Positions 1 to 64,000 of a DNA stretch of 64,000 nucleotides are shown here, in pieces. Position numbers and translations under genes: made by a program. The first letter of the stretch is position 1, and each line of letters starts with the position of its first letter. This stretch comes from Ulota crispa. Taxonomy: Eukaryota; Streptophyta; Bryopsida; Orthotrichales; Orthotrichaceae. The stretch covers positions 4,838,501 through 4,902,500 of the forward strand of contig OY987244.1 of NCBI GenBank assembly GCA_963920765.1. The letters are read 5' to 3'. Under the pieces are notes generated by a model. That model had not been told where the DNA came from. It made no database searches and saw nothing but the letters and a program-made list of their open reading frames with translations.

Positions 1-115
1 TACGGTTAGATATGCAAAAAGACCAATCTTCAAATTTTTTTACTCTTTGCAGTAGAAATGGCAATTTTGAGTGTCTTTTGACAAAACAAAGGCCCCAAGG
101 ATTCAAGGGTTAAAT
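1..115. mobile_element. TTAA-type MITE (family D1), 3' end only
   Basis: The window opens inside an element. The sequence matches the last ~115 bp of the full copy at 13589-14518 and ends in CAAGGGTTAA. The rest lies outside the window. Confidence 0.7.
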
Positions 116-177
116 TAGGGTTTAGGGTTTATGGAGACGTACATCTTCGATGCATTGTATTGTGGCCATTTTGATGA

Positions 178-496
178 AAGGTATGTATAGTACACCCATA
201 AGCGTCACTGTCCACATAACCGTCACCTCTCAAATCATGAAAAATTTGTGGAAGTGGATAGATGTAATGACAAGGATGTACAATATGTGGACATGAAATC
301 TTGAAAGTGGTTATGGGTACAATGGCAGTTTTCTCTTTAAAAATTCACAACTTATTCTCATAGTATCAAAATAATACGTTTGAGAGTGCAAACTTATTAT
401 TTTTCTGTTCTTAATAGGATCCTATAATTTGCTAGATATTTGTTGTTACTCATCATGTTTAAAACCCTTAGTTTGATGCTTATGGGTGTACATATC
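178..496. mobile_element. TA-type MITE (AGGTATG family, B copy)
   Basis: Ends are AGGTATG..TACACCCATAAGC and GCTTATGGGTGTACATATCT, which are inverted repeats. The interior matches copies at 28184-28488, 28925-29228 and 30817-31096, including a shared segment around GGATCCTATAATTTG. Confidence 0.7.
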
Positions 497-527
497 TAAG
501 TGATTGTTTGAAACAATGGAACATCTA

Positions 528-1081
528 AGGTAAGAGGCTCATAAACCAACCATCTAAGAGCTTAACCCTTGAAGGGCCCTTGGGCTCTGGAGCTACGTTA
601 CCAAATACAATTGCAACCAATATTCAGAAGTTTGGATTAGTTGGAAATTAAGTGTTATAACCATACATATTGAAGGGTTGTATGATGGTGAGTGCATAAT
701 TTTTTTGAAAAGCCCTCATAGTAGCTCAAATACGTCTATACATATGGTCATACATACAGTTGCAAAGGGCATTTTGGCCCTTCAAGGGTTAAATTGAATT
801 TGGGGAGGTGAAACTTCTTGAAATATTTTTTCAGTAAATTTTCTTTGAAAGACAAGAGGAATTGGCATCTAACTCGAGTTATTTTGTATTTTTTGGAGCA
901 ATGTGGAATTAGTTGTGAAATTTTGAAGTCAAAAGGTCATAGGGCTCTAAAACCGCCCATCTCCTCAAATGTATGCGTAATGTACATTTCTGAAAGGTTA
1001 TGAATAAGAACATGTAACGGCGGAGTTCGTTTGGGGAGGTGAGTGGTATTAGTGCCCTAACAGAGTTCAAGCCTCCTACCT
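528..1081. mobile_element. TA-type MITE (E copy) split by a TTAA element
   Basis: The left end reads TAAGGTAAGAGGCTCATAAA and the right end GCCTCCTACCTTA. The body matches the copy at 28536-28865 in a chitinase intron. It is interrupted by the D2 element at 562-792; the copy at 28.5 kb shows the uninterrupted site. Confidence 0.65.
562..792. mobile_element. TTAA-type MITE (family D2), 231 bp
   Basis: TTAACCCTTGAAGGGCCC at the left and GGCCCTTCAAGGGTTAA at the right form near-perfect terminal inverted repeats flanked by duplicated TTAA. Other copies are at 41831-42067 and 55200-55430. It is inserted in the E element at 528-1081. Confidence 0.8.
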
Positions 1082-1084
1082 TAC

Positions 1085-2040
1085 CCAAAAAGTGGTTTGG
1101 AAAATTTGGGAACAACTTAGAAAGTGGTTTTCAAAATTTGGAAATACTTGACCACATTATATGGGAAATGGAAGATTATAACATTTGATTAGATAAATGT
1201 GAAGGCAAAATCTTGTTTTAGGGCAAGTAGTTGTTGTTTGTTGAATTTTAATAAATTTTAAAGGCTCTTGTTTCACCTCAAATTTAGTGAGTAGCAAGAT
1301 TAGATGTGAATGAATACGCTTGCAAATTATTGAAGGCCATACTTTTTTGGATGTTAAGTTTTGAGGCTTCAAATTGATGTTGCGCACAAATTAATGAGCA
1401 GCAACGTTAATGAAGGCTATCATGAGAGAGGTTGTATGGTTCACAAAATGTCATTTTTGCCATAGGTTTGGTGCTAAGCACATGATTCACATGAAGCTTC
1501 AATGAAGCAAGAAGTATAATAACCGCTTGTAAGATGTTTGCCACCCTACCTTGTATGGTGTTCTATCCAAATAAGGCTCTCCAAGCACTTGTACAATACC
1601 CTCAAGAAAGTCTACGTACTACCCTTTTATGGCATCCAAAGAAGTATGTATAACTATGTATAACAAAGAATATAACTGACATTTCATTCTGACATTGTTA
1701 GTATGCAATCTTGATGCAATCTTGATCTAGCATACCAAATTTCAACTACTAAAAATCAAAATCCTATTTTTGGTAAATGGGTTTGTGTCAAAATCATGGT
1801 TGTACAAGAAAGTTGATTAATAAACATTGGTGATAAATTTTTGAGATTTGATTGCACGGATATGTAGGAGACATTCATACGCACATCTTTCTTTCAAACA
1901 AACATTTCCAAAAAGTTTTAAAACTCCTTCTATAGAGATGTTAATGTTAGGGTGATCATGACCAAATTTAATAAAATACATATTTCTTCATGGAAATTAA
2001 TTTTGGCAAAATAAACATATCATCATGTTTACCATTCTTT
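1085..2040. repeat. Two repeat remnants: part of a TTAA element, then one arm of a foldback element
   Basis: About 1085-1590 matches the inside of the TTAA element at 15906-16665 (shared stretches around CAAGTAGTTG and TCACCTCAAATTT). From about 1598 to 2035 the sequence matches the left arm of the foldback element at 12493-13385; the second arm is missing here. No gene is visible. Confidence 0.6.
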
Positions 2041-2689
2041 TTTATTTTTCTATTAAAAGAATTATGCAAGTGCTACTTAAAATTTCCTTTACACAATGTG
2101 TGATTCTTTATATGGATATGATAATATTTCACTAAACTTATTACTTACAAAATTGTTGTGCTATAAATGCATGATTTATTATAAATAAATAAAAGTATAG
2201 AACCACAACAAACATGCAAAAAAAATACTTAAACAATGTAAAGTTGTAAACAAAGGATATCAGTGTATTCAAGGGCAAAGTTTGGCAAACAATTATTCAA
2301 AAAATAGAAGATAAAGTTTTAAGAGTTTACTTTTCCAAAAAAAAGTGCGTGGAGAAAATTAATCTTGCAAGAAATTTGCATAAATCCCATGTGCCAACTC
2401 TAATTTTTTGTAAAACAAATTGGTAAGGATGTACAAACCTTGGCTTTGATATACTACATGTAGCTACTTCATTTCATATCTTGTCAAAAGGTTTTTTATT
2501 TATATTATTAATTTTAATGATGTGAAATCTATCAAATGGATTGATAAGTTCTCACTAGCTTAAACCCTTAGTTACAAATACCATGAATTAAAAACAAATA
2601 CTTCAATATTTTGGTGATACTTTGCAATTGCACACGGGGTCAAGAAACATTGCATTGTTCCTAGTGTTTCAACTCTTTTGTTAAGGGAA

Positions 2690-3059
2690 TGGCTAGGGAG
2701 ACACCTCCCCTATAGCCCAATCTATTAAATTTGAGATTACTAGTACGTTGAAATATGAAATAAAATCAAAACAATATTTTAATGCACATCTACATCTGCA
2801 AGAGTTGCAAACGCATAATAAATATGTCTCATTTGTGACATGGTCAAGAGCTAAACTATTAATTCCCTTCATTAACTCTTAGTCATGTCACAAATGAGAC
2901 ATAATTGTTGTTGTTTGCAATGCTTGTAGATGAAGATATGCGCTAAAATATTTATTTTATTTTATTTCATATTTCAACGGAATAATAATCTCAAATTTAA
3001 TAAGTTGGACTATATAGTTGGCATCTCTCTAGCGACTAGAGGGTGTCTCCCTAGTCGCC
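2690..3059. mobile_element. Foldback/long-TIR element, ~370 bp
   Basis: GGCTAGGGAGACACC at the left is the inverse of GGTGTCTCCCTAGTCGCC at the right. The arms remain complementary far inward (for example TGTCTCATTTGTGACATG versus CATGTCACAAATGAGACA around a centre near 2865). It has no coding potential. Confidence 0.7.
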
Positions 3060-4344
3060 TCTTTTGTTAAGTACCACAATGACTTGCATTAATAAGATAA
3101 GGGACACATACAAACTTATTTCTTAAATGCTTAGATTAATAATGCATTTAAATGTTTAACAATCAAAACCAAAATAATTTTAGAGCCACAAAACAAAATT
3201 ACCTTTGTGGACTTCAGTCCACCAAGTTCCAAACTCAAAACCTTAAGTTTGACGGGCTTGAATTCAAATGTAAAAATTGGCATCAAATGTAAGAAGTGCA
3301 AGGCGTGGATATTCATGAATAGCCACATACTTGTATTTATACAATTGAATCCTTAATATAAAAATGAAGGATTTGGCAACAATTACTGTTTTTTTTATTA
3401 TGTAAGATAATCAAAAGTTTTTTTAAAATTATTGTAAAAGAATCAATTCTTGTGGAAAAAATCAAAAAAATTATGGCATCTAAAAGTGAAATGTGCATGC
3501 AATATTAAAAAAAATTGATATGCAATCTACAATTTTGTTTTAGGAATGACAAAGTTGAATCTAGAATTTATTGACATGTTCTTACTCCATCAATTTTTTT
3601 AATGTTTTGTTTCATAAAGAAGATCATTCTTAAAATTTAGTGATTTATTACAACAACTACTATCAGAATTTTCATTATATTTTTTAACATTTTAAAGTAA
3701 TACATGTTACATTTTTCATTAAAGAGAGCAATAAATATTTGTATGCTTACTATTCTTAGAAAAAATCTAGACAAGACAAGTTGAGTATATAAATTTTATT
3801 GACATCATATAAATATAGTATTGTTAATAGTCAATACTTGTCAATACTACATGTCATTGATGTTAATAAGAATATAACACTTAAATCTTGTAAACTTTTA
3901 AATAAAAACCTAGAAGGCATCTTGTCAAAATGATTATGTGCTTCACTTAATATGTGAAAAATATGGAGTGTACTAATGTATAATATTTATAACATCTGTG
4001 AATACACAAATAGACACCATGCAAATACAATACAAAGAGGTTGTTCATCTTGTATTATTTGTGGAAAACAAAAAAGAATGAAGTTGCCAAAAGAAGCTAA
4101 TTGGCAAAAAAATCACAAAACTCAATATATTTTGAAATCTCTTGTAATTAATATGTACAATGCATATAAATTATTTTATTTACAAATAGAGTAATTGAAT
4201 TGTAGCACTATACAAGACATTACTTGTTGTGTTACCACCTCATATCCATTCTTGGGCTAACTATGAGACTCATTATTTGTGAGGGGAAGCAATTTGAGCT
4301 ACCTAGCTTAATATAAAATAGTCATGCCAAATTTAAGAATATCA
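3060..4344. other. AT-rich intergenic stretch, nothing recognised
   Basis: Short open frames only, none resembling a known protein. No repeat ends or RNA gene were seen. Confidence 0.5.
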
Positions 4345-4580
4345 AGAAATTTGTAGGGTACAGGTCTCACACAAGGACAATCTCACGTCCCTAGATGGGT
4401 GCAAATGTGAGATTGCATGTGCATGAAGCCTTTAACATGGGTAAAAGTTGCTTGAAGAAAATACTATCATGTGTTCTTTTTGTTAACAAGAGTCACGTTA
4501 TACAACGTGACACTAATCCACAATTTTTGTCATTTTGTTCACAAGTATAAAAGCACCCAAAATGTAATTATTTTTATCCA
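4345..4580. repeat. Dispersed repeat M, copy 1
   Basis: Matches 54605-54985 over about 230 bp (shared CTCACACAAGG, TTGCATGTGC, ACACTAATCCACAA). This copy lacks the CACTA-like insertion present in the second copy, so it shows the empty site (TTTTTGTTAACAAGAG near 4478). Confidence 0.6.
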
Positions 4581-5024
4581 AGCAATATTTACATGAAGGT
4601 TTTGACTTGTTGACATCTCAAAAAATTTGATTTAAGAAGCTTTCACTTGTTCAGTTAAAGCTCAACTTTACAAAGCAAGAATTTAGGGTCTTCTTTTAAT
4701 CACAGAAAATAAACATATAGTGCATGACACTTATAACCAACAACTATTGGCCAAACATGAAATACTAAAGCACAACACATATACTCAAGAGCTCAAAAGT
4801 AATTCCACCACCAAGCAAAACAAACCCTAAGCTTCATCTTGGTGGACTCAAATTTTTGATAACTTTTTTTTGACAAAGCCTTAAGCTAACCACTTGAGTT
4901 GGGAGTTGTTGGTTATAAATATCATGCACTGTACATACACTTTTCTTCCCAATTTTAAGGGTGCTTCAAGAAGGGCTTTTCCACTATGGTGATTTTGCAG
5001 TTAACCTCCTTTAAAAAAGGAACT

Positions 5025-5420
5025 GATATAGGCACACTTGGAGTTTGTTATGTGGACATGGGGGATAAATTCTAGATATTTACCAACAACAAGTTGAATT
5101 TGAAAAATTTGAATTCAGATTTGGATTTAGAGACCTTCACTATGTCTAGAACCACATAGGAGGTTACAATTGAGCAATGCCTAGTGGAAATGTTTAATTT
5201 ACCTTATAAACAAAGATAAAAGTAATAATTTGTCTTCTAGTTAAACTTTTCCACTAGATGTTGTTCAATTGTAACCTCCTATATGGTTCTAGACTAAATT
5301 GAAGTCTCTAAATCCAAACCAGAATTCAAATTCTCCAAGTTCAACTTCATGATGGTAAATATCTAAAATTTACCCGCCCCTTGGTGTCCATATAACAAAC
5401 CCCCCCGGTGTGCATACATC
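5025..5420. mobile_element. Foldback/long-TIR element, ~395 bp
   Basis: The left arm (GGCACACTTGGAGTTTGTTATGTGGAC onward, 5031) is the inverse of the right arm ending near 5420 (GTCCATATAACAAAC then GGTGTGC). Complementarity continues through GGTTACAATTGA/TCAATTGTAACC and CTAGTGGAAA/TTTCCACTAG to a centre near 5220. Confidence 0.65.
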
Positions 5421-5470
5421 AATTCCCTTAAAAAAATTGAAAATAAAAACTAACTTCTGACTAAATAAGC

Positions 5471-6376
5471 TTAATCCTTTAAATACCACACACATTTTCA
5501 CAAAATCCATTAGAAATTGGGGTAGTAAACTGGGATAAGCCGTTGAATCAAATATAGACCTGATTATAATAATCCAATAGTACAAATGGGAAACACACCT
5601 TGTGTACTATAAAGCATCAAAATTTCAACTAGATCTACCGTTGGAGGTGAAATATTATAATGATTGAGTGAGTTGTAGGTGGAAATCTCTAGTTTTTGTG
5701 CTTGTGTGGTTTTGGATCTTACTACTTCATACAAGCTTTGTTTGAGAAGAGCCTTATATTTCTAAAAAGTAGGGTTTTTCAACTTTCTAAAGAGACTAGT
5801 TTCACACAAAATGGATAAAAATAGCAATCACAAGGTGTAGCTAAGTGGAAAAAAAGGGTCAAAAGTCTCACTTTATTTGCTACCCAAAAACAATTTTACA
5901 AGAAAATTGATAAATGCTATGGAAAATCTAGTCAGTGAAAACAATAAAAAATTGGCCTAAAATGTAGGACAACAAATATTTAGTATAAAATGATAACACC
6001 ATTTCAATAGATTTTCAAATATTGTAGTTATATTACTATTGTACAAAGAATCAATACAAGCGTATTTCTTGAGGAACTTGAAATTTTTTAGGATCGCACA
6101 ATTGAAATTTGACATTCTTCTTGGATGTTTGATGTGTTGTGTTGTTGCTTTGATCCATCTTTAACCAAATATGGATATATATGTTGAGACCATGCCGTAT
6201 AAACATCATTAGTTATCAATTCACATGCATAATTTCATTGTTTTTTATTTAATTAGATACAAAATTCTTGTGAGCACAAGTGTTCTTCAAGATTGGTTTC
6301 CAAAGTGTTGAACGATTTTACTCTATAATCCAAAAACCACTCTCCCTAACCAAAATAGCAATATATCAGATGACCA
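5471..6376. mobile_element. TTAA-type element (family F), copy 1, ~0.9 kb
   Basis: Starts TTAATCCTTTAAATACCAC and matches 55427-56340 throughout (for example ATCTACCGTTGGAGGTGAAA; GATCCATCTTTAACCAAATATGG). The right terminus is eroded. The left junction serves as the empty-site control for the D2 insertion next to copy 2. Confidence 0.6.
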
Positions 6377-6539
6377 GCATCAAAAAAATCATGAATCATT
6401 CTTCAATGATTCCCAACCAAATAAACCGAAAAAATAATCTGTCAAAATCATCAATTTTGAGTAATGAACAAAACGAATGCAAAATACATTGCGACTTTCT
6501 CATCCAGAAGGCAGGTGGTTTTCTCGAGGACGCAGGTAC

Positions 6540-6890
6540 TGGATGAACAAAATACTTTCTCATTCGTCGAGAAAATGAATGAGGTCCATGACGAGAGGAC
6601 AGAGGAGGGTAAGTGGATGACCAACATCCTTCTCATTCGTCAAAAAATTGGATGAGACCCCTGATGAGACGAGTCGGCATGAGAATGAACAACATCCTTA
6701 CCATTCGTCGAGAAAGTGGATGAGGTCCGCGACGAGAGGAGGGCACGTAAATGAACAACATCCTTCCTATTCGTCGAGAAAACAAATGAAGTCCATGACG
6801 AGAGGAGGGCAAGTGGATGAACAACATCCTTCCTGTTCGTCGAGAAAGTAGATGAGGTCCATGCCTAGACGAGGGTAAGTAGATGAATGA
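6540..6890. repeat. Degenerate ~66-bp tandem repeat upstream of ALY
   Basis: About five units of the pattern CATCCTT..CATTCGTCGAGAAA, then GGATGAGGTCCATGACGAGA, then GGAGGGCAAGTGGATGAACAA. It is richer in G+C and CpG than the flanks. The repeat keeps several reading frames open on both strands, which I take to be a by-product. It ends about 650 bp before the ALY start codon. Confidence 0.75.
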
Positions 6891-7541
6891 AATGTAAACA
6901 GGATATTTCTCGTCGAGGAGGTGGATGACGAGGGTCTTGATGAGAGACTCCTTTCTTCTTCTTCTTCCCCAGCCAAGTTTTGTACGCCGTGGTCTCCGTT
7001 GTTTTTCTCTCCGCCTCGCTTGTGCTCTGATACCGCTGCTGCTGCTGCTAGTCTCGCTTTTGCACGCCCTTTGTTGTGCGCCATAGCCACTAAGCATCTC
7101 CTTCTCTCCTCGCTGCCGCTTTATTTACATCTAAGCTTAAGTCAAAAGAGCTTATTGCCTCGAACTTATTGTTCTGTTCCGTCTCCTTGCTTTTTGTTTT
7201 CTTCGACATCAAGGCTCCTCTCCTGGCGTTACGTCGCCTTGAGGCGGACTAAGCTTGTTATCATTTACATCGGCCGTTTATTGTATCCCCTCGCGCGTGC
7301 CTGGTTTAGTTTCCTTCTGCGATTTCGGCGAATATTTGGTTCGAGATTATATTGGTTAGGGTTTCGACTTTTGGAAGTTTTGGACGGTGTTGCTGCTGCT
7401 GGTGATCGAGTTCGGCAAACCGGTGTGGAGGTTCGTGCGACAGCGATTGATAGGTACAGGTGTTGGTGTTAAAGTTTTTGGTGCGACGAGTATCAAGGCT
7501 AGGGTTTCGATTTGGACGAGTGTTTTTTAGTGGACATCATC

Positions 7542-9853
7542 ATGACGAGCGCGCTGGACATGTCGTTGGACGAGCTTATTAAGACGAACAAGAGTGCCAC
7601 CCGCGGTGGGAGGGGTGGTGGCCGAGGCGCAGCACCTGCGCCTCGTCGTGGAGGAGCGACTGCTGCTGCTGCTGGAGGGGCATACCCTGGAGCCAAAACA
7701 TCGGGGCCAGCCCGTAGACAAGTGGGCCGGGCCACGTCCCGGCCAACGCCTTACGCGAGCGCAAAGGCAAGAAAAGCGGCATTTCCCTTATTCCACCTTA
7801 TCGCTTATTCACATAGTGGCCATGGCTGACTTTGAAAGAGTCATTAGAGATAAGAGGCAAAAAAAAAAAAAAAAAAACTATGAGGCTCAAAAGAGACGTG
7901 AGGATTCGGTATATCTTGAGTGAGAGAAAAGCGTTTTGAGTTATGATAAGAGCAACGGGCCAAGCTTGTGTAAAGGAAGGTGTTGCAAGGGGAGCAGGGT
8001 TTGGTGTTTTGGATGTCAAAAAATGGAAGGGTGGATTTCTTCTGTTGGAGGCCCTTGTGGACGTGGCTGTGCCTGTAGTTCATCGTCGGCTGGAAAATGC
8101 TGGGGCCCCCCTACTTTGATGTATTCCATTCCATCAACGCTTTGACACGTTCATATTGAGCCTTCTCTACTGTGACGCACTTGTACTAGGAGGAGGTATC
8201 CATATCTTAAATTTTCAGGATGTGGCTCGCCTCTTCTGCCAGCGTTTTGTATTTTTCTGCTGTGCACTCTTCATGTTGGTGGGTTTGGCGTGTGTCTGTG
8301 AAGAGAGCGTTTGCTTTTGTGAGCCGTTTGCTTTGCTGATGAAAATCCTGGGTGGTGTGAACCTCCAATCATGCTGTTTTTTTGTTTGTTTTTGCGTGAA
8401 CAGCCAGCTCGTCGTGCTCCTGATTCCGCTTGGCAGCACGATATGTACGACAACTTCGCTTCAGTAGTCCCTTCCGGCGGCAGAGGAATAGGCGGAGGTA
8501 TCGAGACAGGGACCAAATTGTACATATCCAACCTCGATTATGGAGTTTCAAATGATGATATCAAGGTAAGCTGACATGGTACTAATACCAGAAGGTCAAT
8601 GTCTTGAGTTTTTTCATTTTGCTGTGTCTATTATATTGTGCCAGTTATCGATACTAGTAGGCATTATGGTGCTGGAATTATGTCTTGGAGAACAAATCGA
8701 CTCCTACAGATTTTATTCGTGTCTATTAGGTCACTACCAGCTCAGGCTTGTATGCTTTCTTTTTTATCATTTTATTCCATGTTTGCAGTCTTCGTTACTC
8801 GTGTAGTTCGTCCACGTTCCACCTTGTATTCCTACCTTCTAACTGATTATTTGTATCGTATTTGTAATGTCGGTTTTTACATTATTTTTCTTCTTGAACC
8901 AACCAGGAACTTTTTTCGGAAGTTGGTGACTTGAAGAGATGCTCCATCAATTATGATCGAAGTGGTCGATCTAAGGTGAGATATCTTTGGTTTCTTGTGC
9001 TCTACTGTTTATATAAATTTTAGTTGTAGATAACATTAGTGTGGTCAATTATTTCTTACCGTTTTAATAATACCCAAATAGACCTTCACGGTTTTCGCTG
9101 CTACTGCATAGGTGTTTTCCTTGGGTTTTTCTCTTTTGTTTATGTTTCTGTGCTGTTTATCATCAGGGGACTGCAGAGGTGGTATTCACGAGAAAACCCG
9201 ATGCTGTTGCTGCGGTTAAGAGATATAACAACGTCCAGCTGGATGGAAAGCCTATGAAGATCGAGATGATTGGCACCAATCTTAATTCCGCCCCTCTTCC
9301 AGTAGCCCGCTCCAATGGAGCCATGACAATTGTCGCTGGCCGAGGGCGTACCGTTTCTTCACAAGCGTAAGTTTATGTTTAAACCTCTTCTGTAAGCTGT
9401 TGGTTTATGTGTGGATGCCAGTGGATGGTGACAAATTTTCTGAAAACCTTCGGTCTCACTTTGAGCAGGAGACCTGTTTTATCTCAAGTTTGTGATGCAG
9501 GATATTTAGTTTCTTAGTTCCTTTCGTTTTGTATCACTTTCATAGTTAAGCTAATTTCGAATGTTGAAATTATTCTAATATGTATTGTGATACTTCCGTG
9601 TCGCAAGTTATGGAACAGCTTCTTATAAAATATGTTTTTTTTTCACAGCATGCCTTTTGCCCGAGGTCCAGGATCTGACCGAGGCAGAGGTGGCGGTAGT
9701 GCATTCCGGGGACGTGGTGGAGGCAGGAGTGGCGGCAGAGGTGCTGGAGGCCGAAGTGGAGGCCGAGGTGGTGCCCCTGCCGTAGAGAAGTCCGTGGAAG
9801 ACCTGGATGCCGATTTAGAAACATATCATGCAGAAGCTATGCAGACAAATTAA
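7542..9853 (+). CDS. ALY: ALY/REF mRNA export factor (THO complex subunit 4)
   Basis: Nuclear RNA-binding adaptor that joins TREX at spliced mRNA and hands it to the export receptor. Exons: 7542-7766, 8404-8565, 8907-8975, 9167-9366, 9649-9853; spliced length is 861 nt, 286 aa. The N-terminus has the family motif [14 protein letters not shown], then an RGG/GRG-rich arm. [18 protein letters not shown] leads into one RRM (about residues 112-188) with RNP2-like KLYISNLDY and RNP1-like GTAEVVF. A second RGG-rich segment follows, and the C-terminal helix [16 protein letters not shown] is the conserved UAP56-binding motif. The start at 7542 is chosen because the conserved N-motif begins there. Intron 1 appears to be GC-AG (AAAG then GCAAGA); only this junction joins ASAK to PARRAP in frame. 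A pyrimidine-rich leader covers 6950-7500. The gene looks intact. Confidence 0.95.
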
Positions 9854-10833
9854 AGCCTATACATGCAAGGGCCAGACCGTGCGCTTATGTGGTTAAACTG
9901 GCTCTTTGAATGCTGGCGCATGATATCCACTTTTAGATTTTAGGTGTTAGTGGCGGATTTTAGGGTGTGGTTTTTGAGCATAGCAACTGCATTATGTTGA
10001 CGTCAGCATAGCTTATGAGGTGATGCCAGCGACATTTTACGTTCCTCTCTAGTTTTACTTCAGCTGTGCCCTGAAGCAATGTCTCCTGTTATTGGCTCAA
10101 GTAGATGATACAGCTGTCTGGTATCGTGAGCGTCATCTAGTACTCAGGTATGTAGAGGTTGTGGATTTGATGCAGTTTGTAACTGAACTTTTAGGATCTT
10201 GTTTCTCATCTGGGTACCTCAATGCTGCGTAACTTTTCCAGTTATGCATACGACAGTCAATGTTCACAAATTATCTTTACTTCAACCAGTTATCTGTGTT
10301 AGCGGTTTCAGATTTTTGTAGCTCAATTTTTATGTGGTATTTATACATGAAACGATAATAGAGATTCTGGAGTGAAGGTCATGTTACTCTTTGTGAAAGA
10401 TTTAGAAGCGTGAGAGTTGGTGCAAACTGTCATTGTATGAGGTAGGTCGGTAATAGAAACTTGTGAAAGTATTATTAGCTTGCAGATTTTTCATTGGGGT
10501 TGCGATGGTGTAAAATGTGTGATATTGCCATAGTTGGTATGCTACAATGGTGTATTCAGTTGATATGAGATTGGTAATGAATTTTTCACCAGCCATCGGT
10601 GAGTGGAGTTGCGTTCCGAATGTTATGGTATAAGCTTAATCATGCTCATTTGAACTTTCGTGTGTAAGATTTAGTAAACGCCTCGTTTGCAGATACTTTT
10701 AAGTAACTTAGAATCGTCTAAATAAATGCCAGAATACGGTTTCTTGTAATTTATCGTTCTTAATTTCTGTTTAGTCTTGTGAACTATTGAAAGATAATTT
10801 CGATTTTTCTTAGTACAAGGATATTGGACATTA
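9854..10833. other. 3' flank of ALY, nothing further recognised
   Basis: Probably contains the 3' UTR and polyadenylation region. No other gene, hairpin or repeat was recognised. Confidence 0.4.
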
Positions 10834-11507
10834 CCGGTAGTCACACCTGCTGAGAATGAGCTAATGCTAGCACTTCTTCATGAAGGTGTGACTACCCTTT
10901 TGTGGGTGGTGGGGAATGGAGAATGAGTTTACTTCAAAAATGGTGATGTGGTAAGAAAGTAAAATTCATTCACACACTTAATCAAGGTTTCCAATTACAA
11001 GGAGGGTGAAAGCAAGAAGAGCATAATGAAAAAGAGACATGCATCACTAATAATTTATGTTAAAACTTCTTCACATTAGGGGTAGTCACTACACTTTCTT
11101 GGTTGCATGTGGAGAATGTGGAAGGAAACGTGTTACTTTGCTAGTTGGCTGCCAAAGCTTCTATTTTTGTTAGCGTGTGAAAATTCTCACCGCCCCATTC
11201 TTCTCCTCCAGAGGTGAAAAATGGGGTGGTGAAAAGTATAAGAGGAGAATTTTCACCTCTCGCAACCCACGTGTCACCTTGTCATGCTTGTTTTTATTAT
11301 CAATTGACTGCTCTTGTTGGTGGAAAGTGCAATAATTACTGCATCTTTGTAAAACATGTAATCCTTCCCCATTCTCATTCTCCAAAACAAACAAACGGGA
11401 TGTCACACCATCTTCACAAAGAATGAGCTCCAATTGGCTCCTCTTTTCTCTCCACAACTTCTCAATCTCCATTCTCTTTTCATTCTCTGAGAAGTGTGAC
11501 TACTCCT
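10834..11507. mobile_element. Probable long MITE, ~670 bp
   Basis: Left end GGTAGTCACACCTGCTGAGAAT and right end TCTCTGAGAAGTGTGACTACTCC are imperfect inverted repeats. Inside lies a hairpin at about 11178-11265 (GTGAAAATTCTC..GAGAATTTTCAC). No target duplication was confirmed. Confidence 0.5.
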
Positions 11508-11670
11508 ATTCATTCAGTTCCTCTAAAGATGAAGAAAGTAACTTTTCAATCTTCAAAGAATAGATCCTTTGCAAATCAAGGAGAGAGTGCTACAACCCAG
11601 AGACTTTTTTCATCATTTTGTTAGCCTACAAGACTTGTAGAGATTTAGTTTGTTTTTTTATTTAAGCTTA

Positions 11671-12076
11671 AGGTAGAAGCACATAAATGTGACATTTTTG
11701 TTACATCAATTCACTAGGAGTGTGCATTGAAATTTTGAGATTGTAGAATGGTTAGGAAACCAACACAGAGTGTTGAAGAATTGTTTTTGGAATTTTCTAA
11801 GATCATATGAATAAACTACAAATTGTTGAAGGTAACTCCCTAAACACACCTATTGTGGACAATAGACCCTCATTGAATTGCTTGCATTGAAATGCAAATG
11901 CGACATCAAAAAGACCATGCCACATGTTGCCACGTACACAATTTTTGTTCCAATACTCAATTATGATGACAACTTTAGCTGACTTGCATGTCTAATTTGG
12001 GTACTTGATGGTTCAAATACGGATTCATTTATAGGTTTCTGAAAACGAATAGTGTCATATTAAGATGCTTCTACCT
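11671..12076. mobile_element. TA-type MITE (P copy), sister of chitinase intron 1
   Basis: Begins AGGTAGAAGCACATAAATGTGACA, ends TGTCATATTAAGATGCTTCTACCT, and is flanked by TA on both sides. The interior aligns with chitinase intron 1 (shared TGAATAAA..GAATTGTTGAA, CACAATTTTTGTT), so that intron belongs to a dispersed repeat family. 406 bp. Confidence 0.75.
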
Positions 12077-12492
12077 TAATATATATGGATCAGTTCATTT
12101 TTAACAAAAACTTACGTCTATTACAAGTAGATCCAATAGTGTCATGAACAATAATCAAAGGTTATACTCTAGGTGATACCAAAGAAAGTAGGAGAAAGTG
12201 AGTGAGGCACAAGTACTTAATTTCCTTTTTATTTTCTTTTCTTTTCCTGCATGTTAACAAAAGTCTAGTATTTCAATTTAAAGGAGATGTAATACCCACA
12301 TTCTTGTGGAATTGCTATTGAATTTATGTTTCAGAAAATGAACTTAAAATTCTTGATTATTCCAAATGTCAAGTAAAAAAAAGTACAAACACATGAATCC
12401 TATATTTTAGCCACCACAAACCACCTCTTGACGGCAAAAACCAAGAATATTTTCATTTAAAAAATGAATATAACCTAACACCTCTATACTAT

Positions 12493-13385
12493 ACAGTACC
12501 CAAAAGAAAGAGTACATAACACCCTTTTATGGCATCCAAAGAAGTATGTATAACTATGTATAACAAAGAATATAACTCACATTTCATTCTCACATTTTTA
12601 ATATGCAATACTCATGCAATCTTGATCAAGCATACCAAATTTTAGTTACTAAAACCCAAAATCCTATTTTTGGTAAATGGTTTTGTGTCAAAATCATGGT
12701 TTTACAAGAAAGTTGATTAATAAATAGTGGTGATGAATTTTTGAGATTTGATTGCATGGATATATAGGAGATATCCATATTCACATCTTCCTTTCAAACA
12801 AACATTTTCAAAGAAATTCTATATTCCTTCTGTAGAGATTTTAATGTTAGTGTGATTATGACCAAATTTAGTAAAATTTATATTTCTTCATGGAAATTAG
12901 CTTTTGTTATTTGACTCATACATTGTGATTAAGTTTGTACCTTTAAACATGATAATATGATTTTTTTGCCAAAAACTAATTTCCATGAAGAAATATGTAT
13001 TTAACTAAATTTGGCCATAATCACTCTGACATTAAAATCTCTACAGAAGGAATATAGAATTTCTTTGAAAATGTTTGTTTGAAAGGAAGATGTGCATATG
13101 GATATCTCCTACATATCCATGCAATCAAATCTCAAAAATTCATCACCACTATTTATTAATCAACTTTCTTGTAAAACCATGATTTTGACACAAAACCATT
13201 TACCAAAACTAGAATTTTGGGTTTTAGTAACTAAAATTTGGTATGCTTGATCAAGATTGCATGAGGATTGCATATTAAAAATGTGAGAATGAAATGTGAG
13301 TTATATTCTTTGTTATACACAGTTATACATACTTCTTTGGATGCCATAAAAGGGTGTTATATACTCTTTCTTTTGGGTACTGTAC
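12493..13385. mobile_element. Large foldback element (family H), ~890 bp
   Basis: Two arms of about 420 bp are near-perfect inverted copies around a centre near 12940. The outer ends are TACAGTACCCAAAAGAAAGAGTA and its inverse. Internal matches include CCCTTTTATGGCATCCAAAGAAGTATG and its inverse, and CTTGATCAAGCATACCAAATTT and its inverse. It carries no coding capacity. Transcription would give a long double-stranded RNA. Confidence 0.85.
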
Positions 13386-13588
13386 ACTCAATTAGTCCTT
13401 TAAGTGATCACCTTCTTTTTGGTAATGTCCTTGAGATTTTTTTGATGTCGATACTATTTACTATAATTGGTGCTTTAGACATAGATAACAATAATAATTT
13501 AGTTATATGGTTCAATCCTTGTCTTCATTTAATTTTCATTTTTTGGTATTTAAAATTATGAAGAGTTCTTAAATCAATTTTAAAGGAG

Positions 13589-14518
13589 TTAGCCCCTAAA
13601 GGACCGTTGTCTCTTCGGGGACAAATGGGATTTCGGGCAGGTTCCTACGGCCTCAATTTTTGTCTTGATTTTTTGAAACTTTTTTTGAAGATAGAAAAAC
13701 TCATTAGCTTTTGGGGAGTGTAATTTTTATTCCAACTCATGCTAGGGAGCAAAAGTTATGCCCAAATAAGCACAAATTTGGGGACTAGGGGCAGCAAAAA
13801 AAATTCTGGAAAAAACTTGAAAAAAAATTTTAATTTTTTTTTCTTATAGATTACAACTTTTTCTACATCTGAAGCTTTGATTCATTCCATTTGGACTAGT
13901 TATGAGAAAGTTATGGACAATCTTGTTTTTTGGGCACCTCAAGCATCTTCTTGAAAAAATTACTTATAAACTTCATTTTTGAATGCAATTTTAACATTCT
14001 TTCAAATAAAATTGTTGGAGAGGGTGAAGTTTGCTTTCTAGAACAATCTTACCATTGAGATTATTGCATTTCAATTCCATTGCAGGGTTATTAGCAATTT
14101 AAGTTTTTGTTCAATCTCATACCTTCTTCGACCTAATGATTTTTTAAAGAATGAAAATCAAGTTTTTTTAGTTATTTATTTTTTCTCAAGATTCCCAACT
14201 CAACTTCCCACCATGCAAAAATAGAATTCCAAACTCTGTGGAGCAAAAATTTTAAGTTAAAAATGTTCAATGTTAAAAAATCTAATCAAGCAAGGTGCAA
14301 AAAAAGCTATTGTTTACACTTTGAATGCATATATCTTCCAATCTGTGCGGTCAAAGTTCTTGAGTTTTGTATGACACATTCTTATAGTAGTCTAGCACAA
14401 GATCCTATGGTTAGATATGCAAAATGCTTGATTTTCAAACTTTTTTACTCTTTGCCATAGAGGTGGCAATTTTGAGTGTCTTTTGACAAAATAAAGGCCA
14501 TGGTCCTTTAGGGGTTAA
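13589..14518. mobile_element. TTAA-type element (family D1), ~930 bp
   Basis: Left end TTAGCCCCTAAAGGACC, right end GGTCCTTTAGGGGTTAA. The same length and body recur at 46596-47528; 3' pieces are at 1-115 and 53150-53620. No transposase frame was seen, so it is non-autonomous. Confidence 0.8.
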
Positions 14519-15905
14519 TAAGGTCAATTTGGCACGTTAAGAAAGTGTACAAATTATTTGTGGTCTGTTCTATTATGTTATTTATAATGCCCATTGAAAT
14601 ATTTCAGTGCAATATTTGCTAATTGTGTTCTAAATAAAATCACCAATGATTTTACAATTTAAAATAAATTTGAGTTTTTTTCACAAAGCGGCTTAAATTA
14701 TTGGTGCATTCAATAGGTGATAAATTTTTTGAACTGCTTAATGTTGTTATTCTTGTTAAGGTGTTTTTTCTTGAAACTTGCTTATTATTTGTGAATTTTC
14801 AAAACTTTTGTTTTGCACCATAACAGATTTGATGGATACTTCCTTTCATGCATTATGCATTATTGTAACAATGCATGCTAATTATATTACCTAAAGTAGG
14901 TCATAACAATATAAATAAAAAAAACATTGTATATTATTAAGCTGATTAATTTCAACTTATTGTTGATACTTTAGTAATTACTAAATTGGTTTAATGTTGG
15001 CTTCTAACTTTGGTCTATTTAACATGGTTGCAAATGATGTTTACACTCAGTACTAAACCATGTCTATAACATGGTATAAACATTTTTGTTATAACATGGT
15101 TTAACATGATTTATTTACGTGGTTTGAGAATTTTAGTAACATAAAAGTACATTCAGAATAAATATGCATTGGTCATTTTATAAACATCAGTTTTTTTGAA
15201 AATTGCAACAATCTATTCAAACCAATTTTTTACTTAATTTACATATGACTCATTGTAGCAGGGATTCTTTCTTTCTTTATGTAAAAAAGTTGTATCCAGA
15301 TTGTAAGTGGACTAATACCAAGGTGTTGTCAAGTAAAGAATCAAAAACCCTTTTTGCTAGTTTTATGATGAAGATGTTTTCATTTCAAATTGTGTAAAGA
15401 TAATCAAATGATTGCAAAAGGATTTGAGAATTCAAAATTACTAGAAGATAACAAGGGTACAATGAATTAATCATATCACAAAGTTTAATTTCTACTTGAT
15501 AGACCTGAAATTCCTTCGACAACATTTGACTCAAAGAAAAATACTTATTTGTATCACATGAATATGTTGACAATTTCAAAAAAAAATATAAAACATATAA
15601 CAGTTAAAAACCAAATTTGACCAAGAAGAAAGTTCATTGCGAGGAATGAATTTGAAAGTGAGAACAACAAGATCCAAAAATATTACTCCTCTTTACTTGT
15701 TTGAATGTTTGGAAATTTCAAGTTTTTTTTGGCACCACCCAATATCTTTTAAACAAAAATACTATGTTTTTGACTAGAATAATAGACAAAGAACACCATT
15801 GCATTGGTGCCTACATTAACAAATTTATTCCAACTTTGCCTTTGTATACATTTAATAAAAACTAAATTTAGAAAAGGACCTACAAAAAGAACTTGACATG
15901 TGTTA
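14519..15905. other. AT-rich intergenic stretch, nothing recognised
   Basis: No gene, RNA or repeat boundary could be supported. Confidence 0.4.
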
Positions 15906-16665
15906 TTAACCCTTGAGTGTCCATGCCATTTTCACCAAATTTAAGGTTTTGGAAGACCTACAACTTTGATGCATTGTATCTCAATGAATCAAATGATCCA
16001 CAAAAAGTGACCATTGAAAATAGTGGAACCCTTACTTAGAAGACGGCTTGCAAATTTTGGGAACAATTGACCGTGGAAGATGTGAGATTATAACATTTGA
16101 TCAAACATGTGATTGCAAAATCTCATTTTTTGACAAGTAGTTGCTATTTAATGATTTTTACAAAATTTATATGAGCCCTTGATTCATCTCAAATTTTTGG
16201 AGTAGCAAAATTAGATTTGAATGCACACACTTGCAAGTTACTGAAGATTTTTCTTCTTTGTATGTTGAATTTTAGGGCTTCAATTTGCAATTACGTGAAA
16301 AACAATGACTAGTACAATTGGTGAGGGTTGCTCCGTCAAGGGTTTAGAACATGCTTGAACTCTTGTTGGTGAATTTCCTGCTACCACAAAGCACATGTAA
16401 GGAAGCTTGCAATGAGTATTGATTAATTGTAGCTTGTGAGACATTGCTTGCTACCACACCTTGTATGGTACTTCACCCAATTAAGACTCTTATGACACTT
16501 GTATAACATTTGGCTTGCCTTGCCATTGCTCCACTTTCATGGATCACTTGAATACCTTGATGATTGTAATTCATAACAAGTTCAAAAAGTTAGATCCAAT
16601 ACCTCAAACAAGCATGTGAAATCATGTGAGGATCATTTTGGTAGTCTGGGGCGTTCGAAGGTTAA
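15906..16665. mobile_element. TTAA-type element (family K), 760 bp
   Basis: Starts TTAACCCTTGAGTGTCC and ends GGGGCGTTCGAAGGTTAA, with moderately diverged inverted ends inside duplicated TTAA. Its interior is related to 1085-1590. Confidence 0.6.
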
Positions 16666-17307
16666 GCACATCTATTTAGTTGTGTCACATTTGAGCCAAA
16701 ATTTTGATCAACAATATATCCTTGAACAAATAAACGGTAATATGACCCCCAAGTATAATGACTTAAAATAAATGCAAAGATAGTGTAAACTATTTTGTTT
16801 GCTTAGAACCTTGTTAACCCTTTAACACCGATGCTGGCGTTCTTTGTCCAATGGATGACAAAAGGACATTTTGTTGGATGTAAGGATGTCATTCTTCATC
16901 TGTTTTTTTTATAGAGTGATCACGGAGACATAATCCATCATGGAAAGGAAAAAAATGCCTCACTAAATGCACTCATATTTTAGGTATCCCAAGTGTATAA
17001 GAGAATTCACGAAAATAGTGTTAAGCCCTATGGTACCTTATAATTTCTGTGAGGGTATCATTGGATGCTGGCTTATGCAGCTTTTGATACTAAAATCAAA
17101 TTTTATGGGCACTTTACCACAGCATTGTAGCAAGCAGCCATGGTGACCAGCACAACATTTTTTTCTGGAGAACCGGAGCTAGTTTGGCAAAAAACGGACT
17201 GGTATCTGCCACTTTCAATTGGTCCCTCCAATTTTTCTCAAACTCCTTGTCGACACGTGTTTTCTAGCAAACGAAAAAAAACGCATTGGTGACCAGCCCA
17301 TGGTTTA

Positions 17308-17377
17308 ACCCCTCATTGCTTTAAGCAGACAAATTATTTCTTGTGTATTTTGCAATCTGCTAAAGATGAGGGATTAA
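17308..17377. repeat. Short inverted repeat, ~70 bp
   Basis: TTAACCCCTCATTGCTTTAAGC and GCTAAAGATGAGGGATTAA form an imperfect hairpin. It may be a very short TTAA element. The stretch from 17378 to 19107 holds nothing else I recognise beyond TAAACCCTAAA telobox-like words near 19070. Confidence 0.4.
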
Positions 17378-19107
17378 GGGATAAAGAGGATTACGACAAG
17401 CAAAATCTCTAACAATTTCAAAATTTGATGTGTTTCTTTGATCAATACTCTAGATTTGTTGGTGTATTGGACATCTCCCTCTCTTCATGTTCCACCTTCA
17501 ATTCATCAAAGACTTTCTTTGTATGTCCTTGATATCTTGTGTTACTATCATCTTCAGAAAACCTTTTCTTTCCTATATCAGTGTTTAAATATAGTTTTAA
17601 TCTTCCACTGAATATTCATCTATGATATGTATTATTTATGTTTGGTACACAGAACAAGACCAATAAAGGCTAGTACAACTATTAAATTGGTTTAAAAAAA
17701 GAAGTTCAATCAAAACAACAATTATAGTATGAATGAACAAAACTCAGAATACATAAATGATTAAATTATGAACATAGATTTAACCTCTCAATGCTCAAAT
17801 GCCCAAAAGTAGTGGCTTTTGTATCTATAGGGGGTGAAGTAAGTTACTAAAGACTTCAAAGAAGAATTCAAAATGCAGCAACAAAAAGAATTGCATAGTG
17901 CATTTTTTATTTATAGTTGTATAATTGGAAAGTTTTTATGATTGATGATTACCCTCTACTATGTAATTTCTTTTATCAGCTTTTCAATAAAGGATTATTC
18001 TATGTGCTTAAACAACTAAAAGTGTATTTGTCCAAATACCTAAGTATTGGACAAATTGTTGAATTTTCCTTTTTAAATTTGTAAAACCATTAGAAAAAAA
18101 AAGTATAACCTGCAACACTAGATGGTAAACAAATGCAGTGGAATTTATTCTCACTAAAACATAAAGCATTGAAAAGTATGAATGAATTTTCTTTACTTGG
18201 TGGAGCTTGGTTTAGCTTTGCTTCTTGCAACTCCATCAAATAAGTCATCTTTTTATCAAGTTGCTGTTCCACAACCACCACAAGCACAATTCAAGCTGTA
18301 AAAAGCCTAAAGTCCAAATTTGAACCTCATTTAAGTATATTCCAAAGAATTAAGCACGGCAATGACAAGTTTTAATTTCCGTTCCTTTAGATTTACAAAT
18401 TGCAGAGACTATTTCCAAATAAATAAAGTCAAATTTAAGATCGAAAATATCCTATTTGTATTCACCAAATCCTCATATTAGAAGAGAATGACGGATTTGA
18501 TGACATTACCTATGGTTTACTTTTGTAACATGCTTCCACCACACAAATATCCAAGCTTGTGATGAGAAATATACAAAATAATAAAATTCTCTACATAACA
18601 TGTATGTTAGCTATCATTCCCTTCCAAGTTCTATAGTAAGGATACTTCGACCCAAAAACATGCAAAATCTCTAAAATGAAACTCACACTTTGTTGGTAGT
18701 TTTGAATAATTTACCTTAGAACTTTCTAATTCAATTTTGGCCATTCATGGACAAATACATGTAATACTCTTTATTCATTCCTGTAATATTAAGTCTAATC
18801 TCACTTGAAAATTGCCTTTTCAAATAAACGACCACTTGGATTGGTCAGTTTAAAGCGATATGTTTGCACTTGGGTTTAAAAATGTCGCTCTTTTACATAA
18901 TAATTAGTTGAATTGGTTGTTTTATAATGTATGTTTACACTTGGTAGTAGGAGTGGCGCGCAACAGTGTGGTTTTTAATAGTGGTAATAGTGAGGATCTT
19001 AGGAATGGATGTACCTGCACCTTTGTACTAAACTCTAACCCCTAAGATCCTAAACCCTAGAAATGTAAACCCCTAAAACCCTAAACCCTGAGTGCTTCGT
19101 CGTCTTT

Positions 19108-22100
19108 TCAGGGTTGCAAGATCCATAGCTGCAGGTTTCAGATACCCCTCGCAGTAACGAAAACAACCAAATGCCCTTAACAAGATGCACATCTCCAGAA
19201 TCACCAAACAAAAATGAGGTTTAGGGTTTAGGGTCCCATGACGTACCGTGAGCAACAAAACAAGCCTGTTTTCAATGGAGACCATGGTGTCCAATTGTCT
19301 CGTGAAGCCCCTTTCCGCCTGCAAGGAAAAGCAACAACGGTGGCTATTTACTGCATCATCCGAAAATCGAAGCTGAAGTACAGATTTCCAACCACCAATT
19401 CTTTCGAGGTTTTCAAAGCAAAGTTGTAGTTTAGGTTATGAGTTTTTACTTACAAGTTGTTCAGTGCCGACTTGGAGCTTGTCCACAAGCTTCTTGGTGC
19501 CTTGGACGATGAGTAAAAGCGGATAGGAATTTTTGCGGCTTCTGGTGTCATCAGAAATTCCATGGATGGCGTCTTCAGTATGGTTGACGAGCTTGTTCAC
19601 TTCATTGATTGGTAAGGATTCTCTTCTTTGGTATGCCTGCAGAGTTTAGGACATTGATGTCTCTTTAGAAAATGTTTTATTAAGGTTGAGCTTTAGTCAT
19701 GCAAGCATGTAGCTCGTGTGTATATGGGCGGAGAGGAACATGCTTTACCTTTTCTATTGAGTTACATACATTACCATAGTTATAAGTGCCACATCTATGT
19801 GATTTTTGTCTTTTTTAGGGATTTAGGGTTTAGAATGCATTCTGATATACACTCAGACCTCTTTGACACGACCTTCTTTAAATAGACATTCGGGAACGTC
19901 GCGCACACTTACCACACTATAATCAACTTCAGCAGCCTTGTCACACATTCAAACTATTTTATTTGGTTGTTACTCCCTCTGTCCCATTATAAAGCTTCAA
20001 AAAACTTCTCCACAAGGGAATAACTGTGTTTTTAGTCATTATGCTAGTGACAAATGCATTCTAGAATCAATATACCACCTATCAAATGTTTGCAAAATCT
20101 CCAATTTTTATGTTGTTGTTTAGACACCCAAATTCCATGCAAAAAGTACCATATTTGTGCATAATTTGTGAATGCTGCCAGCTCCTCATTATTTTAGTCT
20201 TTGTACTGATAACACATGCGTTGTAGAATCAATATACCATCAATAAAATATGTGCAAAATCTACAGCTTTGATGTTGCCGTTTGGGCACCCAAATTCCAT
20301 GCAAAAAGTACCATATTTGTACATGTTGCTAGCTCCTCATTATTGATGATTTAAAGATTAGTAGCAACAATGATACCTCATAAGGGCAAAGCCAAGCTTG
20401 TTAGGAGAGGAATGCTCTCTAATTGCTTAACTTGCCCCCATGAGATCATTGGACATGACAAACTCTTTCTCAGCAATTGAAATCAGAAAAAGGGAGCTTT
20501 TTCGTGGGACAAGAACTATGCCTAATCTGGAGCTTCATATTGGGACAGAGGGAGTATAATTTTGGGACCTTGAGCAACAGCAAAGAGATTAAAGAGGGGA
20601 CTGTGGTGTAGTACCTTCGGAATCTCTGCTGTATTGGTCAATTGTGAAAGACTCGTTTGGAGATCCTTTACCACGTTTTCTAGATACACGGCTTGCTTCT
20701 CTTGAAACAAGTACTGCGTGTACATGCTTGTCATGGCGTCGACGTCCATTACCATTTTAATTTTCCGGATTGCTCGTAGCATCCTCATCTGCAAATCTTC
20801 CCTTATTTTTTCCTTCTCGTTCGAATACCATTGCTTGAGCAACTGCATGACATGATTACCATACATCAGCATATAGATTTTTCTTATTGTTTCAAGGAAT
20901 GTACTAATAGCGTTATCAGTAAACTCAAGTTCCTGAAACAATCTTATTTTGCTTAGTAATATATTTTGCTAATTGAGTGCATGTTGAACGATGCTAAGCA
21001 GGACTTTAGTGATCAAAAGGTCTCACCTACTTCATCGAGCTCCTTCTTGGCACACATTCGTGAGTTCTTAGCATCGAATTGAACCATCTTAAGTTCCATA
21101 GTCTGATGATTCTTGATGCTAATGACATTTCCCAAGCTTTCCAGCTGCCATTTGCAAACCAGCCCCGTTGAGAGATTAGTAAGTCTCTATCGAAAACTTT
21201 GATAGTGACTGGATTTCTAAAGGGGTTGAGAGTCAGTTAATGCAGGGCCATGTATGGTACCTGGCTGCTGAAGATTTCCTTCTCCTCTCGCATGGGCTTC
21301 AAGTGGTTTTCAAAGTGCCATTCCACAAGCTGGGTATCCTTGGTCTTGCGGAAGATACGCACTAGTCTTGAATCCAAGAGCCGGATCCTCTCCATTGTGG
21401 GTGTATTGGGGTCCAGCACATCAGCGCAGTCTATCTCTGCGCACCTCGTATCAGTGATTTGTTTTTGTAGCTGCAAGTCAAGAAAAATTCTATGCTTCAG
21501 TTTTTGCTTTCCTTAGAGCTTCAAAACCTCTGTTATCATTGATTGTAGAGAAAATTTCATGGATACCCCTGATGTTTGCAATATTTACATAGATATACCC
21601 CTGCTTCTTCAGAAATTATACAAATACCCTTGGACCATAAATTTTAGGCATTTATTTGTTTGTTGTGCTTGTACTCCCTTCATGACCAATGTTGAAGAAG
21701 GGAATGTAATGAAAACAAAAAAGAAGCAACGTATGCACAAAGGAAGAAGGGAAGTGGCATGCACAACAAAACAAATGCTTGGAAATTTTGGTCCAATGGT
21801 ATTTGTGTAATTTCTGAAAAAGCAGAGGTATCAATGTAAAAATTGCAAACTTCAGGGGTATCCATGAAATTTTCCCTTGATTGAATAGCATTCTTTACTA
21901 GGTTTGAAATGTTCTTTGATTTGATTATGATAAAGAATGGCGAATATACCTAGATTGACAGCTTTATCCTAAGTTTATCTTGGTAGATAGTAGTGAGGGA
22001 TGACAATATCTTGGCTTTATGTTACTTTTCATGTTCGTTGTGCTACGGTGTGTCCGATTTCGAAAGAGAATCAATAAATGATAGTTCTACTTGCCTGCAG

Positions 22101-22856
22101 TTGCAGGAAAATAGACTTGGCCCTTTCTGCATCAAACCCTGCTCGTAAGGACTTGGCTTGCTTTTGCATCCCGCTTAAACCCGCAGCTTCTTTGCGAGCA
22201 GCCATCTCTTTGGCTTGCAGAAGCGCCAGCGCTGAGTGCAGTAGCATATTGGTAGTTCTGGCTGCTCGGATCAGCATGCGATTCCGCCTCAACTTGATTT
22301 GCGATGCCTCATAGTAAGCTCTCCCAACCACCCCTGCCAAAAAAACACAAAATCTATCCCAGCTTCAGAAACTAGTCAAACCTAAAAGGACTAAATCTTC
22401 ATAGTCTGAAAATCACCAATTCAACTGATCATATTGTGAAAATATAATCAAAATGAGGTTATGTTCTATGTCACCAGAATTAGCAAAAAAAAACATTGCA
22501 CGTGATGTTCCAAATGTTAAAAATTTGAACAAAGAAGAGTTTTCTACATGGCATACTCTTGGAAGAGTTGTACCCAAAAACAAAAAAAGGCAAGTGGGAG
22601 GAAGAAAGCTATTATATGAAACATGAGGCCAATGAAGCCCAATTTGGCTTCCTTTACGAGTTGATTCTTTCCTTGAAGCTGGAATCACCGGTAACAGGTG
22701 ATGCAATGGCCCTGCTTGGAGTCTTAAACCCATTTCATACTCTCAGAAATTATTTATGATTCTGGAGGTAAGGGTTTTACCAAGCCGATTGATTTTGAAC
22801 TCGAGCTCGATGGCTCTCTCCTTGAGCAGGTTGTTTCTTTTAGCATCTAACGCCAT
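19108..22856 (-). CDS. Coiled-coil protein of unknown family, ~8 exons
   Basis: I do not recognise this protein. Exons (complement): 22856-22781, 22333-22095, 21470-21261, 21144-21031, 20932-20615, 19636-19454, 19318-19247, and a final short exon probably 19128-19108 (alternatively reading to about 19073). Every junction keeps the frame, mostly in phase 0, giving about 410 aa. It starts MALDAKRNNLLKERAIELEF and is mostly charged, heptad-like helix without a signal peptide or membrane segment. The exon 2/3 border needs a GC donor (CAG then GCAAGT); the next GT would shift the frame into a stop. Exon 4 is assigned the donor GTAGGT to hold phase. Introns contain a Stowaway-like element and a MULE-like MITE. 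A role in centrosome, microtubule or sperm-flagellum assembly is possible for such a protein, but I have no motif to support it. Confidence 0.65.
19973..20554. mobile_element. Stowaway-like element in intron 5 of the coiled-coil gene
   Basis: TA then CTCCCTCTGTCCCATTATA at the left and TATTGGGACAGAGGGAG then TA at the right: the canonical Stowaway terminus and TA duplication. At 582 bp it is long for Stowaway. Inside, a direct repeat (ATGCAAAAAGTACCATATTTG) occurs twice, near 20137 and 20299. Confidence 0.85.
21548..21876. mobile_element. MULE-like MITE (family C), copy 1
   Basis: Inverted ends GAAAATTTCATGGATACCCC and GGGGTATCCATGAAATTTTC are flanked by TTGATTGTA and TTGATTGAA, a 9-bp target duplication with one mismatch, typical of Mutator-like elements. 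It lies in intron 2 of the coiled-coil gene. Confidence 0.8.
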
Positions 22857-24091
22857 CTTTGCAACAGAGCTAGATAACCTTCACGACTCAACTGGGTATC
22901 AGACCTTGTGATTTGCCGGTTACCAAACTGGGCACAGTGTGATTCTTCTTTCCTCAAACTATTGGGCAACTTTGAAATTGCCTTCTCTTATGGGCCAGCT
23001 CTGACGCCACCTCACAATAATGAAGCTGCTCAAATGTGCCGATTCATGGTTTTATTCCAAAAACGCTCCAGAGAGGGATTAATTGCCATACTTGCGTGAA
23101 CTTTAACGTTTTTTTTGTGTCCCAAAGGTTATTATAAGCGCATCAGCTGGATCATTGGAAAAAGGAAGTACTAAGAAGTGCAAGTTTTCAATGCTTGAGC
23201 TCGTGAGAATCACTTATCTCACTTGAAGCTTGACGCTCTCAAGCTTGTCCACCAGAGCTGCACAGTTTTACTTAGTCTTGTGTTCAAATTGCCGGCACTA
23301 GATCATGAGCTAAATACGTCCTCGCTAAGCAAATGACCTGGTAATGCAAAAGGAGCAGCTTAGAGTCAAAGGGAGTGACAATCTCAAAATGCTTGAACCC
23401 AAGTTAAAACCGGACGAGTAGTATATTCTTTTCACAAGCACAACAAAGAGTTACATCTGCAATTACCGCTTCATGTAGAATGATATTCATGGATCGTTTG
23501 ATCTGAGATCTGAGTAGCAGGAGTTGCCGTTTCAGCTCCTTGGTAACATCACACTTTGAGCCCACTTGCCTCCCCTCAAATCATACTTGGTGCAAAATAT
23601 AATTTCACAGGGAAAGCAGATCGTAAAACATGGCCCCAAATACTGTTTCAAATCTTGTCACTCAAAGGACAGTTTCATATGCTTCAAACATTTAAATCCT
23701 ACATGCAAGTGTCAAGTAAAACCAAGTGTAAAAAGTTCCCAAAATTGCAAAGACTTGAGTACCAAGTGTTACATTTTTCTGTACGTAACCATCCTTTGGT
23801 GTGGTGTCAAAGAAGACTCTATAGGAGGAAATCTCATGAAGAGAGATTGCCACGTCGGATTGGAGAACGAGTGTGCACCTTGACAGTACAAGAAGCAATT
23901 CTATCATAAAAAAACAGTCTCAATACATAAAGCTAATTCTATCTCTGATTCAAAGGAGGATAAACCCTAATGTACATCGAGAGAGTCCTTCCATGTTAAC
24001 CATGTTGTAAAAGCAAAAAACAATCTCGTGCTCCACGGGGGCTCCCCAGACGGTGATAAGACAAGCATCAGTCGTTCCACCAGGAGGCACA
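22857..24091. other. Intergenic stretch between two convergent-side genes, nothing recognised
   Basis: Lies between the coiled-coil gene start and the Yos1-like stop. The open frames near 23556-23909 overlap in several phases and resemble nothing known. Confidence 0.4.
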
Positions 24092-25489
24092 TCAACCAAA
24101 CAGCAACTTGCTCACGATTACTATGCCATTGGCCACTATAAGTGGAACTGCAAAACACACACGAAAGTATCAAAAAACACCACAACAAGATCTAATCCAA
24201 CTCCAGTTAGCCTTGAGCTAGTTATTAACCTAATAGCAATATCCTTATAACAACTACACCAGTAAGGTACAGTCTTAGAAAATCATCCCCATTCTAAAAG
24301 CATCCCTGGGTTAACCTAACATACGATTGAAATTGAACTGTGCAATGTAAACATTTTAGAGTAGGAATGCTCTTGGAAAACTACAACCTCCAATTCCGAT
24401 AGATCAAAACTATTTATACAAGGGAAAATTTCATGGATACCCCTAAAGTTTGCAATATTTTCATAGATACCCCTGCTTTTTCAGAAATTTCACAAACACC
24501 CTTGGACTAAAAAATTTAGGCGTTTGTTTTGATGTGCATGTCACGTCCCTTCTTCCTTTGTGCACATGCATAACAAGAAAGAAGTTGTGTGTGCACAAAG
24601 GGAGAAGGAACTGACATGCATAACAAAACAAATGTCTAAAAATTATGGTCCAAGGGTATTTCTAATATTTCTGAAAAAGCAAGGGTATCTATGAAAATAT
24701 TGCAAACTTCAGGGGTATCCATGAAACTTTCCCATTATACAAATATCCAAATTCATTGATTCAAAGTGTAATGCTCACTGCTGCATTCCGTCTTTTCACA
24801 AAAAGTTAATCAAAAAACCTGGATCAAGAAATCAAGCTGCAGTACTGTTTTAGAGCATAGAAATTCGCAACTACAGACGAAACCCTAAAACACTGTTGTC
24901 AAGATACATTCAGCCTTTATACAAATATCCAAATTCATTGATTCAAAGTGTTTTCCACAAAAAGGTCAATAAAAAAACTTGGATCAAGAAATCCGGCTGC
25001 AGTACTGCTTTAGAGCATAAAAATTAGCCACTAAAAACGAAACCCTAAAACACTGTTGTCAAGATACAGTCAATCTCCAAACAAAAGCTAAAGGAACTCG
25101 CTTATCCTACTTTCCTTAGAGAAGTAGTAAAGCAAGACTCACCTCGTAAGTACTGAACAGCGTGTATGAATCCGATCATCTGAACCTTGAATGGTGACCG
25201 ATTCGCCCTTCCGATATCGGCCATACCTAATCCGTCTGCTCCAAACTCAAAACCAGGGTGATCAGAGCTTGCGGCACACGCAATTCCGCAGGTCCAGCTC
25301 GGAAATCTGGTACCCATTATTGGCAGGAAAGAATGATGCAGGCGAACATTGCGATGGGAGAATAGTGTGATGAAGAGGGATGGAGAGAGATGAGCAAGAC
25401 TTACAGGGGGCAAGAAATCGGTCTTCGTTGAGGATGGCGATGGCGTTGGCCATCAAGAGAAAGGCCTCCATGATCTGGTACAACCCCAT
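24092..25489 (-). CDS. Yos1/IER3IP1-like small membrane protein
   Basis: Member of the Yos1 family, a small membrane protein of COPII vesicles acting with Yip1/Yif1 in ER-to-Golgi transport. Exons (complement): 25489-25405, 25235-25143, 24147-24092; spliced length 234 nt, 77 aa, the usual family length. Exon 1 reads MGLYQIMEAFLLMANAIAIL followed by NEDRFLAP, the family N-terminal membrane segment. Exon 2 gives YGLGMADIGRANRSPFKVQM and ends HAVQYLR. Exon 3 gives VPLIVANGIVIVSKLLFG, the second membrane segment, then stop. Exon 2 is entered at GGAGCAG; upstream AGs give the wrong phase. Intron 2 (995 bp) hosts a MULE-like MITE and a tandem duplication. The tRNA-Ala starts 235 bp upstream of the start codon. 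The gene looks intact. Confidence 0.93.
24422..24733. mobile_element. MULE-like MITE (family C), copy 2
   Basis: GGGAAAATTTCATGGATACC at the left and GGTATCCATGAAACTTTCCC at the right. Flanks TTTATACAA and ATTATACAA form a 9-bp duplication with one mismatch. It lies in intron 2 of the Yos1-like gene. Confidence 0.8.
24735..25071. repeat. Tandem duplication in Yos1-like intron 2
   Basis: A unit starting TTATACAAATATCCAAATTC and ending near AAACACTGTTGTCAAGATACA occurs twice in direct order (about 24735-24910 and 24917-25070). The second copy is slightly shorter. The MITE target site lies at its edge, so the MITE and the duplication may be linked. Confidence 0.75.
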
Positions 25490-25723
25490 GGCGGCACTCC
25501 TGTCTCCTGAGCTTGCACGATGCTCCACGAGGAGTTCACGTTCCGGATTTGCACTCCCGTTCTCCACTTCGAGTGACAGTGACAACAAGATGCAACAACA
25601 AAACATCGATAAAAGTCTGTGTTTTCACCTTTCAATACTTTTAATTTTTAGTATATTCCAAAATTCCGAAATTTGATAGGTATATATAGATTTAGAATTC
25701 CGCAGGTCAAACATCTCTTGGTT

Positions 25724-25796
25724 GGGGATGTAGCTCAGATGGTAGAGCGCTCGCTTAGCATGCGAGAGGTACGGGGATCGATACCCCGCATCTCCA
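25724..25796 (+). tRNA. tRNA-Ala (anticodon AGC)
   Basis: A complete 73-nt cloverleaf. Acceptor stem GGGGATG pairs with CATCTCC (one G-U), D arm GCTC..GAGC, anticodon stem CTCGC/GCGAG with loop TTAGCAT (AGC), T stem CGGGG/CCCCG, discriminator A. Internal A box TAGCTCAGATGG and B box GATCGATACCC are present. No intron. A CAA motif lies just upstream, as often in plant tRNA genes; no obvious T-run follows closely. Confidence 0.97.
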
Positions 25797-25929
25797 TTCG
25801 TTCCCACATAATTCTCCCATTTTCTTGACAAGATTATGTCCTTTTTGCTTCTAAAGCAATAAAAATTTGTTTGAAGGAAATATTGTAACTTCAACAATAG
25901 CTTTTAAAATGCTCCCCAAACTTCAAAAG

Positions 25930-26173
25930 GTAAGCTCATTGCTTGCTCTCATCCAGATTTATAGATGAACTAGCTTCATCTTTTTCCACTGAGGGCCATC
26001 CCCAGAAAGTAGATATAAAGATCTCAGTAACAATGTTTGCCTTGAACATGACACTTGGCTTTGAGTTATGGAAGAAGGATGAGGACGCAGGCAGAGGAAC
26101 AGTTGACAGTTCTAGTCAAGCAACCTCAAGTCCAATCTCAGGAATCTCAGAAGCGGCAGTATGTTCCACATAA
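25930..26173 (+). other. Unrecognised open stretch, possible gene remnant
   Basis: An open frame of about 75 codons after a splice-acceptor-like CTCATCCAG, containing MFALNMTLGFELWKKDEDAG and a Ser/Thr-rich tail. No family was recognised and no partner exon found. It may be chance or an eroded fragment. Confidence 0.2.
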
Positions 26174-26963
26174 TGATTGGGGAGAACCGGCCGGCGGTTA
26201 GTGTATTGTCAGCTGGTTGAAATTGCAAAAAAATCGGTTAAAATCACAAAAAGCTAGTTGAGACTTGAAACTACAAATCGACCATTTTTCTCCAAAAATC
26301 CAAAAATCTAATTATAGTATGTTATAATATATTTACAGAAATCTCACAAGAAATAACCAATCCATGCTATTAAAAATCCGCTTCAGATTGGGAAATGTCA
26401 GATTTTAGCGGGTGAAGCTAAAATTTCTCCTCAAACTCTGCTGCTGCACTTCCCAAGAGAGACATTTTAGGGCCAGCCATGCTCTGATCATTTTTTACCA
26501 TTTTCTCGTCATCTCTCTCTTATAAAGTTTAAATTTCTGGCAAAATCCGACAGAGTTCCTCCTCTGCTTTTGCTTCCCTCCGGATATTATCCAATGTCGA
26601 GGAGACAACGCAACATTTTTTCGCCAGAAATTTAAACCGAGTCGTCATCTCTCTCGTCATCTCTCTCACGTTTGTCATGCAGTGTCAACTGTCAACAGTG
26701 TCTTGTACAATTTTGAAGTCGCCACCTCGTACGGATTCTCGGGGCGCATGCGGAGGATTATCTGACTCGGCATCGAGTCTGTACTGCATCCTTGGATCAG
26801 CACGTGCTCTGGACCTCTGGTACTCTCCACTAAAATAAAACAAAATCTGCATCTACTTGACAATCGTGTTCTATCAGTGCCACCATTTTTGTACCTGGAA
26901 TCGTGGAGTAGCATTGTGAATTTGGACGGGGTTTTAGGATTTTGGAAGGGGAGTTTGAGAACT
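26174..26963. promoter_or_regulatory. Upstream region of the chitinase gene
   Basis: Contains TCTTATAAAG near 26517, a possible TATA box but 440 bp from the start codon, and a 15-bp perfect inverted repeat GTTTAAATTTCTGGC..GCCAGAAATTTAAAC (about 26527-26637) flanked by repeated GTCATCTCTCTC words. The true promoter position is not established. Confidence 0.3.
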
Positions 26964-29900
26964 ATGGCTATGGCTATGGCGATGAAACGATATCTGGCTA
27001 TGGCTATGGGTATGGCGATGGCGCTTGTGTTGAGCTTTGGATTGACGGCCATGGCGGATGGTGAGTGCAGTGCAGCGGCGCCATGTCCGGACTCGACCAA
27101 TTGTTGCAGCCAGTACGGCTACTGTGGCAAAGGAGAGCTCTATTGCGGGAAAGGCTGTAAGGTATGTACACCCAAAAGTGACACTTAGCTTAGATATAGT
27201 TATTGGGAGGGTCTTTTGAGACTCTAATGGCATGTGCTTGTTAGTTAAAGTAAAATTGTTTTCAGAAATTTTCTGAGATTGTATGAATAAATTATGAATT
27301 GTTGAAAGTAATTCCCTATTATGAATTCTAGACTCCTGGAAAAGCGACAACAAAAAAATCATGTCACACTCAATCATAAATCGTCACTTACACAATTTTT
27401 GTTTTTTTATGTCAACTTACGTGTTTGATTTAGGTGCATGTGTGTCTTGTTTGGGTGCAAAAGTGCTACTTTTAGATTTAATTTTAGATGTCACTAAACT
27501 GCTGGTGTGACTGATGGGTGTATATACCTTCAGGCTGGCCCCTGCACTGGCGGATCCCCGCCTCCCCCGCCATCTGGCGGTGCTGCCTTGGGCGACATCT
27601 TCACCCGGAGCTTGTTCGAGCAGTTCTTTCCAGGCCACCTTTCGTTCTACTCTTACGATAATCTCATTGAAGCCGCCAAGCTGTTTCCGAAGTTCGGAAC
27701 CACTGGAGACGCTAACGTTCGGAAGCGCGAAATCGCTGCGTACGTGGCGCATGTTACACATGAAACCTCGGGTTTGTCTCTGACCTCCATTGCACTTCCT
27801 TCAACAATCCATTACGATCCACTGTTGATCACCAAGGTAGGAACCAGTGAAAACATTTTGTGCTAATTATCGTTTTTTTGCCACACCAAAATTGGTGTGG
27901 CTAATTGTTCTATAGTACTTTTTGAAAAAATGTAAAATATTTAGCCAACTTTTATACATGGGTTTGGGAGTAGGAGTCTTGATTTTAGGGTTTTACTTGA
28001 TGTTCCCTCATCCTACTAGTGCAATATTATGATTTCTCATAAAACCATCATGAGATCTAGTTTTGATGAAAGGTTGAAAGCATCCAACTTTTACATTTAT
28101 AAAAGACATGTAGCCATCCTTGCTACTCAACCATTTTTTGGTTAGAAAAAAAGCTAAGGCCACCTCATCCAAAATATTTTCACTAGTAGGAACACTCATA
28201 AGTGTTAGTTTAAGGGTTTTGAACATGATGACTATTAATAAACATCTAGCAAATAATAGGATCTTGTTAGCAATAGAAAAATAATGAGTTTGTAATTTTG
28301 AATGTATTATTTGGATATTGTGAGAATAAGTTGTGAATTTTTAGAGAGCAAACTACCATTGCACCCATAACCACTATTAAGATTTCATGTTCACATGTTG
28401 TACATCCTTGTAATTATATCTATTCACTTCTACAGATTTTCCAAGATTTCAGAGGTGACGGTTATGGTGCTTATGGGTGTTCCTACCTTAAACTCTTTTA
28501 GAATTCCAAAATAGGAGATCATAGAGCACACTATAAGGTAGTGTGCTCATAAACCATCCATCTAAGGGCTGAAACTGAATTTTGGGGAGGTAAAACTTCT
28601 TGAACTATTTTTCAGTAAATTTTCCTTGAAAGACAAGAAGAATTGACATCTAACCCAAATTGTTTCATATTTTTTGGAGCTTTGTGGAATTAGTTATGAA
28701 ATTTTGAAGCAGAAAGGCCATAGGTCTCTAAAATTGCCCACCTCCTCAAATGTACATTGCTTGTATGTTGTTGAAAGGCTATGAAAAACAGCATATACCA
28801 ATAGAGTACATTTGGTGAAGTGAGCGGTTTTAGAGCCCGAGTGGAATTATATGAGTAGACTACCTTAAGTGACAAATAGACAACTTAGTCATGATTCAAA
28901 GATTAGTGGCCATGGTCATGCTTAAGGTAGCAGCACCCATAACCTTAGAATTAAGGTTTTTGAACATGATTATTAATAAACATCTAGTAAATTATAGGAT
29001 CCTATTAGCAAGAGAAACATGATGAGTTTGCACTTTTAAATGTATTATTTGGATATTGTGAGAAATAAGTTGTGAATTTTTAAAGAGAATTGCACCTAAT
29101 ACCAACACTACGATTTCATGTTCACATGTTGTACATCCTTGTAATTACATCTGTTCATTTCCATAAATTCTCCAAAATTTTAGAGATGATGCTTATGGGG
29201 ACAATGACGCTTGTGGGTGCTGCTACCTTACATCACTTGCTACAAAATTTAACTAAGGGTATGTTCACACTTGGTGTCTAATAAGTAATAGCAAAGGAAA
29301 ATTAGATGCATTTGAACACACCTTTTAACTGCATTCATATTACTAATACCCCTTGTAACACCAAGTGTGAACATACCCTAAGTGTATGAAGGAAATGGGA
29401 TCAGGTTCTTCAAGGAACAAGTGCTTAACCTCCTTTACTTCCGCTCTGTTTCAGGGCTGACGAAAATTGTTGAGCAAACCAATGACCCTTACTGCGACAC
29501 TACAAGGCCGGAGTTTCCTTGTAATGGAAAGCATTTCAATGGTCGCGGCCCTCTCCAACTTTCATGGTATTTATACTCTTCAAATTACCCTCCATCTTAT
29601 GCGCGGCAGTTCGCTAGTCGTGTGACATGGTCCTGTGAACGAGTCTCCTGTGTAGCATAATGTTTCATCAATATGTTGTTTATTAAAATTAATTCAACAT
29701 ATTGCTCAGCATGTCGTTTAGTACGTTTGGTTTTGGTTACTATGAACTCGAGAGCTGGAAGGCTCCAGAGCATTATCAAACAAAATGCCAAGTTCTATGC
29801 AAACTAGGGACTCTGAATTATGAGAGGGGTTATGATTTAGGGAAAATTTCATGGATATCCCTGAAGTTTGCCATAGATACCCTGTTATTTCAGAAATTTC

Positions 29901-30637
29901 AGAAATACCCTTGGACCAGACCAAAATTTTCAGGCGCTTGTTTTGTTGTGCATGCCACTTCCCTTCTTCCAAAAAAGAAGTAGTGTGCGCACAAGGGGAG
30001 AAGGAAGTGACATGCACAACAAAACAAATGCCTTGGTCTAAGGGTATTTGTGAAATTTCTGAAAAAGCAGGGGTATTTATGAAAATATTGCAAACTTCAG
30101 GGGTACCCATGAAATTTTCCGTATGATTTATAAACCCAAACTAATAAGACATGCCTTGAACACCGGACTTGGTATTAGGTGACATTTTATCAACGTTTAG
30201 GTCATTGAAGCCAAATCGACATCTAATTCATTATTTTCAACAGGAACTACAATTACGGCACTTGTGGCAAGTACTTGGGCATAGATCTTCTCAACAACCC
30301 AGATCTGGTGGCGACAGACCCGCTCATCTCTTTCAAAACCAGCCTATGGTTTTGGAATCAGTATGGAGACAATGTCATCCCTCACATCCATGATGTTATA
30401 ACTGGAAGCTGGAAACCAAACAGCGCCGACACAGCTGCCAAACGTCTTCCAGGTTTTGGTGTTACCATTGTCATTATCAATGGAGGCTTAGAGTGCGGCA
30501 AAGAGAGTGCACTGGCGGACGCTCGAGTGACATATTTCAAGAACTTTTGCAGTCGGCTAGGCGTGGACCCTGGTGCTAATCTCGACTGCAAACAGATGAA
30601 ATCCTTTTATAGTGCCAACTTCGCTGTGGAGTCTTAA
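26964..30637 (+). CDS. Secreted chitinase, hevein (CBM18) plus GH19 domain
   Basis: Endochitinase that cleaves beta-1,4-GlcNAc chains, expected in the cell wall or vacuole as an antifungal defence enzyme. Exons: 26964-27161, 27534-27771, 29455-29566, 30244-30637; spliced length 942 nt, 313 aa. Residues 1 to about 33 are a signal peptide built from repeated MA dipeptides. A hevein domain with all eight cysteines follows (to about residue 70), then a short [11 protein letters not shown] hinge and the GH19 domain. HETSGGL carries the first catalytic Glu (E143); E152 in IVEQTND sits where the second is expected. [15 protein letters not shown] and [13 protein letters not shown] are family motifs. 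A start at in-frame 26877 would bury the signal peptide, so 26964 is preferred. Intron 1 is a transposable element; introns 2 and 3 are packed with MITEs. The gene looks intact and is closest to class IV/I enzymes. Confidence 0.95.
27160..27529. mobile_element. TA-type MITE that constitutes chitinase intron 1
   Basis: Ends AGGTATGTACACCCAAAAGT and its inverse from ..GATGGGTGTATATACCT, preceded by TA (27158-27159) and followed by TC (27530-27531) where TA is expected. The intron runs from 27162 (GTATGT, from the element's third base) to 27533 (AG just after the target duplication). The interior matches the element at 11671-12076. 370 bp. A branch-point-like GACTGATG lies about 22 nt before the acceptor. 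Confidence 0.85.
28184..28488. mobile_element. TA-type MITE (B copy) in chitinase intron 2
   Basis: Right end CTTATGGGTGTTCCTACCT then TA; left end GTAGGAACACTCATAAG, somewhat eroded. The body matches 178-496 and 28925-29228. Confidence 0.7.
28536..28865. mobile_element. TA-type MITE (E copy) in chitinase intron 2
   Basis: TA then AGGTAGTGTGCTCATA at the left; TATGAGTAGACTACCT then TA at the right. It matches 528-1081 without the D2 insertion, giving the empty-site sequence GGGCTGAAACTGAATTTTGG. Confidence 0.8.
28925..29228. mobile_element. TA-type MITE (B copy) in chitinase intron 2
   Basis: TA then AGGTAGCAGCACCCATAA at the left; TTGTGGGTGCTGCTACCT then TA at the right. 304 bp. Confidence 0.85.
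29257..29378. mobile_element. Tourist-like MITE, 122 bp, in chitinase intron 2
   Basis: Perfect inverted ends GGGTATGTTCACACTTGGTG / CACCAAGTGTGAACATACCC flanked by TAA on both sides. A 3-bp TAA duplication is characteristic of PIF/Harbinger-derived Tourist MITEs. It ends about 75 bp before exon 3. Confidence 0.85.
29840..30121. mobile_element. MULE-like MITE (family C), copy 3, in chitinase intron 3
   Basis: GGGAAAATTTCATGGATATC at the left, GGTACCCATGAAATTTTCC at the right, with an exact 9-bp duplication TATGATTTA on both sides (29831-29839 and 30122-30130). Confidence 0.9.
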
Positions 30638-30816
30638 GTATTTTCGAGATCAGTATCGTCTTGTGGTGGTGTGCTCCATGTTCCGCCATGTCATGAACCT
30701 CAATCTTGACAAACCTGAGTTTTTGAAGAATCATGACTATCGTACTGTAAATCTTGCGGGCTCCTAAGCCCGATAGGAGTGTTTTGATTATTTTGCTCCC
30801 ATGTTTGCACGCCTAG

Positions 30817-31096
30817 TAAGGTATGTACACCCATAAGCACCACTGTCCCCATAACCGTCACCTCTGAAAGCTTGGAAAATCGGTGAAAATGAATAAATGT
30901 AATGACAAGGATGTACAACATGTAAACATTAAATCTTAATACTAGTGGTTATGGGTGCAATGGCAGTTTGCTCTTTAAAAATTCACAGCTTATTCTCACA
31001 GTATCCAAATAATACATTCAAAAGTGCAGACTCACTATTTTTTTTGTTCCTAATAGGATCCTATAATTTGTTAACTGTATGGGTGTACATACCTTA
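30817..31096. mobile_element. TA-type MITE (B copy) downstream of the chitinase
   Basis: AGTAAGGTATGTACACCCATAAG at the left and TATGGGTGTACATACCTTA at the right. Its terminus is the same AGGTATGTACACCCA that forms the 5' splice site in chitinase intron 1. It lies in or just after the 3' UTR region. Confidence 0.85.
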
Positions 31097-31587
31097 TGCC
31101 TTTCTAGAAAAAGAAGCACAAAGCCAACCTGGTTTTGTGTGCAAGCAACTGCTTACGATATATAAAACGTAGGGAAAGAAAACATTGCGTAAACATAAAT
31201 GTTGATGTTTTCACAGGTTTTCACATTGTATTCAATGATGGTAGAACCAAAAGGACATGATTCATATTCTACAGTAGTGTACCTACACTGGTTGGTAATG
31301 ACTACACCTGAATACCAACTCTGTCATTTGTAAACTCAAGATGTGATCGGATCTGTGATGTTTAAGAATCCGGACATTTTGGATACTGCAATACTCGGAT
31401 TATTAGAAAGGCTGGACAAGTCACGTATTATGAGAGCGGCTCTACTTCTAGGGTTTGAAAAGAATATGGTCGTAATCTACAGAAGCTGGACAATGGTCTA
31501 CTTAAAGAATCGGATAAAGTGAGTACAATCTCTTTGCTGCCACTGATCTTAGCAGAAAGCTTATTCTACACGGAATGGAATGAAAAT

Positions 31588-34500
31588 TTAATATCTTACA
31601 GGTTGTCCCCAAGCGCCTTGACCCCTGGCCAGCAAAGAGGCGTACAAAAGCTCGTTCCATGTATCAGGGACGCCAGGCAAACAGAAATGGCTGCAGTCTT
31701 GCTGTCGCTTCGGAGCTAGTCCATGGACTTTGACATCTTTTGTATACAACCCTATGTGTCCATCAGCTCTGTAGTCGGAGGCCGTGGTGACGTCCATGTA
31801 CTCGACGGCACTCCGCTTGGTCTTTATGTTGCGAGTGATGGCGTCCATAACGAGCTTGTTGGTCCATGGTGTCTCTTGCATTTGCTGTACCTCTTCGTCG
31901 GTGAGTGGCTTCTGTTCCTCGTGACAGTGGCCTCCGCCGTTCCACACCCCTCCTCTGCACCGTCTCAAACGTTAGAGCGTGTTACTCATTAATTTGGGAA
32001 AACGATGGGTACCATATTGTACCTCACCTTAAGCCAAAATAGCCACCTTAATTTATGTCAACGAACCACATGGAACCATATTCATTAAATTGAGATCACC
32101 TTAAATCTAGTTAATGAACTTTCTGTCCAAAAAAAGCTTATTTCTAGAAGTTATATATTTCATTTCATTGAAAAACACGCAACAAATTCCCAATTCAATG
32201 AATATGGCGTTCTTTGGAAAAAAAAAGCCACAACTCCCAACTCCCAATTTGTACACTTTTTCCTAAATTAACTAAAAACCCGTTTTAGGGTTTGTTAGAG
32301 CTGGCTGCTTCCAGCCGCGTATTTCTGTCGTTTGTTTTTCAAATCCTGTCGCTCTAGAACTTTCTTAGCTGTAGAGATTTCAAATTTTCCCTCCAACCTC
32401 GGGGTACAGGCCTCGAACTCTAACATCCCCCGCTCTAAGTTAACTCCACTAAGTTACACACAGATCTCTTCAGTATATCTTTCTCTAATATCTCATCTTT
32501 CAGCCTCCTACAAATTCTAAGGATCAAAGGTAAGGTAGGCGCACCCATAAGCGTGGAAATAAGGGTTTTGGAGTAGGTAAAACAATTGACTAACTTTGAT
32601 TGAAAAAAATACGGTATGTTACGAAATGGAAACCAAAAATATTGGCATCAATTTCAAGGTTACAGCTACAAGCATTTGTTCACAAAGATTTTTCAAGTCC
32701 AAAATCACTGAAATTGTAGGAACCATGTGTAAGAGATGCTAATCACAAGGCTTGTTGGTTCTTAAATAGTGAGATGGGTACTCAAAACCTCATGCTAGTC
32801 ACCCACAACCATCACTTCATCACCCATAACCATCACTTCATCACCCATAACCATCACTCAGTCACCCACGACCATTTGCTTTTTTATTAATTAGCCCTGC
32901 CACTGTCAGGTGATGGGCATGGGGACGCAACGCTTATGGATGCTGCTACCTTACTTTGTATTACAATACCCACTCTATGACCAAACCTTATAGAATAATA
33001 AATTCACCAGCTCAAAGCTTATTTTCAGCATATCTTCTTGTTTAGCACAAGTTGTTATGTCCAAGATGTGGCATACAATTGATACATTAACCCCTAAAGG
33101 ACCAAGCAGCCCTTTGCAACCAATACAACTGGGTTTTTCTCATATTTGGAGTGCATCCACACCTTTATTACATTTGAAATCAACAAAGAAGTTAGAATAT
33201 AGATCAATATTGTTCTAGTGAGGTTGTCAAGATCCCAAATTAAACCTTTTTATTGGTAGCAAATGCCAGTTATATAGTAGCGTACATACTACGTACTATG
33301 GTTGCTTGGTCCTTTAAGGGTTAAGGGATTTTACAAGTGTGCAAAGAGTTTGAGACCACCTTCACTCTTGTAGCCCCAAGCATTCTAATGTCACTTTTGT
33401 GTGCAACACTATTGAGTGTCACAATGTTGAACTTTTCTATTTTGTCTCGAACACATAATAAAGCTATCTCATTCTCATTGTGTGAAACTACAAGTTTTGT
33501 TGATGTGACATGTTTCTTATTGACCAAGAATGAGCTGAATTACAATTGGTGACGCAAAAGTATTACTATTGTGCTCATAATACAAGCTCATTGTTAGAAG
33601 TAAGTGTGCACTTAGTAATAAAAGCAAGGAGGGGTACTAGTTAAAAATTCTATTGGCTCAAACATACTTGCATTGAGATTGTGGCAAGGGATGGTAAAGT
33701 AGGTCAAAGAATACTTTCAAAATTTGACATGCTTTGCCATTACCTGATATTCATTTGATTAAAGTTGTGAGAATTTGGCAAACATGTTATGTCACCAAGA
33801 GATATGATTGATAGCTCAACTCACCTAAAATGCACTGATGAAAAACTGCGGAAAAACACTTGAGTATTTTCAAGGTCAAGATTCTCTTCCATCCACAATG
33901 TCCAAGTCTTCAAGGCAACTTGGAATCCTTCTACAAAGGTGTGAGTGGTTAGATTGTCACCCATTTGGAACCGGCCACCGCTGCATAAAAGATCCAAGCC
34001 CAAAATCAACTCAACTATCAATAGGTGGGATTCCATTGCCATAGGTTTTTGTTTTGAAAGTCAAGTCTTGTCATTTAAAAGGATTCTAATGCACGAAAAT
34101 ATGCATTAGTTAAACATTACATTAATGAGTTATGAATCACAAAAGTTTGAAGAAAAATATTTCAAATTGCAAGTATAGATTAACCTTGAATCACAAAAGT
34201 TGCATACAAAATGTACCTCTAAAAGGCACCTTTGACTATATCAATACCTAAATGCGTCTTGGTCTTGCAAATCTTTTGTTTTAAGATATTGAAATGTTGA
34301 ATGATACCAAGCACACACACCCTCCAAAATCTTGTACTACGTACATGTAGTGATTTGGGGAATACACACCACCTTCACTACTAGAAATTTGTGTGCATTT
34401 CAAATAATTTGCAAATAAGACCTTATAACTTTTGCAAAGTGTATCCAACGAATACATTTTTGGTGTGTTAGAATTTTTCTTCAACTTGCCAAAAATAGCA

Positions 34501-37500
34501 CATACAAAAACTTGACCATCGGCCTCAATAGAGTCAAATGAAAATTAGGGCATGTGGCTACATCTTACCCATTAAAAATCCTCTCATGTGACCACCAATG
34601 GCCAGAGTTCAGCACCAAGATGTTAGCCCCAGGCCACCACTTTGGCATGCTCCATGAGACTTGGTCAATTTTCAACACGTTTGTCACATTGCTTGGTGAG
34701 TTTGGAGGAGGCCGTGTTTGTGGCACCAGATATGGGTCCCTGTTATCAGTCCTTTTCATTGTTAGTATTATTGAGTGACCAAAATATACAACTCCCAAAT
34801 TCAAACTAAAATCTCAATCCTCATTCACCAATATTCTTCCATCTAACCATTTTCTTTAAAAATTTGATTTATTTTCTTCAACTGAGTTCATTCTAGTGTA
34901 TCTTTTAGAAGCCACCCAAAAGGAAGCAAGTAACACCAACTTAGTAAGCATAAAATGCATTATTCGTTAAATTAGGACAAAGCTTACATTTGGGACTTTT
35001 GAAGGTTTCAGGAGGCCTCCTGAAATTGAGCTCAACGTTTTTTTAGGTACAAATATCCTCACTTGAAAGGAGGAATTTGCGAGAGAAAAAATCTTAGTGG
35101 CTCAAACTAAATCTGATACCTTTGAATCTGGTTTAAGGTGACTTTTTGGGTTTAAGGTGGAGTACAAAATGGTACCTTTGTTTGTTCCAATTTAACAAAT
35201 AATGCATTATAAGTAATCACATGCCACTTTCTCACTCATGTTCTTTTTCATTCATCTCAACATCTTCATTACATTATTTAGCAAGTCAAGACATTTCCTC
35301 CAAAATCTTTGTCTAGTGCCAATCAAATCCTCAACAATCATGTGAAGAGGAAAAAGAGCAACCGTCATCATGCTTGTGAGACAAAGTCTCAACAATGAAG
35401 CATGGACATCAAGGCTTTTTTTTTGGAACTATAGTGATGCTACTTGGCCTCTCCAGTGAGGAGCATTTCCGGAGGGATAGCATTGTATTCGTTAATACGG
35501 AATCTTACTGTACCAAATATGGAGCCAGGAGGCCAAAAAAAAAAGCCCTGATGGACATCAATGCAAAGGTTCTTTTCCATACCATTCTACAAATTTGTAA
35601 AACAAAAAACAAAAATAAATAACTAGTCCACAACGGTAGCAAATATTCTAAATAACTATAATTGAGTCATTTCATAATCATTGTACACTTTTTTTTTAGG
35701 ATATTTGCAATTGTTGTTGTGTACTAATTATTTAAGACTGGTTTTTAGTGCACATTTAGCATAAACATAAAGCCCAAAGGCACCTTCCTACCATAAATTG
35801 TCAATGTAGAATAATGTTATATAGATTGTTTCATCTAGTTTGAAATTGTTATCATGGATTGCTATTCTAGCTGTTGGGATTTCTAGAATTCTGGAGAAGA
35901 AGAAAAAGCGTGCCTGTAGTACTCCACGGTGCAGTTGTAGTCCTGGATGAGGAACACCAGGGATCCCACATGCTTGGTGATGGGCTGCCCACTGGTTTCG
36001 AAGATGCGGGACTTGTTGGACACCCCTTCGGCCAGCATGCACAACATGGACTCCCACTGATTCCTACCCAAAGAATCCCCTACAAACACCATCCTCTGGT
36101 TTCGCAGCCTCTCCAGCATATCACCTGGGTTGAACCTGCAACCACTCGGCTCCCACCAATCAGGACTCAAAACTTCAACGTTAAGCTAAGGTAGTCGGCT
36201 CTAAAGGAAATCATGTTTTAAATACATTTCCTATGTAGAAATGAGTGACATGTTTTTTCAAATATCTATTATTGTCATTGATAAGTTAGACACTAAAAGA
36301 AAAACATGTTTTAAACAATTAATTTATAATAATTGTAAATATCTTAAACAACTAAATAATGACTCAATTATAGTTATTTAGGGTATTTGTAGTTGTTGTG
36401 AATCAATCCTTTAGGATACGTTTTTCTTTTAGTGAGGTTGGCTTATATGATTGCTTTGAGAGCCGTCTACCTTAGTTTACTCAAATTGCAACCCATGTTC
36501 ATGAAGCAATCCTATAATTATGATTAACTTAGGAATGGATATGCAATGGCCCTTTAATGAACCCTCTTTAGACATTTAGTGGATAGGAGAAAAGGTGGAT
36601 TTTATTGCAAGTCAATCATGATCCTTGGTTTCACCTCATCTCTTTACAAGTTGCAATGGAGCAGATTTTGGAAACCTACAATTCACAAATAAGTGCCTAC
36701 TATAGACAGCTTTGAAAATTCATTAACAACTTGATAATGCTTGAAAAAAATGAAAAAATGATGTTACATTTGGCAGCTATTTCTTGTTATTTGAAATTTG
36801 GACAAAAAATCTTCCTATCCTGGAAAGCCATGAAAAGGCCAACCAACACTTAAAGTAAGAGTTTAAGAGCATACTAGTACCTTACTATTAAAGATCAAGA
36901 TCAAAAGGTTCAAGTACTAAGTCACAGCAAGGAAACGAAACCCTATTCTGGTGCAATTAGAGAGGGTTGACAAGGAGACCCAATCGAGTGTTGAACAATT
37001 ACGAATTATATTATGGGAACTGCTAAAGCCACGCTCAAAATTACTAATGCCACACCCTTGTGAGCATGTAATTTGAGAATTTAATGTTATATATATTTTT
37101 TAACAAGTGGTCCATCATTCATTCAATCATGGAATTACCACCTCCTTGAAAGAAAAGAAAAGAAAAACAAGTATATACTTTTAATGAAATTTTATTGCAC
37201 CATTGTTTTTCCTTTAAAATGTATATGTGCTTTAAATTATTCAAAAGTCCTATATTTTTTATTTTCACATTCAAGCACCTCAATTCTTTTTAACAAAGGT
37301 GAAACAAATCTTTTGACCCAAACCAAAAAAAACCAACATAAAACTCTCACATTTCATGCTCAAAGCACACCTTCAGGTGCAACGTTAGTGTGGCTTTAGC
37401 AGTTCCCTACATTATAAGGCCCAAAAATCAATCCCCAGCATGGAGCCATGGACTAGGAAACATATTCATTGTAACTTAAAGGTAGAACAAACTGTTCACA

Positions 37501-39700
37501 GGCGGGCAAAGATAAAGGGTGTCAGAGTAAATGATGCAGAATAATGCTGCTGTCAGATGCAAGCTTCTTCTGCACATCCCTCAAATAAAGGTCTGAAAAG
37601 CTACAAGCATCTCAATGATTTCTCGGAAGGCCGGTTACAAGTCTTGAAACATTTTTCAAAAAATTGTAATTGAAAGACAAATATATGGAAGCTACATGTA
37701 ACCCACTTTTATTCATATTATTTTACACTTGTTTTCAGTTGGTTATACGGGGAAATTTCATGGATACCCCTGAAGTTTGCGATATTTGTATAAATATCTC
37801 TGGTTTTCCAGAAATTGCACAAATATCTTTGGATCATAATTTTTAGGAGTTTGTTCCATTGTGCATGCCACTTCCTTCTCCTTTGTGTGCATGTAGTTTC
37901 TTTTTTGTTCTATTGCACTCCTTACTTCAACATTGATCATGTGCACCACAAAGCAAATGCCTGAAAATCATGATCCAAGGGCATCTGTGCATTTTCTGAA
38001 AAACCAGGGGTATCTATACAAATATGCTGAACTTTAGGGGTATCCACAAAATTTTCCCTATTTTATAAATACTGAAGTTACGGTGAACAAAATGTTCTTA
38101 GGGCCCTTTGTCAACTCCAAGTATTTTGAAAACTCAAGTATGAACGTAAGTGGGAAGTGTTTGGGGCCGTCCACTTTACCTCATCTTCAACCATGCACCC
38201 ACTTCAATCATTTTCCAAGAGGACGAAAGTTGTCCTTTCAATGCCAAAAACACATTATTTTTTCAAATTTTTTTCTTGAAAATGGTCAGAGAGATGTGCC
38301 ACATCATTGAATGTCAAAAATAGCTACTTTCAATGTGTCCATATTTTTTAAAACATTAATTTGTAAAAAGATGTACAAGGTCCTTGTTGTCCTTTTTGTG
38401 AGGGCAGGATACACTATTGACTTTTCCTTCTTTTTAGGAGAATATTATCTCTCTTGAACACATGCCACATGCTACATGATCACTGCCCATGATCAGTGCA
38501 CTCTCCTTGGGCTGAGCCACGGGTTCAGGGTCAATCCTTTAAGGGTTAAACATCACATATTTTTTGTTCTTTTCACCAAACCCTAAGAAATGGACGTTCC
38601 TATTTCAAACGGGTTCAAATAAACTGTACGTGAGTTCACTAGAATCACATTCAACACCATATTTGTTAAATTGGGAAAAATAGAGGTATCATTTTGTACT
38701 CGACCTTAAACCCAAAAAGTTACCTTAAACCAAATTTGAAAGTATCAGATTCAATCTGAGCCACTAAAATTTTTTGCCTCGCAAATTCCTCCTCTCAAGT
38801 ACGAGCACATGTACCAAAAATATGCTGTGAACTCAGTTTTAGCTTCAGAAGTCCCAAAATGTACTGTTTTTTCCAATTTGACGAATATGGTGTTATTCCG
38901 GATTAATGTGCAAACTATGCCACAATACTGTCAATATTTTTTGCAACCAGATCTATTGAAGAGGGAGTGTGAAAGGCAACGGACCTGGGCAAGTCGCAGT
39001 CGCGCGGCTGCCAGCGGTACTGCATGAAATCCAAGTCAGGGCGGCCGTTTTCTTCGCATCGAAACCCCGGATCCACAAACGGGCAGTTCCGGGACCGGTA
39101 CAGCGGATACGTCTCGTCATGCACCCATCGCCCCTGCGAGATCTCACACCGGCCCCCTGGCAAGCCCCCCGGCAAGCTCCCCGCCTTCTTCTTCGTCGTC
39201 ATCGTCTCCGGCGCTGCTGCTGCTGCTCTGTCTGTCAGCGTCTCATTCACACCCGGCATCTCTACAACTTCAGATCGATCGCCGGCCAAAATTTCGTCCT
39301 TCTCAAGAGATTCCACCGTACCATTACTGTTGGATCCCGAGTGTGCATGATTATTCGCTGATCCAGCTGGTGGATCCGACACCGGCACGACAGTAGCCTC
39401 GTCAGGTGGAGCCTCGGTTGGTGGTGGGCTGGTACCGAGGGTGTCTTCCGCTCCAGGGTCCTCTGATTTGGACCTGCGAGCGGAGCTGGACATGGCCATA
39501 CCGAAATCTGTTCCTCTTTGCAATGCATTTTGGAGCTCTTTGCTGTAGCTGTTGAGGTAGAATGTCGTGACGTCCATGTACGTGACACAGAGCAGGAGGA
39601 ACCCTACGATGCTCGCCAGGAGCACCCACAAGCCTATGGCGTGGCTTGGCTTGCGACAGGGTTTCCCACTCCCTCGGCACACGGGCTTCGAAGCAGCCAT
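31588..39700 (-). CDS. Trichome birefringence-like (TBL) polysaccharide O-acetyltransferase
   Basis: Golgi type II membrane enzyme of the TBL/DUF231 family, which O-acetylates cell-wall polysaccharides; the exact substrate cannot be told. Exons (complement): 39700-38985, 36135-35914, 34739-34569, 33980-33825, 31954-31588; spliced length 1632 nt, 543 aa. A membrane anchor lies at about residues 20-42 (AIGLWVLLASIVGFLLLCV), then a variable Ser/Pro/Glu-rich stem. From about residue 183 comes the PMR5N Cys-rich domain (GRWVHDETYPLY, ENGRPDLDFMQYRWQP). The catalytic GDS motif is VFVGDSLGRNQW (S260), and the DxxH motif is DCSHFCLPGVPDTWNELLY (D508, H511); Phe replaces the usual Trp of DCxHWC. Intron 2 appears to be GC-AG: only TACAG/GCACGC keeps EYYR joined to DPYLVPQ. 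All five exons join in frame. Introns total about 6.5 kb and hold many MITEs. Confidence 0.93.
31985..32220. repeat. Element T, copy 3 (TBL intron 4)
   Basis: ATTAATTTGGGAAAA..GGTACCATATTGTACC at the left and a CAATGAATATGGCGTTCTTT end at the right, similar to 38653-38894. The boundaries are approximate. Confidence 0.4.
32533..32951. mobile_element. TA-type MITE (A copy) in TBL intron 4
   Basis: TA then AGGTAGGCGCACCCATAAG at the left; GCTTATGGATGCTGCTACCT then TA at the right. It is longer (419 bp) than its sisters (about 373-396 bp) because of an internal 21-bp tandem repeat, CACCCATAACCATCACTTCA, near 32800-32873. Confidence 0.85.
33087..33324. mobile_element. TTAA-type MITE (family D3) in TBL intron 4
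   Basis: TTAACCCCTAAAGGACCAAG at the left and CTTGGTCCTTTAAGGGTTAA at the right. Copies are at 43264-43498 and 57991-58232. 238 bp. Confidence 0.85.
34957..35212. repeat. Element T, copy 1 (TBL intron 2)
   Basis: Inverted ends around TAATGCATTATTCGTTAAATT and AATTTAACAAATAATGCATTA. It lies in inverse orientation to 38653-38894, sharing a segment on CCTTAAACCCAAAAAGT. Confidence 0.6.
36189..36472. mobile_element. TA-type MITE (N copy) in TBL intron 1
   Basis: TA then AGGTAGTCGGCTCT at the left; AGAGCCGTCTACCT then TA at the right. It carries a nested CACTA-like MITE at 36291-36434. It lies 54 bp upstream, in transcript order, of TBL exon 2. Confidence 0.75.
36291..36434. mobile_element. CACTA-like MITE, 144 bp, nested
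   Basis: CACTAAAAGAAAAACATG at the left and GTTTTTCTTTTAGTG at the right, flanked by AGA and AGG. It matches 54768-54912 in length and sequence. A worn relative lies at about 35600-35752. Confidence 0.7.
37015..37407. mobile_element. hAT-like MITE in TBL intron 1
   Basis: GGGAACTGCTAAAGCCAC at the left and GTGGCTTTAGCAGTTCCC at the right, with flanks TATATTAT and TACATTAT (8 bp, one mismatch). An 8-bp duplication suits hAT; the superfamily is tentative. Confidence 0.65.
37750..38058. mobile_element. MULE-like MITE (family C), copy 4, TBL intron 1
   Basis: GGAAATTTCATGGATACCCC at the left and GGGGTATCCACAAAATTTTC at the right. No clear target duplication remains. Confidence 0.75.
38653..38894. 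repeat. Element T, copy 2 (TBL intron 1)
   Basis: AACACCATATTTGTTAAATTGG at the left is the inverse of CCAATTTGACGAATATGGTGTT at the right. It ends 91 bp from the exon 1 donor. Confidence 0.7.
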
Positions 39701-41830
39701 GTCGAAGACGTATGTACGAAAAGATCGGCCGGAATCTAATTAAGCGAGAAAGCTAAAGCCTCGAGTTAACGATGACTTGAATGTTAGGTTACTAATGCTG
39801 CTGCATCCCAAGCTCCATGGACCGCGCATCGTGGATTCTACACCTCGGTCGTAACGCTAACGAAGCCGGTGCTAATGGACAGGGGCTTTAGCTAGTTCCC
39901 GCCTGAAGCAGTTGATGTGTGTACTTCGCTCCTCGTATGCCACGCTTGAATCCTGGTTTGAATAATATTCCCACGGTGGATGTCGTTTGTACTAAGTACA
40001 GCACTCACGGTCCCACGCGAGAGCAATCGTCCGGGCAGGTCAGCATGATTACCCCCAGGTGACGTCCGTCTGGAAAGACAAAGCACACAACAACTTGACA
40101 ATGCTCACGAAGCAAATCCCAAACCTAAACTGTCTCATAGCCTGTCTAATAATTCGACCCACATCCCGATCGAACTCCAACCTGAAGTGGCTGGAGGTCG
40201 AAAGTATCGATTGTTGTGTAGCAAGAGTGATCGTGTGACTCTCATGACCGTGAATCGAATAAGCTGAGTTCGATTCAATATAATAAACTTGAAGCATGAA
40301 ATCACTGCGCATTTTGTATCTTGTAGATCTAGAAAATATTTCTTCGACCGGGCTGCTAGGATCCCTATTCCAGGTTTGCGCATATCGAAAGGTCCAGTGG
40401 GGGATCAGGTGACACGCTGTTGTCTGGTGCAAACTGACGTTCGGAAACTAAAAATAAAAAAAAGCGCCTTCAAGGTAAGCTAGGCCACTACGGCGGACGG
40501 ATCCAGAAAGCAGCGGTTGGGTCGGTTGGAATGTTCTAGACCGAGGTAACGAACTATCCCCGCTGCATTGGTTGGAATGGAATGCGCAGTGCGTGGCTCC
40601 CCTGGATTTTTTCTTTCGATCACCTCTCGCAATCCGATCCTCTTTAATTCTCTCCACTCCGAACAATGCTTGTGTGGATATGTTAGGTCGGCAGTCTCGC
40701 CGAATTACTTAAGTCTAGCTAATTTTTACCCCAGTCGCCGAAGCTAGCGCAATTACATATATACCGTACGTCTCTACTCAAATCGAACCACGGAAGCGGT
40801 CAAACGAAACAAATAACTCAGAGGAGTTGCAGCCATGTCATGTCCAGACCGTAGAGCGTGAGAGGTAATTAGGTTTTCGCCACAAGAGTGACGAAGGGCG
40901 TAGTTTTTGTCTCAGCTGCTACTAACACCATTGCATAATGAGAAACTTATAGCTAGTGCGAGCACTGATTCTGTAACTACCACGACGACTACTCTATCCT
41001 TCCCAAAGCGAGATTTCAGTACTGCCCGTACCACAGTCGGGGAGTTTTTTAGCTTAACCGACCAATATCCTATCCTACATGCTCTTGGACCAACTGGCTG
41101 TTTACAGTATGCTCTTGGCTAAGCCTATAGAAACAAAAAATATTCTCTTCTTTTCCTCTTAAATGATCAAATAATCAACCGGCTAACTTGTAACTAAATG
41201 CCGGTACTCCCAGTACATTGGCCCGGACTACCTTCTTTCGCAAGTTCACATTACACCGCACTGCAGCAAATATTGCGTCCCACAACCGACTGACATAAGT
41301 CTTCCAAAATCGTCGTCCAAAAGTAAAGAATAACGTCTCGTAAACTCACCTACTGTGACGGAATGTGGAAAAGTGGGAAATGTAGTTGGTGATCTTCACG
41401 CCCTTCGTCACGTTGCTCACGTCCTAGAAGTGAACGTGTCAGTTCGGTACCCACATGGCCCTGTAGCAAAATCAGCCTTGTAGCAGTAAAGTCCAACGCT
41501 CCGTTCTTAGTTCTCGATCGTTTGACGTGCAAAGCGAATAGCGCCTCTGGGAGAATGATGGGAGAGAGGAGCGCATCGCCGTCGAGGACGACCCGTTGAA
41601 TTGCACGTTCAGAACTGTGGGCAGCAGCAGTTGTGCGAAATCCGGTAGCGGCGTGATCGATCGAGTGCAGCGAGCGAGCGATGCATGATGGTGTGGCTCG
41701 TACTGCTGTACGTTGTAGCAGTACTAGACTGGTTTTGTGCCGTTTTATGCGAGTGATTGGGGCCACCGGGGAAAGAGTGCAGTGCACGAAGGGGTGGCGA
41801 TCGATCGGATGTGGCGATGCGAGCCCACCA
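39701..41830. other. 5' flank of TBL and unrecognised intergenic sequence
   Basis: More G+C- and CpG-rich than most of the window. Presumably holds the TBL promoter and 5' UTR. Open frames such as 41787-41350 (145 codons) resemble no family I know. A 14-bp word GTGACGAAGGGCGT (40888) recurs inverted at 41398. Confidence 0.35.
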
Positions 41831-42067
41831 TTAACCCTTGAAGGGCCATTCGGCTCTAGAGCTACGACCTACGGTACCAAATACAAACGCAACTAATATT
41901 CAGAAGTTTGAATCAGCTGGAAATTAAGTGTGACAATCATACACATTGAAAGGTTATATGATGGTGGATGCATAATTTTATTTAAAGTTCTCATAGCAGC
42001 TCAAATACGTCTATACATACAGTCATACATACAATCGCAAAGGGCATTCGGACCCTTCAGGAGTTAA
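41831..42067. mobile_element. TTAA-type MITE (family D2), copy 2
   Basis: TTAACCCTTGAAGGGCCATT at the left, GGACCCTTCAGGAGTTAA at the right; internal identity to 562-792. Confidence 0.85.
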
Positions 42068-42612
42068 GGTTGAAATACCCAATCTGAAGCATGAACCTAA
42101 TGTGGTACATATGTACACGTTTTGCACATTTCAGATCTCAAATCTAGGCATTTCATAGATAGCTAATTTTCTGTATCTTAAGATATTGGGACTTTGGGGA
42201 GTGGGCTCGCAGCGTCGCTCTATGATAGCGATACCAGTTGGCCGTGGCGGGTCATGTCAGAGCTCCGGGACTGTGGCGCTTCCGGTTGTTGTTGTTATGC
42301 TTTGGCAGCCTGCCTGGGTCCTGGACTCCTGGGGTATGTCCCGCCTGGGCTTGGCTTTTCTCCCCTGTCGCCCCCTTTCTTTTCTCCCCGTACAAAAGCC
42401 AGGGTTTTTCTTTTGTTTTTTCGGAGAGTTTTTGCCTAAATCTTAGATCAATCTTGCAAGTGGCTTCAGAAATTTGGGAGAAAAATTGAATGAAATTGTC
42501 ATGTCCCTCCGTCCTTGATCAAAAAAAGGAAAAAAACCTGGCCAGCGTCCTCCGGCTTGATATAAGCTTAGTAGCTTACTGCGTGGAGCGTGTTTGTGGG
42601 GCCGGCTTGGAA
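42068..42612. other. Intergenic stretch, nothing recognised
   Basis: Three overlapping open frames near 42186-42489 share the same GC-rich stretch; none resembles a known protein. Confidence 0.3.
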
Positions 42613-42784
42613 AGTTCAGGCTTTTCAAGTGGCAGGAATGTAGGATACTTCATTTTTTTGACTGAATTTTCAGGCTTTTCAAGTGGCAGGATACTTCACT
42701 TATTTAACTGAATTTTCTGGCTTTTCAAGTGGCAGGATACTTCATTTAATTGACCGAATTTTCAGGCTTTTCAGATACTTCATT
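42613..42784. repeat. ~58-bp tandem repeat, three to four units
   Basis: Unit TTTTCAGGCTTTTCAAGTGG then CAGGATACTTCATTTAATTGACTGAA. The last unit is cut by the TA-type MITE at 42787-43159 and resumes as ATTGACTGA after it. Confidence 0.8.
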
Positions 42785-42786
42785 TA

Positions 42787-43159
42787 AGGTAGCCGCACTC
42801 ATGGGCGTGACATCTCTATGGGTGTCACTGACTAAGTCACGGTGGTTATGGGTACTTAAGTGATATTTATGAGTGACAAAGTGATGGTTGTGGGTGACTT
42901 GCATGACGGTTTTGAGTACCCATCTCACTATTTAAGAACCAACAAGCCTATTTTTAGCACCTCTTACACATGGTTCTTACAATTTCATTATTTTTCAACT
43001 TTGAAAATCTTTGTGAACAAATGCTAGCACAAGGAACCTTGAAATTGATGCCAATATTTTTGGTTTCCATTTCCTAACTTACAATATTTTTTTCAAAGTT
43101 AGCCAATTGTTTCACCTACTCCAAAACCCTTATTTCCACGCTTATGGGTGCACCTACCT
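42787..43159. mobile_element. TA-type MITE (A copy) inside a tandem repeat
   Basis: CATTTA then AGGTAGCCGCACTCATGG at the left; CTTATGGGTGCACCTACCT then TAATTGACTGA at the right. The neighbouring tandem unit reads CATTTAATTGAC, so the site before insertion held a single TA. Confidence 0.9.
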
Positions 43160-43263
43160 TAATTGACTGACTTTTGGATTCTTCAATTTATATTTAGACC
43201 CTAATTTTGTCATGTGTTCAAGGAGATAACAATAACCAACTTCTAAATAGGGACAGGTTCTCA

Positions 43264-43498
43264 TTAACCCCTAAACGTCTAAGTGTGCCACTCCGACTTA
43301 GTACAATATGGGGTATTTTTCTTGTATTTGGAATGGATCCACACCTCTACTACATTTGAAACCAACAAAGAAGTTGGAGAATATATCAATGCAGTTCTAG
43401 TGAGCTACTTGAGATCCCAAACTAAAATTTCTTATTGGTAGCAAATGACAATTATACGTCAGCGTATATACTATGCCCCATGGACGTTTAAGGGTTAA
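43264..43498. mobile_element. TTAA-type MITE (family D3), copy 2
   Basis: TTAACCCCTAAACGTC at the left and GGACGTTTAAGGGTTAA at the right; body as 33087-33324. Confidence 0.85.
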
Positions 43499-43850
43499 GG
43501 TAGACACACCCATTCCCAATCTTCCCCCAGTTCTGCACCCTACTTTTGAGGGTTTCACCACAAACTCTTGAATTGCTAAGCTAGTTTGGGAGGGTCGCGA
43601 TTGGGACCGTCAAGTGCCATTATAGGAACACATCCAATCATTTTCAAGGTTAGTCTAGAGTTGCTAATAGGGACCCTATGAGCTGCAACTTTGCCCTTTA
43701 ATATAACATAATCTACAATATTTTTTTCTATAAAAGTTAATTTCCATGATAGCTTGTTGAAAGACTAACTCTATGGATTTTTTTCCTGAATTTTTAAAGA
43801 CATTGAGATGCCCCAAACTCTTAAACGGTTGGGTATGGGTCTGCCTACTT
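43498..43850. mobile_element. TA-type MITE (R copy), abutting a TTAA element
   Basis: AGGTAGACACACCCATTCCC at the left; GGGTATGGGTCTGCCTACTT then TA at the right. Its left TA is part of the TTAA of the D3 element ending at 43498. Confidence 0.65.
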
Positions 43851-44375
43851 TAGGACCCATAAAGTCATCTAAAATTTTCCTCCCTAGACCAGCAAACACA
43901 AATGTGCACTTATACAGTACAATCCCTGGAACAAAGTTTGAGTTTTTTTTTTGTGCCATTCAAACAAGTTGCATACTCTAGGTTGATAGCAGATTCGGCA
44001 TAAAACAATTCTCCAACTTTTGCCTAATTATTCTATAAATTATTCTCCAAAAATGCCCAATGTTGAACAAATCACAAATTGAAATGCCAAATTGTATAAA
44101 AGTCATTAAGCTTACCTAACAATGAAAAGTCAAGGTTGATTCCAAGAGGGCTCAATCTATTGCAAATTTCTTACCAAGGGCTAATTTTAGGAAGTGAAAG
44201 ATGCTTAGAAAAAGGCTTAATTCTACTTTCTTTTTTATTGAATGCCAAATAATAACAACTTTTTTTGAAAGTGCCTAATCTTATTTAATTATAAAATGTG
44301 ATGACAAATTGATTTTTTCTAAAAAAATAATTAATTCAGCACAGAGCAGCCAAATCTACTCCCCACCTACAGTAA

Positions 44376-45132
44376 TATAGAACACAACTAGATTTCTTTT
44401 TGTTTGGCATCATTGATATTAAAATCTTATGCAACTTTGATCAAGCACATCAAATTCCAATTCCAAAAAATCAAAACCCCATTTTTGGTGAATTATTTTT
44501 TATTTTATTCATGGTTTTACATGATAATTGATTAAAAAAATTTAGTGATTAATTTTTGAGATTTGATTGCACAGGTATGTAGGTAACATCTACAAACAAT
44601 TCTTTTATGTCACAACAAATCTCATTTAGTAACAAGTATATGATTTATGAAGAATTCTATGTGAGGGGTGGTATGACCAAAGTTTGTAAAATAGATATTT
44701 CTATTTTTAAACTATTTTTTTGCAAAGTAAACATATCATCATACTCAAAGGTACAAACTTAATCATATTGTGTGAATCAAATAGCAAAATCTAATGAGCT
44801 TAGAGAAATATGTATTTAACAAAATTTGGACATAGTCACCCATCAATGAAATCTCTAAAACATAAATTATGAAGCTTTTTTGGAGATGCTTGTAACACAT
44901 AAAAGTTGTGTGTACGGATGTTACCTACATACCAGTGCAACAAAATCTCAAAAATTCATCACTAATATTTTTTAATCAACTATCATGTAAAATCATGAAT
45001 ATCATGGAAAATAATTCACCAAAACTAGAGTTTTGATTTTTTGGAATTGAAATTTGGTAGGCTTGATCAGATTTATAAAAGACTTTGATATTAATGATGC
45101 AAGATAAATAAATTCCAATTATGTTCTATGTT
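44376..45132. mobile_element. Foldback element (family H), copy 2
   Basis: Two inverted arms around a centre near 44760, for example TTGATCAAGCACATCAAATTCC versus AATTTGGTAGGCTTGATCA, and CATGATGATATG-type words. The outer ends are eroded. Confidence 0.65.
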
Positions 45133-45189
45133 CTGCAAGCTCTTTGAATGACAGAAAAGGAAAAACTTAAATTTCTTTCCAAGGATTGT

Positions 45190-46031
45190 ATAGTACCAAA
45201 AAGAAAGTGTACGTAGGGCCCTTTTATGGCATTCAAAGAAGTGAGCAAAATAAAGAATATAATTCAATCTCATATTTCTGGTATCTAAACTCTCATGCAA
45301 TTTCAATCAAGCATACCATACTTCAACTTTTGAAACCAAAAGCTTATTTTTGGTGAATCATTTTAATTAAAATTCTTGGGTTTACATGATAATTGAATAA
45401 AAACATTGGTGATGAGTTTTTTAGATTTGATGGCATGAATATGTAGGAATCGTTCATACACACATCTAACATCTTCAAAATGTTTCAAAATTTCTTCTAC
45501 ATGGATTTTAATGTTAGAATGATCATGACCATATCTAGTAGATTAGATATTTTTTTATGGTAATCGAATTTTGCTATTTGATTCATACATGGCTGATTAA
45601 GTTTGTAACTTTGAGCATGATGATATGTTTCTTTTGCCAAAAGCAAATTAAAAATTAGAGATATCTAAATTACTATGTTTGGTCATGATCACCCTAGCAT
45701 TAAAATATTTGTAGAAGAAATTTTGAAACTTTTTGAAGATATTAGATGTGTATATGAACGTTTCCTACATATTCATGCCATCAAATCTAAAAAACTCATC
45801 ACCAATGTTTTTTATTCAATTATCATGTAAACCCAAGAATTTTAATTAAAATGATTCACCAAAAATAAGCTTTTGGTTTTTAAAAGCTAAAATATGGTAT
45901 GCTTCATTAGAATTACATGAGGATTTAGATACCAACAATATGAGATTGAAGTGCCAATTATATTCTTTATTGTACATACTTCTTTGAATGCCATAAAAGG
46001 ACTTTACGTATGCTTTCTTTCTAGTATTGTA
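45190..46031. mobile_element. Foldback element (family H), copy 3, ~840 bp
   Basis: AGTACCAAAAAGAAAGTGTACG and the inverse of CGTATGCTTTCTTTCTAGTATT mark the ends. CCCTTTTATGGCATTCAAAGAAG is mirrored by CTTCTTTGAATGCCATAAAAGG. Arms of about 400 bp. Confidence 0.8.
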
Positions 46032-46039
46032 AAGTACTA

Positions 46040-46432
46040 GTTAATAAAGAAACATACGACTTGTTGTGCAAGTCAAATAGCTTGCATAATACGGAGCAAA
46101 TTAGTTTTTTTTGTCTTGCATCATAATTTCAAAATTATTATGCAATCCCAATCAAGTGTACCAAATTTAGTTTCAAAAAACCTAAATCATATTTTTTTAC
46201 AATTTTTTTGTATTAAACTCATAACAATTGATTGAAAATAATTAGTGATGAATTCTTGAAATTTGATTGCATGGATATGGTAGGAAACATCCTTAAGCAC
46301 ATCTTCCACCCAAAAACAAACCCCCTTAAGTAACAAAAAAATGATCTACAATGAATTCAATGTGAATTGTGGTTTGCTCAAATTTTGTAAACTAGACATT
46401 TTTATTTTATAACTAGCTTTTCACCAAGTAAG
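46040..46432. repeat. Single arm of a family H foldback
   Basis: AT-rich sequence matching the left arm of the copies above (TATGCAATCCCAATCAAGTG; GATTTGATTGCATGGATATG-like words). The second arm is missing. Confidence 0.5.
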
Positions 46433-47550
46433 CACTTCCTTCATGACCAATGTTAAACAAGGAGTATAATAAAACAAAAAGAGAAGTATTGTGTGCACAA
46501 GGGAGAATGAAGTGGCATGCACAATAAAACAAACACCTAGAAAAGGATATTTGTGCAACTTCTAATCAAGGGATATCTATACAAATAAGGCAAACTTAAC
46601 CCCTAAAGGACTGTTGTCCCTTTGGGGGATAGGTGGGAGTTTGGGCATGTACCTTTGGATAAGCTACTTTGTGTGATTTTTTGAAACTTTTATTGAAGGT
46701 GCAAAATTCAAAGATCTATGCGGGCATCTAATTTTTTCCTCATTCCGACAATTATTGAAGAAGTTAAGCATGAAAATCTGAAAAGCAAGGGAGTTTTGCC
46801 GGCCCGGGCAGCCCAAAATCTTCTTTAAAAATTAATTTTTTTAAATTAAAATTTGAAATTGGTTCTTTAGATTTTTTTTTTATAGGTGAGAAGCTTTGAA
46901 TCATTCAATTTCAATCAATGACATGAAAGTTATGAGGAGTTTTTGTTTGTGGGCAGTTATGGAATCTCTACTCTAAAATAAACTTTGAAATCCTTTATTT
47001 TACTCAATTTTCATTATTTTGGAAAAAAAGCAAAACTAAAGGATGTAGATTGTTTGTCACAACATTGTGACCGTTGGTATTTGCATTTTTCATTTTAATA
47101 ATTAAATTCTTAACAATTTAGTGATTTGACTCATTCTCTACTTCTTTTTACTTACTGATTTTTCCTATGTGTTGTGTAGTTCCAATTGATTTGAAAATTC
47201 TCCCACACATAGCTAACTTGATCTCTTACATGGGAAAAATAAAGCGCAAAGTTGCGTAGAGCAATTATTTTCATGTAAGAATGGTCAAAGGCTTCTGAAA
47301 TTTTGCGGCAACATGAAAAAAAACTTTTCTTTTCACTTTAGATGTAAATATCTCACTCATGTCCATCCGGAATGACCTGATTTTTTTTCCACAAGTACCT
47401 AATTCAGTTTAGGGCAAGATCCTATGGTTGCATTTCCCAAATTTTCAAAAATTACCTTCTTAATAACCCAAAAATGACAGTTTTGAGTGATTTTCACTGA
47501 AAAAATGGCTCAGTCGTTTAGGGGTTAAGGGGTATCCATAAAATTTTCCC
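46433..47550. mobile_element. MULE-like MITE (family C), copy 5, split by a TTAA element
   Basis: 46433-46599 matches the inside of copy 1; 47529-47550 (GGGTATCCATAAAATTTTCCC) is its right end. The intervening 46596-47528 is the D1 element. The left end of the C element is missing. Confidence 0.75.
46596..47528. mobile_element. TTAA-type element (family D1), copy nested in a MITE
   Basis: TTAACCCCTAAAGGACTG at the left and AGTCGTTTAGGGGTTAA at the right. Removing it and one TTAA leaves GCAAACTTAAGGGGTATCC, the sequence seen uninterrupted in copy 1 as GCAAACTTCAGGGGTATCC. Confidence 0.88.
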
Positions 47551-47816
47551 TTTATTTTTCCTGGCGATCATGTTTTCTTCACACTACTCTTATTGGCAGT
47601 CTCCCAACAAAAGTTGGTGGAAGCTGTCTTTCTCCGGGATTGTAGGTGAGCAAGGATCAATTGAATGGGGCCACTATCACACCCTGGCAGGTGAGAACCT
47701 GACAGAAAAAAAATAGACCCACCAAACATTCAGCAAAATTATCATCCAATAATTGCTTGGGCTACAACCCATGATGTTTCAAAAGGGGGCGGTTCCTACG
47801 ATGTCCCAGTCAGTGT

Positions 47817-48724
47817 TTAACCCCTAAATGCCCAAGGCACCCAAATCGGGTGTCCAAAAAACTTCAAGAAACTTTGAAAACGCTGTTGAAGGTACGGATT
47901 TTATCATTTTCAAGTTCTTTTTTTGAAAAAGTTGTGCGCTTAAGTTAGTTCCACTGTTCAAATTCAACTTCCTCCATATCTTATTTCAATTGTTTTTAGT
48001 GGAAAGTTAACTACAAGCATACATTTTGTGACATGAATAGTGTTGTGAATAGTGTTGCAGAGCTTATGAGAAGTTGCCACATTGAAAAGATGGGCATCAA
48101 TTGAGCAAAAGGTGAAGATTTCTCTTGGGCACTCCCTTGGGCAATAAGGGCCTTTTTTTCAAAATTTTGACATCTAACAAAATCTAAAAGTGCTTTTGGA
48201 CTAATTTCACTTGGAATGTCTTTGTTATACTAATTAGAGTCTATTCACCATTGAAAATTCTTTCATTCATAATGATTTTTGGGCAATAATTGAGGCTGAA
48301 AATTTTCTTTGTATTGGATGGTTGCATTTTGACAGTTGCATTGTAGGCTCATTTGTGAAATTGTGGTCATGGATTTGGAAGAGGAGCCATTGGTTTTGAA
48401 GTAACAACAATAAATACTAAAGCATCCTAAGTGGTTGTTTCCCAATTTTGTATCCAAAAGTTGCAAATTTGCATTAGAAGTTTTCGGCAGTTCCAAAAAA
48501 AGTAAAAAATTCCATACTCATCATCATTCAATCACAAATATCTTGAAATCCGAGTAGCCATTTTGGATTCTTTTTGGGTAGTGCCATCTAGAAACCTTGA
48601 AGTTCAAGATTCAACGGTTACAATTTTGTTTTGATGTTTAATAATAATCTTACAAGGACAATTCCAAAACTTCAAAACTACCTTCTGAAAACAAGAAAAA
48701 CACCCTTGGGCATTTAGGGGTTAA
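47817..48724. mobile_element. TTAA-type element (family D4), 908 bp
   Basis: TTAACCCCTAAATGCCCAAG and CTTGGGCATTTAGGGGTTAA are perfect 20-bp inverted ends including TTAA. No transposase frame; internal sequence is AT-rich. Confidence 0.85.
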
Positions 48725-51700
48725 ATTGGAATTTTGTGTTTACTGCTAGTTTGGTGATCATTTTTTTTTTTTTTTGGGGTGCAAATCTGGCTTCTATCAA
48801 TTATTTTTTGGTGAAGTTCACAGGCAATCTTTAGCTTTTTAGTGTAAAAAACATTTAAAGTAAATGATTGTGGCATGACATATGGGAAAAGGGGGGCAAA
48901 AGTAGTCCCTTCATTGGTAAATTTTGACAAATCACACTCAATGTTTTTAGTGTCTCTAGTGCTAGTTTTAGGCTCCTCCAATTTTTTTTCTTCTTTTTGG
49001 AAATTTGTTGCCCCAAACAAAAACACTGTGTCCCAAGTTCCAATTTTTATGTTGCTTTTGAACTCCATATCCCAACTTTGTGGTAAAAGAGCATTTGCAT
49101 TGTTACACGCAAAGGATTTAACACATGTAATACACTAATGATAAGTGTTCTAGGCCCCTCAAAATGTTTTTTAAACACTCAAATCTAGTGTGTCAAGCAA
49201 TGGCCCTTGAAATCACTAATCATCCTAAATTTAGTGAGCTCTATCTACATTTCACTTGATGATTGGTCAATTTACTATTTATGGAGCATGTTTGAAGAGC
49301 AAGGGTGAGGGACAAGAACTTTGGGGGCTTTTAAAAAATAAATGTAATCTTTTAGCGAGTCAATGATTGCGTGTAAGGGTGTAGAAGTTCTAAGGTACAA
49401 AAGCCTACATGGGGATTACTGACATATGAGTTTTGCTAATGCACCACTCCACAAGATTTATTAGATGTATTAACATCTTTTTCTTTTTGTAAAAGGGTGA
49501 CTGCAAAAAACACCTATCATTTTTGTCTCAAACAGCTTTAAATAGTCATAGTACTAGTAGTACTATGAGCTTTTGGAATAATTTTTTTGAAATAAAAGAA
49601 AATATGGATAATTTGTAAAGGACTTAAAGTAGAATTTTTGTGAAAATTCAAACCTAGAAAAAAAATCTAAAAGTTATGCACAAAAATTGAGAGACCAAAA
49701 CACCAAAAAAAAGGACACTTTGCTTTTTTCTTTTTAGAAAATAGTAAAAGAGTTCAACAAAATAATCTAAAATTTGGTCATTTTTCCTAACTTGAAGATG
49801 CACCTTTTCCATTAAATTCATTTTTGGGAAAAATAAATTGTGTTTTGTGCACTTGTCCAGAAGTAGTGCACTTTGAGCACACATAGAAGGTGGATATTTT
49901 ACTATTTTTGATTTTTTTTTGTAGGATTGTGTAATTTTATTACAAGAACTTGTTTGTGAACTTTGGCCTTCAGATTTGCATTTTAGGGTTAGAAATAGTA
50001 CTCAAAACCCCCAAAATGGCCAAGTAGACAAGTAATTGAGGGCTATTTAAAAATAGATAAATAATTTTATAAATAATCAAAAAATCACTAAATATTTGTG
50101 ACTATTACATGTACCATTCTTTCAAATTTCAATAAGAAAAAGTTTATGACGCAAAATTTATAACCGAAAAACCGCCCGCCAAAAACCAAGGGGACAAAAA
50201 ACAATACAAGTACTTCTTGCAATCACCCAAAATTAGAGCTTTAGTAAAGGGAGCATCCCTATTGTCATTTTTTGAGATTCCTTTTGCCTACAATTTTCTT
50301 TTTTGGGCTTCATTTGAAAAACCTCTAATTTTTTTGGGAGTAAGCTACCATTCAATGAAATGCATCTAAATCAACTAATGTTCAAACCCAAATCTTCTTG
50401 TATTAACAACATTATTTCGATGCCTTTAAAAAAATGATATATTTTCATATTCTAACTTGTTGTCTATTAAAAAATGCCCATGGTATTCAAGGCATATTTA
50501 CAAGGTGCATTGAGGGAGCTCTAAGGCCTAAGCGCATCTGCACCCACATACATTCAACATTGTCACAAGAGCACTTGGCTCAGCCAACCCAGTTGATGCA
50601 CCTTACCGCAAATGTGCCAATGTCCTATACAAGACAAGGATTGCTCAATTGTAGCTTGAAGATTGAAACGTTAAGGGTTTTGATGAACTATTAGCGCACC
50701 CAAATACGTGACAATTGAAACTTTCTAATTGGTTGACAAAAGAGGCCTGCAATTGAAACTGAACACATGTCCTCTGTGATATGCTCTCTTAGTGCCTGCT
50801 ATAATATGCTCTCTTAGTGCTTGCTGTAATATGCTCAAAGGCAAGGGTGAGGCATTTGAAATTTGAACAAACTTGTGGTAGTGGATGCATCTTAGACACC
50901 TGCTTTTGAGAGCTCTAGGTTATGTGCAAGGGTGCATATGCTCTAAATGCAGGGGACTGAGATCTTAGAGCAAAATCCCGGCTTCAGAGTTCCTTCACTT
51001 GTGTAGAAATATGGCCAGTGTATTCGGGACCTTTCCTCAAGAAATGTTACACAAAGCATGTGCTTGGTTGGAAATCTGAAAATCACGGATCTAAGTTGCT
51101 CTGGTAATGTATATGAATCCACCACCATGTTTTTATGGCTTTGTAAAGGGGGCGAAAAAATGTTAATGATGAATCTCAACTATGTTTTATGCAAAAGAAA
51201 CTGATTGAAACTTGGCTCCTAAGTTGGGTTTCTATATTTGCTAAATGCTACCTTTGGAGTAAAGTCCTAATTTTTTTAATGCCAAATTTTTCTAAAAAAT
51301 TATACCATCCAAGCATATCAACGTGAACTACATTTTGATATATAACGTGGAGTTCAAGTCCTAAATTTTCAACATCTTGATCAATCAACTTTGAAGTATT
51401 CAATGGGACTCTGAACTTTGGACTTAATGTATAGCTGTAAATCCTCGTTTTTGACGTCTAAAATAAAGTTTTTAGAATTCATTGGAAATTGAGACTTCTA
51501 ACAGAACATCAGCCACTCTTAAACCTACAAATTATCAACTTTTTATGACATCAACTCCCTTGCTCTTCCACCAAGCCTTAACAAAAGGTTGTAATTGATT
51601 CAGTAGTCACTTTATTTTTTTAACTATCACAACTTGTCACATTACGAAAGCATATTTAAACATGATAAAAAGGAGTTGTCTATGTGTTGAAAGAAAAAAG

Positions 51701-51972
51701 TTTTGGGAAAGAGATTTGAATAAACTTTTTCAATCGTAAATTTTCAACTTGAATACTTCACTAAGGCCACTTTTCCATGCAATAACAATGATTGTCTGCA
51801 TCTGTTGAATTCAAGTTTATTTAGAGGAACCATGCCATCCAAACAAAAAGATTAACATATATAAAGCATAAAAAACAACTCAGATAGTTGCAGATGTACT
51901 TCCTCCGAAGATGCTTAAAGCTTAAAGGCTCACAATAAAAAAGTGGGTTTTTAAGTTTTGTTACTCTTCTAG
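48725..51972. other. Intergenic stretch, nothing recognised
   Basis: Only short, unrelated frames. A 25-bp tandem pair (ATATGCTCTCTTAGTGC..) sits at about 50778-50835. Confidence 0.4.
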
Positions 51973-52069
51973 TGTTATAGACGTAAGCAAACAAGCTTTG
52001 TTCAAAGCATAGAAAGTCCTAGAGAGTCCTAGAAGGTTTTAAAAAAATCAAAAAGATTTCAAAAGATTA

Positions 52070-52092
52070 GAAGTTTCTAGAAAGTTCTAGAA
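52070..52092. promoter_or_regulatory. Perfect five-unit heat-shock element
   Basis: GAAgtTTCtaGAAagTTCta then GAA: five alternating pentamers in exact 5-bp phase. A second, degenerate array in the same phase precedes it at about 52012-52036 (GAAagTCCtaGAGagTCCta then GAA). Further GAAGCTTC words follow near 52220. Heat-shock transcription factor trimers bind such arrays. Confidence 0.85.
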
Positions 52093-52275
52093 TGTTGAAA
52101 GTTTTTCAAAAAACTTCTTACCTAATAGAAGCACCTTGAGCACCTTCTAAGCTGAAATAATCTTTTCAAAATGCTTTCAAGCTTGAGAAAGCTTGAAAGC
52201 CTGAAAAAACTTTCAAACTTGAAGAAGCTTCTTAAACAACTTTTAAATATTGACATTGAAGTTTCAATCTTTGAG

Positions 52276-52284
52276 TATATATAA
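52276..52284 (+). promoter_or_regulatory. TATA box of the solo LTR
   Basis: TATATATAA about 185 bp downstream of the heat-shock element; predicted transcription start near 52310. Confidence 0.65.
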
Positions 52285-53149
52285 GAGTCAAGATTAAGCA
52301 GTTTCTTAGTCTCGACAATTCTTCTTGCCATCCCAATTTTTAGCTTTCAAGCCTTATCTTTCTGTCTTAGTCTTGACCTTGTACCACTACTATCTAGAAT
52401 ATATCTTCGATTCTCAGTTCAAGTATACCCTTGTGTTCTTGTCTTGTTCTCTTAGCTTTTTTTTCTTGTTTTTGTTTTTAAGTTCGTCCTTGACATCTAG
52501 TATGTAACTAAGTTAGTTTTAATCTCTAATATTGAATATATGTAAAGAGTTAGTTCTCATTGAATTTATTAGTCTTTTGGTACTTGTTATAATTCATTTT
52601 ATTTTTTTGCATATGGAATGTGTAAAAATTTACATATAGAATGCATAAAAAATTATGTACAATGTTGTATACAATACACAATACACAACACACAGGTACA
52701 TAGCATACAAATATCAATAAACTTGGAATAGAATAACCACTCAAATTGGAATAAAATAAGCAATCTCTAGGTCCTATACTTTGTCCTTGACTAGGTCCTT
52801 CATATAAGATAGTCATATATATTCTTGTACTATGCAACATGTCTAGCTTCCAAACAATAGCTTGGTTTATCAAACCTTAGGGGACTCTTGGAGGGCTCAA
52901 TTTTTTTCTAGTGTTGGGCATGACCTCTCTTTTATAAGTGGATGTTGATTCCAAAAAGAGCCAGTTTTCACGGGCACAAAGTGTGGACATTTGTGCAAAG
53001 GGAAGTGGAGTAGAAGGAGCCCAGCTTGGAGACTCCCAACCCTCTGTTCCTTTTGCCCCGTGTAAGATTTGGTACTTTGATTTTTTGAGCTATTTGTGTG
53101 ATTTTTTCCAAGTTGTAGTGAGCTAAGGTTCTTTAGTTTTCATTGTTTG

Positions 53150-53620
53150 GATGAGTGAAACTCAAATATTTGAATTTTACATAAATCCTCCAATTTTGCC
53201 TAGAATGTTTGCAAATTTTATGACCTTCCACATTCAAAGATTTTTTGGAGTATGTTGTACACCTCCAATTTTTTCTTTTAAATTCTCCCATACATACCTA
53301 ACTTGGTTTCTACATGGAGCAGTTAAACCTCAACTTTGTGTGTAGTGCAATTTTTTTACTATAAGAGTGGTCAAAGGCTTCTGAAAATTTTGAGTAGGAA
53401 TGAAAAACCTTTTTCTTCTTTTCAAATGTCAATATGTCACTCCCCTCTTCTTGAAATAAGCTCATCATTTTTCCACAAGTACCTCCTATAGTATAGGGCA
53501 AAATACTATGGTTGGATTTTCAAAAAAAACTATTTTTTCTACCTTTCTACTCATTCCCCTAAAAGTGGCGGTTTTTAGTGCCTTTTTCAAAAAGAAATGA
53601 CTTGGGCCTTTAGGGGTTAA
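53150..53620. mobile_element. TTAA-type element (family D1), 3' part
   Basis: Matches 47160-47528 (GGTCAAAGGCTTCTGAAA; TTTTCCACAAGTACCT; GGCAAAATACTATGGTTG) and ends GGGCCTTTAGGGGTTAA. The 5' end was not found. Confidence 0.65.
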
Positions 53621-54604
53621 GCAACTTGGTACAATGCACATGCTAATTTGTGGACTCTAGGTGGAAAATTATGTTTGTATTTTGAAAAATCTCAAACTTC
53701 ACACTTTGGCAAAAAAAAAAAAAAATGAGATAAGTTGACCAACCCATATAAAAGTACTTTTCCTACTTTTATTCTGGTTTGGAAATAAATTGGAGCTTTT
53801 CTAATCCATGTCCTTAAACAAAACTATGAATAATACCAAGTCACGAATCTCCATATTGTAGTCAATACTTAGCACTAGATTGGATTCCTTAATCCTTACT
53901 TGCAAAATTTGATAAAAACAATACGTTCTTTGAACAACTGAGTATATACTAGTATACGGGCACTTGCTTTGCGCAAGTTGTACATGTATGGGTTGTGTAA
54001 TATTCAACTCTACAAAATCAAATCAAATGGTCTCAAATTTAATTCAAACGTGCTTTACAAAAAATTAATATCGCTCAATTGGTTCAATGTTTAACCTTGA
54101 TTTGTTCATCATTCTGATCCTCAATTGAAACCAAAGATAGCGACTGCCTTCATCACAGTGCTAGTTTTTGATACTTTACTAGGAGGCATTTGACATTTTA
54201 TTGATTTTCTAGCTCATGGTTGTAGATATTTGACATTTCATATTTGGGACACAACTTATTATTTCACCTTTCACCAAACAATTCTAAATTTTTTGAAAAA
54301 GGACATGGTTGAATACTTGGTGTTATATATCTTGCGCATCTTAAGTTGCTTCAACTTATAACAAAAAGTTCTAGAAGGTTTTGGAAAAGGACACACTAAT
54401 GGAAATCCTCTATTTTTCTCATATACATATATGAGAAAAATGGGATCTTACTATGATGTAGATATTATGATTTCCCCATCTCTTGTTTGGTGTTTATGAG
54501 TAAGTGGAGTGCAGTATTCATAAAACTCTAATTCCATTAATTTCAAAAATAATAATTAGATTCCATTGTTTTTTTAAATATTTGAAAGTTTTTGACAATT
54601 TTTT

Positions 54605-54985
54605 GTGTAGGACAAGGGCCTCACACAAGGGCATTCTCACGTTTAAGCCATTGGGAACAAGGACAAAACCCAAGTAACCACTAGTGCAAACATGAAATTG
54701 CATGTGCTCAAAGCTCTTAGCATGCGTGAACATTGTTTAAAGAAAATATTATCATGCATTCTTTTTGCACCAAAAGGAAAATGTGTCCCAAACAACTGAT
54801 TTCACAACAATTACAAATGTCCTAAACAACTATATAATGACTCAATTACAATTGTTTAAAACACTTGCAATTGTTGTGGACTAGTCATTTAGGATACATT
54901 TTTCTTCTAGTGTTGCTAACAAGAGTGATGTTCTGCACTATGACACTAATCCACAAGTTCCGTCGGCATATTCACAGGTATAAGA
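54605..54985. repeat. Dispersed repeat M, copy 2, with nested MITE
   Basis: Matches 4345-4580 on both sides of the CACTA-like insertion at 54768-54912. Confidence 0.65.
54768..54912. mobile_element. CACTA-like MITE, 145 bp, with clean target duplication
   Basis: CACCAAAAGGAAAATGTGTCC at the left, GGATACATTTTTCTTCTAGTG at the right, flanked by TTG (54765-54767 and 54913-54915). Removing it and one TTG leaves TTTTTGCTAACAAGAG; repeat M copy 1 has TTTTTGTTAACAAGAG. CACTA ends plus a 3-bp duplication fit the CACTA superfamily. Confidence 0.85.
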
Positions 54986-55199
54986 GCAACCAAAATTGCA
55001 TTTTTTCTGGGGTTCAAAGCGACGTTTACGTGTGTATTGAAAGTCAAACAATAACCCACATTTTGAGAGGGAGATGAGTTGTACTCCTTTGTGCTATTCT
55101 TGCCACCATCATAGGAATGGAACCGTGTTTTTCAACCGTGTTTTTTGAATGGCGTTGCTGAAAAGTGTTGTGGGTTCTCAAACAAACCACTGAATTCTT

Positions 55200-55430
55200 T
55201 TAACCCTTGAAGGGCCCTTGGGCTTTGGAGATACGGTATCAAATTTAGTTGCAATTACTATTCACAAGTTTGAATTAGTTGGAAATTAAGTGTTACAATT
55301 ATACATATTGAAAGGTTGTATGATGATGGGTGCATAAAATAATTTGGAAGTCTTCAGAGCAACTCAAATATATATGTATACATGACCGTACATACGGCCG
55401 CAAAGGGCTTTCAGGACATTTAGGGGTTAA
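55200..55430. mobile_element. TTAA-type MITE (family D2), copy 3
   Basis: TTAACCCTTGAAGGGCCC at the left and GGACATTTAGGGGTTAA at the right. It abuts the F element, sharing TTAA at 55427-55430. Confidence 0.85.
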
Positions 55431-56340
55431 TCCTTTAAAGACCACACACATTTTCCCAAAATCCACTAGAAACCAAGGCAATAAAACTAGATGTGCATTT
55501 GAATCAAATATGGACCCAATTTGAATAATCCAGCCGTACAAATGTAAAGGACACCTTGTTTGTTGTAATGCATCAAAATTTCAGCTAGATCTACCGTTGG
55601 AGGTGAAATATTATAATGATTGAGTGAGCCGTATATGGAAAATCTCTAGTTTTTCATGCTTGTGTGGTTTTGAATGTTAACGCTTCATGCAAGCTTTGAT
55701 TGAGAAGAGCCTTACATTTCTAGAAAGCAAGGTTTCCCACCTTTCCAACAAGACTAGTTTCACACAAAATAGACAAAAATAGCAATCACAAGGTGTAGCT
55801 AAGTGGACAAAAAGGGTCAAAAATCCCATTTTCTTTACTACCTTAAAACGGTTCTACAAGAAATTTGATAATTGTCATGGAAAATTTGATCAGTGAAAGC
55901 AATCAAGAATTGGCCTTCAATGTAGAATGAATTTTGTTCTAAATAAAATGATAGTATCATTTCAATGGATTCTCAGATACTACAATTGTACTACTACTGT
56001 AGAGAGAAACAATACAAGCGTATTCCTTAAGCAAGTTGAAATTTTTTAAGATTGCATAATTGAATGTGGCATTCTTCTTGAATGTTTGATGTATTGTGTT
56101 GTTGCTTTGATCCATCTTTGACCAAATATGGATACGTATTTTGAGGCCATGATGTATAAACACCATTAATCATCAACTCACATATCCAATTCCATTGTCG
56201 TCTTTTGGGTTGGATGCAAAATTCTTGTGATCACAAACATTCTTCAAGGTCATTTTCCAAATTATTGGACAATTTCACTGTAAAGGCCAAAAACTACTCT
56301 CTCGATCCAAAATATGGTTCGGTGGTCTCTAAAGGGTTAA
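55427..56340. mobile_element. TTAA-type element (family F), copy 2, 914 bp
   Basis: TTAATCCTTTAAAGACCAC at the left and GTGGTCTCTAAAGGGTTAA at the right are inverted repeats ending in TTAA. The body matches 5471-6376. Confidence 0.8.
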
Positions 56341-56501
56341 ACCACACCAATTCCCAAAAGCAAGTGTGGAAAGTCCTGCATGTACACTCCATGTACTATA
56401 CTATACAGCATTGCTTGACATGTAAATGGGACATTTCCACGTGGCGTCCATCTATGGGTGCTTGTGTTCACCTACATGAACAAGAGTACCAATTACTAGT
56501 A

Positions 56502-56874
56502 AGGTAGCCGCACCCATGGGCGTGACGTCCCCATGGGCGTTACTGACAAAGTCAGGGTGGCTATGGGTACTGAAGTGATAGTTATGAGTGACAAAGTGAT
56601 GGTTGTGGGTGATTTCATGATGGTTTTGAGTACCCATCTCACTATTTAAGACTAGCAAGCCTTGTTTTTAGCATCTCTTACACATGGTTCCTACAATTTC
56701 AGTGATTTTGGACTTTGAAAAATCTTTGTGAACAAACGCTTGTAGTTGGAACCTTGAAATTGATGCCAATATTTTTAATTTCCATTTCCTAACTTAGAGT
56801 ATTTTTTTCAAAGTTAGTCAGTTGTTTTACCTACTCCAAAACCCTTATTTCCACACTTATGGGTGCGCCTACCT
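56502..56874. mobile_element. TA-type MITE (A copy), 373 bp
   Basis: TA then AGGTAGCCGCACCCATGGG; right end CTTATGGGTGCGCCTACCT then TA. The body matches 42787-43159 and 63005-63400. Confidence 0.88.
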
Positions 56875-57990
56875 TACCTTGTAATTTTCTCTCTTTGCCA
56901 ATGGCACCTCTTCTCTTCGCCTTCCAAAGTGTTCTATTTGATTTTTAGTTCATTTTCTTTCTTTTTTTTTTCCCTCTTTTCAATGACTCTATGGGAGAAC
57001 CAAGATTTGCATAAATTTATATGTATCGTCATGGTTTTTTCTTTGGGGACAGCATGCATAAATGACTGGGGAAGGGGTGCGTGGCGTTTTTGGAATTCTT
57101 GCAATACTAGACGCTCATGAAAAATTTGCAAATACACTAGGGAAAATCAGAAGCAATATGTTCATTTCAAATATTTGAATCATGTCAATCCAACTGGTAA
57201 AAATCAAGGAATCTTAACCTACTACACATTGGAAAAAACACACACATGCGAATTGCTCAAAATATCAAACTTCCAAATTTTGACAAGGGGCATATGGAAT
57301 GGAGGGTTATGCATCGCCCAAGACAGGCCCCTTCCACTCCACTCCCCTTTGCCTAAGTGGCCACACTTGTGCCCGTAAAGACTAACTCTCTTTGGAGTCA
57401 ACACCCACTTACTAAAAAGAGGCCTTGTCTCTTCCCCTATTTTTAGTAAATTCTTGCATAACTTCTTCCTCAAATGTTGAAACGAAGAAAAAATTATATG
57501 CCCAAATAGGTTTTTGAATCCCCATCTTAATATATAATAGAGTAGGGGTTTTTGTTTGTCTATATTAGTTGAGGGTACAATATCTTGCGTCAGCAAAATC
57601 TGTCGCAAGGATAAATAATTGCATGAGTAAAAAACATCATGTGTAAAAAAATTCTTGGGTAAAAAATAAAAAAAATAAAAAAATATTGTGAATGATTACT
57701 ATGTCTATGTGGGTAAAATATATGTGTAGGTAAAAAATAAATAATATTTTTATGCGTATATGTAATAGATTATGCTAATTATTGATCCGCATTATTTTCA
57801 ACATAATGGAAATTTATGGGTAAAAAAACTTACATATGGAAAAACTTGCTGCACAAAAAAAAAAAATTGTCAAGCAAAGTGACAATAGAAGGTTTTGGAT
57901 AAGAGGTAATAAAAATGCATATGAATATTTTGTGGTTAGAATTTAATGTTGTAAGAAAATTAGTTTTCTTTTTACACCTTGCTTTTTTTG
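56875..57990. other. Intergenic stretch, nothing recognised
   Basis: No gene or repeat boundary supported; open frames near 57222-57608 resemble nothing known. Confidence 0.4.
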
Positions 57991-58232
57991 TTAACCCCTG
58001 AAGGATGAGGCAGCCCTTTGCGACCAGTACAATATAGTGTACTTTTCTTGTATTTGGATTGTATCCACACCTTTATTACATTTGAGGTCAACAAAGAAGT
58101 TAAAATATAGATCAATGTTGTTCTAGTGAAGTAGTCAAGATTCCAAATTAAAACTTTTTGTTGGTAGCAAATGCCAGTTATACAATAGCGTACATACTAT
58201 GTATTATAGTAGTCTTCTCCTATAAGGGTTAC
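57991..58232. mobile_element. TTAA-type MITE (family D3), copy 3
   Basis: TTAACCCCTGAAGGATGAG at the left; CTCCTATAAGGGTTAC at the right (last base altered). Body as 33087-33324. Confidence 0.8.
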
Positions 58233-58710
58233 ATTTTGATTGGTGCCTGGGTTGGTATTAAATTTTGCATTTTTTTCACATCATTTTTTTTTGGACCCTA
58301 ATTAAGGCACCTTCGTTTAACCAAAATTTTGATACTTATTTTACTTCCCATTTTTTTGATTAGACACTTCTTTTGGGCTTAATTTTATATTTGAGTTTGA
58401 TACTCTATTTTTTGCTATAGCATAAGATATGACACTTTGGTTGGTTTTAAAATATGAGTTTTTTTCATTTCCTATTATTTTTATAAAGTCACTTTTGCTT
58501 TGGCTTTTCATCTAATACAACATGGTCCCTCAAATATCCAACTGCTTGTATAAATTCATACTAAAAAGAGTCTTGTGCATAGGATAACCCCAAATCTTGT
58601 GCCGCTATATTAGTTGTAATGCTTTAGATTTGTAGTGCACTTATATTATTTATATTAGATTTAGCACCTTGAATGTTTCCTTTTTTTATTTGTAATCTTG
58701 TAATAATTTT

Positions 58711-59109
58711 GGGGAAATTACAAATAGGGGCATGAAAACGTAAAATATTACAAATAGGGGCACAGTTTCAAAGTAATTACAAATATGGGTATGATTTCAA
58801 AAAAAGTTGTAATTTTTTATAACTTTTTTTGGTTTGGACATTGGTTGACTTAGACACATCACATTAAATGTTAGCTAACTTCCAATAAAGAAATTTTAAT
58901 ATAGGAAATAGTAATTTTTGAAGTTTTTTTAAATTTTTGGAAGTTAGCTAACATTTAATGTGATGTTTCTATTCAACCAATATCCAAACCAAAAAAAATT
59001 ACAAAAAATTACAACTTTTTTGAAACTGTGCCCATATTTGTAATTATTTTGAAAATGCGCCCATATTTGTAATATTTTACATTTTCATGCCCTTACTTTT
59101 AATTTCCCC
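58711..59109. mobile_element. Foldback element, ~400 bp
   Basis: GGGGAAATTACAAATAGGGGCA at the left mirrors TGCCC..TTAATTTCCCC at the right. AGTTAGCTAACATTTAATGTG and its inverse lie around the centre near 58910. No coding content. Confidence 0.75.
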
Positions 59110-59174
59110 TATAATTTTTATCTCAAATGAATAAAATCCTTGTAATGTTATGCCGCACATCAATTCTAAAATGC

Positions 59175-59490
59175 GCTAAGTGATCCACCCACATGCACAA
59201 GGCATCTAGGTCTACTCCTACAAATCCTAGGGTTTGTTTTATGATACGCTTGAAATCAATAGAATCTCCCAAACATAAATACATAATCATTTAGAAATAA
59301 TAAATAATATGCATATTATAGCATTTGCATTGGATACCTTATGCAAAAAATAAAAATATAAATATAAAAAAAATAAAAATAAAACTTAGCCAATGCAAAT
59401 GCCATAAGAAAGAACACAAAACAAAGCTCTTCAAGAGAAAAAAATTGATTAGAAAAAATAAATGAATCCTCATCCCATATGATGAATTTG
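59175..59490 (-). pseudogene. Worn second copy of an AAA-ATPase exon
   Basis: The minus strand reads IDFKRIIKQTLGFVGVDLDALC, aligning with IDYERIARQTPGFVGADLGAFC of the copy at 61.4 kb, and the flanking non-coding sequence also matches (AAAGAACACAAAACAAAGCTC). Key residues (P, A) are changed and no neighbouring exons are clear. It is a partial duplicate, more decayed than its relative. A trace of MDGFNKGKVL at about 60010-59975 may be another piece. Confidence 0.6.
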
Positions 59491-61039
59491 CCCCACATTA
59501 GGAATGAAGCAACGTCTATTGGCTAATATCTTCAAGGTTTGTTTTTTAAGTTCTCATAAAAATGATCTTGTAAATTGTAAGATTGTAATACTTAAACTTC
59601 ATAAGATAGAAACATAGACACTTTTAGTTTTTTTCAAACATGCAATTTTTGTTAATGACCTTTTTTATTAAAGAATCATATGTGTTTATAGTCATTGTAC
59701 AATACCCTCAAGAAAGTCATGCAACACACTTTATAAATTTCATAGTGAGCAATTGAGCAAGGGTAAATCATTTTGAGAAATTGCGAGAACTTTTGTGTCT
59801 TCCTATACCAGTTTACAATATGCTTCCTATACCACCCACTACACACATGTTCTCTGACTTTATGACAAGGAGAATCTTGCTGCTGAGCAATTGCGGCACT
59901 AGAATCTTCCAACAAATGATAAAAAAATGCTCCCAACATAATAGAAAAGAATCTATCAGTTACCAGCAATAGCAACAAGCGTAGAACTTTTCCCTTGTTG
60001 AAACCATCCATTTAAATAGTGATCACAAGTATATTCCAAAGTGCAAACATATAAATAACACCCAATATCTTTAGTGAACCTAGAGGTACACATTGACTCA
60101 TTCAACATCCACATGTACACGTAACCAAAAAGCGTGCCTTTTATAAATAGATACTCATTGAAAAATGATCGTAATTTGGACATGAAGATTTGGGCACTGA
60201 TCAGCAAACTCCATAAATTAGCTTTGATCTCTTATGACGTTTGAATACACATTCAAGCATCATTCTTGTAACGCCTAAACTTAAAAAGAATTTTATCTAT
60301 ATGTCCATGAGTAACATACTAAGCTTAGAGCATTAGCTATGGAAAATTTACAAATGGACTTTGACCTTATATGGTACAGCTCTTGTATAGTACTCACGTG
60401 TCATTTCTGGACTCCACCTCACTTCAGAAGGAATTTGTCTATATGTTTCTAAAATAACAATATTGACAAATAAACAGACCTCATTGACACTATTATTGTG
60501 TGGTTGTTACAAGGATTTGCTGAATAATAGATCAGCCTACCTTGGTCACTCTTAGTAGTGGTCAAAACTGTCGTTGCAGAGGAGAATTTGAAGGCTTCTC
60601 AATCTGAATTCCTTGCAAAGGGAGAGTAACATTTTCTTCATTGCTGGGGAGCTGGAGAGTACTGGAGTGCAAACTTGGAGTCTAAGGGTTGGGCTCATTG
60701 AAGTTGTCAGGTGAGGGTAAGACCTTAAACCTTGAAACTATACCAAATCTTCAATGGTTTTGCAAGCGGAATTTTGAGATTTAGAACAAGATTGTGAGGA
60801 GTCACCAAAACTTGGATGATATTTTGGGAAAAAACAAGAGCAAAAGCATGAAAAAAACAAATAGAAGCAAACAAAAAATAAAGTAAAACTAAGCTGAATT
60901 GTTTGGCTAGTGTTGTTGTCGTTGCAGGAACAGTTGAGCCCAACACCGGTTGGAGTAATTACACTCGCTTAGTAGAGGGTTGAAATCTTTTCATTTGCCG
61001 ACTGGAGTTGTCACTGTCGCTTAGTAGAGGGTTGAAAAC

Positions 61040-62190
61040 TTTTTAATGCATTCTAAAACCCAAAAAGCTCCCATCAGTTGACATACACATACCTACAGTA
61101 GAATGTAGTGAAAGATACTTATCAGCTTGAATCAATATGAAGATAACTAAGAAACTTGTACGCTTTCCAAGAATTGATACCTCAAAATCCTCCATGGTAA
61201 TTGTCAGGTCCTCCATCTTTTGATTTGTCAAAGGTCACTGATACTTTTTGTCATTGTCCAATGCCCTGAAATAGCGGAAAAACACTAAGCTTTAGGTCTA
61301 ACTTTCCACAATTCAAAAGAATGAAACACAACAAGAAACAACGCTAGAAGGATGGTCATGAAGAAAGGACTTGCTGAAGAAAGTCCTCTGTACGGCTAGG
61401 ATACCCGCTTCTTGGCAAAAGGCACCCAAGTCTGCCCCTACAAATCCCGGAGTTTGTCTTGCTATGCGCTCATAATCAATAGGACCTCTGAAACGTAGTC
61501 GTGCAGAAATAGCAAATAATATGCGTGCTATGGTGTCTTCATCAAGGATACTTGATGCACACAAGACAAAAAAAAACTTAGCTAATGCAAATATCATTAG
61601 AAAGAACACAAAACAAAGCTCCTCATGAGAAAAAAGCTTATCAGCTAATGTTTACAATATATTGATATCACAAAGCATTCAAAAGCAAAAAAACAATCAA
61701 TAAATCCAACCTTCTAGATAGATTAGAGGTGAAAAAACAATAGTTAGAGCTATTTCCTGATCAAATCGACCAGCCCGCCAATATGTAGGATCCAATGCAT
61801 CAAGTTAGTTTATGGCTCCTATTACAATAACATGTCTTGGTTTCTTGGCCGCTTTTGAGTGTTGTTGTCAGCTTTGGAACCAGATCTGCTAGAGGGTGAT
61901 TCAAGTCATCCATACAAATAATCAACTAGGCTACAATTTGCCTCTCCATCTCCTGTTGAGCTGGCTCTCTTTTGGAAGCGATTGCATCAATGTCGTCAAT
62001 AAACACAATGCAAGGGGCCATCTTCATAGCATCTGCAAAAAGAGATTGCACATTTGCCTCAAATTCTCTTGCAAAGACAACAAAAAATAGACTTAATACA
62101 CCACAACTTCCACAAGAAAATAAGACCAAAATTTGAGCAAATCTAATAGGACACATGGTTGACCATAATAGACAAAATGTAAGTATCACT
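61040..62190 (-). pseudogene. CDC48C/NVL-like AAA-ATPase, broken
   Basis: Exon-like pieces of a nuclear VCP-like AAA-ATPase (the CDC48C group, linked to ribosome biogenesis) appear in gene order on the minus strand. About 62090-61930: LFADAMKMAPCIVFIDDIDA then IASKRE (Walker B, with FIDD in place of FIDE). About 61850-61750: VIVIGAIN, an in-frame TAA, then LDALDPTYWRAGRFDQEI. About 61580-61390: an IARILFAISARL..TPGFVGADLGAFCQEAG helical-lid segment. About 61215-61180: ITMEDFE. No P-loop exon and no second AAA domain were found. The stop inside the sensor/arginine-finger region and the missing P-loop argue for a pseudogene, though an exotic splice cannot be excluded by eye. Confidence 0.75.
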
Positions 62191-62699
62191 TGTCTAAAGG
62201 TCCATTCCCACTTCTACATTGTATTTAAGAAGTAGCGGTCCTTGAGGGATTTTGGAACTTGTGTGTTCATATAGCTTAGGAGTATTATTTAGCACCCAAG
62301 CCTAGCTAGCAAGCTTGAGGGCAGTTCTATGAGAGCGGTTGTAAGAGAAATTAGAAGGAAAGCGTCTGTAATGTACAAAAAAATTAGCAAAGGTGCTATA
62401 GCACAAAGTCTTTGCAAAAATGTAGATTTGAGAGATTGGTGGCCTGCTAAGAGCTGCCTTTACTAATGGCGCCCTCAAAGATGAATTACAAAGTATTGGG
62501 GTTTGAAATATCAGAAAAACTTTTGGTTGACATTTGCTTTTTTTGGTATGTGGAGACGGCACTCCCACGGAGGCGGCGTGCTCATGAGACCTTATAAGAA
62601 TAGACTATCGCGGTTGAGGGGCAACAGCAACTGCATCATTGGAGTACATCATGTGTAAAATTTTCAAAGAAAAAGGATGAAACATCCACTTGTAGTGAA
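62191..62699. other. Intergenic stretch, nothing recognised
   Basis: Upstream side of the AAA pseudogene; I looked for a P-loop exon on the minus strand and did not find one. Confidence 0.35.
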
Positions 62700-62754
62700 C
62701 TACCCAAAATTGCTACATTGCCAAAAAAACAGTGCAGGGGCATTTAGGGGTTAA
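62700..62754. mobile_element. TTAA-type element, 3' terminal fragment
   Basis: Ends GGGGCATTTAGGGGTTAA, like family D4. The 5' portion was not located. Confidence 0.5.
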
Positions 62755-63004
62755 ATGGTAGTATAGATTATACAGTAGTCATCTATGCATTGAAGATACT
62801 CAAAATTTTGAATATTATTCTAAATAATTGTGTATTTTTGTCACAAAAATACCTTCATAAAAGGTTCTTCTCTATTCACGTGTATGCCTTACTAACTCTT
62901 GTCTTCCATCTAGGACTTTGTAAAATGTTTTTAAAAACTTAAAAAGGCAAAGAAAATGCATGCATGGATTGCAAACAAAAAGAAGAAGAAAGGGGTTGAA
63001 TGTA

Positions 63005-63400
63005 AGGTAGGCACACCCATCCTCGTCATGTCCTCATGGGCGTTACTTGACATTGTCAAGAATTAACAAATATAAATCAAATGGTTATGGGTAATTAAGT
63101 GATAGTTATGGTTGACAAAGTGACGGTTGTGGGTGACTTGCATGACAACTTTGAGTACCCATCTCACTATTTAAGAATGAGCAAGCCTTGTTTTTAGCAT
63201 CTCTTACACATAGTTCCTACAATTTCAGTGATTTTGGACTTTGAAAAATCTTTGTGAACAAATGCTTGCAATTGGAACCTTGAAATTGACGCCAATATTT
63301 TTGGTTTCCACTTCCTAACTTATAGCATTTTTTTCAAAGTTAGTCAATTGTTTTACCTACTCCAAAACCCTTATTTCCACGCTTATGGGTGCGCCTACCT
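63005..63400. mobile_element. TA-type MITE (A copy), 396 bp
   Basis: TA then AGGTAGGCACACCCATCC at the left; GCTTATGGGTGCGCCTACCT then TA at the right; body as 56502-56874. Confidence 0.88.
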
Positions 63401-64000
63401 TAATATACAAATTCTACACTTTGACTTGCTTGTGCCTATCCAAGGGTGATGGCATGATCAAGGTACCCCTGAAAGAGCCTACCGGACCTTCGGACAGGAC
63501 TTTTTCCCGAGGAGTCCGGATTATTTTTGTTTAGGTAAAAGTTTGAATTTGCAAGTGATGAAACATTTTTCTTAAGCTTTCCTTACGTTAAGACATTCAT
63601 TTAGAAAGTGTTCCTTCCATCAAAAGGAATTTTTTTGATTTTCTTTCACACCGCAAAAGTGATTAGAACCCAAATGTCCTGATCCGGACTTTTTTTGACT
63701 TGTAATTTGTAATGGCTCCCTAAAATGAATTATTAACATTTTAATAATTTTTACCATATGTGCACCTAGAAATAAGTATATGTGCATGCTTTTACCACTT
63801 TAAAAAAAATTACAAATTTTTAATGTTCTTTATTGGACGTGGAAAAACTTGCATGAAAGTGTCCCTAAAAGAATTCATTACAACTAGTTTTAATAATGTA
63901 TGGACTAATACACTTCAAATTCATGGATCATAGGAGCTTGCACAACTATAAATGCATTAACCTAATTCCTACTAACCAAACTTGCAGTCCGGATGAGTCC
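63401..64000. other. Window end, nothing firmly recognised
   Basis: The words GTCCGGAT/ATCCGGAC occur near 63516, 63681 and 63986; they may belong to a repeat continuing past the window. Confidence 0.3.

Follow-up and report, generated by a model that had tools for sequence, protein, structure and literature searches.

How introns originate is an old open question, to which land plants contribute no introners in the available portions of a large survey (PMC9860276). The first intron of a chitinase gene in Ulota crispa raises the question in a particularly sharp form: its predicted borders lie almost exactly at the ends of a short transposable element, and one may ask whether the insertion of that element made the intron. 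We have considered this within a window of 64 kb, the whole stretch of genomic DNA analysed, which has a GC content of 36% and in which two genes, both of plant type, are recognised.

The first intron of a plant-type chitinase gene

The gene model on the + strand (26964-30637) describes a plant-type chitinase with a hevein and a GH19 domain, encoded by four exons. Its spliced coding sequence of 942 nt gives 313 residues with no internal stops, and the Pfam domains found are Chitin_bind_1 and Glyco_hydro_19. Exon 1 (26964-27161) encodes the signal peptide and the hevein domain as far as ...GKGCK (PF00187, E 2e-07), with seven of the eight hevein cysteines; its final AG consists of bases of the element terminus. 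Exon 2 (27534-27771) carries the eighth cysteine, a Pro-rich linker and the start of the GH19 domain (PF00182, E 2.3e-14 on 27534-27863), and in the model it is followed by exon 3 (29455-29566) and by exon 4 with the stop codon (30244-30637; PF00182, E 1.8e-38 on 30275-30634). Among relatives with solved structures the best four are ancestral or redesigned-ancestral GH19 enzymes and the fifth is 2dkv, a rice class I chitinase according to the reference list of PMC10378081. The HETSG stretch of the chitinase aligns with these solved GH19 relatives.

Intron 1 as predicted (27162-27533, + strand; 372 nt, phase 0) has the borders AAG|GTATGT...ACCTTCAG|G. A sequence-only reading of the locus had claimed that such borders are the ends of a MITE, and this holds well: a MITE-type inverted-repeat element reading AGGTATGTACACCC...GGGTGTATATACCT occupies 27160-27529, the intron starts two bases inside one of its ends and stops four bases past the other, and the element is collinear over its full length with a copy at 11669-12078. 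On the left, a TA target-site copy (27158-27159, delimited from the sequence and the terminus profile) precedes the terminus AGGTATGTACACCCA, of which the first four bases are the donor AG|GT, within AG|GTATGT, just as that reading had it. On the right, the terminus (reverse complement AGGTATATACACCCA) is followed by TC instead of the expected TA (27530-27531) and then by the host AG (27532-27533), again in agreement with the earlier claim; the acceptor CAG is thus composed of the target-site duplication (TSD) and host AG, and exon 2 begins at 27534. When the left end, TA + AGGTATGTACACCCA, is compared with the reverse-complemented right end, GA + AGGTATATACACCCA, 15 of 17 positions agree, TSD dinucleotides included, and one of the two mismatches is at a TSD base. 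A 2-bp TSD is by itself no proof of an insertion, and with TC as its right copy the duplication is imperfect. The predicted splice product, GGCTGTAAGGCTGG, matches exactly the junction GGCTGTA+AGGCTGG that had been proposed, i.e. the sequence expected before insertion.

By a rough hand estimate, in which each strand of the 64 kb is taken to carry about 10 ends, the chance that both borders coincide with element ends is about 2e-8 per intron. When 16 donors and 22 acceptors of the GT/AG type were tried at this site, with introns of at least 70 nt, the frame stayed open in 14 pairs, and only one of these (27161/27534) kept the hevein domain complete; without splicing, a stop is reached at the ninth codon after the donor. 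Intron 1 is T-rich (37% T, 33% GC, against 47-58% GC in the exons), and it contains a branch-point-like CTGAT whose A precedes the acceptor by about 20 nt, a short and common motif given here with no chance control. The sequence supports the view that intron 1 is one complete transposon copy carrying the donor, with the host giving the acceptor AG and a product that is seamless.

RNA folding predicts strong pairing between the two termini of the element (summed pair probability 15.9), and pairing of this kind may help splicing or hinder it, for example by hiding the donor. The strong hairpin lends something to the idea that the insertion broke the gene, leaving a pseudogene or null allele in which the apparent splice sites are unused. 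Against this, the remaining frame is intact across four exons, and the sole hevein-preserving pair of the 14 ends in CAG, which is the favoured acceptor and was made by one changed TSD base. We find a broken gene scarcely credible.

An abundant family of short inverted-repeat elements

The window contains 11 elements with the terminus TA|AGGTAnnnnCACCCATAAG, about one per 6 kb. Nine have two clear ends (11669-12078, 27158-27531, 28923-29230, 30817-31096, 32531-32953, 42785-43161, 43496-43852, 56500-56876 and 63003-63402), and in the other two (about 180-499, and 28180-28490) one end has decayed. The nine fully delimited copies measure 280-423 bp including the TA, short as a MITE must be, and the copies have in common terminal inverted repeats of about 13-19 nt, several of the copies having mismatches there. 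Short length, shared inverted termini and TA target duplication, three features of TA-target, Tc1/mariner-like MITEs, are found in this family. The terminus of Stowaway elements is CTCCCTCC; here the termini read AGGTA..., so that the family has AGGTAnnnnCACCCATAAG where Stowaway has CTCCCTCC. In its TA target, shortness, inverted termini, abundance and position near genes it nevertheless resembles the Stowaway / Tc1-mariner MITEs as passages of a 2025 review of plant MITEs describe them (PMC12595863).

When the 64 kb are scored with a terminus profile, 19 ends reach 12 or more, whereas five Markov-sampled controls give 1, 2, 1, 2 and 0; 22 ends reach 9 or more, against 5, 4, 3, 2 and 2. The excess is inflated, since 14 of the ends scored had served to build the profile. 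For the count of flanking dinucleotides we have used 20 ends, the 19 with scores of at least 12 plus that at 12078, which scores only 9.2 but is paired with 11669 and is included for that reason. Outside this set lie the unpaired ends scoring at least 9 at 2442 and 42065 (the latter 11.2) and the decayed left ends of about 180-499 and 28180-28490, neither of which reads TAAGG. TA adjoins 18 of the 20, the exceptions being the end at 499, which is next to TT, and the right end of the intron 1 element, next to TC on the + strand.

This near-uniform preference bears on a different account of the right border, in which the insertion was at TC, into an ancestral TGT CAG GCT (Cys-Gln-Ala); the CAG acceptor would then be original and the left TSD would have become TA later. 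The right target copy does read TC, and Gln is common after this cysteine in hevein domains, both of which favour such a target. With 18 of 20 scored family ends adjoining TA, however, a rare non-TA target would be required, and we regard this account as very improbable.

The donor-like character of the terminus is a property of the family. In the nine delimited elements every one of the 18 ends has GTA where the donor would be, in 17 cases with AAG in front of it (AAG|GTA), and the ends match AAG|GTAAGT at 6 to 8 of the 9 positions, the GTATGT type of intron 1 at 8. The idea that either orientation of the element would present AG/GTATRT is borne out for the intron 1 copy (GTATGT in one, GTATAT in the other). 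A yTnAy motif is present in the last 34 nt at 10 of the 18 ends, which is only suggestive for so common a motif with no chance control.

Relatives of the intron 1 element

The copy at 11669-12078 (+ strand), which the sequence-only reading had called a sister, has TA at both ends, and no gene is recognised around it, in a stretch without protein-domain scan. Its global alignment with intron 1 scores 251, whereas 200 shuffles average 96 and never exceed 127 (local z 19), and it is the sole strong relative of the intron 1 element among the delimited elements. The other seven, tested in both orientations (14 tests), gave top z values of 6.5, 5.8 and 4.4, the second of these with 43496-43852.

The element at 30817-31096 (+ strand by profile and alignment) had been said to have the same terminus as intron 1. 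It does, with TAAGGTATGTACACCCATA at both ends, but its interior is unlike that of intron 1 and belongs to another subfamily, so that the likeness is one of terminus only. It lies about 180 bp downstream of the chitinase stop codon and its termini match each other over 19 nt. Two elements of the same subfamily, reversed relative to it (- strand), are found in chitinase intron 2: 28923-29230, whose ends lie off the splice sites, and 28180-28490, with a decayed left end and hence an approximate boundary. These three and 180-499 form a second subfamily, whose termini are the same and none of whose members is at splice borders. Another four elements (32531-32953, 42785-43161, 56500-56876 and 63003-63402), 377-423 bp long and with TAAGGTA at their termini, are linked by repeat matches, which suggest that they share an interior.

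These comparisons give no support to the earlier claim that the intron was gained recently. The right TSD and terminus of the intron 1 element carry substitutions, and its nearest relative in the window shows 83% identity (54/65) over only 65 bp. The termini likewise give no support to a recent date: the intron 1 pair differ from one another, whereas the 30817-31096 pair agree over 19 nt.

A search of viral and prokaryote contig collections for the element family or the chitinase gave one pattern match and no confirmed relatives.

Origin of intron 1

We think it quite probable, from the arrangement of the bases at the two borders, that intron 1 arose when a TA-target MITE that already contained a donor was inserted. 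The element, a non-autonomous DNA transposon of small size, would have entered the hevein-coding exon at TGTA|AGG, duplicating the TA. The first bases of its terminus, AGGTATGT, read as the end of an exon followed by a strong donor, AG|GTATGT, and the acceptor at the far end would be formed by ...TACCT, the TSD and the host AG. At the time of insertion that acceptor would have been TTAAG, and a later change of the second TSD base to C would have given TTCAG. Splicing would excise the element and one TSD copy, with the element AG replacing the host AG, and the mRNA would therefore be unchanged by the insertion. Splicing in the plant, the ancestral TA on the right and the absence of the intron from orthologues are what we infer here. 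The coding sequence of 942 nt, once spliced, has 36 TA in all and only one TAAG; the latter has been kept out of the evidence because any such insertion would create one.

A gain of intron 1, rather than the retention of an old intron position, is likely because three exons are given for other hevein-GH19 genes, as against the four here: two in Selaginella (PMC10378081), seven in garlic (PMC8068077) and one in Drosera capensis (PMC8490864), each source giving, in the parts available, counts without intron positions. One could instead imagine that an older intron at this site took up the MITE and then lost the remaining old sequence. MITEs do occur in introns here, as the two copies in chitinase intron 2 demonstrate, and plant chitinase intron numbers are reported to vary, two to four introns being typical, in a passage of PMC8490864. 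Such a history nonetheless requires both old flanks to vanish to the exact base at each end, since between exon and element only the TSD and AG remain, and we judge it quite improbable.

We rejected chitinase intron 2 as a further element-made intron: a donor at AAGGTAGGAAC joined to the exon 3 acceptor gives, by hand, AAG GGC TGA, a stop, and the working donor of this intron is GTTTGT at 27772. The 11 bases of AAGGTAGGAAC (27834-27844) match the terminus of element 28180-28490 and may represent a decayed end or chance.

Relation to introners and to other transposon-derived introns

According to the available text of the survey by Gozashti et al. 2022 (PMC9860276), non-autonomous DNA transposons account for many introners, and terminal inverted repeats occur in many families; some families bring the 5' splice site and co-opt the 3' splice site at insertion, and in most the mRNA length is unaltered. 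The intron 1 element has much the same character: it is a non-autonomous inverted-repeat DNA transposon with the donor in the element, a co-opted acceptor and, on the predicted splicing, unchanged mRNA length, and its ends set the predicted splice borders. It differs in that only one intron of the window is involved, the other copies having no recognised introns and two lying inside an ordinary intron; the 2-bp TA target and the land plant host also set it apart from the surveyed introners. Calling it introner-like is fair for the mechanism, but element-terminus borders are found in only one of the seven introns of the two annotated genes (the second gene has four of these, located by eye), which does not establish a proliferating introner family. 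That a true introner family exists here, i.e. an abundant TA-target MITE superfamily with AG|GTA in both orientations that would repeatedly form seamless introns at TAAG, we regard as possible but doubtful. The reading predicts seamless MITE introns at other TAAG sites in the same genome.

Within animals and land plants the survey, as far as its available text goes, places introners in two groups only, both of them animals, and an introner family in Ulota crispa, if true, would be the first in land plants to that extent. The methods of the survey include a section headed 'Identifying Highly Similar Introns', and a diverged family like the present one might therefore be missed.

Single transposon-made introns are already known from plants; a plant introner family would be new. 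The maize case reportedly involves a Ds insertion acting as an intron, and that of rice catalase is said to be a SINE-like intron; the present case resembles them as a plant transposon insertion turned intron and, so far as those accounts go, differs in its TA-target MITE, its donor inside both termini and its seamless product. Both genera, Oryza and Zea, are tabulated in the accessible part of PMC3443670 (citing Giroux 1994 and Iwamoto 1998). The review PMC12595863 states that MITEs bring new splice sites; intron birth is absent from its 11 passages on introns, splicing, exonization and Tc1. Plant MSH1 genes show intron gains and losses in a paper whose available passages merely cite the introner survey (PMC10487979). 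Among the literature matches listed, none has a title or displayed abstract on a family of land-plant introns born from MITEs.

Other features of the window

The second recognised gene (about 39700-31591, - strand) is trichome-birefringence-like (TBL), with PMR5N and PC-esterase domains. By eye, its second intron (35960-35880, - strand) seems to have a GC donor, TACAG|GCACGC, on the basis of the continuous protein reading ...EYYR|DPYLVPQ; if it does not, the gene is damaged at this point. A hairpin at 12492-13384 consists of two 415-nt arms, 97% complementary and spaced by 63 nt, and stretches related to it are found near 1592-2023 and 44307-45944. Finally, a tandem array with a unit spacing of 66-73 bp occupies 6557-6887.
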